DNA from: Syntrophales bacterium
Lineage (GTDB): Bacteria; Desulfobacterota; Syntrophia; Syntrophales; UBA2210
Direction: 5' to 3'
Assembly (NCBI GenBank): GCA_028718565.1
Contig: JAQULO010000010.1
Coordinates: 1-52,070 of the forward strand
DNA length: 52,070 nucleotides
Shown: piece after piece, positions 1 to 52,070 of the stretch
Layout: every line of letters begins with the position of its first letter
Numbering within the stretch: position 1 is the first letter of the stretch
Position numbers and translations under genes: made by a program
The notes under the pieces: generated by a model
What the model was told of the DNA's origin: nothing
What the model saw: only the letters and a program-made list of their open reading frames with translations
The model's database searches: none

Positions 1-799
1 TATAGATTAAACAATAGTTTCGGATATATAGCTATAATAAGATGCCAAAATGCGTTGAAAAAAGCAAGCAAAAAATGCCACATTCTCCAATTATTCTAGA
101 AACTTATTGTTTCCGGATGGACACTAAATAGGGTTCATGCCGGGAATGACGAGCAATGCTATTGCTCCGGTGGTTGAATAGATCCATCATATTGAGCCTC
201 TCGCGTTGATGTCGGGGAACCGTGTCCTGAGCAGAGATAGTCTCCCGGGTGAAGGCGGGGCCGAAGGGTGGTGTTGCGTGTTGCGTTGCGGGCCCGACAT
301 TGTTTCTAATATTAGATGTACCATCGAGATATCAGCGAATTTGGTGTAATTCCTGATCCGTTTTCTCTCCATGGCCATCCATTACACGTAATACGGCAGG
401 GTTGTTGAGGCCGATGTATAATGGATGGCCTCTCCCTTGATTGCTGCCGCGCGCCGGTCCTGGTGGACATACGTGGACATACTATGAGAAGTCGAGGACA
501 TATCATTCCTGGAGGTCACAAAAGGCGGTGCCAAACGGCTGTAGAACCGGCAGGAAGGCCCCGAATTGATTCCCATCGCCTGCTAAAAAAACAGGACTTG
601 AATCTGTCGGGCTTTACAATGCCCCAATATGGTGCATGGAGTTATGTATACAAAAATAGCCAGATACTCAAATAGTTATGTTTTTGATTCCCGGTGTATC
701 CCCTTATCTGTATGCAAAACCCTTCAGCTATCTCTAGCCACCGGTTCTTCTATGGATAATCTTGCTTAAATATCAATAACTTGGTTAGTTTGTCGCAAC
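1..799. other. Leader region with no supported gene
   Basis: I find no open frame here with a convincing ribosome binding site, protein-like composition or recognisable motif. The longest frame (421-675, plus) is rich in Arg, Pro and His, has no Shine-Dalgarno site and resembles no family I know. A short direct repeat, GTGGACATAC twice in a row, lies near 463-482. The block probably contains upstream intergenic DNA or decayed sequence. Confidence 0.5.
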
Positions 800-816
800 T
801 TGGCACACCCTTTGCG
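800..816 (+). promoter_or_regulatory. Sigma-54 promoter of the lone receiver gene
   Basis: The bases TGGCACACCCTTTGC at 801-815 fit the -24/-12 consensus TGGCACG-N4-TTGC. GG and GC are separated by exactly 10 bases. Transcription would start near 827, about 50 bases before the receiver gene at 880. Such promoters need an AAA+ enhancer-binding activator, and none is encoded beside it. Confidence 0.75.
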
Positions 817-879
817 GTAAGGGAAACCGTCTGCACGCTACAATTAAAAAGGAGAGAGCGGAGATCAGGAAAACAGGAG

Positions 880-1239
880 ATGATGAAAGTATTGATTGTC
901 GATGATGAAGAGACAATGTCCGATTTCATAAAGGAAGTGATTGAAAGGGAATGCGACTGTCATGTGAAGATGGCCGCGAATGGGGAGGAGGGGTATGTGG
1001 CCTCTCTCAATTTCAGTCCGGATATCATCATCACCGACATCCAGATGCCGGTGAAAAACGGTCTCGAAATGATAAGGGAGATACGGGTCCGCCATCCTGG
1101 GATAAAAACGATCTATATGAGCGCTGACCCGAACCGCTATCGAACGCTTCTTGAAGAGGAGAAGCTGAAATACCATGTGAGCGTTTTACAGAAACCCTTC
1201 TCCAGACTTGAATTGTTTGGGGCGATCTCCGAGGTATAA
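880..1239 (+). CDS. Single-domain response regulator (receiver only)
   Basis: A 119-residue CheY-like receiver domain with no output domain. Visible features are the acidic pair D8-D9, the phosphoacceptor D53 in the stretch ITDIQMP, a Ser in IYMSA (the Thr/Ser switch position) and the conserved Lys in LQKPF. I place the start at the ATGATG at 880; an open frame runs 33 codons further upstream, but that part overlaps the sigma-54 promoter and is not protein-like. Receivers of this type pass phosphate within relays or act on partners such as motors or kinases, and no cognate kinase is adjacent. The gene lies directly behind a sigma-54 promoter and is followed by two small exported proteins in the same direction, possibly in one transcript. 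The partner is unknown. Confidence 0.85.
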   Translation: MMKVLIVDDEETMSDFIKEVIERECDCHVKMAANGEEGYVASLNFSPDIIITDIQMPVKNGLEMIREIRVRHPGIKTIYMSADPNRYRTLLEEEKLKYHVSVLQKPFSRLELFGAISEV

Positions 1240-1398
1240 GTTAAGACCGTGCTCCATTCACAAAGGCTTCGTCAAAAAGGCCAGGGAGGGAGTTGTTTGC
1301 AGGGAAAAGAGGGGCGGCATGTTGTTGAAGTAATGAACTGCGTGCCGTTGTGACGTGAGGCTGTCTAAACAGGATAGTGGAAAGGGAGGTGGTAAGAG

Positions 1399-1587
1399 AT
1401 GAAAAAGCTCGTCTGTGTTTTGGTTGCGGGGATTGTGTGCCTCGGTTTTGCTGGCTGCAAAACGGAGGAGGCCGGCTCCGTGCCCATAGCAATAGAAGAG
1501 AAAATGCCGCAAGGGGGGAAAACTATGCTTCCTGCTGAAGTTCCCCCTGTACCGGCGACAAAAGAGCCCCAAGGGGAACTACGGTGA
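1399..1587 (+). CDS. Small lipoprotein of unknown function
   Basis: A 62-residue protein with a lysine start, a hydrophobic stretch and a lipobox ending GFAGC (Cys at about residue 20). It is therefore predicted to be lipid-anchored in the inner or outer membrane. The mature part is about 40 residues, rich in Pro, Glu and Lys, with no recognisable domain. A GGAGG-type ribosome site lies 9 bases before the ATG. It follows the receiver gene by 159 bases and precedes another small exported protein, so the three may be one stress- or envelope-related transcript (inference). I do not recognise a family. Confidence 0.65.
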   Translation: MKKLVCVLVAGIVCLGFAGCKTEEAGSVPIAIEEKMPQGGKTMLPAEVPPVPATKEPQGELR

Positions 1588-1672
1588 AGTGATGACATTT
1601 AAAAATAACAGTCGGGAATAGTTGCAAAACATGCATTTTTTGGAGCTAGGACACACAAAAGGAGAAAAGACA

Positions 1673-1996
1673 ATGACGGAAACAATTAATATCAGGTCGG
1701 TGAAGGTGTTTTTTATGCTGGTTGTTGCACTGTTCATGCTCTCTTTTACCGGAACAGCGGTTTCCGGGGAAACAGGGGAGACGGAGCTAGTAATAAAGGT
1801 TGCAGGGACACTTGTTGACGTAAATCTTGATGACGGCAAGGTGGTCATAAGGGAGGTAGCCGGCAAGACAACAGCCTTGGCCGCTGAATCGGGTGAAGCT
1901 CTTAGTGGCTTTGATGTGGGCGATCACGTAGTGATAGAATACACTTCCGACATGATGATCAAATCAATTACCAAAAAGGGTAAAAGTAGGGAGTAG
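1673..1996 (+). CDS. Small exported protein of unknown function
   Basis: 107 residues. The start at 1673 is chosen because AAGGAG lies just upstream; an in-frame ATG 17 codons earlier lacks a ribosome site. The first ~35 residues form a signal peptide with a strong hydrophobic core and an AVSGE-like cleavage region. The mature domain (about 70 residues) is beta-rich: LVIKVAGTLVDVNLDDGKVVIRE, then a segment with GFDVGDHVVIEYTSD. That looks like a small beta-barrel fold of the kind seen in DUF5666-like or OB-type periplasmic proteins, but I cannot name the family with confidence. The Lys-rich tail KSITKKGKSRE is positively charged. It is probably periplasmic. Confidence 0.6.
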   Translation: MTETINIRSVKVFFMLVVALFMLSFTGTAVSGETGETELVIKVAGTLVDVNLDDGKVVIREVAGKTTALAAESGEALSGFDVGDHVVIEYTSDMMIKSITKKGKSRE

Positions 1997-2005
1997 TGGT
2001 TGATT

Positions 2006-2041
2006 GTTGAGGTTCTGCTCTATCCCGGGCAGGACCTCAAC
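2006..2041 (+). terminator. Hairpin after the small exported-protein gene
   Basis: GTTGAGGTTCTGC at 2006-2018 pairs with GCAGGACCTCAAC at 2029-2041 through 13 positions with one G-U pair and a 10-base loop. It starts ten bases after the stop codon. No T-run follows, so it is either a weak terminator or an mRNA 3'-end stabiliser. Confidence 0.5.
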
Positions 2042-2497
2042 CTTAATAAGTTCTTGCAGGCTTGGTTGCTGCCCGGGAAATGGAAAGTTGTCCCTTCCGT
2101 CGGATTCCTCCTGGAATCACACATCAGCCGTGTTCCGAGCTTTTTACATACAGCGCCTCCATAAACGTCAGGCGGCGTCAATGTGAGCTCTGTCACGGAC
2201 CATGTCATAACTCGCTGTCACAGATGGCTACGACCTCTTCCCCTTCCATAGAAGGTGCGCGCCGAACGGATCTAGTCGGTTTGAAGTTCGATTCCCGATA
2301 AGGTCGAGCTGTGAGTCAACGATTTTTTTCGTACCTCCCCGGGCAACATTGGGGTGGACGATTCTCCGCCCTTTTTATCCCTTGTAATTATGAAGGGAGT
2401 GATTATACTAAGCCAAAAGGTGACTGTCCGGGTGCTGTATGAGGAGCCCCATGGAGCGGATCGGAAAAACGGAAAATCCGCCAATCCTACGTTCTTC
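2042..2497. other. Intergenic stretch before the HAD phosphatase
   Basis: About 450 bases without a gene I can support. The HAD frame stays open upstream to 2354, but that extension has no phosphatase-like sequence and no clear ribosome site. I saw no promoter good enough to call. Confidence 0.4.
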
Positions 2498-3151
2498 ATG
2501 AGAAAAATGAAAACAATCGAGCTGATGATTTTTGATTTTGATGGAACACTTGTATACTCTGGGGATGATCTCGCAAACTCCGTGAACCACATGCTGCGCA
2601 AGCTGGGCATACCGGTTCTCGACAAGAAAAAGATCATAGGATTCATCGGAGATGGGGTGGTACAACTAATTGAGCGTTCTCTCGGGGATGCGTACCGGGA
2701 CAGATTCGATGAGGCGATGAAACTGTTCAGGGCCCATTACGCGCAGCACCTTCTCGATACGACGGCCCTGTATCCGGGCGTTCCCGACGTGCTTGAGCAT
2801 TTCAGGGGTACAAAGAAACTGATCATTACAAATAAACTATATGATTATACTTTTAAAATCGCTGAAGCACTGGGGATAGCCGGATGCTTTGAAGAGATCA
2901 TCGGCCTGGACAGTTTTCCCCTAAGAAAGCCCGATAGAAAACTGTTGCTCCCTCTCATGGAAAAATATGATGCGCAAAAAACGGATACCGTGGTTATCGG
3001 TGACGGGATCAACGACATACTCCTGGCCAAGAATACCGGAACATTGAGCTGCGCGCTGCTGAACGGCTTGGGAGACAGGGGCAGGCTTTTGTCTCTCGGG
3101 CCGGATTATTGTTGCGAGGACATAGCGGAGCTGAAAGGCCTGTTTGCCTGA
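2498..3151 (+). CDS. HAD-family phosphatase, phosphoglycolate phosphatase-like
   Basis: About 217 residues, the usual length of the Gph/PGP branch of the haloacid dehalogenase superfamily. Motif I is DFDGTLVYS (the first Asp is the nucleophile). Motif II lies in KLIITNK, the motif III Lys in RKPDRK and motif IV in VVIGDGINDILLAK. The segment between motifs I and II is helical, as expected for a C1 cap domain. It likely removes phosphate from a small metabolite such as 2-phosphoglycolate, but the substrate cannot be read from sequence. The start is uncertain: 2498 and 2507 are both possible, neither with a good ribosome site, and the frame is open to 2354. The next gene, tilS, starts 33 bases downstream. 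Confidence 0.85.
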   Translation: MRKMKTIELMIFDFDGTLVYSGDDLANSVNHMLRKLGIPVLDKKKIIGFIGDGVVQLIERSLGDAYRDRFDEAMKLFRAHYAQHLLDTTALYPGVPDVLEHFRGTKKLIITNKLYDYTFKIAEALGIAGCFEEIIGLDSFPLRKPDRKLLLPLMEKYDAQKTDTVVIGDGINDILLAKNTGTLSCALLNGLGDRGRLLSLGPDYCCEDIAELKGLFA

Positions 3152-3184
3152 CGGCCTGCAGGGTGGAAAAGGTTTGATTGATTC

Positions 3185-4555
3185 ATGCGTAAGGTAAGAA
3201 ACACGATTGAGAAGCACGCCATGCTCGCCCCGGGTGACCGGGTGGGCGTTGCCCTGTCCGGCGGGGCTGATTCTGTGGCCCTTCTGCACGTGCTTGCAAA
3301 TTTCGTGGAAGAGTACGCCCTTGAACTTTTTGTACTGCATCTGAACCACGGTATCAGAGGGGATGAGGCAGACCGGGATGAGGCCTTCGTCCGAAGTCTG
3401 GCCGAATCAATGGGCGTTCCGCTCGTCTCTGAGAGGGTTTCCGTCCCGCAGCTTCGCAGGGAGAGGGGGGGCTCCCTTGAAGATGTCTGCCGGGGGGTGC
3501 GGTACGCCTTCTTTGAGAGGATGACACGCAGGCACAGGCTGGATAAGATCGCCCTGGGACATACCTTGAGCGATCAGGCGGAGACGGTTATCATGCGCTT
3601 TCTCAGAGGGAGCGGACTCGAGGGCCTGAAGGGGTTTCTCCCGGTGCGCGACGGGATCTACATACGACCCCTCATGGAGGTAACACGTGACGAGACAACC
3701 TCCTTTCTGGGGCAGGCAGGCATACCGTTCGTGACGGACAGTTCCAACCGGGATGAGACCTATCTGAGAAACAGGATACGGGGCAAACTGGTGCCTGAGT
3801 TGAAGGTCTCCTACAACGCGAGATTGGAAGAAAATATCGGTCGTACGGCCGAAATACTCAGGCTTGAAGACGATTTTATCAGGGAGTCGGTCGCGGGGAT
3901 TATCGCCGAGTGGACAATCGATACGCGCAGCGCGCGGCTGCCGATCCCAAAGCTGAAAGGTCTCCACCCGGCCCTGCTGTGGAGGCTTATCAAGACTATC
4001 CTTGAGACCCACTCACCCGTAAAGAACGGGATCGGGTATCTCCATGTAAAGGCGGTGGCGGATCTGATAGACGGTGCGAGTCCAAGCGCTTCCGCGGATC
4101 TTCCCTTTAATCTCACAGCCCGGCGGGAGTATGATGAGCTCATTATTGCACCGGATGGCGGATCGTCGGGTGGGTGCGACTTTTCATACGAGGTACAGAT
4201 TCCGGGGAGCGTAGATATCGCGGAAACGGGAAGAAGGATAGTCTTTGATCTGGTCGGAACGAAGGATGTAGATGCCCGTTCGGACAACCCCGTATTTATG
4301 GACTGTCGTGCCATCTCCTTTCCCCTTGTTGTGAGGAATATCAGGCCGGGGGACCGCATGCAACCCTTGGGGATGCAGGGGACAAAGAAGGTGGCGGCGC
4401 TCCTGATAGATGAAAAGGTGCCGAAGGCCCGGAGACGGTCGATCCCTCTCCTCGCCGACCGCTCATCGGTCCTGTGGGTGCCGGGTGTGCGGCTCAGCGA
4501 CAGGGCGAAGGTGACGGATACGACGGAAAAGGTGGTAAAAGCGGAAATTATTTGA
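3185..4555 (+). CDS. tilS: tRNA(Ile)-lysidine synthase
   Basis: 456 residues. TilS attaches lysine to C34 of tRNA-Ile2 (CAU) using ATP, so that the tRNA reads AUA as isoleucine; it is cytoplasmic and essential. The N-terminal PP-loop ATPase motif SGGADS is at residues 25-30, followed by the family signatures LNHGIRG, GHTLSDQAET and the stretch DSSNRDETYLRNRIR. The C-terminal third contains the TilS_C region with NIRPGDRMQPLGMQGTKKV and ending VPGVRLSD. Length and domain order are normal for bacterial TilS. It stands directly in front of ftsH, a conserved pairing in many bacteria (tilS-hpt-ftsH or tilS-ftsH); hpt is absent here. Confidence 0.96.
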   Translation: MRKVRNTIEKHAMLAPGDRVGVALSGGADSVALLHVLANFVEEYALELFVLHLNHGIRGDEADRDEAFVRSLAESMGVPLVSERVSVPQLRRERGGSLEDVCRGVRYAFFERMTRRHRLDKIALGHTLSDQAETVIMRFLRGSGLEGLKGFLPVRDGIYIRPLMEVTRDETTSFLGQAGIPFVTDSSNRDETYLRNRIRGKLVPELKVSYNARLEENIGRTAEILRLEDDFIRESVAGIIAEWTIDTRSARLPIPKLKGLHPALLWRLIKTILETHSPVKNGIGYLHVKAVADLIDGASPSASADLPFNLTARREYDELIIAPDGGSSGGCDFSYEVQIPGSVDIAETGRRIVFDLVGTKDVDARSDNPVFMDCRAISFPLVVRNIRPGDRMQPLGMQGTKKVAALLIDEKVPKARRRSIPLLADRSSVLWVPGVRLSDRAKVTDTTEKVVKAEII

Positions 4556-4594
4556 TAGGGAAAAGACCTCAAAATTTTTGACAGGGAGTTAACC

Positions 4595-6397
4595 GTGAAT
4601 CAATCGCAAAAAAATATTGCCCTCTGGATTGTGATCAGTCTGGTGTTTGTTTTTCTCTTTCAGATGTTCAATCAGCCCCAGGGAAAGAAGGAAGAGATCG
4701 TGTACAGTGACTTTATCGCCTACCTCGATAAAGGGCAGGTGATCGATGTTACTATACAGGGCGAGAATATAGAAGGAAGGCTTTCCGACGGCAAGGTGTT
4801 TAAACTTTTCGCGCCTCAGGACCCGAATTTGATCTCGTATCTGAAGGACAAGGGGGTGAGGATCACAGCCAAACCCGCCGAGGGATCTTCATGGTATATG
4901 ACCATCCTTATATCATGGTTGCCCATCGTGCTCCTTATCGGTGTCTGGATCTTTTTCATGCGGCAGATGCAGTCCGGTGGCGGTAAGGCGATGTCTTTCG
5001 GGAAGAGCAGGGCTAAATTGATGACCGACAAGTCGCAGAAGACCACCTTTGCCGATGTGGCTGGCGTTGATGAGGCCAAGGAAGAGCTGGAGGAGGTGGT
5101 CGAATTTCTGAGAGACCCCCGGAGGTTCACAAAACTGGGGGGAAGGATCCCCAAGGGGGTGCTCCTCGTGGGACAGCCCGGCACGGGCAAGACGCTTCTC
5201 GCACGGGCGATTGCCGGTGAAGCGGGGGTCCCTTTCCTGAGCATCAGCGGTTCCGATTTTGTGGAGATGTTCGTGGGCGTCGGCGCGTCCCGTGTAAGAG
5301 ACCTCTTTAATCAGGGAAAGAAGAATGCCCCCTGCATCATCTTTATCGACGAGCTCGACGCGGTCGGGAGACAGAGAGGTGCCGGTCTCGGAGGCGGTCA
5401 TGATGAGAGGGAACAGACCCTGAATCAGATGCTCGTGGAGATGGACGGATTCGAATCCAATGAGGGCGTCATCATCATGTCGGCAACCAACCGCCCGGAT
5501 GTACTCGATCCCGCGCTTCTGAGGCCTGGGAGGTTTGACCGGCAGGTGGTGGTTCCCCTCCCGGATGTCAAGGGGAGGGAAAAGATATTCGAGGTGCACG
5601 TCAAGAAAGTTCCGCTGGAGCCCGGCATAAGCCTTTCGGTCATCGCCCGGGGGACTCCCGGTTTTTCCGGCGCCGATATAGAGAACCTGGTCAATGAGGC
5701 GGCCCTGTATGCGGCGCGGCAGAACAAGGAGACGGTCTCCCTGTCCGACCTGGAATTTGCGAAGGACAAGGTCCTCATGGGGGCCGAGAGAAGGAGCATG
5801 GTCATCAGTGATGAGGAGAAGAGCAACACCGCGTACCATGAAGGCGGCCATGCCCTGGTCGCCAGACTGATTCCGGGGACCGACCCGATACACAAGGTTA
5901 CCATTATCCCGAGAGGGAGGGCTCTCGGCCTGACACAGCAGCTCCCGGTGGATGAGAAACATGCCTATCCCAGCTCATATCTGATCAACAACATTACGAT
6001 CCTCCTGGGGGGAAGGGCCGCCGAGGCACTGATCCTGAAAGACTTTACCACGGGGGCGGGGAATGATATAGAGCGCGCCACGGAGATCGCCCGGAAGATG
6101 GTCTGCAACTGGGGGATGAGCGATGAGATGGGACCGCTGACCTTCGGGAAGGCGGAGGAGCAGATATTCTTGGGCAGGGAGATCGCCACGCACAAGAATT
6201 ACAGTGAAAAAACCGCGGAAAAGATCGACAGGGAGATATCGCGGATCGTTACGGAAAACTATGAACGGGCCAAAAAGCTCCTCTCGGACAATATCGACAC
6301 CCTCCACCGGCTCTCGAAGGAGCTGCTTGAAAAGGAGGTGCTCAACGCCGAAGAGCTTGATGAGATCATAGGGATGCAGACCGAAAAAGAGGCCTAA
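4595..6397 (+). CDS. ftsH: ATP-dependent zinc metalloprotease FtsH
   Basis: 600 residues with a GTG start and an AGGGAG ribosome site 8 bases upstream. Two membrane segments (about residues 9-22 and 101-122) flank a periplasmic domain. The AAA+ module has Walker A GQPGTGKT at residues 193-200, Walker [12 protein letters not shown] and an SRH with RPGRFDRQ. The zinc protease motif is HEGGH at residues 415-419, where most family members have HEAGH; the zinc-binding His and catalytic Glu are kept. FtsH degrades misassembled membrane proteins and short-lived regulators such as LpxC or sigma-32 in other bacteria. The folP start codon follows the stop immediately, so the two are co-transcribed. Confidence 0.97.
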
Positions 6398-7591
6398 GTG
6401 AGATATCTGCACATCACCTCTCTCGCCCGGGCGGAGGATGAATTAAAGAAGGTGGGCGTTGACTGGCCGGGGATCGAGGCCATGCTCCCCAAGATGGAGA
6501 CCCTCAATCTGCTCCTTGAGGGAATTGAGTGCAGGGTAGCGAACATACTGAAACAGGAGATGCTTTCCATTGGCGGAGACGTCGCCGTGGCACGTGAGTC
6601 CGTTGCCTGTAGCATAGACAGAACGGATGCCATACTGATCGGTACCCCCAAGCAGATGAGGCGGCTTGCAGGCAAGTTGGCCCCCCAGCCCTTCGGTCTT
6701 AGAGGTATCTCCGACGATATCAAAAGGGTCCTTGCTAATATCGTGCGAGACGCCTTTATGCTCCGAACGCCGAAGAGGGAGATTGCGGTCGGCAAGAAGA
6801 CCCTCATCATGGGTATCGTGAATATGACCCCCGATTCCTTTTCCGACGGGGGGATGTTTGGCGGCGTTGAAGAGGCAGTGCGCTACGCCCTGGAGATGGA
6901 GGAGGCTGGCGCCGATATCATCGATGTAGGGGGAGAATCCTCACGGCCAGGATCGGAGCCCGTGTCCGCCGATGAGGAGATGGGCAGGGTGCTGCCCCTG
7001 ATAGAGAAACTTGGCGGTCTGCTCTCCATCCCGATATCGATAGACACGACGAAGGCTGCTGTGGCGCGCCGCGCGCTGGAGGCCGGCGCGGAGATGGTGA
7101 ATGATATCAGCGCGATGAAATTCGACGAACAGATGGCGGAGGTCGTTGCCGACCAGCGGGTGCCCGTCGTTCTGATGCATATGAGGGGGGAGCCCCGGAC
7201 TATGCAGGCGGGGGATCTTTCGTACCGGTCGCTCATGGGGGAGATTGTCGGGTTCCTGGAGGAACGCATTAAGATGGCCGTCTCGGCGGGAATAGACGTG
7301 GAGAATATCATTGTCGATCCCGGTATCGGCTTCGGCAAGTCCACGGCGGACAATATAGCTATCCTGCGGTGCCTCAGAGAGCTGAGGACACTGGGGAGGC
7401 CGATCATGGTGGGCGCGTCGCGCAAGCGGTTTATCGGCCAGATCACGGACAGAGAGCACCCCGAAGAACGCCTCGAGGGGACAGCGGCGAGCGTGACCGC
7501 CTCCATACTGAACGGGGCGCATATCGTCAGGGTTCACGATGTGGAATTTATGGAGAAGGTATCATGCCTTGCCGACGAGATAAAGCGGTGA
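6398..7591 (+). CDS. folP: Dihydropteroate synthase with N-terminal extension
   Basis: 397 residues. The catalytic part starts near residue 130. It has LIMGIVNMTPDSFSDGG (pterin/pABA site), DVGGESSRPG, ISIDTTKAAVARRALEAG, VNDISAM, LMHMRGEPRTMQ, IIVDPGIGFGKS and GASRKRFIG, all standard DHPS motifs. The enzyme joins 6-hydroxymethyl-dihydropterin diphosphate to p-aminobenzoate in folate synthesis. The first ~130 residues are an extra domain of the sort found in some deltaproteobacterial and archaeal DHPS proteins; its function is not known to me. The start is the GTG at 6398, directly after the ftsH stop; an internal start near the catalytic core is less likely because the extension is continuous and protein-like. 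The stop overlaps the acpS GTG by 4 bases. Confidence 0.93.
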   Translation: MRYLHITSLARAEDELKKVGVDWPGIEAMLPKMETLNLLLEGIECRVANILKQEMLSIGGDVAVARESVACSIDRTDAILIGTPKQMRRLAGKLAPQPFGLRGISDDIKRVLANIVRDAFMLRTPKREIAVGKKTLIMGIVNMTPDSFSDGGMFGGVEEAVRYALEMEEAGADIIDVGGESSRPGSEPVSADEEMGRVLPLIEKLGGLLSIPISIDTTKAAVARRALEAGAEMVNDISAMKFDEQMAEVVADQRVPVVLMHMRGEPRTMQAGDLSYRSLMGEIVGFLEERIKMAVSAGIDVENIIVDPGIGFGKSTADNIAILRCLRELRTLGRPIMVGASRKRFIGQITDREHPEERLEGTAASVTASILNGAHIVRVHDVEFMEKVSCLADEIKR

Positions 7592-7967
7592 TCTATGCAG
7601 TGGGAACAGACCTTGTTGAGGTATCGAGGGTCAAAAGAATTATAGAGGAGTGGCGTGAGAGATTTATCCCGAGGGTATATCCCGAAGGGAAGATACGCTA
7701 CTGCAGCAGGAAGACGTATCCCGCCCGGCATTTTGCTGGCACGGTTTACGGCAGAGGAGGCGTTTCTGAAGGGTGTGGGCCTGGGGGATGTCTGGCGGTG
7801 CTGGATTCAAGGACGTGGAGGTTATATACAGTGCGGAGGGGAAACCGGAACCGGATTTCCACGGAAGGGCGAGGGAGATGGTGGACAGGGCAGGTATAAC
7901 GGAGAGCCATATCAGCATGTTCCACACCGACAGATATGCCGCGGCCTTTGTCGTTCTTGAAAAATAG
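7588..7967 (+). pseudogene. acpS: Holo-ACP synthase, two single-base frameshifts
   Basis: Homology to AcpS (4'-phosphopantetheinyl transfer from CoA to acyl carrier protein) is continuous but spread over three frames. From the GTG at 7588 the first frame gives VIYAVGTDLVEVSRVKRI through YPARHFA. Near 7738-7741 it must shift to reach ARFTAEEAFLKGVGLG (the catalytic RFxxKEA region, here with Glu for the usual Lys). Near 7784-7790, in a run of five Gs, it must shift again to reach GFKDVEVIYSAEGKP and the end SHISMFHTDRYAAAFVVLEK. Both shifts equal one extra G. This is either a dead gene or two sequence errors in G runs. AcpS is usually essential, so errors or a second transferase elsewhere are both plausible. 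The start overlaps the folP stop (GTGA), an intact operon junction. Confidence 0.8.
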
Positions 7968-7970
7968 ACA

Positions 7971-8444
7971 ATGACACGTTTTGATCTGATTTCTAAAAGT
8001 CCAAGGGACACCCTGGATATCGGGAGGATTATAGGAGAGGACCTGCCCGGCGGGCAGGTCGTAGCCCTGATGGGTGAACTGGGTACGGGGAAGACATGCC
8101 TGACACAGGGAATCGCGCAGGGGATGGGGATTGCCGGAGGATATTACGTTACCAGCCCCACCTTCACGCTGATCAATGAGTATCCCGGACGGATTCCCCT
8201 GTATCATATGGATGTGTACCGCCTGTCCGGGTCCCGTGACTTGGAGGATATGGGGTACAAAGAGTACTTTTATGGGGGTGGCGTCGTGGTTATCGAGTGG
8301 GCCGAGAAGGTTGCCGATATTCTTCCCGCCGGGACCCTGATGATCAATCTGGAACATGTCGATGGCAACAAGAGGAAGATGGGGATTTCCTGTGAATCGG
8401 ACCTATCCTCGATTATCGGAATGTTGAGAAAGGGAGGATTTTGA
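7971..8444 (+). CDS. tsaE: tRNA threonylcarbamoyladenosine biosynthesis ATPase TsaE
   Basis: 157 residues, the normal TsaE length. Walker A is GELGTGKT at residues 35-42, followed by VTSPTFTLINEY, the DVYRLSG segment and VVVIEWAEKV, all diagnostic. TsaE is the ATPase partner of TsaB and TsaD in making t6A37 on ANN-decoding tRNAs. The gene begins three bases after the acpS remnant ends. In many bacteria nnrD stands between acpS and tsaE; here it is missing. Confidence 0.95.
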   Translation: MTRFDLISKSPRDTLDIGRIIGEDLPGGQVVALMGELGTGKTCLTQGIAQGMGIAGGYYVTSPTFTLINEYPGRIPLYHMDVYRLSGSRDLEDMGYKEYFYGGGVVVIEWAEKVADILPAGTLMINLEHVDGNKRKMGISCESDLSSIIGMLRKGGF

Positions 8445-8447
8445 CAC

Positions 8448-9671
8448 GTGGCGGTGATTGTACAAAAATATGGCGGCACCTCTGTAGCCGATCTTGAAAA
8501 GATTCGGGCCATAGCGCGGAGGGTGTCGAGAACCAGAGAAGATGGAAACGATATGGTGGTCGTTCTATCGGCCATGGCGGGCGAGACGGACCGGCTTGTT
8601 CAACTGGCCAACAGCGCTTCCGGAGGGGAACCGGACCGACGTGAATACGATGTGCTGGTTTCTTCGGGTGAGCAGATATCCGTCTCACTCCTGGCGATCA
8701 TGCTCAACAAGATGGGGCACAGGGCGGTATCCCTCCTGGGTTATCAGGTGAGAATACTTACGGACGAGGCCCACAGTAACGCGAAGATACTCGATGTTGA
8801 AACCGGACTGATATCGGGTGAGCTGAAGAGAGGTGGGATCGTAGTCGTGGCCGGTTTCCAGGGTGTTGACGGGAAGGGAAACATAACCACACTGGGGAGG
8901 GGTGGTTCGGATACCACCGCCGTGGCCATCGCGGCTTGTCTGAAGGCCGATTTCTGTGAGATATTCACCGATGTGGACGGTGTCTACACGACGGACCCTA
9001 ACCTGTATGACAAGGCACGCAAGCTGAAGAGAATATCGTACGATGAGATGCTGAGCCTAGCGGGTGCTGGGGCGAAGGTTCTTCAACACCGCTCCGTGGA
9101 GCTGGCTAAGACGTATGGAGTTCCGGTGTATGTGAGGTCTTCTTTTAGCGAGGATAGTGGAACATTGGTTACCAAGGAGGATGAAGAGATGGAAAGAGGA
9201 GTGATCTCCGGCGTGGCATATGACAGGGACCAGGCCAAGGTTACGGTTGTTCATGTACCGGACAAGCCGGGTATTGCCGGCCGCCTGTTTACGCCCCTGT
9301 CCGATCATAACATTGTGGTTGATATGATTATCCAGAACGCGAGCAGCGAAGGCTATACCGACCTGACCTTTACCGTTTCCCGGAAAGATATCGGAGAGGC
9401 CAGGAGACTCCTTGACCCGGTCGCCAAGGATATGGGGGCCTCCAGGATAGAATATGATGAGAACATTTCGAAGGTATCCATAGTGGGCGTCGGCATGAAG
9501 AGCCAGTCCGGTGTCGCGTCGAAGATGTTTGAGACTCTTGCGAATGAGGGGATCAATATTCTGATGATCAGTACGTCCGAGATAAAAATATCGTGTGTTA
9601 TAGGGGCCAAGTATACTGAACTGGCCGTTATGGCCCTGCATGACGCCTTTGGCCTTGAACAGGAACCCTGA
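8448..9671 (+). CDS. lysC: Aspartate kinase
   Basis: 407 residues with a GTG start four bases after tsaE. The kinase core begins IVQKYGGTSVADLEKI and contains TLGRGGSDTTAVAIAA and FTDVDGVYTTDPN. Two ACT domains follow (from about residue 265 to the end), one carrying VVDMIIQNAS and the other ending in GAKYTELAVMALHDAFGL. The enzyme phosphorylates aspartate, the first step toward lysine, diaminopimelate, threonine and methionine. The paired ACT domains point to feedback control by lysine and/or threonine. The length matches the single-function bacterial class. Confidence 0.96.
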   Translation: MAVIVQKYGGTSVADLEKIRAIARRVSRTREDGNDMVVVLSAMAGETDRLVQLANSASGGEPDRREYDVLVSSGEQISVSLLAIMLNKMGHRAVSLLGYQVRILTDEAHSNAKILDVETGLISGELKRGGIVVVAGFQGVDGKGNITTLGRGGSDTTAVAIAACLKADFCEIFTDVDGVYTTDPNLYDKARKLKRISYDEMLSLAGAGAKVLQHRSVELAKTYGVPVYVRSSFSEDSGTLVTKEDEEMERGVISGVAYDRDQAKVTVVHVPDKPGIAGRLFTPLSDHNIVVDMIIQNASSEGYTDLTFTVSRKDIGEARRLLDPVAKDMGASRIEYDENISKVSIVGVGMKSQSGVASKMFETLANEGINILMISTSEIKISCVIGAKYTELAVMALHDAFGLEQEP

Positions 9672-9687
9672 TCATATGTGAACAAAG

Positions 9688-10275
9688 ATGAAGGGAAAAA
9701 CCCTTGCCAGCAGACAACTCTATGGGGCTATAGGAATCGTGATCGTGGTGGCGCTCGTATATGCCGCCAGGGACGTTATCCAGTATCTGCGTTTCCCCGG
9801 GGAATCTGCTGTGTCTTCCCAGTGGGCGGGATCGGGTGTCACGGTGGAGCTTGCCGGAGATCAGGATCATGGCGGGGTATACTTCCTTCCTCACAGGGCA
9901 ACGATTTACGATCTCTTAAGAGAGGCGGGAGTTGGTAATGTTGCGAGATTCAGAGGGGCCGATCTCGCCGGAGGGGTCCACTCCGGGGACCGGGTTATCT
10001 GCGACACGGCCCGATCCCGGGTAACTGTCGGTGATATGTCCGCCCCAGTCCGGCTCGCTCTCGGCATGCCGATTGATCTCAATAAGGCGACGCTGGAGGA
10101 CCTGGCGCTTGTTCCCGAAATTGGTCGCAAGACGGCGGCGAAAATAGTAAGACTCAGGGAGGAAAAGGGGGATTTTTCCGAAGTTGACGTGCTAAAACGA
10201 ATAAAAGGCCTTGGAAAAAAGAAGTATGACAGGATAAAAGCGTATCTTTCCGTTAACAGGCCTTCTTGTTCTTGA
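9688..10275 (+). CDS. Membrane-anchored SLBB/helix-hairpin-helix protein, ComEA-like
   Basis: 195 residues. Residues ~10-28 form one membrane anchor, followed by a beta-rich segment resembling an SLBB domain (about 45-105, VTVELAGDQ through HSGDRVICD). The C-terminal domain is the duplicated helix-hairpin-helix of ComEA: DLNKATLEDLALVPEIGRKT then IKGLGKKKYDRIKAYL. ComEA binds double-stranded DNA at the outer face of the membrane during natural uptake; many bacteria without known competence also carry such proteins. It is the last gene of the ftsH-folP-tsaE-lysC run and stops 36 bases before tRNA-Pro. Confidence 0.85.
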   Translation: MKGKTLASRQLYGAIGIVIVVALVYAARDVIQYLRFPGESAVSSQWAGSGVTVELAGDQDHGGVYFLPHRATIYDLLREAGVGNVARFRGADLAGGVHSGDRVICDTARSRVTVGDMSAPVRLALGMPIDLNKATLEDLALVPEIGRKTAAKIVRLREEKGDFSEVDVLKRIKGLGKKKYDRIKAYLSVNRPSCS

Positions 10276-10311
10276 CAGAGAAAAACTATAATGATATCTC
10301 ACCACCAAAGT

Positions 10312-10388
<77 letters not shown>

Positions 10389-10403
10389 TTTGTGTTGTAG
10401 TGG

Positions 10404-10429
10404 AAAACCGCCGTTACCGGCGGTTTTTG
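10404..10429 (+). terminator. Intrinsic terminator after tRNA-Pro
   Basis: AAACCGCCG pairs perfectly with CGGCGGTTT around a TTAC loop and is followed by TTG. The hairpin starts about 16 bases after the tRNA end. It separates tRNA-Pro from tRNA-Leu. Confidence 0.8.
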
Positions 10430-10525
10430 TTTGGAGCGTGTGCGGGCGATAGCATCTGGATGCCGCGCTATTCACAGTTGACAATCGGTCTTGCGATTAC
10501 TACTATAGCGATACTCTTGTAAATT

Positions 10526-10612
10526 GCGAGAGTGGCGGAACTGGAAGACGCACTGGACTTAGGATCCAGCCCGCGAAAGCGGATAGGGGTTCAACTCCCC
10601 TCTCTCGCACCA
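10526..10612 (+). tRNA. tRNA-Leu (TAG)
   Basis: An 87-base class II tRNA with a long variable arm. The acceptor is GCGAGAG/CTCTCGC, the anticodon stem CTGGA/TCCAG around CTTAGGA (anticodon TAG), the T-arm GGGG-TTCAACT-CCCC, and CCA is encoded. Confidence 0.96.
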
Positions 10613-10679
10613 CACTAAAGGGTATGTGTGACGTATATTATCGTCGTGAGTAACTCAAAATGTGCAAAGGAGTAAGTGC

Positions 10680-12011
10680 GTGGGTAATATGGCCAGTGAA
10701 ATGAAGATAGAAGATATCAGCCCCGTGGAGAAAAAGTTGTCCTTTGAGGTTATCTGGGATGACGTGAAAAAGGAGCTCGATTCGATATACAAGACGGTGG
10801 GCAAGAGTGCGAAGGTCAGGGGATTCAGACCGGGAAAAGCACCCAGAGCCATCCTCGAACTGCACTACGGAGAAAGTGTGAAAGAGGAGGCGATATCCAA
10901 ACTGGTTACAAAGCACTATACCGAAGCTGTTGAAAAAAATGATATAGAGGTCGTCGCACAACCGGTCATAGATAATAAGGGGATAACAGTAGGGGAGGAT
11001 TTCCTCTTTACCGCCACCGTCGAGATCCAGCCGGTACTTGACCCCAAGGACTATACCGGGCTTGACCTGGAGAAGGAAAAACTTACTATCACGAAGGCCG
11101 ATGTTGAAGAGAAGCTCACGCAGATACGGCAGATGTACGCCACCCTTGAAGATGTCACGGACGATCGGGCGCTTGCAGACGGCGATTTCGCGTTGATTGA
11201 CTTTGCGGGGACACTCAATGGAGAGGCGCGTAAGGAACTGGCGGCCGAAGGCCACACCCTCCAAATAGGCTCCAAGAGCTTTGTGCCCGGATTCGAGGAA
11301 CAGTTGATAGGAATGAAAAAGGGGGAGGCAAAGGATGTTGCGGTGACATTCCCCGAGACGTACGGTGCAAAGGACATTGCCGGAAAAGAGGTCCTGTTCT
11401 CGGTAACCCTCAAAAACATCCGCGAGAAGCTCCTACCCGAGCTGGATGAGGACTTTATAAAGAACTTCGAAAAATATGAGACCCTCAAAGACCTGAGGGA
11501 GGACGTGAAAAAGTCGCTCGAAGATGAGGGGGAGGCCCGTATCAAGGCGGAGCTGAGAGGCGCGATTGTTGATAAACTTCTGGAAAAGAACGAATTTGAA
11601 GTTCCCTCCGTCTGGGTAAACCAGCAGATCTATACCATGATGATTGATGCCCGCCGGAGAATGGTACAGAACGGCATGCCTGACGACAAGGCCGCCGAGA
11701 TGACCTACAATCTGCACGACATGTTTAAAGATCAGGCTGAAAAGATTGTCAAGGCTTCATTTATATTGAGTAAAATTGCGAAGAAGGAGTCGATGGAGGT
11801 AGGTGAGGAAGAAGTTGAAGAAAAACTGAGGGAGCTTGCTCAAAGGTACGGGCAGGATTACGAGGCCGTAAAGAAGGTATCTGAGAACAATGATATGAAG
11901 GAGCGTCTCAGGGACGAGTTGCTTGAGCAGAAGGCTCTCAATTTTATCGAAGAAAAGGCCACTATAACCGCTCTCAAGAAAAGCAAGAAAAAGGAAAAAG
12001 GAGAAGAATGA
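10680..12011 (+). CDS. tig: Trigger factor, ribosome-bound chaperone and prolyl isomerase
   Basis: 443 residues. The GTG at 10680 is chosen because AAAGGAG ends 7 bases before it; the ATG at 10689 is 16 bases from that site. The N-terminal ribosome-binding domain contains the signature GFRPGKAP. The central FKBP-type PPIase spans about residues 155-250 ([27 protein letters not shown]). A long helical C-terminal chaperone domain ends in a Lys/Glu-rich tail. Trigger factor greets nascent chains at the ribosome exit. The stop overlaps the clpP start by 4 bases (ATGA), the classic tig-clpP-clpX-lon order. Confidence 0.96.
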
Positions 12012-12598
12012 TGCCTCTCGTTCCTATGGTGATTGAACAGGATGGTCGGGGGGAACGGGCTTTCGATATCTATTCCAGGCTCCTGAGGGACCGTATTATC
12101 TTTCTTGGATCGGCTATTGATGACGATGTCGCGAATCTCGTCATAGCCCAGATGCTGTACCTGGAATCGGAAGATCCGGACAGGGAGATATCGTTTTATC
12201 TGAACACCCCCGGAGGTGTTGTCAGTGCCGGTCTGGCCATATACGATACGATGCAGTACCTACGGCCTTCCGTTCACACTATCTGTATGGGACAGGCGGC
12301 GAGTATGGGAGCCCTTCTCCTCGCGGCGGGTGAAAAGGGGAAGAGGAGTGCCCTGCCCAACTCAAGAATCCTCATACATCAGCCCCTCGGCGGATCGCAG
12401 GGGCAGGCAACCGATATAGGCATTCAGGCCAAAGAGATCTTGAGATTAAAGCAGGACCTCAATGCAATACTGGCACGGCACACCGGACAATCTATTGAAA
12501 AGATTGAGACTGATACGGACAGAGATTATTATATGACGAGCAGCCAAGCTAAAGAGTATGGCATAATTGACGAAGTTATCACAAAGAGGACAAAGTAA
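12008..12598 (+). CDS. clpP: ATP-dependent Clp protease proteolytic subunit
   Basis: 196 residues. The catalytic triad is visible: S99 in [10 protein letters not shown]124 in ILIHQPLGG and D173 in DTDRDYYM. The segment [18 protein letters not shown] is the usual handle region. ClpP forms a double heptameric chamber that works with ClpX, encoded immediately downstream. Two ATG codons stand in tandem at the start, and the first overlaps the trigger factor stop. Confidence 0.97.
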
Positions 12599-12611
12599 GG
12601 GGAAACTTTTC

Positions 12612-13895
12612 ATGGGGAAAAAGCCTGATAATGGTAAGCGGGAACCGCTCTTCTGCTCCTTTTGCGGAAAGACACAGGACGAAGTAAAAAAACTCGTCGC
12701 CGGCCCCGCCGCCTATATCTGTGACGAATGCATAGACCTGTGCAGATGCATTGTTGAAGAAGACGGAAACCGGGGAAACGGCAAAAACGCCAGAGAAGAT
12801 ATCCCCGAGCCAAGGGACATCAAAAAGTTTCTGGACCAGTATGTTGTGGGGCAGGAGCGGTCGAAAAAGATTCTTGCCGTCGCCGTTTACAACCACTATA
12901 AGAGACTGTTCTCAGGGGTTGAACTGAATGATGTCGAACTCCAGAAGAGCAATATCCTCCTGATCGGCCCTACCGGTTCAGGGAAGACCCTCCTGGCACG
13001 GACCCTGGCACGGATGCTGGATGTCCCTTTTGCTATGGCGGATGCCACCACTCTGACCGAGGCGGGATACGTCGGAGAGGACGTGGAGAATATCATCCTG
13101 AGCCTTCTCCAGAACGCGAATTATGATGTCCAGCGGGCATCACACGGTATCGTCTATATAGATGAGATAGATAAGATATCGAGAAAAGCGGGCAACCCTT
13201 CCATCACCAGGGACGTGTCCGGTGAAGGAGTCCAACAGGCTCTCCTGAAAATTGTAGAGGGAACCCTGGCAAATGTGCCTCCCAAAGGGGGAAGAAAACA
13301 CCCGCAGCAGGAATTTATTCAGGTGGACACCACCAATATCCTGTTTATATGCGGGGGAGCCTTCAACGGCCTGGAAGATATTATCGAAAAGAGACTGAAC
13401 GTAAACTCCATGGGATTCGGGGCCGATATCAAGAGCAGGAAGGAACAAAATGTCGGTGAAATCCTGTCGGGCGTTCGGCCCGAAGACCTTCTGAAGTATG
13501 GCTTGATCCCGGAGTTTGTGGGGAGGCTTCCGGTCATTGGCACCCTGTATGATCTTGTTGACGAGGATCTGGTGAGGATACTGGTCGAGCCCAGAAATTC
13601 CATTGTAAAACAGTACAAAAAGATGTTTGAGATAGAGGACGTGAAACTGACCTTTACCGATGGCGCCCTGAGGGCCATAGCGAAATTGTCCGCGGACCGT
13701 AAGTCCGGCGCGCGGGGGCTTCAGGCCATTATGGAGGATACCATGTTGGACATCAGCTATGATATCCCCTCACGCAGGGACATACGGGAATGCCTCATCA
13801 ATGAGGATGTAGTACTCAACAAGGAGAAACCGATTTTAGTTTTTGAAAAGGTCTCCGAGACGGTGGAAGATAACGAACAGGAAAAAACAGGATAA
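12612..13895 (+). CDS. clpX: Clp protease ATPase subunit ClpX
   Basis: 427 residues. The N-terminal C4 zinc-binding domain reads FCSFCGK then [10 protein letters not shown]. The AAA+ core has Walker A GPTGSGKT, Walker [10 protein letters not shown], the sensor segment [15 protein letters not shown] and the ClpP-docking loop region around [11 protein letters not shown]. ClpX unfolds tagged substrates and threads them into ClpP. The start at 12612 has AGGGGA about 10 bases upstream and puts the zinc domain at the usual distance; the frame is open earlier but overlaps clpP. Confidence 0.97.
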
Positions 13896-13904
13896 TAGAA
13901 ATCT

Positions 13905-16328
13905 ATGTTTGATTTTAATAAGAAAGAAGAAGAAATAAAGCATGGCAAACTGTTGATACCGCTACTTCCCCTGAGAGATGTGGTCGTGTTTCCCCATATG
14001 ATTGTGCCCCTTTTCGTGGGGCGGGAAAAATCGATCAACGCCTTGGAATATGCCATGCAGCATGACAAAGAGATATTCCTGGCTGCGCAAAGGAGCGCCG
14101 AGATTGATGAGCCGACGGAAGATGACGTCTATGCGGTCGGCACCATAGGAAATATCATACAACTGCTGCGGCTTCCGGACGGGACGGTGAAGGCCCTGGT
14201 CGAGGGGAGGAGAAGGGGCGTTGTCAAAGACTATATGCCCAACGAAGATTTTTTCCTGGTCGATGTCGATGAACTGAAGGGAAGCCATGCCTCCCAATCA
14301 GATACGAAGCTGGAGGCGCTGATTCGAAATGTTGTCGAGGCGTTTAAAAAATACGCGAAGATCAGCCGGAAGGTTCCTTCTGAGCTGATGGGGTCCATGT
14401 CGTCCACGGATGATCCGTCAAAGCTGGCCGATACGGTTGTGGCGCATCTGTACGTAAAGTTGGACGAGAGACAGAAGGTGCTTGAAACGAACGATGTTGT
14501 TGAAAGACTCGAAAAGATATACGCCTTGATGATGGCGGAGATAGAGATACTGGAGGTTGAGGGACGCATCAGAAAACGGGTCAAGTCCCAGATGGAAAAG
14601 ACCCAAAAGGATTACTATCTGAATGAGCAGATGAGGGCCATTCAGAAAGAGATGGGCGAGGACGACAGTTTCAAGGCCGAGATGAGGGAACTGGAAAAGA
14701 AGCTGAAGGAAAAGAAGCTGACCGAGGAAGCGTATGAGAAGGTCAAGCAGGAGATGAAGAAGCTGAAGATGATGGCCCCCATGTCTGCGGAGGCAACGGT
14801 GGTCCGCAACTATGTGGACTGGATACTGGCCTTGCCCTGGTATGAAAAGACGGAGGATAGAACGGGACTGAAGGAATCCGAGGCGATTCTGGAGGAGGAT
14901 CACTACGGGCTCAAAGAGGTAAAGGAGCGGATCCTTGAGTATCTCGCGGTCCAGACCCTGTCCAAAAAGAAGAAAGGCTCCATCCTGTGCCTTGTCGGTC
15001 CTCCGGGGGTGGGAAAGACCTCTATAGCAAAATCGATTGCCCGGGCCACCAATAGAAAGTTTATCAGACTGTCTCTCGGCGGCCTGAGGGATGAGGCCGA
15101 GATACGCGGCCACAGAAGAACCTATATAGGGGCCATGCCCGGAAAGATCATCCAGCTCCTGAAAAAGGCGGGTTCGAGCAATCCCGTATTCTGCTTGGAT
15201 GAGATCGATAAACTCAGTTCCGATTTCAGAGGAGACCCCGCGTCGGCGCTCCTGGAAGTGCTTGATCCGGAGCAGAATGTCGCCTTCAACGACAACTATC
15301 TCGAGGTCGATTACGACCTGTCAGATATCATGTTTATAACCACGGCCAATGTCCTTCAGACGATACCCGCGGCACTCCAGGACCGCACCGAGGTGATCCG
15401 TATCGCGGGATATACGGAGCCTGAAAAACTTAATATCGCTGGGAAATACCTTGTTTCGAAGGAACTTGAAACAAACGGGCTGACCGAAAAGAATATCACC
15501 TTCTCGAATGGGGCCCTGCTGACGATCATACGAAAATATACACGAGAGGCCGGGGTACGAAACCTTGAGAGAGAGATAGCCTCTGTCTGCAGAAAGGTGG
15601 CCAGGAGGATCGTCACCAATGGAAGCACAAGAAAGATAAAGGTGGGAGCGAAGTCCGTAGGGAAGTACCTCGGCATACCAAAATATCGATTCGGAGAGAT
15701 CGAGGGACTGGACAGGATAGGGCTGACGGTGGGCCTCGCGTGGACGGAAGTCGGCGGCGAACTCCTGACGATAGAGTCTTCCGTCATGCAGGGAACCGGC
15801 AAACTTACCCTGACGGGAAAGCTGGGAGACGTGATGCAGGAATCGGCTCAGGCCGCACTGACCTATGTCAGATCACGGGCGGAGGTCCTGGGACTGGCGG
15901 AAAATTTCTATAAGGAACTGGATATCCACGTGCATGTCCCCGAGGGAGCCATCCCGAAGGATGGACCGTCCGCAGGGATCGCCATGGCGACATCCATAGC
16001 ATCCGCACTCCTCAAAAAGAAGGTGCGAAGCGATCTGGCGATGACGGGAGAAATCACCCTCAGGGGAAGGGTGCTTCCCATCGGCGGGCTGAAGGAGAAA
16101 TTGCTGGCCGCCCATCGCGGACGTATCAAGACCGTGATCATACCGATCGAGAACGAAAAGGACCTTGCCGACATCCCGGCCAATGTCCTGAGAGAACTCG
16201 AGATAGTCTTTGTGGAGAATGTGGACGATGTCCTCCAGCGGGCGTTTGTCCCGGAGGACAAACCGGAAACGTATCCACGGCAGACAAAATCCGCCGAGGG
16301 AGGGGGAGAGGTGCAGATACATGCGTAA
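13905..16328 (+). CDS. lon: ATP-dependent protease Lon
   Basis: 807 residues, standard LonA length. The N-terminal LON domain begins near [22 protein letters not shown] coiled-coil segment rich in Lys and Glu lies about 220-290, and the AAA+ module carries [15 protein letters not shown] and [10 protein letters not shown]. The C-terminal Ser-Lys protease has the catalytic Ser in [13 protein letters not shown] and the Lys in the following [12 protein letters not shown] segment. Lon degrades damaged proteins and specific regulators. It closes the tig-clpP-clpX-lon set and is followed by two tRNA genes. Confidence 0.97.
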
Positions 16329-16335
16329 ATATTAC

Positions 16336-16364
16336 TTGACAGGACCCCCTTTTTTGTTTAGGTT
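16336..16364 (+). promoter_or_regulatory. Likely sigma-70 promoter of tRNA-Val and tRNA-Asp
   Basis: A perfect -35 box TTGACA stands at 16336-16341. A weak -10 candidate (TAGGTT) lies at 16359-16364 with a 17-base spacer. Transcription would begin near 16371, about 27 bases before tRNA-Val. Confidence 0.45.
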
Positions 16365-16397
16365 GCCACCTTCGGGTACAGGGGATTGAACACCTAT

Positions 16398-16473
16398 GGG
16401 CGGATAGCTCAGCTGGGAGAGCGCCACGCTTACACCGTGGATGTCACAGGTTCAAGTCCTGTTCCGCCTACCA
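16398..16473 (+). tRNA. tRNA-Val (TAC)
   Basis: A 76-base cloverleaf. The acceptor is GGGCGGA/TCCGCCT with one G-U pair, the anticodon stem CCACG/CGTGG around CTTACAC (anticodon TAC), the T-arm ACAGG-TTCAAGT-CCTGT, and CCA is encoded. Confidence 0.96.
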
Positions 16474-16480
16474 TTTTTGC

Positions 16481-16557
<77 letters not shown>

Positions 16558-16565
16558 GTAAATCA

Positions 16566-16602
16566 AGGGGGTGGCTCTCATTCAGAGCTACCCCCCTTTT
16601 GG
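16566..16602 (+). terminator. Intrinsic terminator after tRNA-Asp
   Basis: GGGGGTGGCTCT pairs with AGAGCTACCCCC (one G-U) around a five-base loop and is followed by a T-run. It sits 10 bases after the tRNA. Confidence 0.85.
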
Positions 16603-16607
16603 TTTTA

Positions 16608-16776
16608 TGTATGGCTCTGTGTGTTTTCGTTTCGGGTTTCCCCTCTGAGGGTCACTTTCTTTGCTTGTGATTCGCCCTTCAGTATTCGACAGACATGGGT
16701 TTTTGAAATGCAGAGTTTTTCTGCTGTATCTCTCAACGTGAAACCTTTTTGTGTTAGCTTTAAGCGGAAGCTTGAG
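16608..16776 (-). pseudogene. Fragment of a helix-turn-helix DNA-binding protein
   Basis: The minus strand holds an open frame without a start codon. It encodes a segment reading LTQKGFTLRDTAEKLCIS, then KTHVCRILKGESQ, before a stop near 16608. This matches the look of a winged or resolvase-type helix-turn-helix (x-LRDTAEKLxISKTHVxRIL). A TAA precedes it at about 16774-16776, so the 5' part is missing or lost to a frameshift. It lies between the tRNA terminator and the glnK end, in DNA that shows other signs of decay. It could be the tail of an integrated element beside the tRNA-Asp gene (inference). Confidence 0.4.
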
Positions 16777-16800
16777 TTGTTTATATCTTAGACGCCGTCT

Positions 16801-16830
16801 GCCCGCCCCCCCCTTGCAAGGGAGGGCGGG
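16801..16830 (-). terminator. Hairpin downstream of glnK
   Basis: GCCCGCC, then CCC and TTGCAA, pair with GGGAGGGCGGG across the centre to give a strong GC-rich stem. It lies 50 bases beyond the glnK stop on the minus strand. No clear T-run follows in that direction. Confidence 0.45.
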
Positions 16831-16880
16831 TTATCGTGACGGATGAGTCATGGTTTGCTTGCGGCGAAGAGCCCGAGGGG

Positions 16881-17222
16881 TCAGCCGATCGCCTCAATAC
16901 CTGTTTCGCCCGTTCGCACCCTGATGCACTCCTCCATAGGCATTACGAAGATCTTTCCATCCCCGATTTTTCCCGAGCGCGCCCCTTTGATGATGGCTTC
17001 CACGGCGGGTTTTACAAATTCATCGTTCACGGCAATCTCGAAGCGCACCTTATCCCGAAGATTGACCTCTGTGAAGGCGCCTCGATATGATTCTGTGAAT
17101 CCACCTTGCGACCCGCAGCCGATAACATTGGATACAGTCATTTTTCCCACTTTGGCTTCGGTAAGTGCCAGCTTGACATCCGTCAGTTTCTCCGGTTGTA
17201 CAATTGCGATAATAAGCTTCAT
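16881..17222 (-). CDS. glnK: PII-family nitrogen regulator, GlnK-like
   Basis: 113 residues, standard PII length. The start [13 protein letters not shown], the T-loop [18 protein letters not shown] (residues 35-52) with the effector-binding Gln39, and the C-terminal [14 protein letters not shown] identify the family. PII proteins bind ATP/ADP and 2-oxoglutarate and block AmtB by inserting the T-loop. Tyr46 is present, but residue 51, the uridylylated Tyr of E. coli GlnB/GlnK, is Thr here. GlnD-type modification at that site is therefore impossible. AGGAGAA lies upstream of the ATG. It follows amtB by 45 bases on the same strand, behind a sigma-54 promoter. Confidence 0.93.
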
Positions 17223-17267
17223 AATAATTCTCCTTTTTCAGAAATTGGGTCTTGACGATAAAGGTCC

Positions 17268-18680
17268 CTATTTGGTCAGGAATCCCTGAAAATCGGGATA
17301 GGCCTTGGAGCCGTGTTCTCCCAGATCCAATCCTATAAGTTCTTCCTCGCGCGAGACCCTCATACCCAATCCCTGCTTGATGATGTACCAGATAATGAGT
17401 GCCGAGATGAATGTAAAGGCACCAACGGCAACGACACCGATAGCCTGTGCTCTAAGCAGCGTGAGCCCGCCGCCGAAGAAAAGGCCATTCCCCGTAGCCG
17501 CTCCCGTGATACTGTCCACGGCGAATAGACCGACTGCCAGGGTTCCCCAGATTCCGTTGACCAGGTGAACCGAAAGGGCACCAACTGGATCATCGATTTT
17601 AAGTTTGTCGAACATCATGACCGCAAAGACCACAAGAACGCCGGCAATCAGACCGATCACCGCAGATGATCCCACACTTACGAAGGCGCAGGGGGCAGTA
17701 ATGGCCACCAGACCTGCCAAAGCACCGTTGATGATCATGGAGAGATCAGGTTTCTTCTGGATCAGCCAAGAGACGATCGTCGAACTGAGGATCGCCATGG
17801 CGGCGGCGGTGTTGGTGGTGACTGCAATATGGGCAATAGCGCTGCCGTCGCCCACACCCATGGTAGAGCCTGGATTGAATCCGAACCAGCCGAACCAGAG
17901 AACAAGTCCCCCGAGGGTAGCCAGGGACATACTATGGCCGAAGATCGGGTTGACGGAACCATCCGGTCGGTATTTCCCTAAGCGAGCTCCCAATACAAGC
18001 ACGCCTGCGAGAGCTGCCCAGCCGCCAACGGAATGAACAACGGTTGATCCGGCAAAATCCCACATGCCAAGGGAAGCAAGAAATCCTCCCCCCCAGATCC
18101 AGTGGCCTGTGATGGGGTACATGATACCCACCAGAAAGAAGGAAAAAACGATAAATGAAATAAATTTGATACGCTCCGCCACGGCTCCAGAAACGATGGT
18201 TGCCGCAGTTCCGGCAAAGACGAGTTGGAAGAAAAATTTAGCCCATAGTGGTACGCCCGTCCAACCGATCGCAGAGTAGACACCCGTGTACGCGTCACCA
18301 ATAGCCGGGCTATTGTCGGCACCACTGGCAAAGAAAAGCCCCTGAAGCCCCACGAAGGGGTTGCCGTCTCCGAACATGAATCCCCATCCGATCACCCAGA
18401 AGGCTGCGGAGGAAATAGCAAAGACGATAAAATTTTTCGCCAGGATATTCACCGTATTTTTGGCCCGGCATAATCCTGCTTCCAACATACCGAAGCCCAG
18501 ATTCATGAAAAATACCAGAAAGGCGGTGAAGAGCACCCAGACGGTATCCATGCCTACTTGCAGGGAACTGACTGCACCCAGAAGCTGTTGCGTAATGGCC
18601 TCTTCCGCAAAGGCTGCCGTATTCGATATAAAGAGCACCCCGATCATGATAATAAACATACCTGCTAACTTCTTCATCAT
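17268..18680 (-). CDS. amtB: Ammonium transporter AmtB
   Basis: 470 residues starting at the ATGATG at 18680, with AGGAGG 6 bases upstream. The frame stays open to 18977, but that part belongs to a broken porin gene. Residues 1-27 look like a cleaved signal peptide (hydrophobic core, AAFAEE), as in E. coli AmtB. Eleven membrane helices follow. The twin-histidine pore residues lie in TVVHSVGG and GALSVHLVNG. AmtB trimers conduct ammonium across the inner membrane and are gated by GlnK, encoded just downstream. The order amtB-glnK is the reverse of the more common glnK-amtB. Confidence 0.95.
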   Translation of the reverse strand: MMKKLAGMFIIMIGVLFISNTAAFAEEAITQQLLGAVSSLQVGMDTVWVLFTAFLVFFMNLGFGMLEAGLCRAKNTVNILAKNFIVFAISSAAFWVIGWGFMFGDGNPFVGLQGLFFASGADNSPAIGDAYTGVYSAIGWTGVPLWAKFFFQLVFAGTAATIVSGAVAERIKFISFIVFSFFLVGIMYPITGHWIWGGGFLASLGMWDFAGSTVVHSVGGWAALAGVLVLGARLGKYRPDGSVNPIFGHSMSLATLGGLVLWFGWFGFNPGSTMGVGDGSAIAHIAVTTNTAAAMAILSSTIVSWLIQKKPDLSMIINGALAGLVAITAPCAFVSVGSSAVIGLIAGVLVVFAVMMFDKLKIDDPVGALSVHLVNGIWGTLAVGLFAVDSITGAATGNGLFFGGGLTLLRAQAIGVVAVGAFTFISALIIWYIIKQGLGMRVSREEELIGLDLGEHGSKAYPDFQGFLTK

Positions 18681-18751
18681 TATACACCTCCTGTTGTATT
18701 GCCTGTTTCCAGGCGCATGGGCTTGAATCTGTCGTGTTCCACACGTTTTTT

Positions 18752-19035
18752 CTAGAGAGCGAGGCCGACCATCAGCCCGCTGTAAATAAAGGGTGCCCAG
18801 ATTGCCCCAAATATTGGCCGAGAAACCCTTGTAGGCGATTGTCACGGAGGTCTGGACCATAATGTTGCTCCGGCTGAGTTCATAGCCTCTCCAGATATAG
18901 TGGTTGAAAACTGCCACCTTCGTGTCTCCCATCGGTTTTTCCTCTTCGGCGAACAGTGGCGCGGCGGTGGCGGCCAATAGGCCTGAAATCAGTAAACTGA
19001 TCCATAATGTTTTTGGTACGCAAGCAATTTTTCAT
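18752..19035 (-). pseudogene. Internally deleted TorF/Gcw_chp-type porin gene
   Basis: The ATG at 19035 (GGAGGG upstream) opens a frame that shifts within AAAAA. One base over, the sequence is a normal signal peptide (TLWISLLISGLLAATAAPLF) followed by DTKVAVFNHYIWRGYELSRS and KGFSANIWGNLGTL, the N-terminal beta-strands of the TorF/Gcw_chp porin family (usually 200-250 residues). Directly after GNLGTL, in another frame, stands IYSGLMVGLAL and a TAG at 18754-18752, which looks like the final beta-strand of such a porin. So the 5' and 3' ends are joined across a deletion of most of the gene. Genes of this family often sit beside amtB/glnK in related bacteria (family knowledge), which explains the position. 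The remnant now acts as a leader of the amtB transcript. Confidence 0.75.
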
Positions 19036-19110
19036 AGTGAGCCCTCCTCATGCAAAGAGGCTTGTCGTTCAATCACACAAGCTGTTCCGGTAATCGGTAT
19101 TCATACTCTA

Positions 19111-19128
19111 CGCAAATGTCGTGCCGTA
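19111..19128 (-). promoter_or_regulatory. Sigma-54 promoter of the amtB-glnK transcript
   Basis: On the minus strand, CGGCACGACATTTGC (19126 to 19112) matches TGGCACG-N4-TTGC, with GG and GC 10 bases apart. Transcription would begin near 19100, ahead of the porin remnant. Nitrogen control of amtB through sigma-54 and NtrC is well established in Proteobacteria. Confidence 0.8.
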
Positions 19129-19774
19129 TTTGTAACTAGCAGCAATGATTGCATAATATTAAACGGAGCAGATGGTTCAGCGCAAAAACCAACAATATTG
19201 TAGCAGATCATGAAGGTAGCCCTCCCCGCTCTCCTGCTTCGAGACAGTCTTCCGAACCAGTTAATATGATTGTAGGTTAAGCATAGCCGCATTAATATCT
19301 ATAATAAAGAAGTGTAGGCGTGGGGGTTTAATTCCCAGCGGAAAATCCCCGTCCGTAGGGGCGGGGATGAGAGCAATATCCAGTAGTCTTTCGTATACAT
19401 GAAAGGCGGGCTGGACAAGCAAAGCTTGAATTAGAAGATGCCACGTCTATGATGGCTTGGAGATTCATGGGGAGCAGGCCGTCTTGTTGCTGCCGAGTGC
19501 GCGTCTGTCGCCTCCCCGCGAGTTCACGAAGGCAGTCCCCCTCACTCGGGCAAAATCTACATTTTTGTACTATATAGTTTTCGATACTCCCTTTGAGTAT
19601 AATTTTTGCGGCATCAGTGCGAACCAAGTTATCCGCTTAAGGCTTTATATGTTAAATTGTTGTAATATATTTTTTCAAACACTCCGTCCTGGTATCAAAT
19701 TTGCCTATCTACAATATTGTGTTATTGGATACCCGAAAATGCTCCAGACGTCCGAGATGTCTCTACAGGCATTA
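19129..19774. other. Decayed intergenic DNA with one strong hairpin
   Basis: No gene is supported. The hairpin ATCCCCGTCC-GTAG-GGGCGGGGAT at 19345-19368 is a compact stem with one wobble pair. Open frames over this stretch (such as 19328-19627, minus) lack ribosome sites and family resemblance. Base composition is more AT-rich than in the neighbouring genes, typical of non-coding or decayed DNA. Confidence 0.4.
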
Positions 19775-19834
19775 TCATTGGACAAGTGCGTCCGGGTCAG
19801 TTCCGGAGAAACAGGACCCGAGGCAATTGGCTGA
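19775..19834 (+). pseudogene. 3' remnant of a second glnK-type gene
   Basis: The plus strand encodes LDKCVRVSSGETGPEAIG and a TGA. This matches the last residues of the intact GlnK on the other strand ([18 protein letters not shown]) at 13 of 18 positions. No PII sequence is recognisable upstream, so only the C-terminus survives. It lies about 650 bases from the amtB promoter on the opposite strand. It may be left from a duplicated or divergent glnK-amtB unit, most of which was deleted. Confidence 0.65.
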
Positions 19835-20174
19835 CGTATGGCAGGGTGCCTCAGCATGTTCACCTTTACCTGCATTTACTTTCACCGTCCGGGTACCGCT
19901 TTCCTTGCGGCACTCGGACACACCTCACATCCGGGTACGGAGCCATCACACAGAAGCAGCCAGTTTACCCCCAAACACAAGACCCCGCCTCTTTGTGAGA
20001 AACGGGGTCTTGATATCATCCGTCCATAGGTCCCTCTTTTCAGTGGTAAAAGAAGTAAACCGGTTGTGAAGTCTGTTTGCAAGAACACAACGGTTGGATG
20101 ATACGAATTTTAAAATAATTGTCAAAGATTTTCAGGAAATACCGGATCTCCGCTCGCGCGGACATTTAACTCGG
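19835..20174. other. Gene-free stretch with inverted repeats
   Basis: No gene is supported. CAAGACCCCG at 19978-19987 pairs perfectly with CGGGGTCTTG at 20003-20012, possibly an old terminator for the glnK remnant but with no T-run. TATCATCC at 20014-20021 pairs with GGATGATA at 20096-20103 and encloses GTTGTG/CACAAC at 20063-20068 and 20086-20091, a nested stem. Confidence 0.4.
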
Positions 20175-20206
20175 AAAAGGCGGGGCTTCGGTCCCGCCCT
20201 TTTTTA
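20175..20206. terminator. Bidirectional terminator with UUCG tetraloop
   Basis: AAAA-GGCGGGGC-TTCG-GTCCCGCC-CTTTTTT is an 8-pair stem capped by a UUCG tetraloop. It has a T-run on the plus strand and AAAA on the other side, which acts as a T-run on the minus strand. It overlaps the stop of the 59-residue gene. Confidence 0.85.
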
Positions 20207-20383
20207 TTCCGAAGGCACCCCGGCAAGCATTACGGTGTCATCGTCGGGGTCGTAGTCATCGTAGTTCTCACCATTTCTCTCAAAGATTTCTCGCGTTAAT
20301 CTGTCGCGCTCATCTTGAGTTTTGGCTTTTGACAGTGCCTCTCTATATTTTAGATAATCTTCCCACCATTCGGCATCTGTCAT
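20204..20383 (-). CDS. Small acidic protein of unknown function (59 aa)
   Basis: The protein starts MTDAEWWEDYLKYREAL and ends in a very acidic tail with NYDDYDPDDDTVMLAG. It is predicted helical in the first 40 residues. The ATG shares one base with the TAA of the upstream acetyltransferase fragment (TAATG), which indicates translational coupling, and a terminator overlaps its stop. I do not recognise a family. Its tight pairing with an acetyltransferase-like partner could suggest an antitoxin-like or accessory role, but nothing in the sequence proves that. Confidence 0.6.
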   Translation of the reverse strand: MTDAEWWEDYLKYREALSKAKTQDERDRLTREIFERNGENYDDYDPDDDTVMLAGVPSE

Positions 20384-20649
20384 TAGTACATCTCCATAAA
20401 TTTCTTTGCATTTTCTGGCGTTAGAATAAGCTCCATGCTGAGTCCACCTTTAAGGTCAACCATCCCAACTTTATCCCAATAAAAATTTGATGTTTTCAAG
20501 TCTCTCACCGATACCAACGTCAACCGCCCCCCGTACCCGGCATCCATCGAGGCTTGCACCGCTTCTTTCATCATGGCCGTGCCCCCGTTGGGGACATTGC
20601 TTCCAAGCGTTTGAACCTTCAGGGCATCCCTGAGAGGGTCTTTTGTCCA
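20383..20649 (-). pseudogene. C-terminal part of a GNAT-type acetyltransferase
   Basis: The only ATG start gives 63 residues (from 20574), but homology-like sequence continues upstream in the same frame to about 20649: LGSNVPNGGTAMMKEAVQAS, then GYGGRLTLVSV and NFYWDKVGM. That order resembles GNAT motif A (acetyl-CoA loop) followed by the C-terminal FYxKxGM strand. The usual N-terminal half is absent because the iscU-like gene ends immediately upstream (TAG at 20652-20650). No start codon or ribosome site precedes the conserved part. It is therefore a truncated gene, or a short protein starting at 20574 with function unknown. Confidence 0.55.
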
Positions 20650-21285
20650 CTATTCCGTAAACACGACCTCCACTTTTTTCACATCCCAGAGGGGTCCTAT
20701 CTTCTCCATGATCTCATCTTTGATGTTGGAGGCAAACTGGTGGTCGGCGGGGATGTCCACCGTGATATGAACGGTCCCCTTATCTACCTTGATATCCTTT
20801 ACCAGTTCCGTCCGGACAAGATCCAGACCGGAGAGGGGGTTCATCACCTTCTTGAGACGCTTACGAACGATTTCCACGGTGGTGTTTTTCTGGTCCTTGA
20901 CCAGACCGTGTCGCTCCTCGTAGTTCTGTATTGCCGAGCGCAGCCCCTCCACGGCGAGGACCGAGCAGTGGGCCTTGATCGGCGGGAGACCGCCCAGGGC
21001 ATCTGACGCCTCCTTCCAACTGATTTTTTTGGCCTCCTCGATGGTTTTCCCCTTGGCGAGTTCGGTGATAATGGAGCCGGTTGCGATGTTGGAGGCGCAA
21101 CCGTAGGATTCGAACTTGATGTCCGTGATCCGCTTTGTGTCGGGATCGACCTTGATGTGAACCCCCACCATGTCACCGCAGGCGGGACTGCCTTCCATGG
21201 CGTTCCCGTCGGGGTTTTCGATTTTGCCTACGTTACGGGGATGACGAAAATGTTCCAGCACCTTATCACCATAGGGGAATGTCAT
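20650..21285 (-). CDS. IscU-type scaffold fused to a DUF59/MIP18 domain
   Basis: 211 residues. Residues 1-130 are an IscU/NifU N-terminal scaffold. The three cluster-binding Cys are C36 in SPACGD, C63 in SYGCASNIATGS and C107 in LPPIKAHCSVLA, and the conserved Asp is D38. Residues ~136-211 form a DUF59-like domain (VRKRLKKVMNPLSGLDLVRT, then KDIKVDKGTVHITVDIP and a VKKVEVVF end), related to MIP18, SufT and the N-terminus of Mrp, all linked to Fe-S maturation. The CP motif of some DUF59 proteins is absent. IscU holds a nascent [2Fe-2S] cluster; the added domain could aid delivery (inference). The gene follows the IscS-like gene by 12 bases, so the pair is one unit. Confidence 0.88.
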   Translation of the reverse strand: MTFPYGDKVLEHFRHPRNVGKIENPDGNAMEGSPACGDMVGVHIKVDPDTKRITDIKFESYGCASNIATGSIITELAKGKTIEEAKKISWKEASDALGGLPPIKAHCSVLAVEGLRSAIQNYEERHGLVKDQKNTTVEIVRKRLKKVMNPLSGLDLVRTELVKDIKVDKGTVHITVDIPADHQFASNIKDEIMEKIGPLWDVKKVEVVFTE

Positions 21286-21297
21286 TTCTGGACCTCC

Positions 21298-22464
21298 TTA
21301 TTTTTTGGCCAGCGGGCTGATTTCCCTCAACTGGCTTACAACTTCGGTGATCGTGTCCACCACCGTATCCACATCCTCCGTGGTATTGTAACGGCCGAAG
21401 GTGAAGCGAATGGATCCATGCGCCCGCTCATGATCCCCTCCTATCCCGAGGATCACGTGGCTCGCCTCCAAGGATCGGCTGAAACAGGCAGAACCCGTGC
21501 TGACGGCGAACCCGCGCATGTCGAGGTGAAGAGTGATCGATTCCCCCTCCACGAAGTGGAAGGTGATGTTCGCATTCTGCGGGACCCTTTTGGAACGGTG
21601 TCCGTTCAGGGTCGTGTCCGGTACCGTGGCCGATACTCGATCGATGAGGTGGTCCCGCATCACCTTGATCCGTTCGTTCTCTTCGGGGGTTACCAGTTCG
21701 ACAGCCCTGGCGAAGCCGACAGCCCCCGGAATATTCTCCAGGCCGGCCCTGAGGTTGAACTCCTGGAATCCCCCGTCCATCCACTTGGAGATCGGCGTGC
21801 CCTTGCGGATGTAAAGCCCTCCGACCCCCTTCGGGCCGTGAATCGTGTGGGGAGATATGGTGATCAGGTCCACACTTACCTCTCGAGAGTCCAGGGGCAT
21901 CCGCGTGAAGGTGTGCGTGGCATCGGTGTGAAACAGGATGCCTCTCTCTTCGCAAATGCGACCAATCGTCTCGATGTCTTGGGCCGTTCCGATCTCCTGG
22001 TTTGCGTGCTGGATGGAAACCAGGATCGTTTCATCGGTCATAGAGCCTCTTAGTCTGTCAAGATCTACAAGACCTTCATGATCCACATCCAGGTAGGTAA
22101 CAGAGAAGCCTTGCTTCTCGAGCGCCCTGGCGCTGTGCAGGACGGGAAAATCCTCGATTTTTGAAATGATAAGGTGCCTTCCCTTCTTCTCACCGAGCGC
22201 CAGGGCCACCCCCTTGAGGGCCAGGTTGCTCGATTCGGTGCTCCCGGAGGTGAAGATAAATTCCTCGCCGGTGGCGCCGATATGATGTGCGATCTTCTCC
22301 CGAGCCTTCTCCAACGCCTCCCGGGCCTCGATCCCGAGGGAGTAGCCGAACTCCGACGTGGCGACGGGGTAGGTCTCGAAGAAGTAGGGCGTCATGGACT
22401 CAAGGACCCGTTCGTCCATCCTGGTAGCCGCAGCGTTGTCGAGATACACGGTCTTCTCAATCAT
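21298..22464 (-). CDS. IscS/NifS homologue lacking the PLP lysine
   Basis: 388 residues, aligned along its full length with IscS/NifS cysteine desulfurases. The persulfide Cys is C327 in STGSACFSRS and the PLP-ring Asp is D181. Three active-site positions differ from the family: the Schiff-base Lys (E. coli K206) is T207 in ISPHTIHGPKGVGG, the PLP-stacking His (H104) is D105 in KIEDFPVL, and Gln183 is H184. RSGT of the phosphate site reads RAGL. The codon for T207 is ACG, where Lys would be AAG. The protein cannot form the internal aldimine and should have no desulfurase activity, but may still donate a Cys ligand or carry persulfide. Archaeoglobus fulgidus IscS also lacks this Lys and has been reported inactive as a desulfurase. 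The DsrE-like and TusA genes lie directly upstream. Confidence 0.92.
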   Translation of the reverse strand: MIEKTVYLDNAAATRMDERVLESMTPYFFETYPVATSEFGYSLGIEAREALEKAREKIAHHIGATGEEFIFTSGSTESSNLALKGVALALGEKKGRHLIISKIEDFPVLHSARALEKQGFSVTYLDVDHEGLVDLDRLRGSMTDETILVSIQHANQEIGTAQDIETIGRICEERGILFHTDATHTFTRMPLDSREVSVDLITISPHTIHGPKGVGGLYIRKGTPISKWMDGGFQEFNLRAGLENIPGAVGFARAVELVTPEENERIKVMRDHLIDRVSATVPDTTLNGHRSKRVPQNANITFHFVEGESITLHLDMRGFAVSTGSACFSRSLEASHVILGIGGDHERAHGSIRFTFGRYNTTEDVDTVVDTITEVVSQLREISPLAKK

Positions 22465-22476
22465 GACAGTCTCTCC

Positions 22477-22896
22477 TTATATGAATAAGGTTATGCTCGA
22501 TTCCCGCGCCTCCTGTATGTACGTCCCCACGGCCCCGTATTCATCGATCAGGTCCTGTCGGAGGTCCTCCTGCCTGATCCCCATGATCTGCATCGTCATC
22601 TCGCAGGCGATGATCTTTCCCCCCAGTTCCTTGAAATCCTGGAGGAGCCGTTCCAGGGAGGCGACGTTCGCCGCCTTCATCCGCCGACGTACCATCCACT
22701 TTCCGAGACCCATTAGGTGCACTTTCGAGAGGGAGCCCGCCTCCAGCTTTCCCTTTATGAGGCGTTCAAGACCCCAGAAGGTGAAGTAGAGCGAGGCCTC
22801 CATCCCCATCGATAACGCGCCGGTGGATATGATAAGGGCACTGTACAGCTTGTCCATGTCCCCGCTGTGAACGACGATGGTCGCTTTATCGGTCAT
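22477..22896 (-). CDS. DsrE-like sulfur relay protein
   Basis: 139 residues of the DsrE/DsrF-like (DsrE2-type) family. The first strand TIVVHSGDMDKLYSALIIS, the FTFWGLERL segment, the basic MVRRRMKAANVASLERLL and the single conserved Cys98 in KIIACEMTMQIMGI are typical. Proteins of this family accept persulfide sulfur from TusA-like proteins or rhodaneses on that Cys in sulfur oxidation and sulfur transfer. No obvious membrane segment is present. It lies between the tusA-type gene and the IscS homologue, with short gaps, in one minus-strand unit. The exact donor and acceptor are unknown. Confidence 0.87.
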   Translation of the reverse strand: MTDKATIVVHSGDMDKLYSALIISTGALSMGMEASLYFTFWGLERLIKGKLEAGSLSKVHLMGLGKWMVRRRMKAANVASLERLLQDFKELGGKIIACEMTMQIMGIRQEDLRQDLIDEYGAVGTYIQEARESSITLFI

Positions 22897-22914
22897 GATC
22901 GCACTACCTTTCCG

Positions 22915-23136
22915 TCAGACGTCTACCCTGATCTTCCACACGTCCCCCTCTTCCCGTATGTCCACCAGGTTCAGGCCCAGCGCCCTTAGGGCCATCGGTA
23001 TCTCTTTTTTTGAAGCGGGGTGCGTCCCCACGATCTCCACGGTATCCCCCGGCGAGGCCTTTCGAAGTGCCTTGCGGGTTTCCACCAGGGGCACCGGACA
23101 GGTCTCTCCCCGCACATCCACCTTTATGTCAGCCAT
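22915..23136 (-). CDS. TusA-family sulfur carrier protein
   Basis: 73 residues starting at the ATG at 23136 with AAGGAGG upstream; the frame is open 34 codons earlier, but that part is not TusA-like. The signature is RGETCPVPLVETRKAL with C13 in the CPxP motif, followed by PGDTVEIVGTHPASKKEIP and the terminal strand DVWKIRVDV. TusA proteins carry sulfur as a Cys persulfide from a desulfurase or rhodanese to acceptors. Here it is the first gene of the tusA-dsrE-iscS-iscU/DUF59 unit. A rhodanese or classic desulfurase is not encoded nearby. Confidence 0.9.
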   Translation of the reverse strand: MADIKVDVRGETCPVPLVETRKALRKASPGDTVEIVGTHPASKKEIPMALRALGLNLVDIREEGDVWKIRVDV

Positions 23137-23311
23137 GCCATACACCTCCTTTATCCGCTCCCGGTTTACGGGGCGGGGATATACACCGCTATTCTGCCCG
23201 ATGGTATCTTGATGCCGTCCATGGAATTCCTCATCCATTGTGCCGATCCAGGGACTCTAGGGGGTTGTCCGAGAAGTCAATAGTTGAAAAACTACCTCTT
23301 TGAAAATGAGC

Positions 23312-23346
23312 ATCACATTTCGTCGGATTATCCTACGAAATGTGAT
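23312..23346. repeat. 35-bp near-perfect palindrome
   Basis: ATCACATTTCGT and ACGAAATGTGAT (12 bases each) are exact reverse complements, and the centre contains GGAT-T-ATCC flanked by one mismatch. It lies 16 bases beyond the stop of the lipoprotein gene and upstream of the TusA gene. No T-run follows on either side. It could be a regulator binding site, a mobile-element end or an mRNA 3' structure. Confidence 0.7.
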
Positions 23347-23361
23347 TGTCCTCAACAAAAA

Positions 23362-24024
23362 TCACTTCTGCTCAAGTATCTGAGGAATCGTTTTCCCGTC
23401 TCCGCACACCTGTCGGATAGCCTTCGAAAGGGTTTTACTTATCTGCTCTCCCATGATCTCTTCAGAAAATCTTACATGTACCAGCGAAGAAGTTGCCGCC
23501 GCCTCCATCGTGCGGACTATTCTTGCGTTTTTGACATCCGCGAAAACGATCGTGAGCTTGACATCCGTTCGGTAGGTTTTCTTTATGCCGTCCTTGTGGC
23601 AGACAACCTCAAGACGATCAATGGAACCGCCTATCAAGATCGTACCCCACCTTTTTTCGATAGAGTCGCTCTGAAGATTCCATGCAGGGTTCTCCTGGGA
23701 GAGGGAATATCCCTCCGCGGACAGGCATTTTTTTATACCGTCGGTAACGGTGTCTACTGGTTTGAGGTGTTTTGGGAGGACCGGTATCGTATACCCGTCG
23801 GAGAGCACGACCGTGCCAATACGCATCGTATCGTCGATATCTCTCGCATCAATGAATCCGGCCACGGTAATGGAAGCGCTCTCTGAGGTGCCGGTAGCAA
23901 AAGTTTCCGGCGGCAGATAGCCCATGTTGACCGTGTAGAGGTTGATAGGGGCGCAGGAGAAAAAGAGGGGCAAAACCAACAGCGCCATTCCGGCCGTTAC
24001 GGCGAGCGAGAAAAACCGTTTCAT
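23362..24024 (-). CDS. Lipoprotein of unknown function
   Basis: About 220 residues from the ATG at 24024, which has GGAGGAAC upstream. The signal peptide [20 protein letters not shown] ends with the lipobox LFFSC, so the mature protein begins at Cys26 or nearby and is lipid-anchored. The body is predicted mixed alpha/beta, with [15 protein letters not shown], a [20 protein letters not shown] stretch and a C-terminal helix pair. The layout resembles YajG/LptE-like outer-membrane lipoproteins that start with a beta-strand and carry a DUF4136/YajG-type domain, but I cannot assign a family with certainty. The gene is alone between the TusA unit and galE, and points away from galE. Confidence 0.75.
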
Positions 24025-24196
24025 AGTGATTCGTTCCTCCTTGTTCGGTTTGTCCTTACTCGAGGGAGCTGTACGTGAGTATCGTCCGGGTGTCAACCGG
24101 AAACAGAGGAGGAAAGATGTGCTTCAGCAGGGCTCTCTGTACAGCGTTGCCTTATCCCTCAAGAATGTGCTACTGTCCACCTCTGGAGGCCGGAAA

Positions 24197-25213
24197 ATGC
24201 GTGACACACGAATACTGGTAACGGGCGGGGCCGGGTATATCGGCAGCCACACCTGCCTAGCTTTGCTGGAGGCTGGGTATGACGTGGTTGTTCTCGACAA
24301 TCTTGTCAACAGCAACGAGGAATCACTCAAGAGGGTACAACAGATAGCTGGGAGGGAGTTGAAATTTCACCCGGTGGATCTGCTGGACGCCGACGCCTTA
24401 GACCGGGTTTTTGAGAGCCCCCCGATCGATGCCGTGATTCACTTCGCGGGACTGAAGGCGGTTGGAGAGTCCGTCAGCATGCCGCTTCGCTACTATCATA
24501 ACAACATCACGGGAACACTGCACCTGTGCGAGGCGATGCGCCGGCACGATGTCAGAAAGCTTGTCTTCAGCTCGTCCGCAACGGTCTACGGGGATCCTCA
24601 CGCGGTTCCAATAACGGAGGAGTTTCCACTCGCGCCCACCAACCCGTACGGGCGTTCAAAGCTTATGATCGAAGAAATTCTGCGTGACATACCTGCTGCC
24701 GGGGAGCAGTGGGATATCGCCCTTCTTCGGTATTTCAATCCGGTGGGAGCCCATCCCAGCGGGCTGATCGGCGAAGACCCGAACGGTATGCCGAACAATC
24801 TCTTTCCCTACATCACGCAGGTTGCGGTCGGCAAACGGAAGGAGCTTTCGGTGTTCGGCAATGACTACCCTACCGCGGACGGGACGGGCGTCAGGGATTA
24901 TATTCATGTCGTCGACCTGGCGGACGGGCACCTGAACGCACTGGAGAAACTGGCATCGAATCCCGGCATTGTCACCTATAATCTGGGTACCGGGCGGGGG
25001 TACAGTGTCCTCGAAGTTGTTGAAGAATTTACGAAGGCATCCGGTCGCACCGTGCCCTATACCATCGTGGAACGCCGCCCGGGCGACATCGCGGCGTGTT
25101 ATGCCGATGCATCGAAGGCAAAGAGGGAGATGGAGTGGTCGGCGAAGAGGAGTATAGACGAGATGTGCGCCGATGCGTGGCGGTGGCAGTCCCGCAATCC
25201 TGACGGATATTGA
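24197..25213 (+). CDS. galE: UDP-glucose 4-epimerase
   Basis: 338 residues, a normal GalE. The start at 24197 has GGAGG 8 bases upstream; the frame runs further upstream through the divergent lipoprotein gene. The NAD-binding Rossmann motif is [20 protein letters not shown]. The catalytic pair is YGRSK with the upstream Ser segment [11 protein letters not shown], and substrate motifs [18 protein letters not shown] and [17 protein letters not shown] follow. It interconverts UDP-glucose and UDP-galactose for surface polysaccharide. It ends at the possible TTG of polA (25210) with a 4-base overlap. Confidence 0.95.
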
Positions 25214-25236
25214 GACGAGAGTCGAAGACCACGACA

Positions 25237-27927
25237 ATGACTGAGAAAGCATCTAAACCCCTGCTGTTCCTCATAGACGGGACGAATTATATCTACCGCG
25301 CGTTTTACGCGATCCGCGGTCTTTCCACCTCCCGGGGATTTCCCACCAACGCGATCTACGGTTTTACCAATATGCTCATGAAGCTGTGCCGCGACTGGGC
25401 GCCGGAGTACATCGCCATCGCGTTCGATGCGAAGGGCCCCACGTTCAGGCACGAGGTGTACGATCAGTACAAGGCGAACCGCAGCGCGATGCCCGACGAT
25501 CTCCGTCCTCAGATCTCCCCCATCAAGGATATCGTCCGCGGCTTTTCCATTAAGGTCATCGAAGAACAGGGGATCGAGGCGGACGATATCATCGGCACCC
25601 TGGCGAGGAGGTACGAGGCGGCTGGGATGAAGGTGGTCATAGCCTCCGGTGACAAGGACCTTATGCAACTCGTGTCGGACAATGTCCTGATGGTGGATAC
25701 GATGAAGGACATCTCCTATGACATCGAAGGAGTCAGGGGCCGTTTCGGCGTGGGACCGGGCAAGGTGGTTGATATCCTGGGGCTCGCAGGGGATACGTCG
25801 GATAATGTGCCCGGGGTCCCCGGTGTGGGTGAAAAGACGGCCCTCAAGCTGGTGAACGAGTTTGGCTCTCTTGAGGGCGTCCTTGAACATGCCGGAAAGA
25901 TTAAGGGAAAGGGCCTGAGTGAAAAACTGAAGGCCTTTGCTGAGCAGGCCAGGATGAGCAAGAATCTGGTGACCATCAGGACGGACGTCCCGGTGGCCTT
26001 CGATCTTGAGGAGATCCGTTTCAGAGAGCCCGATGTGGAGGTGTTGCAGGGGATATTCCGTCAGTTCGAGTTTCCCGGCCTCGTTGCGCGGCTGGGGGAA
26101 GAAGGGCGGAAGGAGGAAGAGGAGACGGTGGACTACCGCCTGATCACCGATGGGGAGGAACTTGTCCCCCTCCTAGATGAGCTCCGCGCCGCCGGCGAGT
26201 TTTCCTTCGATCTGCAACTGACTCCGGATGACGCGGTGAGGGCCCGGATCGTGGGGGTTTCGCTATGCTGCGGCGCAAAGAGGGCTTGTTACCTGCCCAT
26301 GGCCCACACGGGCGAGGGAGCACAGCAGCAGCTTGACGCGGAGAGAACGCTGGCGGCACTGGGGGAGATTCTCTCCGATGGCGCGCTTAAGAAATACGGG
26401 CATGACACCAAGACAGCGATCCTAGCCCTCGCGCACAGCGGAATTGCGCTGAAGGGGGAGGTGTCGGATATCATGCTGGCTGCGTATATCCTTGATCCCT
26501 CACGGCGCGGGTACGACCTGCCCGACCTGGCCCAGGAGCAGTACGGCCGGAGCATCCCATCCCTCAAGGATCTGACGGGGAGTGGCGCGAAGGGGATTCC
26601 CTTCGATACCGTTCCCATCGAAGATGCCGCTCAGTACGCGTGTCGGCGGGCTGACTTCGTCTTCCGGCTCGCCCCCCCTCTCTCCGAACGTATGGAGGAG
26701 GCGGGTTTAAAGGCCCTTTTCGATGACGTTGAGATGCCCCTCGTCGGGGTGCTCGCCGCAATGGAGAGAAAGGGGGTCCTCCTCGACTGCAATCTTCTGG
26801 GGGAGATGTCAGTCCAGCTGGGTCAGCTTCTGGACATCTCAGAGGAGAAGATATACCGCCTGGCGGGGGAGCGGTTCAACATCAATTCCCCGAAACAGCT
26901 TCAAGTGGTTCTCTTCGATAAGCTTGGTCTTCCCCGGGGAAGGAAGACGAAGGCGGGGTACTCGACGGACGTGGATGTCCTGACGAGTCTCGCGCGGTCG
27001 TATGAACTCCCGGCGGAAATTCTGTCCTACCGGAGCCTGGCGAAGCTCAGATCGACCTATGTCGACGCACTCCCCCTCCTCGTCAATCCGGAGACGGGTC
27101 GCGTGCATACGTCGTACAACCAGACGGTGACGGCGACGGGGAGGCTTTCGAGCAGCAACCCCAACCTCCAGAACATCCCGATCAGGACGACCGAGGGGAA
27201 GAGGATACGGCAGGCCTTCATCGCGCCCGAGGGGTTTGATATCGCCTCCGCGGACTACTCTCAGATAGAGTTGCGCATCCTTGCGCATCTCTCCGGGGAC
27301 GCGCTGTTGATAGAGGCGTTCCGGTCGGGGGAGGATGTCCACACAAAGACGGCCTCCGACATATTCGGTGTGTTCCCGGGGATGGTCAGCGAGGAGATGC
27401 GCCGGCAGGCGAAGGTCATCAACTTCGGCGTCATCTACGGGATGAGCGCCTTCGGGCTCGCCCGGGAGCTTAACATCGGCCAGAAACGTGCACAGGATTA
27501 CATCGACGGGTACTTTTCCCAGTTCTCGGGCGTTCGCACATTCATAGAGGAGACGATCGAGGGGGCGCGCGAGAGGGGATTTGTCACGACGCTCTTGGGC
27601 CGCCGGCGTTACCTTCCGGACATCAACAACTCGAACTCCCAGGTCCGCCAGTTCGCGGAGCGGACGGCGGTCAATACACCCATACAGGGGACGGCGGCCG
27701 ATCTGATCAAGGTGGCTATGCTGAAGATCGTCAGGGGGATTGACGAAAAAGGACTATCAGCCCGCATGGTCATGCAGGTGCACGATGAACTCGTCTTCGA
27801 AGTCCCCGTGGCTGAGGTTGAGGAGCTCATGGACCTTGTCAGGTGGGAGATGGAGGAGGTGATAACCCTGAAGGTCCCCCTGAAGGTAGAGATAGCCTCC
27901 GGAAAGAACTGGGATGAGGCGCATTGA
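25237..27927 (+). CDS. polA: DNA polymerase I, proofreading site apparently dead
   Basis: About 896 residues. The N-terminal 5' nuclease spans 1-290 (LLFLIDGTNYIYRAFYAI, EEQGIEADDIIGTLA, ASGDKDLMQLV). The polymerase has motif A IASADYSQIELRILAHL, the O-helix RRQAKVINFGVIYGMSAFGL and motif C MQVHDELVFEV. The middle domain keeps the 3'-5' exonuclease fold, but its metal ligands are gone: DxE reads D325-L-Q, the ExoII Asp is replaced (DTKTAI), and the ExoIII YxxxD reads YACRR. It should nick-translate without proofreading, as in Taq polymerase. The start is uncertain: the ATG at 25237 or the TTG at 25210 overlapping galE. Confidence 0.95.
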   Translation: MTEKASKPLLFLIDGTNYIYRAFYAIRGLSTSRGFPTNAIYGFTNMLMKLCRDWAPEYIAIAFDAKGPTFRHEVYDQYKANRSAMPDDLRPQISPIKDIVRGFSIKVIEEQGIEADDIIGTLARRYEAAGMKVVIASGDKDLMQLVSDNVLMVDTMKDISYDIEGVRGRFGVGPGKVVDILGLAGDTSDNVPGVPGVGEKTALKLVNEFGSLEGVLEHAGKIKGKGLSEKLKAFAEQARMSKNLVTIRTDVPVAFDLEEIRFREPDVEVLQGIFRQFEFPGLVARLGEEGRKEEEETVDYRLITDGEELVPLLDELRAAGEFSFDLQLTPDDAVRARIVGVSLCCGAKRACYLPMAHTGEGAQQQLDAERTLAALGEILSDGALKKYGHDTKTAILALAHSGIALKGEVSDIMLAAYILDPSRRGYDLPDLAQEQYGRSIPSLKDLTGSGAKGIPFDTVPIEDAAQYACRRADFVFRLAPPLSERMEEAGLKALFDDVEMPLVGVLAAMERKGVLLDCNLLGEMSVQLGQLLDISEEKIYRLAGERFNINSPKQLQVVLFDKLGLPRGRKTKAGYSTDVDVLTSLARSYELPAEILSYRSLAKLRSTYVDALPLLVNPETGRVHTSYNQTVTATGRLSSSNPNLQNIPIRTTEGKRIRQAFIAPEGFDIASADYSQIELRILAHLSGDALLIEAFRSGEDVHTKTASDIFGVFPGMVSEEMRRQAKVINFGVIYGMSAFGLARELNIGQKRAQDYIDGYFSQFSGVRTFIEETIEGARERGFVTTLLGRRRYLPDINNSNSQVRQFAERTAVNTPIQGTAADLIKVAMLKIVRGIDEKGLSARMVMQVHDELVFEVPVAEVEELMDLVRWEMEEVITLKVPLKVEIASGKNWDEAH

Positions 27928-28009
27928 GCGCACCGATCATTGCATCCACACGGTACCCCCGAAGGGGTGCCGCTGAAATCATACAGGCCCGAGGAGGAAG
28001 ATCAAAAGC

Positions 28010-28720
28010 ATGGCGATTATAGAGTGGAAAAAAGATGGAACGGTTGCGGTTATAACGATGAATACCAGCGAGAACAGGCACAATCCCGATTTCAACCGGG
28101 CCATCTTGGGCACCTTTGATGAGATCGAGGGGGACGAAGAAATTTTGTCCGTGGTTATCACCTCGAGTGATGCGAAAAACTGGTCACTGGGGGGCGATCT
28201 CGCGTGGATCTCCGGCGCCATGGAGAATAAAGAGATTCAGGCCGTGAAGGATTTCAAATACGGCTTGGGGAAGGTATTCACGCGGATACTATGCTTCCCG
28301 ATGCCCGTTATCGCATCGATCAACGGACATGCATTCGGGGACGGGGCCATCATCGCCTGCGCCTGTGATTTCAGGTTAATGAAGGCGGACAGGGGGTATT
28401 TCTGTTTCCCTGAGGTGGATATCAACGTCCCCTTCTTCCTCCCTTCGATGTTTGCCATTGTCAAGAAGGCGATTCCCTACTACAAACTGGAAGAGTTGGT
28501 CTACACCGGGAAGAAGGCTGGCGCGAAGGAGTTGGAGGAAAGCCACGTGATCGTCAAGGCCTGTGAAAATGCCGATGTCCTCTTCAAAGAGGCGATCGCG
28601 TTCGCCAGGACCTTTACCAAGGGGCGGTGGATATTCGGGGAGCACAAGAAGATGCTCCACAAACATATACTCGAGATCATAGAGAAGGAAGACCCTGTGT
28701 TTATAGAGGCCCCCGTGTAA
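28010..28720 (+). CDS. Enoyl-CoA hydratase/isomerase family protein
   Basis: 236 residues, close to the length of delta3-delta2-enoyl-CoA isomerases. GGAGG precedes the ATG. The oxyanion-hole region reads VVITSSDAKNWSLGGDLAWI, and a second crotonase signature is SINGHAFGDGAIIACACDFR. The stretch DRGYFCFPEVDINVPF resembles the eukaryotic and plant ECI type (RGWICFNEVDIG) more than classic hydratases. The two catalytic Glu of hydratases are not both visible. It is likely a CoA-thioester isomerase in fatty-acid or aromatic metabolism; the substrate is not clear. Its TAA overlaps the ATG of the next gene (TAATG). Confidence 0.82.
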   Translation: MAIIEWKKDGTVAVITMNTSENRHNPDFNRAILGTFDEIEGDEEILSVVITSSDAKNWSLGGDLAWISGAMENKEIQAVKDFKYGLGKVFTRILCFPMPVIASINGHAFGDGAIIACACDFRLMKADRGYFCFPEVDINVPFFLPSMFAIVKKAIPYYKLEELVYTGKKAGAKELEESHVIVKACENADVLFKEAIAFARTFTKGRWIFGEHKKMLHKHILEIIEKEDPVFIEAPV

Positions 28721-29964
28721 TGGTAATGAGAACCGTCATCGTCGTCGGGGGGGGCGCCTCGGGGATGATGGCCGCAGGTCAGGCCGCCTCGGTGGGAGCG
28801 GAGACGCTGCTCCTGGAAAAGATGCACAGCCCCGGGCGCAAGCTCGGGATCACGGGGAAGGGGCGGTGTAATCTCACCAACATAGCCCCACCTGCGGACT
28901 TTATCTCGCACTTCGGGCCAACCGGGCTTTTTCTCCGGCAGGCCTTCCACCGGTTTTCGAGCGATGATCTTGTGGCGTTCTTCGAGAAACTGGGGGTTCC
29001 CACCGTCGTTGAACGAGGGGGGCGGATATTCCCGGCGAGCGAACAGGCGCGCGACGTGGTCCACGCCCTGACGAGGTGGATACGCATGCAGGGCGTGACG
29101 GTGCGCAGCGGGGTGTCCGTGGACGGTCTCCTCTTCGAAGGGGGGAGGGTGCGCGGTGTCCGTGATTCCGGGGGGAAGGACCATCCTGCCGACGCCGTTG
29201 TCATTGCGACGGGGGGCGTGTCATACCCCGCTACGGGATCGACCGGCGACGGGTACCGTCTGGCGCAGTCGGTGGGGCACTCGATCATACCGCTCCGCCC
29301 AGCACTGGTTCCCATAGAGACAAAGGGAGATTTGGCGCCGCGCCTACAGGGCCTCAGCCTGCGCAACGTAAACGTGGTTATTTTAGTCAATGGCGCGAAG
29401 CGTGCAAAGGCGTTTGGGGAGATGATCTTCACGCATTTCGGCCTTTCCGGGCCCGTTATTCTCTCTCTGAGCGGCGACGTGGCGGATGCCCTGGATGCGG
29501 GCGGCGTGGTAAGCGTCTCCATCGACCTGAAACCCGCTCTTGACGAGTATAAGCTGGATGAGAGGATCCTGCGCGACCTTGCTCTCCACGGAAAACGAAA
29601 ATTCGAAACGCTGCTCAAGGGTCTGCTCCCCGCTAAGATGGTACCCCTTTGCGCTGAGCAGGTGGGTATTTCACCGGAGCACATGGGGCATCAGATCACT
29701 GCGGGGGAGCGGGGGCGTCTGCGGGCATGGCTCAAGGATTTTCGCCTGGAGGTGACGGGGGTCCGTCCTATTGCCGAGGCTATCGTAACCGCGGGTGGGG
29801 TTGACACGAAGGAGATAGACCCCCGGACCATGGCATCGCGCCGTGTGGATGGACTCTACTTTGCAGGGGAGGTCATAAACGTTGACGCGGACACCGGGGG
29901 ATACAATCTCCAGGCGGCATTTTCCACCGGATGGCTCGCGGGGAGATCGGCGGCCGAGGGGTGA
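28720..29964 (+). CDS. HI0933-family FAD-dependent oxidoreductase
   Basis: 414 residues from the ATG at 28720, which overlaps the preceding stop. The N-terminal dinucleotide-binding motif is VIVVGGGASGMMAAGQAASVG. The BaiN/HI0933 family signatures KLGITGKGRCNLTN, ATGGVSYPATGSTGDGYRLA, FTHFGLSGPVIL, VTAGGVDTKEIDP and GLYFAGEVINVDADTGGYNLQAAFSTG are all present. The family is an NAD(P)/FAD flavoprotein; one homologue (BaiN) reduces bile-acid intermediates, but the general function is unknown. Co-translation with an acyl-CoA isomerase hints at an enoyl or keto reductase-like role (inference). Confidence 0.9.
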   Translation: MVMRTVIVVGGGASGMMAAGQAASVGAETLLLEKMHSPGRKLGITGKGRCNLTNIAPPADFISHFGPTGLFLRQAFHRFSSDDLVAFFEKLGVPTVVERGGRIFPASEQARDVVHALTRWIRMQGVTVRSGVSVDGLLFEGGRVRGVRDSGGKDHPADAVVIATGGVSYPATGSTGDGYRLAQSVGHSIIPLRPALVPIETKGDLAPRLQGLSLRNVNVVILVNGAKRAKAFGEMIFTHFGLSGPVILSLSGDVADALDAGGVVSVSIDLKPALDEYKLDERILRDLALHGKRKFETLLKGLLPAKMVPLCAEQVGISPEHMGHQITAGERGRLRAWLKDFRLEVTGVRPIAEAIVTAGGVDTKEIDPRTMASRRVDGLYFAGEVINVDADTGGYNLQAAFSTGWLAGRSAAEG

Positions 29965-30002
29965 GCGCCCGGCACGGCCGACGATAAAAAGGTGTGCTAT
30001 CA

Positions 30003-30326
30003 CTACGGGGCCGGCTCCTCAGAGGCAGGCACTTCAAGCACCTGATTTACCAAGAATTTTATCTTTTCGATACTTTTTACAATCTCGTCTATGCCGATCT
30101 CGCTGTCTTCAAACTTCACAATGACCGTGGATGCCGCGGAGTTCAACGTGAAGTCGATAACACCGTCCGTTTTCTTCAAGATAGAACTTATCCTGGCCTT
30201 CCCTGATCAGTCCCAGCACCCGGAAACTGTCAGGTCATACGTCCTTTCAGCGGCAATGGATGCCTGAGAAAGGGCGACAAGCAGTACGCACAGAAATAGT
30301 GCGGCGATCATTCTCCTTGTAATCAT
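30003..30326 (-). CDS. Exported heavy-metal-domain protein with in-frame TGA (possible selenoprotein)
   Basis: Read through one TGA, the frame encodes 107 residues. Residues 1-26 are a signal peptide (MIAALFLCVLLVALSQASIA, then AERTYDL). From residue 32 on it has the shape of an HMA/MerP metal-binding domain: LTVSGCWD, the TGA at codon 40 (30209-30207), SGKARISSILKKTDGVIDF, STVIVKFEDSEIGIDEIVKSIEKI. Frames match exactly on both sides of the TGA, so it is not a frameshift. The TGA stands where HMA domains have the first Cys of CxxC, giving a CxxU motif with C37. A possible bacterial SECIS hairpin follows (stem AGGATA/TATCTT, loop AGTTC starting 18 bases after the TGA). The alternative is a pseudogene; the second HMA Cys is also missing. 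It starts three bases after the PpiD-like gene. Confidence 0.55.
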
Positions 30327-30329
30327 CAG

Positions 30330-31928
30330 TTACAGCTCCTCCGCGTTCCTGAGTATCTTTAGGCTTCCTTTGCTGATCATATCTTCCTTGGTCCCCTCCA
30401 GCCACGCGAGGAAATAGTCTCCTCCCTTCAGCCTGAGGAGGGCATCCCTCACTGAGTCCTTTTCCGCTGTCCATTCCTTCTCGTCCAGTGTACCCTCTTC
30501 TTTAAGCCTGATAATGATGTAGCTTCCATCGACGAAGAATACCCTGTCCGGACAGGGAACTTTCTCCGATATCTCAAGAAGGGCCCCTTCCATGTCCGGT
30601 GAGTAGCCTATCTGTGGGATCTCGGGTCCCGGCAGAAACAATCCTGTTTCCAACACCTTCAGCCCCGCTTTCCTTGAAAGCTCCGCCATATCGGCCCCAC
30701 CCCTCAGACGACTGAGAATATCTTCGGCCTTTTTTTTGGCTGTCTGTATCGCGCTACTCTGAACGTAACTTTCTTTGACCCTTGCCGAAACCTCCTTGAG
30801 ATCGGGTACATAGGAAGGGTTCAGCGAGACAAGCCTGAAGACATAGTATCCCGTGCTGCCGGAAAAGACGCGCCCCAGATCGCCCTCCTGCAGATCGAAC
30901 ACATATTCCCCCAAATCCTGAATACCGGTAAGTTCACCGGTGGGGGGGGTGTTGCGGAATACTTTCGAGGTTTTTACGCCGAGGCCCCGCTTTTTGGCGT
31001 ATTCTTCAAAGTTTTCGTCCTGGTAGATGGTGTCGTGCGCCTTTGTCGCTTCCTTGAAGGCCGCATCCATACCCCTCATTGATTTCAGCTTGGAAACGAT
31101 CTCTTCCCGTACCTCCGACAGGGGTGTTGCCTTTCCGTTGTCTGTAAACTCGTCTTTATGGTAATCGTAGTATTCTTGTATCTCTTCATCCGATATATTC
31201 GCAGTCTCGGCAAAGGATCCCCCTTCGAAATTGACATACGCGATAGTTGCCATTTGGGGTATCCGGAACTCTTCACTGTGCTTTTTAAAGTATGCTTCAA
31301 GGGCCTCTTTGGGGGGCTCTGTTTCGATCTTGGCGGCGTCGGCGGCTATCTTTATGAAGTTTACATTGACCTTCTTACTCTTCAGCCCATAGATTTCATA
31401 GGCTTCCTGTTCGGATACCTTTGCCGATTCCCTGATAAGCCGCTCCAGTTTCCCTATCTTTAGAGATTTCCTCTGAGTGGCCTCGAAGGTCTCTGGGGTC
31501 ATTCTCTGGTACCGGAGAACGCGTTGGTACAGATCGTTATCAAAAGCACTATTCCTCTGGAAGGCCGGATAGGAAAGGATGGATGCCTTGAGCTCGTCGT
31601 CGCTTACGTCCAGCTTTAGAGCATTGGCCTTTGACAGGATTATAGCCCGATTTATGAGATTGTCGAACGCCTGTTGTTTCGGGTTTATTTTTTTCAGCAG
31701 GTCATCGGTAAGACTGTCGCCATATCGCTGGCGATAGAAATCAAGCAGGTTCTGATACTCTTCTCTGAACTCCGCGTACGCTATCCGTGATCCGTCTATT
31801 GCGGCGATGGTTTCAGTCTGCTGCCTCCCCCGCATGGAGCCGAAATAGAAGACGAAGACGAGGATAATAATGCCGAGCACAACCTTCATGAGCCAGTTTC
31901 TGGCATGTTTCCGCATCAGTTGGAGCAT
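30330..31928 (-). CDS. ppiD: PpiD/SurA-type periplasmic folding chaperone
   Basis: 532 residues. A single membrane anchor (about 14-31, WLMKVVLGIIILVFVFYFGS) holds it at the periplasmic face. A SurA_N_3 domain follows (residues ~35-190, DGSRIAYAEFREEYQNLLDF through KLERLIRES). A parvulin-like region is recognisable near 300-370 (DLGEYVFDLQEGDLGRVFSG, then GYYVFRLVSLNPS), and a second parvulin-like domain may follow. Its position between the outer-membrane-type genes and mreB fits an envelope-folding factor. The ATG at 31928 lacks a strong ribosome site. It is divergent from mreB and followed after three bases by the HMA protein gene. Confidence 0.87.
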   Translation of the reverse strand: MLQLMRKHARNWLMKVVLGIIILVFVFYFGSMRGRQQTETIAAIDGSRIAYAEFREEYQNLLDFYRQRYGDSLTDDLLKKINPKQQAFDNLINRAIILSKANALKLDVSDDELKASILSYPAFQRNSAFDNDLYQRVLRYQRMTPETFEATQRKSLKIGKLERLIRESAKVSEQEAYEIYGLKSKKVNVNFIKIAADAAKIETEPPKEALEAYFKKHSEEFRIPQMATIAYVNFEGGSFAETANISDEEIQEYYDYHKDEFTDNGKATPLSEVREEIVSKLKSMRGMDAAFKEATKAHDTIYQDENFEEYAKKRGLGVKTSKVFRNTPPTGELTGIQDLGEYVFDLQEGDLGRVFSGSTGYYVFRLVSLNPSYVPDLKEVSARVKESYVQSSAIQTAKKKAEDILSRLRGGADMAELSRKAGLKVLETGLFLPGPEIPQIGYSPDMEGALLEISEKVPCPDRVFFVDGSYIIIRLKEEGTLDEKEWTAEKDSVRDALLRLKGGDYFLAWLEGTKEDMISKGSLKILRNAEEL

Positions 31929-32182
31929 ATGTTCACTCTCTGCCTTTCGATTTTAGTCGGCTGCATTAGTAGTATAGTAACATTCAAAATGCAATAAATT
32001 TTTGGAGGATGGCAGATGGCGACCGATAGGAGAGGCGTACTGCGATATGACAGTTCCCCAAGCAAGTTCGACAGGACCGCCCGGCTGGATGTGTCCCGGG
32101 CGGGGTAAATACCTCTTCCATAAGGCGAACCGTGTGCGTTCTCGTCGCCCAAGATTCTGTTGTTCCGGGAAGTTATTTTTAA
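31929..32182. other. Divergent promoter region between ppiD and mreB
   Basis: No gene is supported. It carries the promoters of ppiD (minus) and mreB (plus). A weak minus-strand -10 box TATACT occurs near 31975 without a good -35. Confidence 0.5.
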
Positions 32183-32211
32183 TTGATTAGGTTGTTGAAA
32201 TACTGTATAAA
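32183..32211 (+). promoter_or_regulatory. Sigma-70 promoter of mreB
   Basis: TTGATT at 32183-32188 and TATAAA at 32206-32211 are separated by 17 bases. Transcription would start near 32218, about 34 bases before the TTG start of mreB. Confidence 0.75.
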
Positions 32212-32227
32212 CGGAGGCCGACCATGA

Positions 32228-33289
<1,062 letters not shown>

Positions 33290-33400
33290 CCGTCGGTCCT
33301 ACGGGTTACATCTTTTCTCTCCTGGAGCTCATGCCTTCTGTTAGCTGGTAGCCTTCAGCTGTGTCGAGTGTATGGATGTCAGCGCGTAAGAGGGTAAGAA

Positions 33401-34228
33401 ATGACGTCCCATAAGAGAGTGTACACGGTTGTCGTAGTCCTTATCCTTGTTGCCGTTTCCCTAATAAGCTTTTCCTTTTATTCTAAATCACCTGAAAAAA
33501 CGGGTTTTTTCAGGAAGGTCGTCCTGGCGGCGGCGGTACCTTTGGGAGGGGCCGTAAATTCGGCGCTGGGATCTGTCGGTATGGCATGGAAAAGGTATGT
33601 TCTGCTGGTGGGACTGGGAGAGAAAAACAGGGGGCTGGAAAGAGAAATTGCGTCTTTGACACGAGAGGTCAATGACCTCCGTGAAATGTCCCTTGAATGT
33701 ATAAGGCTTCGGAAACTGATGGATATGAGGCATGCTATCGGGATCCCGTCAGTTGCTGCAAAGGTGGTGGGTAAAAACAGGCTGTCCGTATTCAGGACGG
33801 TGTTGATCGATAAGGGGACCGCTGACGGGATAGAGGTCGGGTTCCCGGTGGTGGCTTCAGAGGGTGTAGCCGGAAGAATAATAGAAGTTTCGTGGAACGT
33901 CTCCAAGGTACTTCTTCTTGTGGATTATAACAGTAATATAGACGCACTTGTCCAGAGAAACAGGTGCCAGGGGGTGCTTCGGGGTGCCGGCGCCTCTGAA
34001 TGTTTACTAAAATATGTTCAGAGATCTGAAGATGTGCAGGTGGGAGATGTGGTAATATCTTCGGGTCTTGACGGTGTTTTTCCTAAGGGTCTGCCCCTCG
34101 GAATGGTTACTGCGGTTGAGGAAAAAGATGCCGCCCTGTTCCAGAAGGTCAAGGTATCTCCGGCACTTGACATTGCCAAACTGGAAGAGGTGCTGGTTGT
34201 AGTGAAGAAACGGGGAGACGGCCGATGA
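33401..34228 (+). CDS. mreC: Rod-shape protein MreC
   Basis: 275 residues. One membrane anchor (about 9-25, VVVVLILVAVSLISFSF), then a coiled-coil segment near 70-110 (NRGLEREIASLTREVNDLREM), followed by the two beta-barrel domains of MreC containing KNRLSVFRTVLIDKGTADGI, GFPVVASEGVAGRIIEVSW and DVQVGDVVISSGLDGVFPKGL. MreC links the cytoplasmic MreB filament to PBP2 in the periplasm. The stop overlaps the mreD start by 4 bases. Confidence 0.93.
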   Translation: MTSHKRVYTVVVVLILVAVSLISFSFYSKSPEKTGFFRKVVLAAAVPLGGAVNSALGSVGMAWKRYVLLVGLGEKNRGLEREIASLTREVNDLREMSLECIRLRKLMDMRHAIGIPSVAAKVVGKNRLSVFRTVLIDKGTADGIEVGFPVVASEGVAGRIIEVSWNVSKVLLLVDYNSNIDALVQRNRCQGVLRGAGASECLLKYVQRSEDVQVGDVVISSGLDGVFPKGLPLGMVTAVEEKDAALFQKVKVSPALDIAKLEEVLVVVKKRGDGR

Positions 34229-34737
34229 TATACTATCTTCTGTTGCCGGTCTTTTCTCTGCTCCTGTTGACGGTTCAGATAACCGTATTCGATATATTTT
34301 TTCTGGGGAAGGTGGCTCCGGAGTTGTCATTGGTACTGGTTATATACGCAGGTTTTCATCTGGGCGTTGTACGGGGGGGGGCGTTGTCTGTTGTCCTGGG
34401 CTTCTTCATGGATTGTATGACGGGTGTTGTTCCGGGTCTCTTTGTCCTCAGCTATATACTGGTATTCCTGATCTCGAACGTAGTCTCGTTCAGGGTATAT
34501 GCCGGGGGGATGATCTTTATCACGGGTTTTACGCTTGCATGTGTCATTCTTGAAAAGCTATTGATAATATGGATGTATAAGGCGCTATACGGTACGAATG
34601 TGCTTTATGATATACTCAACATTTCGTTTTTTCAGGCTGTGGTTACCGGTGTATTGGCACCTGCCTTTTTTGTCCTGTTCCGTCGTCTTGAGGTTTTGCT
34701 GAGTGTTTGGGAATCGAGATCGTCTGGCCAACTATGA
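34225..34737 (+). CDS. mreD: Rod-shape protein MreD
   Basis: 170 residues, almost entirely membrane-embedded, with about five helices. MIYYLLLPVFSLLLLTVQIT is the first, and PELSLVLVIYAGFHLGVVRGGALSVVLGFFMD is the conserved MreD segment. It bridges MreC and the RodA-PBP2 complex in the inner membrane. It overlaps mreC by 4 bases and mrdA by 35 bases. Confidence 0.88.
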   Translation: MIYYLLLPVFSLLLLTVQITVFDIFFLGKVAPELSLVLVIYAGFHLGVVRGGALSVVLGFFMDCMTGVVPGLFVLSYILVFLISNVVSFRVYAGGMIFITGFTLACVILEKLLIIWMYKALYGTNVLYDILNISFFQAVVTGVLAPAFFVLFRRLEVLLSVWESRSSGQL

Positions 34738-36550
34738 TCCGAATACATTCAGGAAGAAGATCCGTGCCGTTACCTGGCTTGTATTGTGCGCCTTCTTTCT
34801 CCTGATTGCCAGGGTGTGGTATCTCCAGGTTGTCAGGGGGGATAATCTCAGACAGCGGTCTGAAAACAACCGGATTCGCATCCAGGAGATAAAACCGCTG
34901 AGAGGGTTGATAGTAGATACCCGCGGAGATATACTGGTGGATAATCAGCCCTCTTTTGATATATCCATCATTCCTGAAATTTCAAAAGATATAGTCGATG
35001 TTTTGAACAGGCTGACAAATCTATGTGATTGGGCGGGCGATGGGCTCTCCCTTGAAAAGGCCTTTCTCAAATTTGGGAAAACGTTTGCCCCTGTCAAGGT
35101 CGCCCGGAATATCGGCAGAGATAAACTGGCGGTGGTGGAGACTAATTCCTTGGACCTGCCTGGCGTAGGTATCGATGTTGTGCCGGTGAGGGAATATATA
35201 TACGGGGAGATGATGGCTCACCTCCTCGGGTATGTAGGGGAGGTAACCGCCTTGGAGCTGGAAGGGAGTGCCTTTTCCGCTTACCGGGGGGATGACATAG
35301 TCGGGAAGTACGGGATCGAGAAATATCTGGATGGGTTTCTTAAGGGTAGAAGCGGAGGGGAGCAGGTGGAGGTGGATGCGGTCGGAAGAAGACTAAATGT
35401 ACTGGGAAGAATTGAACCGGTTTCCGGCTATAATGTTGTTCTCAATGTTGATTCTGATCTTCAGAAAGTGTGCTGGGATGCCTTCCTGGAGGAGGCCGGG
35501 ACGGCGATTGTGATGGATCCACGTACCGGGGCGGTCACGGCAATGATAAGCAGGCCCTCTTTTGACCCGAACCTGTTTAATCGAGGAATCTCCGGAGAGA
35601 ACTGGAAGAACTTGACGTCGAATCCCCTGTGTCCCTTGCAGAACAAGGCCATCTCGGGGCAATACCCCCCGGGTTCCACCTATAAGTTGATTGTAGCGGC
35701 TGCGGCGCTTGAGGAAGGCCTGATAACGGAGAAGACCCAGATATCGTGTGACGGTACCTACCAGATGGGAGACCGAACCTTCAGGTGCTGGAAGAAGGGT
35801 GGTCACGGGACCGTGGATCTGCATCGTGCCATAGTAGAATCGTGCGATGTCTATTTTTATCATCTGGGAGATATGCTCGGTGTTGATAAACTTGCTAAAT
35901 ATGCCGAGAGGTTTGGTTTTGGATCCAAAACAGGGGTATCGCTTCCGGGAGAAAAAGACGGCCTGGTTCCCACAAAGGGGTGGAAACTGAGAAGGTTCCG
36001 GAAGCCTTGGCAAAGGGGGGAAACCACCTCTTTGTCAATAGGACAAGGGTTTTCTCTCGTCACTCCTCTCCAACTGCTCAGGGCGTATTGTGCACTGGCT
36101 AATGGAGGGACTCTCTATAAGCCGCGACTTGTCAAGCGGATCGAAACGGCGGATGGTCAAATGATCGAGGAATTTCCACCCGAATCGGAAGGCATGATTC
36201 CCATCAGTAAGGAACATATCGATATCTTGAAGTATGCCCTATGGGGGGCGGTTAATGAACCCCACGGAACGGGGGGGGAGCTTAAGAGAAAGGAAAAGGA
36301 TGTGTGCGGAAAGACAGGAACCTCGCAGGTCATAAGCCTTCGAGAGGATGATGAGGGCCAGAAGGGTGAGATACGGTATCGATTCAGGGACCATGCCTTG
36401 TTTGTCTGCTTTGCGCCCTACGAAAATCCCGTTGTAGCCGTTATAGTTATTGTGGAACATGGAGGTCATGGCGGATCGGTGTCCGCCACCATCGCGCGGA
36501 GGATCGTTGACGGGTATTTCCGTCTTGCACAGGAGAGGCACATGAGATGA
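34703..36550 (+). CDS. mrdA: Penicillin-binding protein 2, rod-specific transpeptidase
   Basis: 615 residues with a GTG start 35 bases inside mreD. One anchor helix (about 27-43, VTWLVLCAFFLLIARVW) is followed by a pedestal domain and the transpeptidase. The catalytic SxxK is in GQYPPGSTYKLI, SxN in VESCDVYFYHLGD, and KTG in VCGKTGTSQV. It cross-links peptidoglycan in the lateral wall with RodA as the glycosyltransferase partner. The next gene, rodA, overlaps it by 4 bases. Confidence 0.95.
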   Translation: MFGNRDRLANYDPNTFRKKIRAVTWLVLCAFFLLIARVWYLQVVRGDNLRQRSENNRIRIQEIKPLRGLIVDTRGDILVDNQPSFDISIIPEISKDIVDVLNRLTNLCDWAGDGLSLEKAFLKFGKTFAPVKVARNIGRDKLAVVETNSLDLPGVGIDVVPVREYIYGEMMAHLLGYVGEVTALELEGSAFSAYRGDDIVGKYGIEKYLDGFLKGRSGGEQVEVDAVGRRLNVLGRIEPVSGYNVVLNVDSDLQKVCWDAFLEEAGTAIVMDPRTGAVTAMISRPSFDPNLFNRGISGENWKNLTSNPLCPLQNKAISGQYPPGSTYKLIVAAAALEEGLITEKTQISCDGTYQMGDRTFRCWKKGGHGTVDLHRAIVESCDVYFYHLGDMLGVDKLAKYAERFGFGSKTGVSLPGEKDGLVPTKGWKLRRFRKPWQRGETTSLSIGQGFSLVTPLQLLRAYCALANGGTLYKPRLVKRIETADGQMIEEFPPESEGMIPISKEHIDILKYALWGAVNEPHGTGGELKRKEKDVCGKTGTSQVISLREDDEGQKGEIRYRFRDHALFVCFAPYENPVVAVIVIVEHGGHGGSVSATIARRIVDGYFRLAQERHMR

Positions 36551-37650
36551 AGATCGATCGCAGGTTGCTGATCAATTTTGACTGGGTCTTCCTGGGAGTG
36601 GTACTCTTGGTAAGTGCCATAGGAATTCTGAACATCTATAGTGCCGGCCATAACCTGTACGTGAGGGGAGAACCTCTCTACACAAAACAGATATACTGGC
36701 TCCTGGTGGGGCTTGTCCTGATGGCCATCACCTTCAGTTTGGACTACCATACTATCATCCGGCACGCCTATCTCATCTACATGCTTTCCATCGCGCTTCT
36801 TTTCCTGGTTTCCCTTTACGGGGACATTACACACGGTTCACAGAGGTGGCTGGTCCTGTGGGGATTCTCCTTCCAGCCGTCGGAATTGATGAAACTGGTA
36901 TTGATCATTGTCCTAGCGAGGTATTTCAGTGATACAGCAGAAGAGGGATACCCTCCTGAGAACATTTTGATTCTCCTGGCCATTGTAGGGGTGCCCTTTT
37001 ATATGATAGCACGTCAGCCGGACCTGGGAACAGCCATGTTCCTGGGGGTTCTCTTCGCTTCCGTTGTGGTTTTTGTGGGGATTGGCTGGAATATTCTGGT
37101 GTCTTTTGTCGCGGGGGGGATGATCCTGACCCCGCTGTGCTGGCTTCTCCTGAAGGATTACCAGAAAGAACGGATCCTTACCTTTTTAGATCCTGAACGT
37201 GATCCCCTTGGAACGGGGTATCACATTATACAATCCATAATCGCTATCGGCTCCGGGAGCCTCTGGGGAAAGGGCTTTCTGAAAGGAACCCAGACACAAC
37301 TGAAATTTCTGCCCGAGCAGCAGACGGACTTTGCCTTTTCCGTTTTTGCCGAGGAATGGGGTTTCCTGGGTAGCGTAGTCCTTATCTCTATATTTCTTGC
37401 GTTGATACTGTTGAGCTTAAAAATTGCCAGAAATTCCAAAGATTTGCCAGGAGCCTTACTGGCTTTTGGGGTGACAATGTTCATTTTCTGGGGTATATTT
37501 ATAAACATCGGTATGGTCTTGGGCATATTCCCTGTTGTGGGGATACCTCTCCCCTTCTTCAGTTATGGGGGGTCTTCAATGGTCGTCCTGATGATGGGGG
37601 CTGGGCTGCTCATGAATGTGAGCATGAGGAGATTTATTTTACAGCCATGA
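36547..37650 (+). CDS. rodA: Peptidoglycan glycosyltransferase RodA
   Basis: 367 residues of the SEDS family, with about ten membrane helices. The conserved loops RWLVLWGFSFQPSELMKLVL, ARQPDLGTAMFLGVLFASVV and FPEQQTDFAF-like KFLPEQQTDFAFSVFAEE are visible, and the last helix region has GIPLPFFSYGGSSMVVLMMGAGLLMNV. It polymerises lipid II with its partner PBP2, encoded directly upstream. It is the last gene of the mre-mrd run; bactofilin follows 135 bases later. Confidence 0.95.
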   Translation: MKIDRRLLINFDWVFLGVVLLVSAIGILNIYSAGHNLYVRGEPLYTKQIYWLLVGLVLMAITFSLDYHTIIRHAYLIYMLSIALLFLVSLYGDITHGSQRWLVLWGFSFQPSELMKLVLIIVLARYFSDTAEEGYPPENILILLAIVGVPFYMIARQPDLGTAMFLGVLFASVVVFVGIGWNILVSFVAGGMILTPLCWLLLKDYQKERILTFLDPERDPLGTGYHIIQSIIAIGSGSLWGKGFLKGTQTQLKFLPEQQTDFAFSVFAEEWGFLGSVVLISIFLALILLSLKIARNSKDLPGALLAFGVTMFIFWGIFINIGMVLGIFPVVGIPLPFFSYGGSSMVVLMMGAGLLMNVSMRRFILQP

Positions 37651-37785
37651 CGGCTTGAGATTGCCCTAATTGCAGCGCCCGCTCGAGCGACTGACACGAA
37701 GGATAAAGGCTGAAAGGCAGGAAGATTAAGGTGTTTGATTCTCATGGTCATGTTTTGTAGGAGGGCAGCAGAGAGGAGATTCTGG

Positions 37786-38169
37786 ATGACGGATAAAAGA
37801 AAGAATATGGAAGGGGACATAAAGGCCTTTTTAGGCAAGGGTGCGGAGTTCAACGGCAAACTCGTTCTGAATGGTTTGGTACGGATCGACGGAGAATTCA
37901 AGGGAGAGGCCTTAGGTAGTGGGACGTTGATCATAGGAGAGGGTGCCTATGCCGAAGCGGATATCGCGGTTGACAGTATTGTAATATCCGGCGAGGTGAG
38001 GGGTAACATCAACATCAAGGGGAAAACGGAGATTTCAGCCACCGGAAGACTGGTGGGCAACGTAAAAACATCGCTTCTTGTGGTGAGAGAAGGGGCGGTT
38101 ATCAATGGAGCATGTCAGATGTCAGGCGAGGACAGGAGCGAAGAGGCCATGGGCAATGCAGATAAATAG
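37786..38169 (+). CDS. Bactofilin (polymer-forming cytoskeletal protein)
   Basis: 127 residues. The start is the ATG at 37786, with AGGAG 8 bases upstream; the frame is open slightly earlier. The central ~90 residues are the parallel beta-helix bactofilin domain with repeated strands: GKLVLNGLVRIDGEFKGEAL, GTLIIGEGAYAEADI, DSIVISGEVRGNINIKGK, TGRLVGNVKTSLLVVREGAV. Short disordered tails flank it. Bactofilins self-assemble without nucleotides and position wall-shaping enzymes or secretion machines. It sits between the rod-shape genes and the type II secretion operon, which suits either role. Confidence 0.93.
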   Translation: MTDKRKNMEGDIKAFLGKGAEFNGKLVLNGLVRIDGEFKGEALGSGTLIIGEGAYAEADIAVDSIVISGEVRGNINIKGKTEISATGRLVGNVKTSLLVVREGAVINGACQMSGEDRSEEAMGNADK

Positions 38170-38284
38170 CACAGACCGCCTCGTTGGAAAATCACGAAAT
38201 CTCGACGGGTATTGAAGAGGCTTGTTTGATGAGAATGAACATGTTTGGAAATATGAACACATGATGTTGTCTTGCGGCATGTTT

Positions 38285-38300
38285 GGGCACAGTATTTGCT
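38285..38300 (+). promoter_or_regulatory. Sigma-54 promoter of the type II secretion operon
   Basis: GGGCACAGTATTTGCT fits the -24/-12 pattern with GG and GC 10 bases apart (GG at 38286-38287, GC at 38298-38299). Only the leading T is replaced by G. Transcription would begin near 38311, 60 bases before gspE. Confidence 0.7.
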
Positions 38301-38370
38301 TGAAGGTTTGCGTCACGATTGTCGGATCGTTTGAAACGCCTTTAACCTGTTTATAGAGAGAAAAGAAACA

Positions 38371-39885
38371 ATGCATATATCTTTCCAAGAGTACCCTAGG
38401 GAACCAGTTGTTGTGAACAACATCTCCGTGAGATTCATGAGGCAGTCGAAAATTATTCCTCTGAAGATGGAGGAAGGGATACTCAAGGTGGCGATGGCCG
38501 ATCCGGACGATTTTTACACCGTTGACGCCCTGAAGCTCGCCTGCAGGTTGAATGTCGATGTCTGTAGAGGCAGGGAAGATGAAATACTCGACGCCATTGA
38601 GAGGCTGTACGGCGCGGGAAGTCAGTCGCTGGAAACAATAATTGAAGAAGCGGATAGAGACAGCGATGATATCTCCGCCGGGAGCATTGAGGATGCGGAT
38701 CACCTGCGGGATCTTGCCTCGGAAGCCCCGATTATCAGGCTGGTCAACCGATTGATTCTCAATGCCGTGGATTTGCGGGCCAGTGATATCCACTTCGAAC
38801 CCTTTGAGCATGAGTTCAAGGTGCGATACCGGGTAGACGGAGTGCTCCACGAGGTTGAATCTCCTCCAAATCGTCTACAGGCGGCCATTATTTCACGTGT
38901 GAAAATTATGGCAAAGATTGATATCGCGGAGAGACGGCTTCCCCAGGACGGGAGGATCAAACTCAGGGTTTCGGATAAAGAAATAGACTTCAGGGTTTCC
39001 ACTCTCCCGACGCTCTTTGGAGAGAGCCTCGTCATGAGGATATTGGATAGAGAGACCCTTGTCCTTGATCTGAAAAAACTGGGCTTTCCAAGTGAGCTCC
39101 GCGATGAGTACATGGACCTGGTATCCCAGCCCTACGGGATGATACTGGTTACGGGACCGACAGGGAGCGGCAAGACATCCACGCTCTATACAACCCTTGC
39201 CAAGATAAACTCTTCCGAAAAGAAGATAATCACCCTCGAGGAACCAGTTGAATACCAGCTAGCTGGCGTCAATCAGATACAGGTCAACCCAAAGGTCGGC
39301 ATGTCCTTCGCTAATGGACTGCGCTCCATTGTCCGCCAAGACCCGGATATTATACTGGTGGGTGAGATAAGAGACAGGGAGACCGCTGAGATCGCCATTC
39401 AGTCGGCCCTCACCGGACATCTCCTCTTTAGCACCCTCCATACCAATGACGCAGCGGGAGCTGTCACAAGGCTGCTTGATATGAAGGTGGAAAACTTTCT
39501 TCTCAGTTCTACGTTACTGGGTGTGTTGGCACAGAGACTGGTACGGGTCATCTGTCCCGATTGTAAGGAGGTCATTAAGCCGGAGGAGAAGCTCCTACGG
39601 TCGATGGGTATTAGTCCCGACCAAGTGGCGGATAGGGAGTTCTTTGCCGGAAAGGGCTGTGAAACATGTCGTGGTACCGGTTTCAAGGGGAGGACGGCTA
39701 TCTTTGAATATCTTGCCGTTAACGATCGTATCAGAAGGGAAATCATGGCAAAATCCAGCACCGAAAGGATCAAGGATGTTGCAATCGAAAACGGGATGAT
39801 GGTACTGCGCCAGGATGGATGGAGAAAAGTCAGGGAGGGGATTACAACCATACAGGAAGTATTGCGGGTGACCCTTGAAAAATAG
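38371..39885 (+). CDS. gspE: Type II secretion ATPase GspE
   Basis: 504 residues. The N1E/MshEN-type N-terminal domain (1-115) is followed by the PilT/GspE ATPase: SDIHFEPFEHEFKVRYRVDG, ERRLPQDGRIKL, Walker [17 protein letters not shown], the Asp box ITLEEPVEYQLAGVNQIQVN, Walker B DIILVGEIRDRETAEI and the His box LLFSTLHTNDAAGAVTRLLD. The C4 zinc-binding tip reads CPDC then CETC. It powers pseudopilus assembly from the inner face of the membrane. It opens the operon E-F-G-H-I-J-K-L-M-C-D. Confidence 0.96.
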   Translation: MHISFQEYPREPVVVNNISVRFMRQSKIIPLKMEEGILKVAMADPDDFYTVDALKLACRLNVDVCRGREDEILDAIERLYGAGSQSLETIIEEADRDSDDISAGSIEDADHLRDLASEAPIIRLVNRLILNAVDLRASDIHFEPFEHEFKVRYRVDGVLHEVESPPNRLQAAIISRVKIMAKIDIAERRLPQDGRIKLRVSDKEIDFRVSTLPTLFGESLVMRILDRETLVLDLKKLGFPSELRDEYMDLVSQPYGMILVTGPTGSGKTSTLYTTLAKINSSEKKIITLEEPVEYQLAGVNQIQVNPKVGMSFANGLRSIVRQDPDIILVGEIRDRETAEIAIQSALTGHLLFSTLHTNDAAGAVTRLLDMKVENFLLSSTLLGVLAQRLVRVICPDCKEVIKPEEKLLRSMGISPDQVADREFFAGKGCETCRGTGFKGRTAIFEYLAVNDRIRREIMAKSSTERIKDVAIENGMMVLRQDGWRKVREGITTIQEVLRVTLEK

Positions 39886-39886
39886 T

Positions 39887-41110
39887 ATGCAAACGTTCAC
39901 ATATAAGGCAACGAATTCCACCGGCAAGGTTATCAACGGCACCCTTGAGGCCTCTGAGACCAAGGACGCGGTTGCCAGGCTTCAAGACATGGGATATATC
40001 CCTATCAGGATTGCGCCCGCCAACGGACGACGATGGCTTGATACCGATCTTTTAAAGACCCTTTCTCTGTTTCAGGGGGTTTCCACAAGGGATGTGGTGA
40101 CCTTTACGCAGGACTTGTCTACGCTCCTTGGTGCGGGTCTTCCGGTTGACAGGGCCCTGACGATATTGATCGATGTACAGGACAACGAGAGATTCAAGGA
40201 TGTCATTAAGGATATTCTCAAGACGGTCCAAGGGGGGAGCTATCTTTCGGATGCGCTGGGGAAACACCCTCGTGTTTTTTCAACCTTTTACGTCAATATG
40301 GTACGGGCAGGCGAGGCGGGGAGTGTCCTCGAATCCGTCCTGGATCGGCTGAGCATATTTCTCGAAAACTCGGAGGAACTGAGAGATTACATACGGTCGT
40401 CCATGGTATATCCCCTCTTTCTCGTTTTTGTAGGCGGCATTTCGATTATTGTTCTCCTCACCTTTGTCGTACCTAAGTTCTCGCTCATATTCTCGGATAT
40501 GGGGCAGGCCATACCAGCATCCGCTCGTTTTCTCCTCGGTCTCAGTGACATACTGAGAAATTACTGGTTTATCTTCCTTGGCGGGTTGGGCGCCCTCTAC
40601 TATTTCTTCAGGCGGTACATACGGACCCCCGCCGGACGTCTGAAGATGGATCAATACAAGATGAGGTTGCCGGTAAGCGGGGATTTTGTCAGGAAGGTTG
40701 AGACTGCGCGGTTTGCGCGTACACTGGGAACCCTCACAAACAGCGGTGTTCCTATTCTCCAGGCACTTAAGCTGGTTACGGGCGTTATGGGGAACCAGGT
40801 GATTGCGCTTTCTATGGTGCATGTCTACGACAGGGTCAAGGAGGGAGAGCGGTTGTCGAAGCCGCTCAGTGATTTGAGTGTGTTCCCCTCACTTGCAATA
40901 CAGATAATAACGGTGGGCGAAGAGACGGGGAAACTTGACGAAATGCTGCTCAGGGTAGCCGAAAACTACGAGAAGATAGTAAGAAATATGATCAAGAAAT
41001 TTGTCAGTCTGTTGGAACCCACCATGATCCTCGCAATGGGATTGATAGTTGGTTTCATAGTTATATCGATGCTTATGGCGATATTCAGCATGAATGAAAT
41101 GCCTTTTTGA
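39887..41110 (+). CDS. gspF: Type II secretion inner-membrane protein GspF
   Basis: 407 residues from the ATG one base after the gspE stop; a TTG at 39875 would add four residues and overlap gspE. The start MQTFTYKATNSTGKVINGTL is typical. Two tandem T2SSF domains each carry a membrane helix, with the first helix near VYPLFLVFVGGISIIVLLTFVVPKF and the last near ILAMGLIVGFIVISMLMAIF. GspF is the platform that GspE turns or pushes. Confidence 0.95.
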   Translation: MQTFTYKATNSTGKVINGTLEASETKDAVARLQDMGYIPIRIAPANGRRWLDTDLLKTLSLFQGVSTRDVVTFTQDLSTLLGAGLPVDRALTILIDVQDNERFKDVIKDILKTVQGGSYLSDALGKHPRVFSTFYVNMVRAGEAGSVLESVLDRLSIFLENSEELRDYIRSSMVYPLFLVFVGGISIIVLLTFVVPKFSLIFSDMGQAIPASARFLLGLSDILRNYWFIFLGGLGALYYFFRRYIRTPAGRLKMDQYKMRLPVSGDFVRKVETARFARTLGTLTNSGVPILQALKLVTGVMGNQVIALSMVHVYDRVKEGERLSKPLSDLSVFPSLAIQIITVGEETGKLDEMLLRVAENYEKIVRNMIKKFVSLLEPTMILAMGLIVGFIVISMLMAIFSMNEMPF

Positions 41111-41126
41111 AAGGAGTGCTTGAGGG

Positions 41127-41555
41127 GTGAGAAAAAAAGAAAAAGGGTTTACGCTTATAGAGGTCTTGATCGTTATGGTAATCTTGGGGCTCCTTGCCGC
41201 GCTGGTAGGGCCGAAGATGTTCGGAAAGGTGGGCAAATCGAAGCAGAAGGCCGCCAAAGCCCAGATAGCCCTTTTTGAAACGACCTTGGATACGTACCGG
41301 CTTGACATGGGCAGATACCCGACCGAGGAGGAGGGACTGGCGGCGTTGAGGGAAAAACCGGAAGATGCCGAAAACTGGGACGGGCCGTATCTCGCGAAGG
41401 AGATTCCTCTCGATCCGTGGGGGACTCCTTATGTCTATACCTGCCCTGGGGAACATGGCGACTACGATATCGCTTCGCTGGGGGCCGACAAGGAACCCGG
41501 TGGTGAGGGGGGGGAAAATGTCGATATTGTGAACTGGAAGGATGTAGGGGAATGA
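41127..41555 (+). CDS. gspG: Major pseudopilin GspG
   Basis: 142 residues with a GTG start. The prepilin leader is very short (MRKKEKG) and the class III cleavage site is G|FTLIEVLIVMVILGLLAALV, with the invariant Glu5 in the mature protein. The signature LDTYRLDMGRYPTEEEGLAAL and IPLDPWGTPYVYTCPGEHGDYDIASLGAD (calcium-binding end) defines the GspG family. It is the main subunit of the pseudopilus. Confidence 0.96.
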   Translation: MRKKEKGFTLIEVLIVMVILGLLAALVGPKMFGKVGKSKQKAAKAQIALFETTLDTYRLDMGRYPTEEEGLAALREKPEDAENWDGPYLAKEIPLDPWGTPYVYTCPGEHGDYDIASLGADKEPGGEGGENVDIVNWKDVGE

Positions 41556-42118
41556 AAGGGGGTGTTTTGCTTCCTTTGAAACGCTGTGACACGGGGGGCT
41601 TTACTCTCCTGGAACTCATCGTTGTTCTGATAATCATAGGGATCGCCTCCGCGCTTGTGGTCCCTCGCATCGTCGGGGGAATGGGGAGCTTGGACGTGAA
41701 AGCCGCGTCCGGAAAGGTTGCAGCCTCTCTGAGATACGCCAGGAGTCAGGCGGTGTCGCGGAAGGTACAGTATGCAGCGGTCTTTGATCTCGAACATAAC
41801 CGTTTGACGATCGTGTCCTCCGGCGAAGGCGCCGACGAGAAAGACGAAGATGATGCTGAAAGCGGAGAAACACCAGGGGAACTACAGGAGAAGACATATG
41901 ATTTACCTGAGAGGGTTTTTTTCGAGAGAATGCCTGTAGAGGATGAATATGTGAAGGATGAGGAGATTGACGCAGAGAGTTTCCGGATCGTATTTTATCC
42001 GAGCGGGGGTTCCGACGGGGGGGGAATAGTCCTCGCTAATGATCGCGGCAGGCGGTTTATCGTGCGCGTTGATATTATAACGGGATCTGTGGAAGTGGCG
42101 CGTGGAGGCAATGAATGA
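41552..42118 (+). CDS. gspH: Minor pseudopilin GspH
   Basis: 188 residues. The prepilin cleavage site is GG|FTLLELIVVLIIIGIASALV after a 15-residue leader. The middle has LRYARSQAVSRKVQYAAVFDLEHN, typical of GspH/FimT. An acidic stretch (EKDEDDAESGET) interrupts the beta domain, longer than usual. It overlaps gspG and gspI by 4 bases each. Confidence 0.9.
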   Translation: MKGGVLLPLKRCDTGGFTLLELIVVLIIIGIASALVVPRIVGGMGSLDVKAASGKVAASLRYARSQAVSRKVQYAAVFDLEHNRLTIVSSGEGADEKDEDDAESGETPGELQEKTYDLPERVFFERMPVEDEYVKDEEIDAESFRIVFYPSGGSDGGGIVLANDRGRRFIVRVDIITGSVEVARGGNE

Positions 42119-42582
42119 GACCGTGTCTCTGGGACGTGAGGCAAGTGCTCCCCTGGAGTCGTAGTACACTGGAGAGAGGGAAGGATTATCGCAGCGGAGG
42201 ATTCACCCTTGTAGAAGTTCTCGTTGCGTTGTCCCTCCTGGCCATCTGCCTTGTCGTGATACTCCAGCTTTTTTCAGGGGGTCTCAAGTCAGGGAAGCTG
42301 TCGGATGATTACACGCGGGGGATTTTTCACGCGAAAGAAAAAATGGAAGAGATCCTCCTGCTGGACACCGTGGAAGAAGGAGTTACGGAGGGTGAGTTCG
42401 GAGACGATTTCAGGTGGAAGGCGGACATCGTTCGTCTGGAGCAGAGAGAAGACGAGGCCGCACGTCTTCCCTTCGACACCTTCACAATAGCCGTTGAGGT
42501 ATCGTGGGGTGCGGAGGGGCATGAAAAACATTTCAAGATAGATACGCTGAAGGTGTTCGAAAAGATACAATTTGAGGAGTGA
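42115..42582 (+). CDS. gspI: Minor pseudopilin GspI
   Basis: 155 residues. A longer leader (about 29 residues) precedes the cleavage site GG|FTLVEVLVALSLLAICLVV. The family segment DYTRGIFHAKEKMEEILL follows the helix. GspI, J and K form the pseudopilus tip. It overlaps gspH by 4 bases. Confidence 0.9.
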   Translation: MRPCLWDVRQVLPWSRSTLERGKDYRSGGFTLVEVLVALSLLAICLVVILQLFSGGLKSGKLSDDYTRGIFHAKEKMEEILLLDTVEEGVTEGEFGDDFRWKADIVRLEQREDEAARLPFDTFTIAVEVSWGAEGHEKHFKIDTLKVFEKIQFEE

Positions 42583-42599
42583 GGGGAGCGGAGCAGACC

Positions 42600-43226
42600 A
42601 TGACACGTGTTGACAACAGGGGCTTTACACTCCTGGAACTGCTGATCTCCATGACAATTCTGTCTCTGATCACCCTGCTTGTGTTTGGTGCTTTCCGCAT
42701 AGGGATCAGGGCATGGGAAAGGGGAGAGAAAAATATAGATGGACATCAGAGGGAGAGAATCGTCCTGGATCTGATCAGGCGTCAACTTGCGTCCATCCCT
42801 GTCGACACGGTGAAAGAGGAAAAGGCCTTTCTCCTCAAGGGTGACAATAAGTCTCTCGGATTTGTTTCTAATATTCACCTTGTTCCCAGCAACAAGTTCG
42901 GTACGGTGTATGTGAAGTATCGAGTGGAGGAAACAGAGGATGTCGGAGAAGTCCTGAGCCTCAGCGAGAGGAATGTTGTGATGATGATGGGTAAAGATCC
43001 CGGCGTGGATGATTCCGATGATCTGTTTATAGAACTGCTCAGGGGCGCCGGTATGGTGTTTGACTATCTTAAGAATGACACGGATGAGGAGCCCCGGCAG
43101 TGGCAGGAGACCTGGGATCCCGAGGTTGAGACCGGGTTTCCCGTTGCGGTGAGGATCACTCTGACAAGGGCCGATGGTGGGGCACCTATTTGTGTGATAG
43201 CCCGGATAGGGGCTGACGCGGGATGA
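42600..43226 (+). CDS. gspJ: Minor pseudopilin GspJ
   Basis: 208 residues from the ATG at 42600, which has GGAGC upstream; a GTG at 42579 overlapping gspI would add 7 residues. The cleavage site is NRG|FTLLELLISMTILSLITLLV. The middle RERIVLDLIRRQLASIPVDTVKEEK matches GspJ. It overlaps gspK by 4 bases. Confidence 0.9.
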   Translation: MTRVDNRGFTLLELLISMTILSLITLLVFGAFRIGIRAWERGEKNIDGHQRERIVLDLIRRQLASIPVDTVKEEKAFLLKGDNKSLGFVSNIHLVPSNKFGTVYVKYRVEETEDVGEVLSLSERNVVMMMGKDPGVDDSDDLFIELLRGAGMVFDYLKNDTDEEPRQWQETWDPEVETGFPVAVRITLTRADGGAPICVIARIGADAG

Positions 43227-44290
43227 TGGCAGGAAAAATGCGACGTGTTATTGACAACGAAAGTGGAATAGCCCTCTTCCTGGTCCTGTGGGTGCTGGCC
43301 CTCCTTACCGTGATAGTCGGCGAGTTCTGCTATACTATGAGAACGGAAGTGAACATCACCCGTAATTTCAAGGAGGAAACACAGGCCTACTATATAGCAG
43401 TGGCGGGGCTGAATAGGGCGATTGTCGAGATCATGAGAAACGAGAGGATACCCCAGAAGGCGAGTACGCCCGAGGGTGAAGAAGAGCAAGGGGAGGAACG
43501 ATTGAGGATCAATACGGATATCCCCCCTGTGCTGTTCGGAGGAGGGCAGTTCAAGGTACTTGTGGCGAACGAAAGCGGGAAGATCAATCTGAACGCAGCC
43601 AACACACAGTTGCTGCGGACGATGCTCTCCGGTTTCGACCTTGAGGACGATGAGAGGGACGTGATTGTGGATTCCATTCTTGACTGGCGCGACAGGGATC
43701 ATCTGCACCGTGTCAACGGAGCGGAAGACAATTATTATCGTTCACTTCCCGAACCATACGAATGCAGAGATGGTGACTTCAAGTCTGTCGAGGAGCTTCT
43801 CCTGGTAAAGGGGATGAAACCGGAGCTCTTTTACGGGGGACTGGAAAATATCGTGACGGTGTACGAAGATGACAAGGTATTGAAAAGTAAAAAAAAGACT
43901 CTTGCCGATAAGGTGGACATAAACGCCGCTACCGATACCATGCTCAGCTCCCTTCCCGGCATGACGAAGGACCTGGCCCGGGAAATTGTTGATTACAGAA
44001 AGACGCGCGATTTTAAGTCGGTATCCGAGATTCTTGAGATTGTTGGTGCCGAAGTGTATAACTCTGTAAAATCGTATCTCACGATTCAGACACTTCCATA
44101 CTATACCATTACATCGGTGGGGGTAACGGGGGATGAAAAGACGCGGCGGGGAGTTGAGGCTCTTGTTAAGATTGACGCAAAGGTAAAAAAAGGATACAGG
44201 ATCGTCCGGTGGCTCGACGATGCTCCGATCACCGGAACGTTGGGGCGGTTTGAGATGCCCAAACAAGAGTCGCAAGGGTTGGAAGGATAG
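43223..44290 (+). CDS. gspK: Pseudopilus tip protein GspK
   Basis: 355 residues. The leader ends NESG|IALFLVLWVLALLTVIVGEF; as in other GspK proteins the mature Glu5 is absent. The body carries two helix-hairpin-helix-like SAM repeats typical of the family: KINLNAANTQLLRTMLSGF and KVDINAATDTMLSSLPGMTK. A DWRDRDHLHRVNGAEDNYY segment supplies the calcium-binding acidic residues. GspK caps the pseudopilus. It overlaps gspJ by 4 bases. Confidence 0.93.
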   Translation: MMAGKMRRVIDNESGIALFLVLWVLALLTVIVGEFCYTMRTEVNITRNFKEETQAYYIAVAGLNRAIVEIMRNERIPQKASTPEGEEEQGEERLRINTDIPPVLFGGGQFKVLVANESGKINLNAANTQLLRTMLSGFDLEDDERDVIVDSILDWRDRDHLHRVNGAEDNYYRSLPEPYECRDGDFKSVEELLLVKGMKPELFYGGLENIVTVYEDDKVLKSKKKTLADKVDINAATDTMLSSLPGMTKDLAREIVDYRKTRDFKSVSEILEIVGAEVYNSVKSYLTIQTLPYYTITSVGVTGDEKTRRGVEALVKIDAKVKKGYRIVRWLDDAPITGTLGRFEMPKQESQGLEG

Positions 44291-44300
44291 GGGGGTAACG

Positions 44301-45695
44301 GTGCTTTTTCAGACAGGCCTTGGCATTAGTATCGAGACGGGATTTCTTTCAGTGGCGTACCTCAAGGCGACGTTCAGAGAGGTACAACTGAAGGGGCACG
44401 CCGTGTATGATTTGTCCGCAGAGAAAACCCTGGAGGAAAGACTGGCGGTGGCACGGACTATGATCCTGGCCTTTCTGAAGGACAATCATATTCTTTCCAC
44501 AGACATATACTTCTCAATACCGAGGAGTCTGGCTATGCTCAGGTATGTTGAGCTTCCTCTGGCCGTAAAGGAAAACCTCCATGAGACCCTCGGTTACGAA
44601 ATGGAAAAATATACCCCCTTTTCGGTGGACGATGTCTACTTCGATTGCCGGATAATCTCGGAGGACAAAGAAGAGGGTACGCTGACGGCACTCCTGGTGG
44701 CGGCGGAAAGGGATGCGATTGGCCCGTATGTCCGTCTGTGCGAGGGCCTTGGAATGGGTGTTTCGGGAATGGAGGTCAGCTCGACGGCTCTGGCCGGTTA
44801 CTTTTCTCACAGCGGGATATTGGCGCACAGGGGACCTTCTGCCGTTGCATACATGACGGGGAATCATATGGAGGTTGACCTGTTCAGGAACAATCTGTTG
44901 TGGTATTCGCGCCATGTGGAAGTAGCGGAGGATGGGAGCGATCTTTCCGCCGTTATGAAGAGGGAGGTGGCGTTGCTCGGTGAAAAGCTGGACGAGGGCG
45001 AAGAAAAGCCACCTGTGGTATTCTTTGGTCCCTGCATGGATGACGGCCTCTTCACCCCCCCGGATGGAGACGATCCGTTCGAACTTCGCCGCCCGGACCT
45101 TTCTGATGGGCGGATGCCGTCGCATGAACTGATACCGGCATATGGCTGTGCCCTGAAAGCGATACAGAAGGTATCGATGAACGTTAACTTGCTCCCTGTC
45201 GGGTTGCGTAAAAAGCTCGACAAGAGGGGATATTATACCATGCTGTTCCTCGCCGGACTCTTGGCTCTGTCACTCCTTTCTTGGGGAGGGAGCGTGATCG
45301 TGCGGGAACGACTCGATCTGAAACGCTTAAATGCTCAGATCGAGCAGTTGAGCGCGGAGGTCGCCGATGTGGAGAAGGTGCGTACACGGTGCGGCGAACT
45401 GGAAGGACAGATAGCTTATCTGGACAGTCTGGGCAGGGGCGGTAGCGTACCGATCATTGATATTCTCAGGGATTTGACTGATATAATCCCCCAGAGCGCG
45501 TGGGTCAACCGTTTTTCTGTTTCGGACATGGATGTGAAGATAGAGGGGTATGCGGATTCGGCGTCGGAACTGATAACGCGTTTGGAAGGATTCTCCACTT
45601 TCAGTGATGTAGCATTTCTGTCCACCATCACGAAAACCAAGGACGGAAAAGAGAGATTTCGTATCGGACTGAAGGCACGGCGGAGTAAATCATGA
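44301..45695 (+). CDS. gspL: GspL/PilM-N fusion-type T2SS platform protein
   Basis: 464 residues from the GTG at 44301 (AGGGGGG upstream); the frame is open earlier inside gspK. The N-terminal ~300 residues have an actin-like PilM fold (LGISIETGFLSVAYLKATF, EKYTPFSVDDVYFDCRII). A single membrane helix follows near residues 315-330 (MLFLAGLLALSLLSWGG), then a PilN-like coiled-coil and ferredoxin-like periplasmic domain (IPQSAWVNRFSVSDMDVKIEG). GspL connects GspE to the periplasmic parts. It overlaps gspM by 4 bases. Confidence 0.85.
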   Translation: MLFQTGLGISIETGFLSVAYLKATFREVQLKGHAVYDLSAEKTLEERLAVARTMILAFLKDNHILSTDIYFSIPRSLAMLRYVELPLAVKENLHETLGYEMEKYTPFSVDDVYFDCRIISEDKEEGTLTALLVAAERDAIGPYVRLCEGLGMGVSGMEVSSTALAGYFSHSGILAHRGPSAVAYMTGNHMEVDLFRNNLLWYSRHVEVAEDGSDLSAVMKREVALLGEKLDEGEEKPPVVFFGPCMDDGLFTPPDGDDPFELRRPDLSDGRMPSHELIPAYGCALKAIQKVSMNVNLLPVGLRKKLDKRGYYTMLFLAGLLALSLLSWGGSVIVRERLDLKRLNAQIEQLSAEVADVEKVRTRCGELEGQIAYLDSLGRGGSVPIIDILRDLTDIIPQSAWVNRFSVSDMDVKIEGYADSASELITRLEGFSTFSDVAFLSTITKTKDGKERFRIGLKARRSKS

Positions 45696-46258
45696 TAAGC
45701 CTTTCGTTTACCAGAGAAAGAAAATATATCCTGATCGGTGGGGCGATCCTGCTTTTTTTCGGGCTTGTATACACGGGGTTTCCCCTGTTCCATGGAATTG
45801 CCGACAGAGGCGCTCAAATCGCAATAAAAGAAAAGCAACTTGAAAAATATCGACAGTTTATTGAGGAGGGGAAAGGGTTAAAAAGGCGTCTTTCCGCCCT
45901 TACCAGCTCCCTGCGGCAGGGGGAGTCCGGATTGTTGAGGGGGAAGACCCCCGCACTTGCGGCGGTTGACATGCAGAATATTCTGAATGTCATTACGCAG
46001 AAAAGTGGAGTGGAGATAACGTCGGTGCGTGTCTTGAAGACCACGAAGCAGGAGGGCACGAAATACCTGAGCGTTCCGGTAAGATTCTCAATCGGCCTGA
46101 CTACACGGCAGCTAAAGGAGATCCTATACGGTATCGAAACATCCGACAGGTACCTGACGGTGCGTGAGATGGATATATACGCCCCTGAGAGGAAAAGCAG
46201 GGAACAACTCAGAGTGGACATGACCGTTGACGGTTTTATGATAGAGTCGGAGAGTTAG
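45692..46258 (+). CDS. gspM: T2SS protein GspM (PilO-like)
   Basis: 188 residues. One membrane helix (about 12-30, ILIGGAILLFFGLVYTGF), a coiled-coil segment (IKEKQLEKYRQFIEEGKGLKRR) and a ferredoxin-like C-terminal domain with VEITSVRVLKTT and LRVDMTVDGFM. It pairs with GspL in the inner-membrane platform. gspC starts on the next base after its stop. Confidence 0.85.
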   Translation: MISLSFTRERKYILIGGAILLFFGLVYTGFPLFHGIADRGAQIAIKEKQLEKYRQFIEEGKGLKRRLSALTSSLRQGESGLLRGKTPALAAVDMQNILNVITQKSGVEITSVRVLKTTKQEGTKYLSVPVRFSIGLTTRQLKEILYGIETSDRYLTVREMDIYAPERKSREQLRVDMTVDGFMIESES

Positions 46259-46996
46259 ATGCGATCGATACGGGATGTTTTTTTAAGAGCATGGTTTATC
46301 AATATAATCTTGGCCGGGTGTGTCGCCTTTGTCGGTGCGAAGAGCATCGGGGTGTGGTCGGAGCGAGGCGGGGATACGGTGCAGACAATACCCGTGGCCC
46401 CCAGGGCGAAGACAGGGGATGTAAAAAAGGTCACACGTCGGGTGATGCCCCCGGAGGTGGCTTACGGGGTGGTAACGGACAAAGACCTCTTCAGACCGGA
46501 GAGGGTGGAATTCGTGGAGGAGAAGACCGATGTGGCGGAGGATGCAGTCGAAGAGGATATCCGGGTCTCCGGGAAAAAAGTTCTCCTCTACGGTGTCGTT
46601 ATAGTGGATGACTATCGGGTTGCCCTTATCAATGATCCCAAGCCGAAATCTCCACAGAGGACTTCCCTGTGGGTGAAAGAGGGGGAGAGCGTAGGGGACT
46701 CGAACATAGTTGTTTCCGCCATAAAGAAAGAGAGCATTACACTGCGGAAAGGCAAAAATACATATGAGGTTCTTCTGTACCAGGATGGCAAGCCCAGGGA
46801 TAAGGTGGTGGCTGCGCAGGAACAGACAAAACAGACGGCTGCCGCAGGGTCGTCTGCGCCCGAGGTAATGCCTGGAAGTAACAATGCCAAACCTCCGGGT
46901 GTTGCCGCAAAGAGAGACAGTCCTCCAGAAAGTGGCCAATACAAGACAGTCAACACGCCTTTCGGAAAAATAAAGGTAAAGGTAAGGAAAAAATAG
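46259..46996 (+). CDS. gspC: T2SS protein GspC
   Basis: 245 residues. One anchor helix (about 11-28, AWFINIILAGCVAFVGAK). The HR domain contains VTDKDLFRPERVEF, then LLYGVVIVDDYRVALINDP, SLWVKEGESVGDSNIVVSAIKKESITL and the pattern KNTYEVLLY. No PDZ or coiled-coil domain follows; the C-terminal 60 residues are a Pro/Ala/Gln-rich linker ending YKTVNTPFGKIKVKVRKK. GspC connects the inner-membrane platform to the secretin, encoded next, 5 bases downstream. The terminal basic motif resembles one in the secretin. Confidence 0.85.
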   Translation: MRSIRDVFLRAWFINIILAGCVAFVGAKSIGVWSERGGDTVQTIPVAPRAKTGDVKKVTRRVMPPEVAYGVVTDKDLFRPERVEFVEEKTDVAEDAVEEDIRVSGKKVLLYGVVIVDDYRVALINDPKPKSPQRTSLWVKEGESVGDSNIVVSAIKKESITLRKGKNTYEVLLYQDGKPRDKVVAAQEQTKQTAAAGSSAPEVMPGSNNAKPPGVAAKRDSPPESGQYKTVNTPFGKIKVKVRKK

Positions 46997-47001
46997 GCAT
47001 T

Positions 47002-49440
47002 ATGACTAAATTTACAGATAGATCGAGCATCTTTTGTGTAGTACTTTTTGCTGTTCTGGCCTTTTCCGGATGTGCTGGACAGGCCCCCCACTTGGAAAGT
47101 AACGGTCTGAAAGCCAGTGGTTCCGGTGACGTGAAAACCGCTGTTACCATTGAGGCCGCCAAAACTATTGAGGCACTCAGACCCGTCGAAGGCGCTAAAA
47201 CCATTAAGGCAGTCAAGCCCGTCGAAGACGCTAAAATCGCCAAGAGGAAGGAAAGGCCGCGCATTATAGCAGACGATACCGGTGAATTCGAACTTGTCAG
47301 AACCCCATACGGATATATAAAACACCGGATAAAAAAGACCGAAAGTACTTCTGTTTCTCCGGTCTCGCCGGTTGGGGTATCGGTTCCTGCGGGAGGAGGT
47401 TCTGTCAAGTTGGAGCAGCAGCCTGTGCCTTCTGTTTCTCCGGTCTCGCCGGTTGGGGTATCGGTTCCTGCGGGAGGAGGTTCTGTCAAGTTGGAGCAGC
47501 AGCCTGTGCCTTCTGTTTCTCCGGCCTCCAAGTTGAAACAGCCTTTGAATCCGGTCCCCCCGCATAAAGCGACTGAAAAAACAGCTAAGAAGTTTCCTGA
47601 AGAAAAGGGGGGGGTTACCTTCAATTTTGATAATGCCGATATCTATGAAGTGATCAGAACTATATCCGAGCTTCTCCAGATCAATTATATCGTTGATCCG
47701 AGCGTCAGAGGAAACGTGACTATTCGCACGACAAGGGGCCTGAGCAAGGGGGACATCTTTCCGGTCTTCCGCCAGATACTGGAAGCCAGCGGTCTAATGA
47801 TTGTGGAAGAGGGGGCGGTATACAATATTGTCAGTATCAAGGATGCCTCGCGTATGCCCCTGGCCCTCCGCTCGGAGCGTGATGCGGACGATATTTCCCC
47901 TAGTGAGAGGATCGTCATACAGATTATACCGCTGAAGTTTATTGCGGCCCAGGAAATGGTGAAGCTTCTGACGCCGTTCGTTTCGAGTACGGGGGCACTT
48001 ATCCCCGATGCCGGTTCCAATACACTCCTGGCTGTTGATAAGGGGATTAATATCCTGAAAGTCATGAAGCTGACGGAGGCCTTCGATGTTAACCTCCTGG
48101 AAAAAGTAAGTCACAGGTTTTATTTCTTTAAAAACGTAGATGCCGAGGACGCTGCCAAGACGCTTAAAGAGATAGCAGCTTCATATCCGACCATCGGGAA
48201 GGGTACGGTGGGACTGATTGCTATCGATCGTCTCAATGCCGTCCTTGCCATCACCTCTCAAACCGAAATCCTTGAGAAGCTGGATGCCTTTGTCGCTCGG
48301 CTGGATATTCCCAGCGAAGATATGGAACCGCGCATCTATGTATATTCGGTTAAGAATGGAGAGGCCGCACAACTGGGAACCCTGTTGAACACGATCTTCG
48401 GGAAGGGGGAAACACTCAGGAAGACGACCTCCAAAGAGTTCGTGCACCCGAACCCCCTTGCCGTTGATTCCGGCAAAAAGCAGCCAGAGCAGGCGGAATC
48501 GAAAGTGGTCGCCCAAGAGGCGACGCCCGGCGTCGGCAACATCTCTTCTGTTACGGGTGAGATAAAGATAACGCCGGATGAGGTTCGAAACGCCCTGATT
48601 ATCTCGGCCACCCCCAGAGACTACAAGATAGTTACCGGCATACTTGAACGTATTGATGTTCTTCCTCGGCAGGTGCTGATCGAAGCCACCGTAGCCGAGA
48701 TCACCCTTGGAAAGGGATACGAGATGGGGGTCGAATGGACATTCAAGAACGAGCCATGGTCACAAACGGGGGTTCTGAGCGGGACGATGGGCGGCGCCGG
48801 TCTCAATTATGCCATAGGGCTGACCGATAAATGGCAGGTCGCCCTGTCTGCGCTGCAGCAAGACAACAAGGTGAACATACTCTCTTCGCCCCATGTACTT
48901 GCCTCCGACAACAAGGAAGCGAGGATCGATATTTCGACGGAGATCCCGGTGGCGAGCACGCAGTACACCATTACAACCAACACGGATCCGGTACTGGAGA
49001 CCAGCATACAGTACCGGGATACCGGTGTCATGCTGACGGTAACCCCTCACATAAATGAGAGGGGGTTGGTAACCATGGAAATCAGTCAGGAGGTAAGCGA
49101 GCAGAGCTCAAGCGTCTCCGTGGCGGGAAAGGATTACCCCTCGTTTTACAAGCGGTCGGTAAACACTACACTGACCGTCAAGCACGGGCAGACTCTGGTC
49201 ATAGGAGGACTCATCAGCGAGGTCGAGTCCGATGCCATGGCGGGAGTACCCTGCCTGGTAAGTGTTCCGCTAATGCGTTACCTCTTCGGGAAGGATAAGC
49301 AGTCGCGATCAAAGACGGAATTGATTGTCATGATAACGCCACGCGTGATCATCAATCTCGAAGATGTTGATGCGGTGACTGAAGAGTTTCAGGAGAAGGT
49401 TTCACAGGTACGGGACAGGATGATAAAAGGCAGCAAATGA
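47002..49440 (+). CDS. gspD: Secretin GspD
   Basis: 812 residues. A signal peptide with a lipobox-like AFSGC (Cys24) suggests a lipidated secretin. A long low-complexity linker (about 30-195) contains KTIEALRPVEGAKTIKAV repeats, a basic FELVRTPYGYIKHRIKK motif and two perfect 27-residue repeats. The N0 domain starts VTFNFDNADIYEVIRTISEL, and N1-N3 follow. The secretin barrel has VLIEATVAEITLGKGYEMGV, LSSPHVLASDNKEARIDIS, TGVMLTVTPHINERGLVTMEI and the TLVIGGLISEVES plus LVSVPLMRYLFGK end. It forms the outer-membrane gate of the secretion system and ends the operon. Confidence 0.95.
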   Translation: MTKFTDRSSIFCVVLFAVLAFSGCAGQAPHLESNGLKASGSGDVKTAVTIEAAKTIEALRPVEGAKTIKAVKPVEDAKIAKRKERPRIIADDTGEFELVRTPYGYIKHRIKKTESTSVSPVSPVGVSVPAGGGSVKLEQQPVPSVSPVSPVGVSVPAGGGSVKLEQQPVPSVSPASKLKQPLNPVPPHKATEKTAKKFPEEKGGVTFNFDNADIYEVIRTISELLQINYIVDPSVRGNVTIRTTRGLSKGDIFPVFRQILEASGLMIVEEGAVYNIVSIKDASRMPLALRSERDADDISPSERIVIQIIPLKFIAAQEMVKLLTPFVSSTGALIPDAGSNTLLAVDKGINILKVMKLTEAFDVNLLEKVSHRFYFFKNVDAEDAAKTLKEIAASYPTIGKGTVGLIAIDRLNAVLAITSQTEILEKLDAFVARLDIPSEDMEPRIYVYSVKNGEAAQLGTLLNTIFGKGETLRKTTSKEFVHPNPLAVDSGKKQPEQAESKVVAQEATPGVGNISSVTGEIKITPDEVRNALIISATPRDYKIVTGILERIDVLPRQVLIEATVAEITLGKGYEMGVEWTFKNEPWSQTGVLSGTMGGAGLNYAIGLTDKWQVALSALQQDNKVNILSSPHVLASDNKEARIDISTEIPVASTQYTITTNTDPVLETSIQYRDTGVMLTVTPHINERGLVTMEISQEVSEQSSSVSVAGKDYPSFYKRSVNTTLTVKHGQTLVIGGLISEVESDAMAGVPCLVSVPLMRYLFGKDKQSRSKTELIVMITPRVIINLEDVDAVTEEFQEKVSQVRDRMIKGSK
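47349..47528 (+). repeat. 81-bp tandem repeat inside gspD
   Basis: Two identical 81-base copies (47349-47429 and 47430-47510) are followed by an 18-base partial copy. Each encodes 27 residues including PVGVSVPAGGGSVKLEQQ. Sequence identity between copies is complete, so the duplication is recent or kept uniform by slippage. It lengthens the linker between the membrane anchor and the N0 domain. Confidence 0.92.
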
Positions 49441-49687
49441 AGGCACCCTCTGTTCTGAAGACGGAGGCATGATTTTTCTATCGGGGGCGTGTCGGGACAA
49501 CAAAGGAATCCATCAGTGATGTGAAAAATAGCGACCGCCAGACAGTTTCCCGGTCACAGTTTTTTCAATAATCTATGCAATGCTTGGCGAGGCTCGTCGA
49601 TTGAAGCATTTGGGGTGTTGATTTCAACTCTTTGTTTTCTCAGCCGTGAACCGAAGAAGTGAAACCTTCTGCGAAGGACCCTTACGG

Positions 49688-50653
49688 ATGATAAGTTTCC
49701 AGAAACTTCGTGCCGGTGAGAGAGCGCGTATCGCTTCCGGGATGCTGGCGGCTGTATGCTTGGCATTTTTGTGGGTGGGTCTCGCCCGGGCTGCGGATTT
49801 TCGCACGGAAACGGTGTCAATCCTGGTTTCTCGAAATATCAGACCTTACGCCGAGGCTGTAGAGGGCATGGGCGAGGTCTTCGCGGAGCCTCCAGGCGTG
49901 GAACTGAAGGTATTCTATCTAGATAAATTCCTCGAAAAAAATCGAACCGTCCTTTCCGGAGAGCTTGCGGAGGGGAAGTTCAACCTTATCATCTCCGTCG
50001 GTCCGGAGGCGGCGCGTTTTGTATGGACGAATGACATGCTGAAAAGTTCCACACGGCTCTATTCCGTCGTGCTGAATCCGGAAAAAGTGCTTGGAACAAC
50101 ACCCTCTCCCTGCGGAGTATCTCTGAACATACCGGTGCAAAAGCAACTTGAAATGATTACCCGCAGTCTTCCTGGTGTGTCGCGCATTGGTGTTCTCTAT
50201 GATCCTCGTTACAACAGCGATTTTTTCGAAGAAGCGGCCCGTGCTTCCTCCGGGAAAATACGGGTTGTCCCTCTTGAGGTATCGTCGAAGAAAGAGATAC
50301 CCGGTGTGCTGAAAGACCACTGGGGGGATGTGGACGCCCTCTGGCTTATTCCGGACCGTACCGTTATATCGGAGAGTATCATTAACTATGTGATAAAGGA
50401 ATCACTGTTCAAGGTGATGCCGGTTATCGGGTATAACCGGTTCTTTTATGAGAGCGGAGCCGCCCTTGCCTTTGTTTTCGATTATGAGGAACTGGGAAGG
50501 CAATGTGCGGGGGAGGCGCTCAAGGTGCTGTCGGGAGGGGGGTGTGGAAAGGCAACCCCCTTTTTCCATGTGTGGGTCAATACTCGGGTCGTGAGAAAGC
50601 TGGGGATACCGGTTGCTGAAGACTACGCCTTCCCCATTGAGGTCGGGCCATGA
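49688..50653 (+). CDS. ABC transporter substrate-binding-like periplasmic protein
   Basis: 321 residues from the ATG at 49688 (GAAGGA upstream); a GTG at 49646 in frame would add 14 residues. The signal peptide has the core GMLAAVCLAFLWVGLARA. The mature protein matches the ABC_sub_bind (PF04392-like) family: TVSILVSRNIRPYAEAVEGM, FNLIISVGPEAARFVW, LPGVSRIGVLYDPRYNSDFF, VIGYNRFFYESGAALAFVFDYEELGRQCAGEAL. No transporter permease is nearby. It is followed by a sensor kinase with 4-base overlap, so it may be a sensing partner of that kinase (inference). Confidence 0.85.
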   Translation: MISFQKLRAGERARIASGMLAAVCLAFLWVGLARAADFRTETVSILVSRNIRPYAEAVEGMGEVFAEPPGVELKVFYLDKFLEKNRTVLSGELAEGKFNLIISVGPEAARFVWTNDMLKSSTRLYSVVLNPEKVLGTTPSPCGVSLNIPVQKQLEMITRSLPGVSRIGVLYDPRYNSDFFEEAARASSGKIRVVPLEVSSKKEIPGVLKDHWGDVDALWLIPDRTVISESIINYVIKESLFKVMPVIGYNRFFYESGAALAFVFDYEELGRQCAGEALKVLSGGGCGKATPFFHVWVNTRVVRKLGIPVAEDYAFPIEVGP

Positions 50654-52038
50654 GGAACTTGGGGATACATGCGAGGCTTCTTGTTGGTGTCTTTGCCATC
50701 ATAGGGGGCACCACATTCGCGTTGGGCTATATGGGCATGAATTATACGCGCCAATTTGTACAGACAAGGTTTGAAGAGCGCATGTCGTTTCTCGCAAAAT
50801 ATCTTGCGCTTAACGCTGAGTTAGGTATACTGATCGACGATAAATCCATGTTGCAAAGACTGGCGACCAACCTCCTGTCGGAAAAGGATGTAGTGAGTGT
50901 TACCGTGCTTGACAGGGCCGGGGTGGAGCTTGCCTCCATAGCAAAAGAGACGGCAAGGCCTTTTTCAGTTATAGACGTTCCTGTTCTGCTCAGCCGACCC
51001 CAGGAGGTGAGCCAGGCTTTTCAGTGGAGCGAAGATACTGGTGACAGCGATCTTCCGATAGGCAGGGTGCAGATTGTATACAGCACCGCCGGCATAGAAC
51101 AACTTCTGACAAAGATGAGGGACCGGTTTCTGTGGCTTTCTTCCGGGCTCGGGCTCCTGGCAGCGATAATCTTTTACGTTCTTTCCCGCTCGCTCGTGGC
51201 CCCTCTGAAGCAGCTCGCCCAAGCGGCACACGATGTCGGAAAGGGAAACCGCGATTTGCGGGTACAGCCGGGGAGTCTCCCGGAAACGAGAAACCTTGCG
51301 CTGGCTTTCAATTCCATGCTGGATTCTCTGGAACGAAGTAGCAATGCCCTCGAGGACGCCTATCAGCAGATGATTCAGCAGAAGAACCTGGCCGAGTTGG
51401 GAAAGTTTTCCATGATGATAGCACATGAGGTGAAAAATCCCTTGAGCATTATCAAAAGTTCTCTGGATATCCTGAAGGAAGATATGTCCATCACGGCTGA
51501 AAATACCATGGTCGGTTACATAGAGGACGAGATACGGCGTCTGAACCGGCTGATTGAGGATTTTCTGGCGTTTGCCCGCCCTTCTCAGCCGATCTTCCGC
51601 AGGGTCGAGATAAACTCGCTGATAGGGGAAATCGTCACGAGGTTTGAGATACAGAAGGCGAAGTTTCCCGTTCAAATAAAAGTGGTACTTCTCGAAGAGC
51701 CCTCCCACATACATGCGGACCCCGACCTGATTATGCGGGTGTTTGACAATATCCTGAAAAACGCCTTTGAGGCAAATGGCGACAAGGGTTTCGTAAGTGT
51801 CAGCGTATCGCGCGATGGGGGCATGCTATACATAGGCGTGGAAGACCAGGGAGGAGGGGTCGAGGGCGAAAATATGGAGAAGATATTCGAGCCTTTTTTT
51901 ACGACACGGTCGAAGGGTACCGGTCTGGGGCTGGCGTATGCCGCCCAGGTGCTCCGGACACATGGCGGTACCATCGCCGTGGAAAACAGAAAAGATGGCG
52001 GGGCGCTGTTCAGGGTTGGTCTGCCGGTGAATGATTGA
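50650..52038 (+). CDS. Sensor histidine kinase
   Basis: 462 residues. Two membrane helices (about 11-29 and 162-178) flank a ~130-residue periplasmic sensor domain. A HAMP domain follows (VAPLKQLAQAAHDVGKGN), then a coiled coil (NALEDAYQQMIQQKNLAELG). The H-box is MIAHEVKNPLSII with the phosphoacceptor H259, and the ATPase has the N-box VFDNILKNAFEANGD, G1 EDQGGGVEG, F-box FEPFFTTRS and G2 KGTGLGLAYAAQV. The H-box style is that of NtrB/AtoS kinases, which drive sigma-54 activators. An ATG at 52031 overlaps its stop. Confidence 0.93.
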   Translation: MRNLGIHARLLVGVFAIIGGTTFALGYMGMNYTRQFVQTRFEERMSFLAKYLALNAELGILIDDKSMLQRLATNLLSEKDVVSVTVLDRAGVELASIAKETARPFSVIDVPVLLSRPQEVSQAFQWSEDTGDSDLPIGRVQIVYSTAGIEQLLTKMRDRFLWLSSGLGLLAAIIFYVLSRSLVAPLKQLAQAAHDVGKGNRDLRVQPGSLPETRNLALAFNSMLDSLERSSNALEDAYQQMIQQKNLAELGKFSMMIAHEVKNPLSIIKSSLDILKEDMSITAENTMVGYIEDEIRRLNRLIEDFLAFARPSQPIFRRVEINSLIGEIVTRFEIQKAKFPVQIKVVLLEEPSHIHADPDLIMRVFDNILKNAFEANGDKGFVSVSVSRDGGMLYIGVEDQGGGVEGENMEKIFEPFFTTRSKGTGLGLAYAAQVLRTHGGTIAVENRKDGGALFRVGLPVND

Positions 52039-52070
52039 TCGGAAAGGGGACAGGCCGCTTTCAGTGGTGT
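52031..52070 (+). CDS. Start of a probable response regulator (cut by window end)
   Basis: An ATG overlaps the kinase stop and opens a frame that stays open to the window end: MIDRKGDRPLSVV. That could lead into the first strand of a receiver domain. With only 13 codons the call rests mainly on position. The NtrB-like kinase makes an NtrC-type sigma-54 activator the likely product. Confidence 0.35.
   Translation, partial: MIDRKGDRPLSVV

Follow-up and report, generated by a model that had tools for sequence, protein, structure and literature searches.

A conserved TusA-DsrE-IscS-IscU gene set with an IscS homologue lacking the PLP lysine: a candidate sulfur relay of bacteria and archaea

How anaerobes build Fe-S clusters from sulfide is an open problem, and one locus of a Syntrophales bacterium raises it in concrete form: what might an IscS homologue do when it is devoid of the PLP lysine and is encoded between two sulfur carriers and a cluster scaffold? 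The locus lies in the window, the stretch of 52,070 nucleotides of contig JAQULO010000010.1 (assembly GCA_028718565.1) that was analysed as a whole.

The four genes and the scaffold fusion

An earlier note, made from the letters of the window alone, had described four genes on one strand with gaps of 12–20 bases, including a TusA with a CPxP motif, a DsrE-like protein with a reactive Cys98 and an IscS homologue without its PLP lysine. This description was reproduced in each of its parts. The genes for TusA, DsrE, IscS and IscU-DUF59 follow one another on the minus strand at 20650-23136, separated by 18, 12 and 12 bases, and each has a Pfam match (Table 1). Both carrier cysteines are present, and the IscS homologue reads SPHTIHGPKG where S-[AG]-H-K-x-[YH]-G-P-K-G is expected, so that Thr207 replaces the PLP lysine.

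Table 1. Features of the four-gene locus in window coordinates (T-, D- and K-type: threonine, aspartate and lysine classes of IscS, see next section)
Feature	Position	Strand	Match or remark
TusA-like sulfur carrier, about 74 aa	22915..23136	-	Pfam TusA 7.5e-21; start MADIKV
CPxP Cys codon of TusA	23098-23100	-	
DsrE/DsrE2-like sulfur carrier, 139 aa	22477..22896	-	Pfam DrsE_2 1.6e-32
Cys98 codon of DsrE	22603-22605	-	
IscS/NifS homologue without PLP lysine, 388 aa	21298..22464	-	Pfam Aminotran_5 1.9e-66
Asp105 of IscS	22150..22152	-	position of PLP-stacking His104; Asp in 82/82 T-type
His184 of IscS	21913..21915	-	position of Gln183; His in 82/82 T-type
Thr207 of IscS, codon ACG	21844..21846	-	position of E. 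coli Lys206
Lys227 of IscS	21784..21786	-	T-type-specific, 82/82; mostly Pro in lysine-type and D-type IscS
Cys327 of IscS, mobile-loop persulfide cysteine	21484..21486	-	kept; in all T-, D- and K-type sequences
IscU-DUF59 fusion, whole gene	20650-21285	-	NifU_N and FeS_assembly_P matches
IscU/NifU_N scaffold domain, ligands Cys36, Asp38, Cys63, Cys107	20878..21285	-	NifU_N 2.9e-42
DUF59 (FeS_assembly_P) domain fused to IscU, no cysteine	20650..20877	-	FeS_assembly_P 2.5e-13

The note had further called the fourth protein a scaffold with a built-in maturation domain, a description of which only the first half is secure. The cluster ligands are in place and are retained almost throughout the T-type loci (Cys36 in 34/36, Asp38, Cys63 and Cys107 each in 36/36), the Archaeoglobus fulgidus IscS-IscU complex (4eb5) supplies the nearest solved chain, its IscU, and the tail matches DUF59, a domain linked to Fe-S assembly that it shares with SufT and MIP18 proteins. 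The role in maturation is doubtful: SufT proteins possess a strictly conserved, hyper-reactive cysteine (PMC4982691), whereas the tail contains none and displays a conserved D-x-P-x-x-H-Q-F-A segment where SufT has its Cys region. Because this cysteine is absent, a maturation domain remains unproven.

The DsrE-like protein passes the Pfam DrsE_2 threshold, reaches 63.5 of the 210 bits set for NCBIfam DsrE2 and has 2qs7 and 3pnx as its nearest solved chains. Downstream of the fusion, a frame of 63 aa (window 20383-20574) resembles the C-terminal piece of an acetyltransferase; it has no Pfam match.

Distribution and descent of the gene set

Two outcomes had been named in advance as capable of refuting the earlier note: lack of conservation of the cluster in related genomes, or a canonical, lysine-bearing IscS in the same context in all relatives. 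Five more of 40 related genomes, all from the same family, contain an orthologue of 79–90% identity; all five orthologues have Thr at the lysine position and all are accompanied by TusA, DsrE and IscU-DUF59. No TusA or DsrE lies within 1.5 kb of the lysine-type IscS genes examined in these related genomes. When 297 genomes of the phylum were searched with the IscU-DUF59 protein at 1e-45, the window itself was the sole match, and the set is therefore seemingly confined to few lineages within this phylum.

The picture is much broader outside it. A DNA pattern for lysine-less IscS, with T, D, A or N at the lysine codon, retrieved 107 loci from 84,980 species genomes, and these fall into two classes. 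The T-type, characterized by the motif S-x-H-T-I-H-G-P-K-G and by an IscU-DUF59 partner, is found in archaea (Methanosarcina, Methanomassiliicoccales and other Thermoplasmatota) and in bacteria (Chloroflexota, Bacillota such as Acetobacterium, Dethiosulfatibacter and Acidaminobacter, Actinomycetota, Nitrospirota and deltaproteobacterial MAGs). The D-type has the motif SSNDIYGPKG, as in A. fulgidus, often with a different C-terminal domain on its IscU, and extends over Asgard archaea, Bathyarchaeota, WOR-3, Aminicenantes, Syntrophaceae and others. Where both flanks were long enough, TusA and DsrE adjoin 16/17 T-type and 22/37 D-type genes, and TusA alone adjoins nine further D-type genes. An adjacent TusA or DsrE accompanies 48/55 lysine-less genes as opposed to 0/36 of the lysine type (Fisher p about 1e-18); the p value overstates independence, as the loci share descent, and the split is nevertheless complete.

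As the pattern forces T, D, A or N at the lysine codon, it is biased, and it was countered by a lysine-blind protein search with IscU-DUF59. Matches were obtained in 12/67 genomes of the Acetobacterium order, 6/251 Chloroflexota, 29/246 genomes of the Methanosarcina phylum and 7/194 Thermoplasmatota. An IscS gene lies directly upstream of IscU-DUF59 in 49 of the 51 regions with long flanks from these four other groups, all four genes being together in 40/51, and the lysine position of the 49 proteins is filled by 46 Thr, 2 Leu and 1 Ser; the earlier note had called for this very count. Conservation thus reaches far beyond close relatives, into bacterial and archaeal phyla, and not one lysine-bearing IscS (0/49) occurs in this context: neither refutation came about, and the interpretation given in the note, Fe-S assembly or sulfur delivery from sulfide or persulfide, is supported. 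Chance adjacency of the four genes is excluded, as the same set recurs across these phyla. No conserved neighbour was found beyond the four genes in T-type loci, hscA, hscB, fdx and iscA of the canonical ISC operon included. The reactive cysteines of the carriers are almost invariant: CPxP is retained by 28/29 T-type partners (Cys15) and 56/56 of those of the Asp and Gln types, and Cys98 of DsrE by 28/28 and 40/40, respectively. Loci L202-L229, from the Methanosarcina phylum, read HTIHGPRG, with Arg for the lysine of GPKG, and were missed by the original DNA pattern.

In a tree of 82 IscS sequences from which the lysine segment had been left out, T-type and D-type form separate single groups (SH-aLRT 100 and 99), and one change from lysine to another residue suffices. 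All lysine-less sequences group together with support of 89, and a grouping of T-type with lysine-type is not rejected (p-AU 0.11): a single origin of the loss is compatible with the tree, but it is not shown by it. Archaea and bacteria are intermixed inside the T group, a pattern suggesting that the module may have been transferred as a whole. Pairwise distances of the module parts correlate across T-type loci (r 0.55–0.77, shuffles at most 0.18), a correlation that can also be explained by shared species history. The D-type sister clade (Lys to Asp), to which A. fulgidus IscS2 belongs, has a parallel TusA-DsrE-IscS-IscU operon; the neighbours of the A. fulgidus gene itself were not covered.

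The altered IscS pocket and the canonical genes

In E. coli IscS, Lys206 forms the Schiff base, His104 stacks on the PLP ring, Gln183 contacts O3' and Thr243' binds the phosphate. Counts over 82 T-type proteins, a few of which are possibly one gene reached twice, place Thr at the Lys206 position in 79/82 and mostly Leu, Val, Met or Ile at that of Thr243', in addition to the substitutions listed in Table 1. Asp181, equivalent to E. coli Asp180 and in contact with the PLP pyridine, is unchanged, and Arg358 is also kept. The D-type displays consistent changes only at Lys, His205 and Gln183. A role of Lys212 of GPKG as surrogate lysine is ruled out, as this residue is Arg in 29/49 sequences of the lysine-blind set. 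A pseudogene or decaying desulfurase is likewise ruled out by tight conservation elsewhere in the protein, with a median identity of 67% over 40 thinned loci.

The window protein reaches 445.1 of 530.75 bits for NifS and 379.8 of 643.2 for IscS, below both NCBIfam equivalog cut-offs, and its nearest solved relative is A. fulgidus IscS2 (4eb5, 3.7e-102). Among the features of a type I cysteine desulfurase, the persulfide cysteine is present in the window and T-type proteins, and the Schiff-base lysine is wanting, as are His104, Gln183 and, in most, Thr243' of the PLP pocket; the features of an A. fulgidus-type lysine-less IscS (no PLP lysine, a retained loop Cys, an IscU partner) are all met. 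Judged from residues alone, T-type IscS would so have lost its means of holding PLP and gained a new conserved pocket while keeping the sulfur-handling loop.

A normal iscS elsewhere in the genome, which the earlier note had proposed to look for, does exist: in the host genome (2.53 Mb, 98.4% complete), contig 5 bears a canonical iscS-iscU locus of the lysine type, preceded by an Rrf2-type regulator, and a third NifU_N gene and SufB are present as well. Given the canonical locus and SufB, the module is an additional system and not a replacement. Most module carriers also possess a lysine-type IscS, so that their bulk Fe-S assembly does not obviously depend on the module, a point against the relay proposed below. 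An apparent single-base deletion near L003:1510-1530 divides the canonical iscS of the host (G000 contig 5, L003:1256-2418) into two frames; as the copy from the same genus (L028) is intact, the deletion may stem from the assembly. A second class-V aminotransferase with its lysine present (FTGHKSLFGPQG) is situated on contig 39 (L001:863-2673), directly upstream of a YedF-like TusA-domain protein, and the two are possibly a selenium-related desulfurase pair.

A proposed sulfur relay and its alternatives

The earlier note knew of no described system with exactly this set. No description of TusA, DsrE, lysine-less IscS and IscU-DUF59 as one system was found in the open-access literature; the pair of a lysine-less IscS with IscU is already known (PMC7585200). 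According to that source, A. fulgidus IscS2 has no desulfurase activity and gives a cysteine ligand to a [2Fe-2S] cluster on IscU, and Methanosarcina acetivorans IscS1 is a further lysine-less IscS paired with IscU. The A. fulgidus complex (4eb5/4eb7) resembles the module in combining the two proteins, in keeping the loop cysteine and in being the best PDB match for both; it differs in having Asp for Lys and in belonging to the D clade, whereas T-type loci have Thr, additional changes in the pocket and an IscU extended by DUF59. The T-type set is present in genomes of the Methanosarcina phylum, and isc1 of M. acetivorans (MA0808 IscS1 and MA0807 IscU1) is almost certainly the same system. The isc1 study, in so far as its text was available, neither names the neighbours nor ties them to sulfur carriers and assigns no function, isc2 having been characterised instead (PMC7585200). 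Parts of the module were known from these two organisms. The minimal IscS-IscU pair of anaerobes designated MIS (MisS-MisU) is comparable; however, MisS is assigned to the type I cysteine desulfurases, and TusA and DsrE are not described as parts (PMC12442378).

The four gene products probably make up, although with no great certainty, a single complex that works without PLP, relays sulfur drawn from sulfide or sulfane sulfur and assembles Fe-S clusters. Formation of a complex is inferred; the proposal as a whole is favoured by the observed 49 IscS neighbours in 51 regions, the absence of Lys from all 49, the contrast of 48/55 with 0/36, the replaced PLP contacts beside an invariant Cys327, the near-invariant reactive residues and the correlated distances of the parts. 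TusA and DsrE would bring sulfur to the lysine-less IscS, either sulfane sulfur in the form of persulfide or sulfur derived from sulfide. This IscS, which is proposed neither to bind PLP covalently nor to desulfurate cysteine, would act as a dimeric platform, accepting persulfide on Cys327 and serving as transient cluster ligand for IscU. The cluster would be assembled on the four IscU ligands, and the DUF59 tail, devoid of cysteine, probably has a docking or guiding role toward target proteins. The absence of PLP and of desulfurase activity is itself an inference without purified-protein data, and the literature yielded no biochemical work on T-type proteins, which counts against the proposal. 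The named carriers (Methanosarcina, Methanomassiliicoccales, Acetobacterium, Dethiosulfatibacter and Anaerolineae) come from groups known as anaerobes, in support of the proposal.

Loading of the lysine-less IscS by TusA and DsrE, with onward transfer of the sulfur to IscU and help in holding the nascent cluster, is proposed on the strength of three precedents: the cysteine ligand and missing desulfurase activity of A. fulgidus IscS2, the H2S that supplies sulfur for clusters in anaerobic E. coli without IscS, where IscU is required (PMC13015791), and the mapped site at which TusA binds E. coli IscS (PMC11302051). The shared feature would be docking of TusA on IscS; the E. coli relay runs from cysteine through IscS to TusA, whereas the reverse direction is inferred for the module. 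If this holds, bacteria and archaea alike would operate the usual sulfur relay in reverse, a repurposed PLP enzyme serving as scaffold. The wider claim can be advanced only tentatively, at somewhat less than an even chance: that a widespread, hitherto unnamed Fe-S machine of anaerobic bacteria and archaea replaces cysteine with sulfide or TusA/DsrE-carried persulfide, the former desulfurase having been converted into a platform that accepts sulfur, does without PLP and has acquired a conserved pocket (Asp105, His184, Thr207, Lys227). In M. acetivorans, deletion of both SufBC copies has no phenotype, and an unknown assembly system has been raised as a possibility (PMC10500019); deletion of iscS2U2 causes only a slight, cysteine-linked phenotype (PMC10500019; PMC7585200). 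The operon is a concrete and genetically accessible candidate in Methanosarcina.

The Fe-S product and the sulfur source are likewise inferred. Other acceptors are known for TusA and DsrE, which counts against the proposal, and the persulfide might instead travel via the IscS-like platform to acceptors such as thiolated tRNA or other thio-cofactors, making the module a buffer or delivery route for sulfane sulfur with IscU-DUF59 as acceptor. Two of the four genes are general sulfur carriers, TusA is 2 kb away in both Methanosarcina loci examined, genes read from sequence as ThiI-like and SepCysS-like are near one of the two, and no apo-target gene is conserved around the module. This reading is unlikely, though it cannot be dismissed: the direct neighbour is nearly always an IscU in which every cluster ligand is present and which is joined to an Fe-S assembly domain. 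The best fit, although not shown experimentally, is still that Fe-S clusters are built with sulfur from a source different from cysteine.

Two further alternatives concern the IscS homologue. The host of the module and most other carriers also contain lysine-type IscS, and the homologue could conceivably be a regulatory decoy, one that competes for IscU or adjusts the canonical ISC of the cell; this is very improbable, as the module sits apart from the canonical genes and brings a dedicated IscU fusion together with sulfur carriers whose reactive cysteines are invariant. Residual desulfurase activity, through Lys227 or an unusual cofactor in the pocket remodelled by Asp105, His184 and Thr207, appears very improbable. 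In principle the invariant Lys227 could stand in for the PLP lysine, a point against the PLP-free proposal, and the T-type specificity of Lys227, Asp105 and His184, together with the retention of Asp181 and Arg358, speaks for such activity; on the other hand, the ring-stacking His, the O3'-contacting Gln and the phosphate-binding Thr243' have also gone, Lys212 is so often Arg, and A. fulgidus IscS2, with Asp for the lysine, is reported to be without desulfurase activity (PMC7585200).

Other lysine-less loci depart from the four-gene arrangement. A lone Asp-type IscS from the family of the window (G005, L042:4787-5953) follows MCE/Mla-type transport genes, with no IscU, TusA or DsrE beside it. 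We know of no IscU fused to a reductase-like domain; the D-type IscU of about 255–265 aa (L041:5629-6426) ends in a domain that matches the NAD(P)H-binding domain of thioredoxin reductase (PDB 3f8d, 9e-10) and is conserved across phyla. A Gln-type IscS with the motif SGSQFYGPKG, from the order of the window (G027, L040:5862-10473), stands in another gene order, IscS-IscU-DsrE-TusA, with a small zinc-ribbon-like protein and a metallo-beta-lactamase-fold protein; hydroxylamine-reductase-like (Hcp), hemerythrin-like and flavodiiron-like genes nearby suggest that the set is tied to nitrosative or oxidative stress in this lineage.

Follow-up and report, generated by a model that had tools for sequence, protein, structure and literature searches.

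The window, a 52,070-nucleotide stretch from a Syntrophales bacterium, carries four closely spaced genes on its minus strand in the order tusA, dsrE2, iscS*, and iscU/DUF59, separated by gaps of 18, 12, and 12 bp. The first encodes a TusA-like sulfur carrier with a CPxP motif (22915..23136); its likely start is the ATG at 23136, preceded by AGGAGG at 23150–23145. The second encodes a DsrE2-like sulfur carrier of 139 amino acids (22477..22896), its stop placed immediately ahead of iscS*. The third, iscS* (21298..22464), reads intact from ATG to stop, 22464 down to 21298, and encodes a 388-amino acid IscS/NifS-like protein of the class-V aminotransferase fold, referred to here as IscS*. Downstream, a 211-amino acid fusion (20650..21285) joins an IscU/NifU_N scaffold domain to a C-terminal FeS_assembly_P (MIP18/DUF59) domain, and the IscU portion contains the three cysteines and ligand aspartate of NifU_N proteins (Cys36, Asp38, Cys63, and Cys107; PF01592, 144 bits). 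Elsewhere in the window, an ORF at 19457–19834 on the plus strand ends in ...LSLDKCVRVSSGETGPEAIG, which resembles the C terminus of the glnB product (16881–17222) and may be the remnant of a second glnB.

Among the features that define type I cysteine desulfurases (IscS/NifS), IscS* possesses the class-V aminotransferase fold and homology as well as the mobile-loop persulfide cysteine (SxGSAC) and lacks the Schiff-base Lys, PLP-stacking His, and O3′ Gln. A sequence-only reading of the locus had claimed, without giving the strand, that Cys327 and Asp181 are kept while Thr207, Asp105, and His184 replace these three residues, and the ORF and its codons (105 GAT, 184 CAC, 207 ACG, and 327 TGT) bear this out. 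IscS* matches the PF00266 profile with 225 bits. Its best NCBIfam model is NifS (TIGR03402), at 445 bits against an equivalog cut-off of 530.75 (86 below), and TIGR02006 gives 380 bits against a cut-off of 643.2, likewise short of equivalog assignment. The top PDB sequence match is Archaeoglobus fulgidus IscS2, and the predicted fold matches human NFS1 (Z 50), Escherichia coli IscS (Z 49), and A. fulgidus IscS (Z 47). The monomer model has a mean pLDDT of 86, with low confidence in loops 30–40, 227–242, and 327–332; their IscS equivalents are located close to the dimer interface and active site.

Searching species genomes recovered 80 IscS* orthologue loci (67–90% identical). Bacterial carriers belong to the Thermodesulfobacteriota (Syntrophales), Chloroflexota (Dehalococcoidia and Anaerolineae), Atribacterota, Nitrospirota, WOR-3, Bacillota, and Actinomycetota, and archaeal carriers to the Methanosarcinaceae, Methanothrix, Methanofastidiosum, Theionarchaea, Altiarchaeales, Methanomassiliicoccaceae, and Heimdallarchaeota. 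Because the records are for the most part metagenome bins, single odd hosts may be mis-binned, but cultured Methanolobus, Methanohalophilus, and Methanococcoides also belong to the set. In a maximum-likelihood tree, IscS* forms one clade (support 100/100) on a long stem of 0.94 changes per column. The gene is under strong purifying selection, with dN/dS of about 0.12, 0.06, and 0.12 in comparison to loci L040, L042, and L043, respectively (L041 was left out for a register shift, presumably caused by an indel). Decay or sequencing error as the origin of the residue pattern is ruled out by the intact ORF, the 80 concordant orthologues, and this selection, in agreement with the earlier claim of an intact frame; the concordance of 80 independent orthologues is far more than chance or sequencing error could produce.

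Asp105, Phe106, Gln152, Gln156, His184, and Cys327 are invariant in all 81 sequences (the 80 orthologues and the window gene), as are Asn155, Asp181, and Arg353. Phe106, Gln152, and Gln156 count among the clade markers, each likewise found in 81/81, together with A35, F39, Y41, K227, D230, H313, F328, G343, and I382. Position 207 is Thr in 71 sequences, Leu in 10 (all Chloroflexota loci), and Lys in none. Lys-type relatives, by comparison, carry the K/H/Q set in 24/24 cases and Asn at position 156 in 24/24. Additional linked changes, missed by the sequence-only reading, are N156→Q, M152→Q, Phe106, conversion of YGNPSSxHxxG to Y(A/P)VATSEFGYS, and the substitutions at positions 242 and 75 described below. 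The suggestion of three linked substitutions held up on this wider set. A search for homologs with Lys in the same operon, put forward as a way to overturn the pattern, found none among about 90 module loci, as judged in the IscS* gene itself. As an isolated observation among the Lys-type IscS relatives, the codon for the catalytic Lys itself is an in-frame TAA in L036 (G023:C6:1979-3115; SGH*LHGP), which may be an assembly error. IscS* as a common trait of the window's phylum is ruled out: 1 of 297 genomes drawn from it, the window's own, carries the gene, and the corresponding count for the class to which a Dehalococcoidales carrier belongs is 3 of 197. Given this patchy presence in the phylum, transfer of IscS* is likely.

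The loss of Lys, together with retention of the loop Cys and an IscU partner, is reminiscent of A. fulgidus IscS2 (PDB 4eb5, 4hvk, and 4r5f), which shares the IscS fold at 44–45% identity. The residue sets differ, however. In A. fulgidus IscS2, Lys is replaced by Asp, His206 by Asn, and Gln184 by Ala, the stacking His is kept, and the substrate Arg is lost, whereas IscS* has Asp105 and His184, retains Arg353, and carries His-Thr or His-Leu in place of the His-Lys pair, for which A. fulgidus has Asn-Asp. The same Asn-Asp is found in a bacterial protein from the window's own family (L024; G005:C183:4796-5944), which keeps the stacking His, likewise has Ala for Gln and no substrate Arg, contains the motifs DAVAAE and SSNDIYGP, and clusters with A. 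fulgidus IscS2 (support 100/99) away from IscS*. No IscU like that of the window was found in the 4.1 kb around L024. Membership of IscS* in the A. fulgidus IscS family, and with it the initial claim that IscS* is its bacterial counterpart, is ruled out by tree and residues; L024 is the true bacterial counterpart and represents another Lys-less type among bacteria, of independent origin. Since the clades are separate and the residue sets differ, the IscS fold has dispensed with its Lys on at least two occasions, by different routes.

A. fulgidus IscS itself is described in PMC7585200 as lacking Lys and desulfurase activity and as ligating the IscU cluster through its Cys. By analogy with this best PDB match, IscS* may be a ligand-donating scaffold that carries no sulfur itself and in which Cys327 would ligate a [2Fe-2S] cluster on IscU, with free sulfide as the sulfur source and TusA and DsrE2 engaged in a side task. 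Such a role, which we consider unlikely, would suit the invariance of Cys327 and of IscU Asp38, and methanogens and other anaerobes, for which exposure to sulfide is likely, make up many of the carriers. However, it would leave the conserved TusA and DsrE2 thiols of the operon unexplained, a pure ligand function needs no invariant Asp105, His184, Gln156, or Arg353, and IscS* belongs to a different clade with a different residue set.

Pocket positions of IscS* were read against the PLP contacts of E. coli IscS. Thr76, His206, Asn155, Asp181, and Arg353 are retained. The phosphate-clamp Thr contributed by the other subunit, at position 242, has drifted (mostly Leu, also V/E/I/A and others), and Gly75, which adjoins the phosphate, is changed to Ser, Asp, or Glu, both as expected if the PLP phosphate is no longer held. 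Some phosphate-only positions are variable, and ring- and substrate-facing positions are fixed with new identities. From this distribution we infer that PLP chemistry has been lost and that the pocket is still important. One extension of this argument is that the old PLP pocket (Asp105, His184, Gln152, Gln156, Asn155, Asp181, Thr/Leu207, and Arg353) houses a new active site that binds PMP, another small molecule, or a metal and that serves, for example, to load Cys327 with a persulfide by activating sulfide or a sulfur donor. These residues do not vary between Bacteria and Archaea, and their combination is new; the pyridine-N Asp181 and the substrate-carboxylate Arg353, the latter absent in A. 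fulgidus IscS, are both kept; and Lys-less fold-type-I enzymes that use PMP do exist (ColD and ascarylose E1). Nonetheless, we regard a new active site as rather improbable, given that no ligand is known, that the degraded phosphate clamp (Gly75 and Thr242) argues against PLP or PMP, and that the monomer model is of low pLDDT in loop residues surrounding the predicted pocket.

The genetic context of iscS* is conserved across both domains. IscU is adjacent to or within about 1.6 kb of iscS* in 79/80 loci, the exception being at a contig end, and DUF59, TusA, and DsrE2 are nearby in 78, 74, and 72 of the 80, several of the misses falling at contig ends. In loci of the Anaerolineae type, the genes run iscS*, iscU/DUF59, tusA, dsrE2. 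The persulfide cysteines are maintained in TusA (Cys14, 83/83) and DsrE2 (Cys98, 81/82), as are Cys36, Cys63, and Cys107 of IscU (each 89/89); Asp38 is conserved too. The module IscU also carries LPPIK, a motif similar to the one that the E. coli chaperone HscA binds. Among Methanosarcinaceae, IscS* and the IscU-DUF59 fusion occur side by side in 37 of the 61 genomes drawn, and neither is present without the other. In the neighborhoods of the IscS* loci, no gene beyond the four of the module is conserved across lineages. The proposal, made from the window gene, that the protein is dedicated to a function other than desulfuration, as a scaffold or persulfide carrier, fits this operon.

Within 5 kb of the module, an FdhD-like gene was identified by eye in four loci (L046, L050, L054, and L044) and a COG1900-like homocysteine-synthesis gene in three (L046, L050, and L064); a Thi4-like gene, also named by eye, lies near the module in three. 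FdhD and COG1900 are both linked to sulfur transfer, and in E. coli, TusA and members of the DsrE family participate in the 2-thiolation of tRNA. Such neighbors and precedents would suit a module that serves tRNA thiolation, an FdhD-dependent formate dehydrogenase, or cofactor thiolation instead of general Fe-S assembly. We consider this very unlikely: all cluster ligands and the LPPIK motif are retained in the fused IscU, which points to clusters, and no single target gene accompanies the module across loci.

The reading we prefer, with slightly less than even confidence, is that IscS* is a PLP-independent docking and persulfide-relay hub that moves sulfur from TusA/DsrE2 to IscU, within a four-protein Fe-S sulfur-delivery module fed by a source other than cysteine. 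Sulfane sulfur originating from sulfide, polysulfide, or thiosulfate would be held by the conserved cysteines of TusA and DsrE2 in persulfide form; the mobile-loop Cys327 would accept this sulfur and swing into the IscU domain, the presumed site of cluster building; and the fused DUF59 domain would pass the cluster on. IscS* would have retained the fold, loop, and docking surfaces and relinquished PLP desulfuration. Replacement of Lys, His, and Gln in 81/81 sequences while the sulfur-carrying residues stay is consistent with such a hub, as are the adjacency of the module genes across domains and their co-occurrence in Methanosarcinaceae. The complete conservation of the pocket (Asp105, His184, Gln152, Gln156, Asn155, Asp181, and Arg353), on the other hand, argues against a mere docking platform, and TusA and DsrE2 could alternatively obtain their sulfur from another source and serve another target.

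The complement of other desulfurases in carrier genomes bears on the hub reading from both sides. IscS* and SufB are both present in G002, a genome of the window's genus with 99% completeness, and no recognisable cysteine desulfurase was found in it, its next class-V match being an aminotransferase of the BhcA/PhnW kind; this favors the hub. Genomes of a Methanothrix (G049), a WOR-3 bacterium (G057), and a Methanofastidiosum (G045), their completeness not stated, resemble G002. In contrast, the majority of IscS* genomes also carry a Lys-bearing IscS/NifS or SufS, which argues against the hub. The window's genome is one of these, with SufB, a SufS-like gene (C39), and a Lys-type NifS (L003, G000:C5:23604-24688) that is split near residue 90 by a frameshift, either real or an assembly error. 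Five carriers (G041, G042, G048, G058, and G061) have no SufB match and encode a Lys-type IscS or something closely related to one. G010, a 97% complete genome of the window's family, has SufB and yielded neither IscS* nor any IscS/NifS/SufS homolog at E 1e-3, so the missing desulfurases of G002 do not require replacement by IscS*. Strict substitution of IscS* for desulfurases is weakened by G010 and by the Lys-type enzymes of most carriers. In its own right, G010 represents a bacterium whose iron-sulfur clusters may be assembled with no cysteine desulfurase at all.

A broader form of the hub reading holds that a cross-domain module, independent of cysteine and PLP, uses an IscS fold with a rebuilt Asp105/His184/Gln156 pocket to turn inorganic sulfur delivered by TusA/DsrE2 into an IscU persulfide. 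We view this as doubtful; if true, the module would be an additional route by which iron-sulfur clusters obtain their sulfur. It spans Bacteria and Archaea, is widespread in Methanosarcinaceae, a family with a genetically tractable species, and is a concrete candidate for sulfur incorporation into the Fe-S clusters of sulfide-living anaerobes and methanogens. No biochemistry for the IscS* clade was found in the literature searched, nor a paper describing the four-gene module or the D/H/Q pattern in the open-licence literature.

Of the known systems, the nearest is in Methanosarcina acetivorans, whose IscS1 (MA0808) lacks the PLP Lys, has the motif STGSACFS, and was suggested as a protein that may behave like A. 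fulgidus IscS (PMC7585200). Its partner IscU1 (MA0807) is 24.2 kDa, four further clustered genes were called unknown, and recombinant IscS1 formed inclusion bodies (PMC7585200). The Cys-loop with the clade-specific Phe, the missing Lys, and an IscU1 size that fits an IscU-DUF59 fusion all resemble the module, and from this published motif and partner size IscS1 is almost certainly an IscS* orthologue. The pair differs in having been published only as an iscSU copy with unconserved PLP residues, with no activity measured. A Lys-less protein of this kind was hence in print in 2020, and the trait is neither new to the literature nor bacterial only; the family-wide pattern and the module were not found in the papers searchable. 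In M. acetivorans, SufBC is dispensable (PMC10500019), and deletion of IscSU2 has a mild phenotype, as cited in the same paper. With sulfide, neither SufBC nor IscSU2 is required (PMC10500019, PMC7585200); therefore another system, or redundancy, must supply clusters, which is consistent with the hub reading. The MIS system (MisS/MisU) also has at its core a minimal pair of IscS and IscU genes, known from archaea and certain bacteria (PMC12442378 and PMC10653786); it differs in that MisS is described as a cysteine desulfurase. E. coli IscS, in structures with TusA and IscU (PDB 3lvj and 3lvl) that are among the best fold matches of IscS* (Z 49, rmsd 1.9–2.1 over 363–366 residues), shares the loop Cys and the partners, and its binding of both TusA and IscU supports IscS* as a hub. 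The difference lies in the chemistry: E. coli IscS generates its persulfide from cysteine via PLP-Lys, a reaction that appears to be absent in IscS*.
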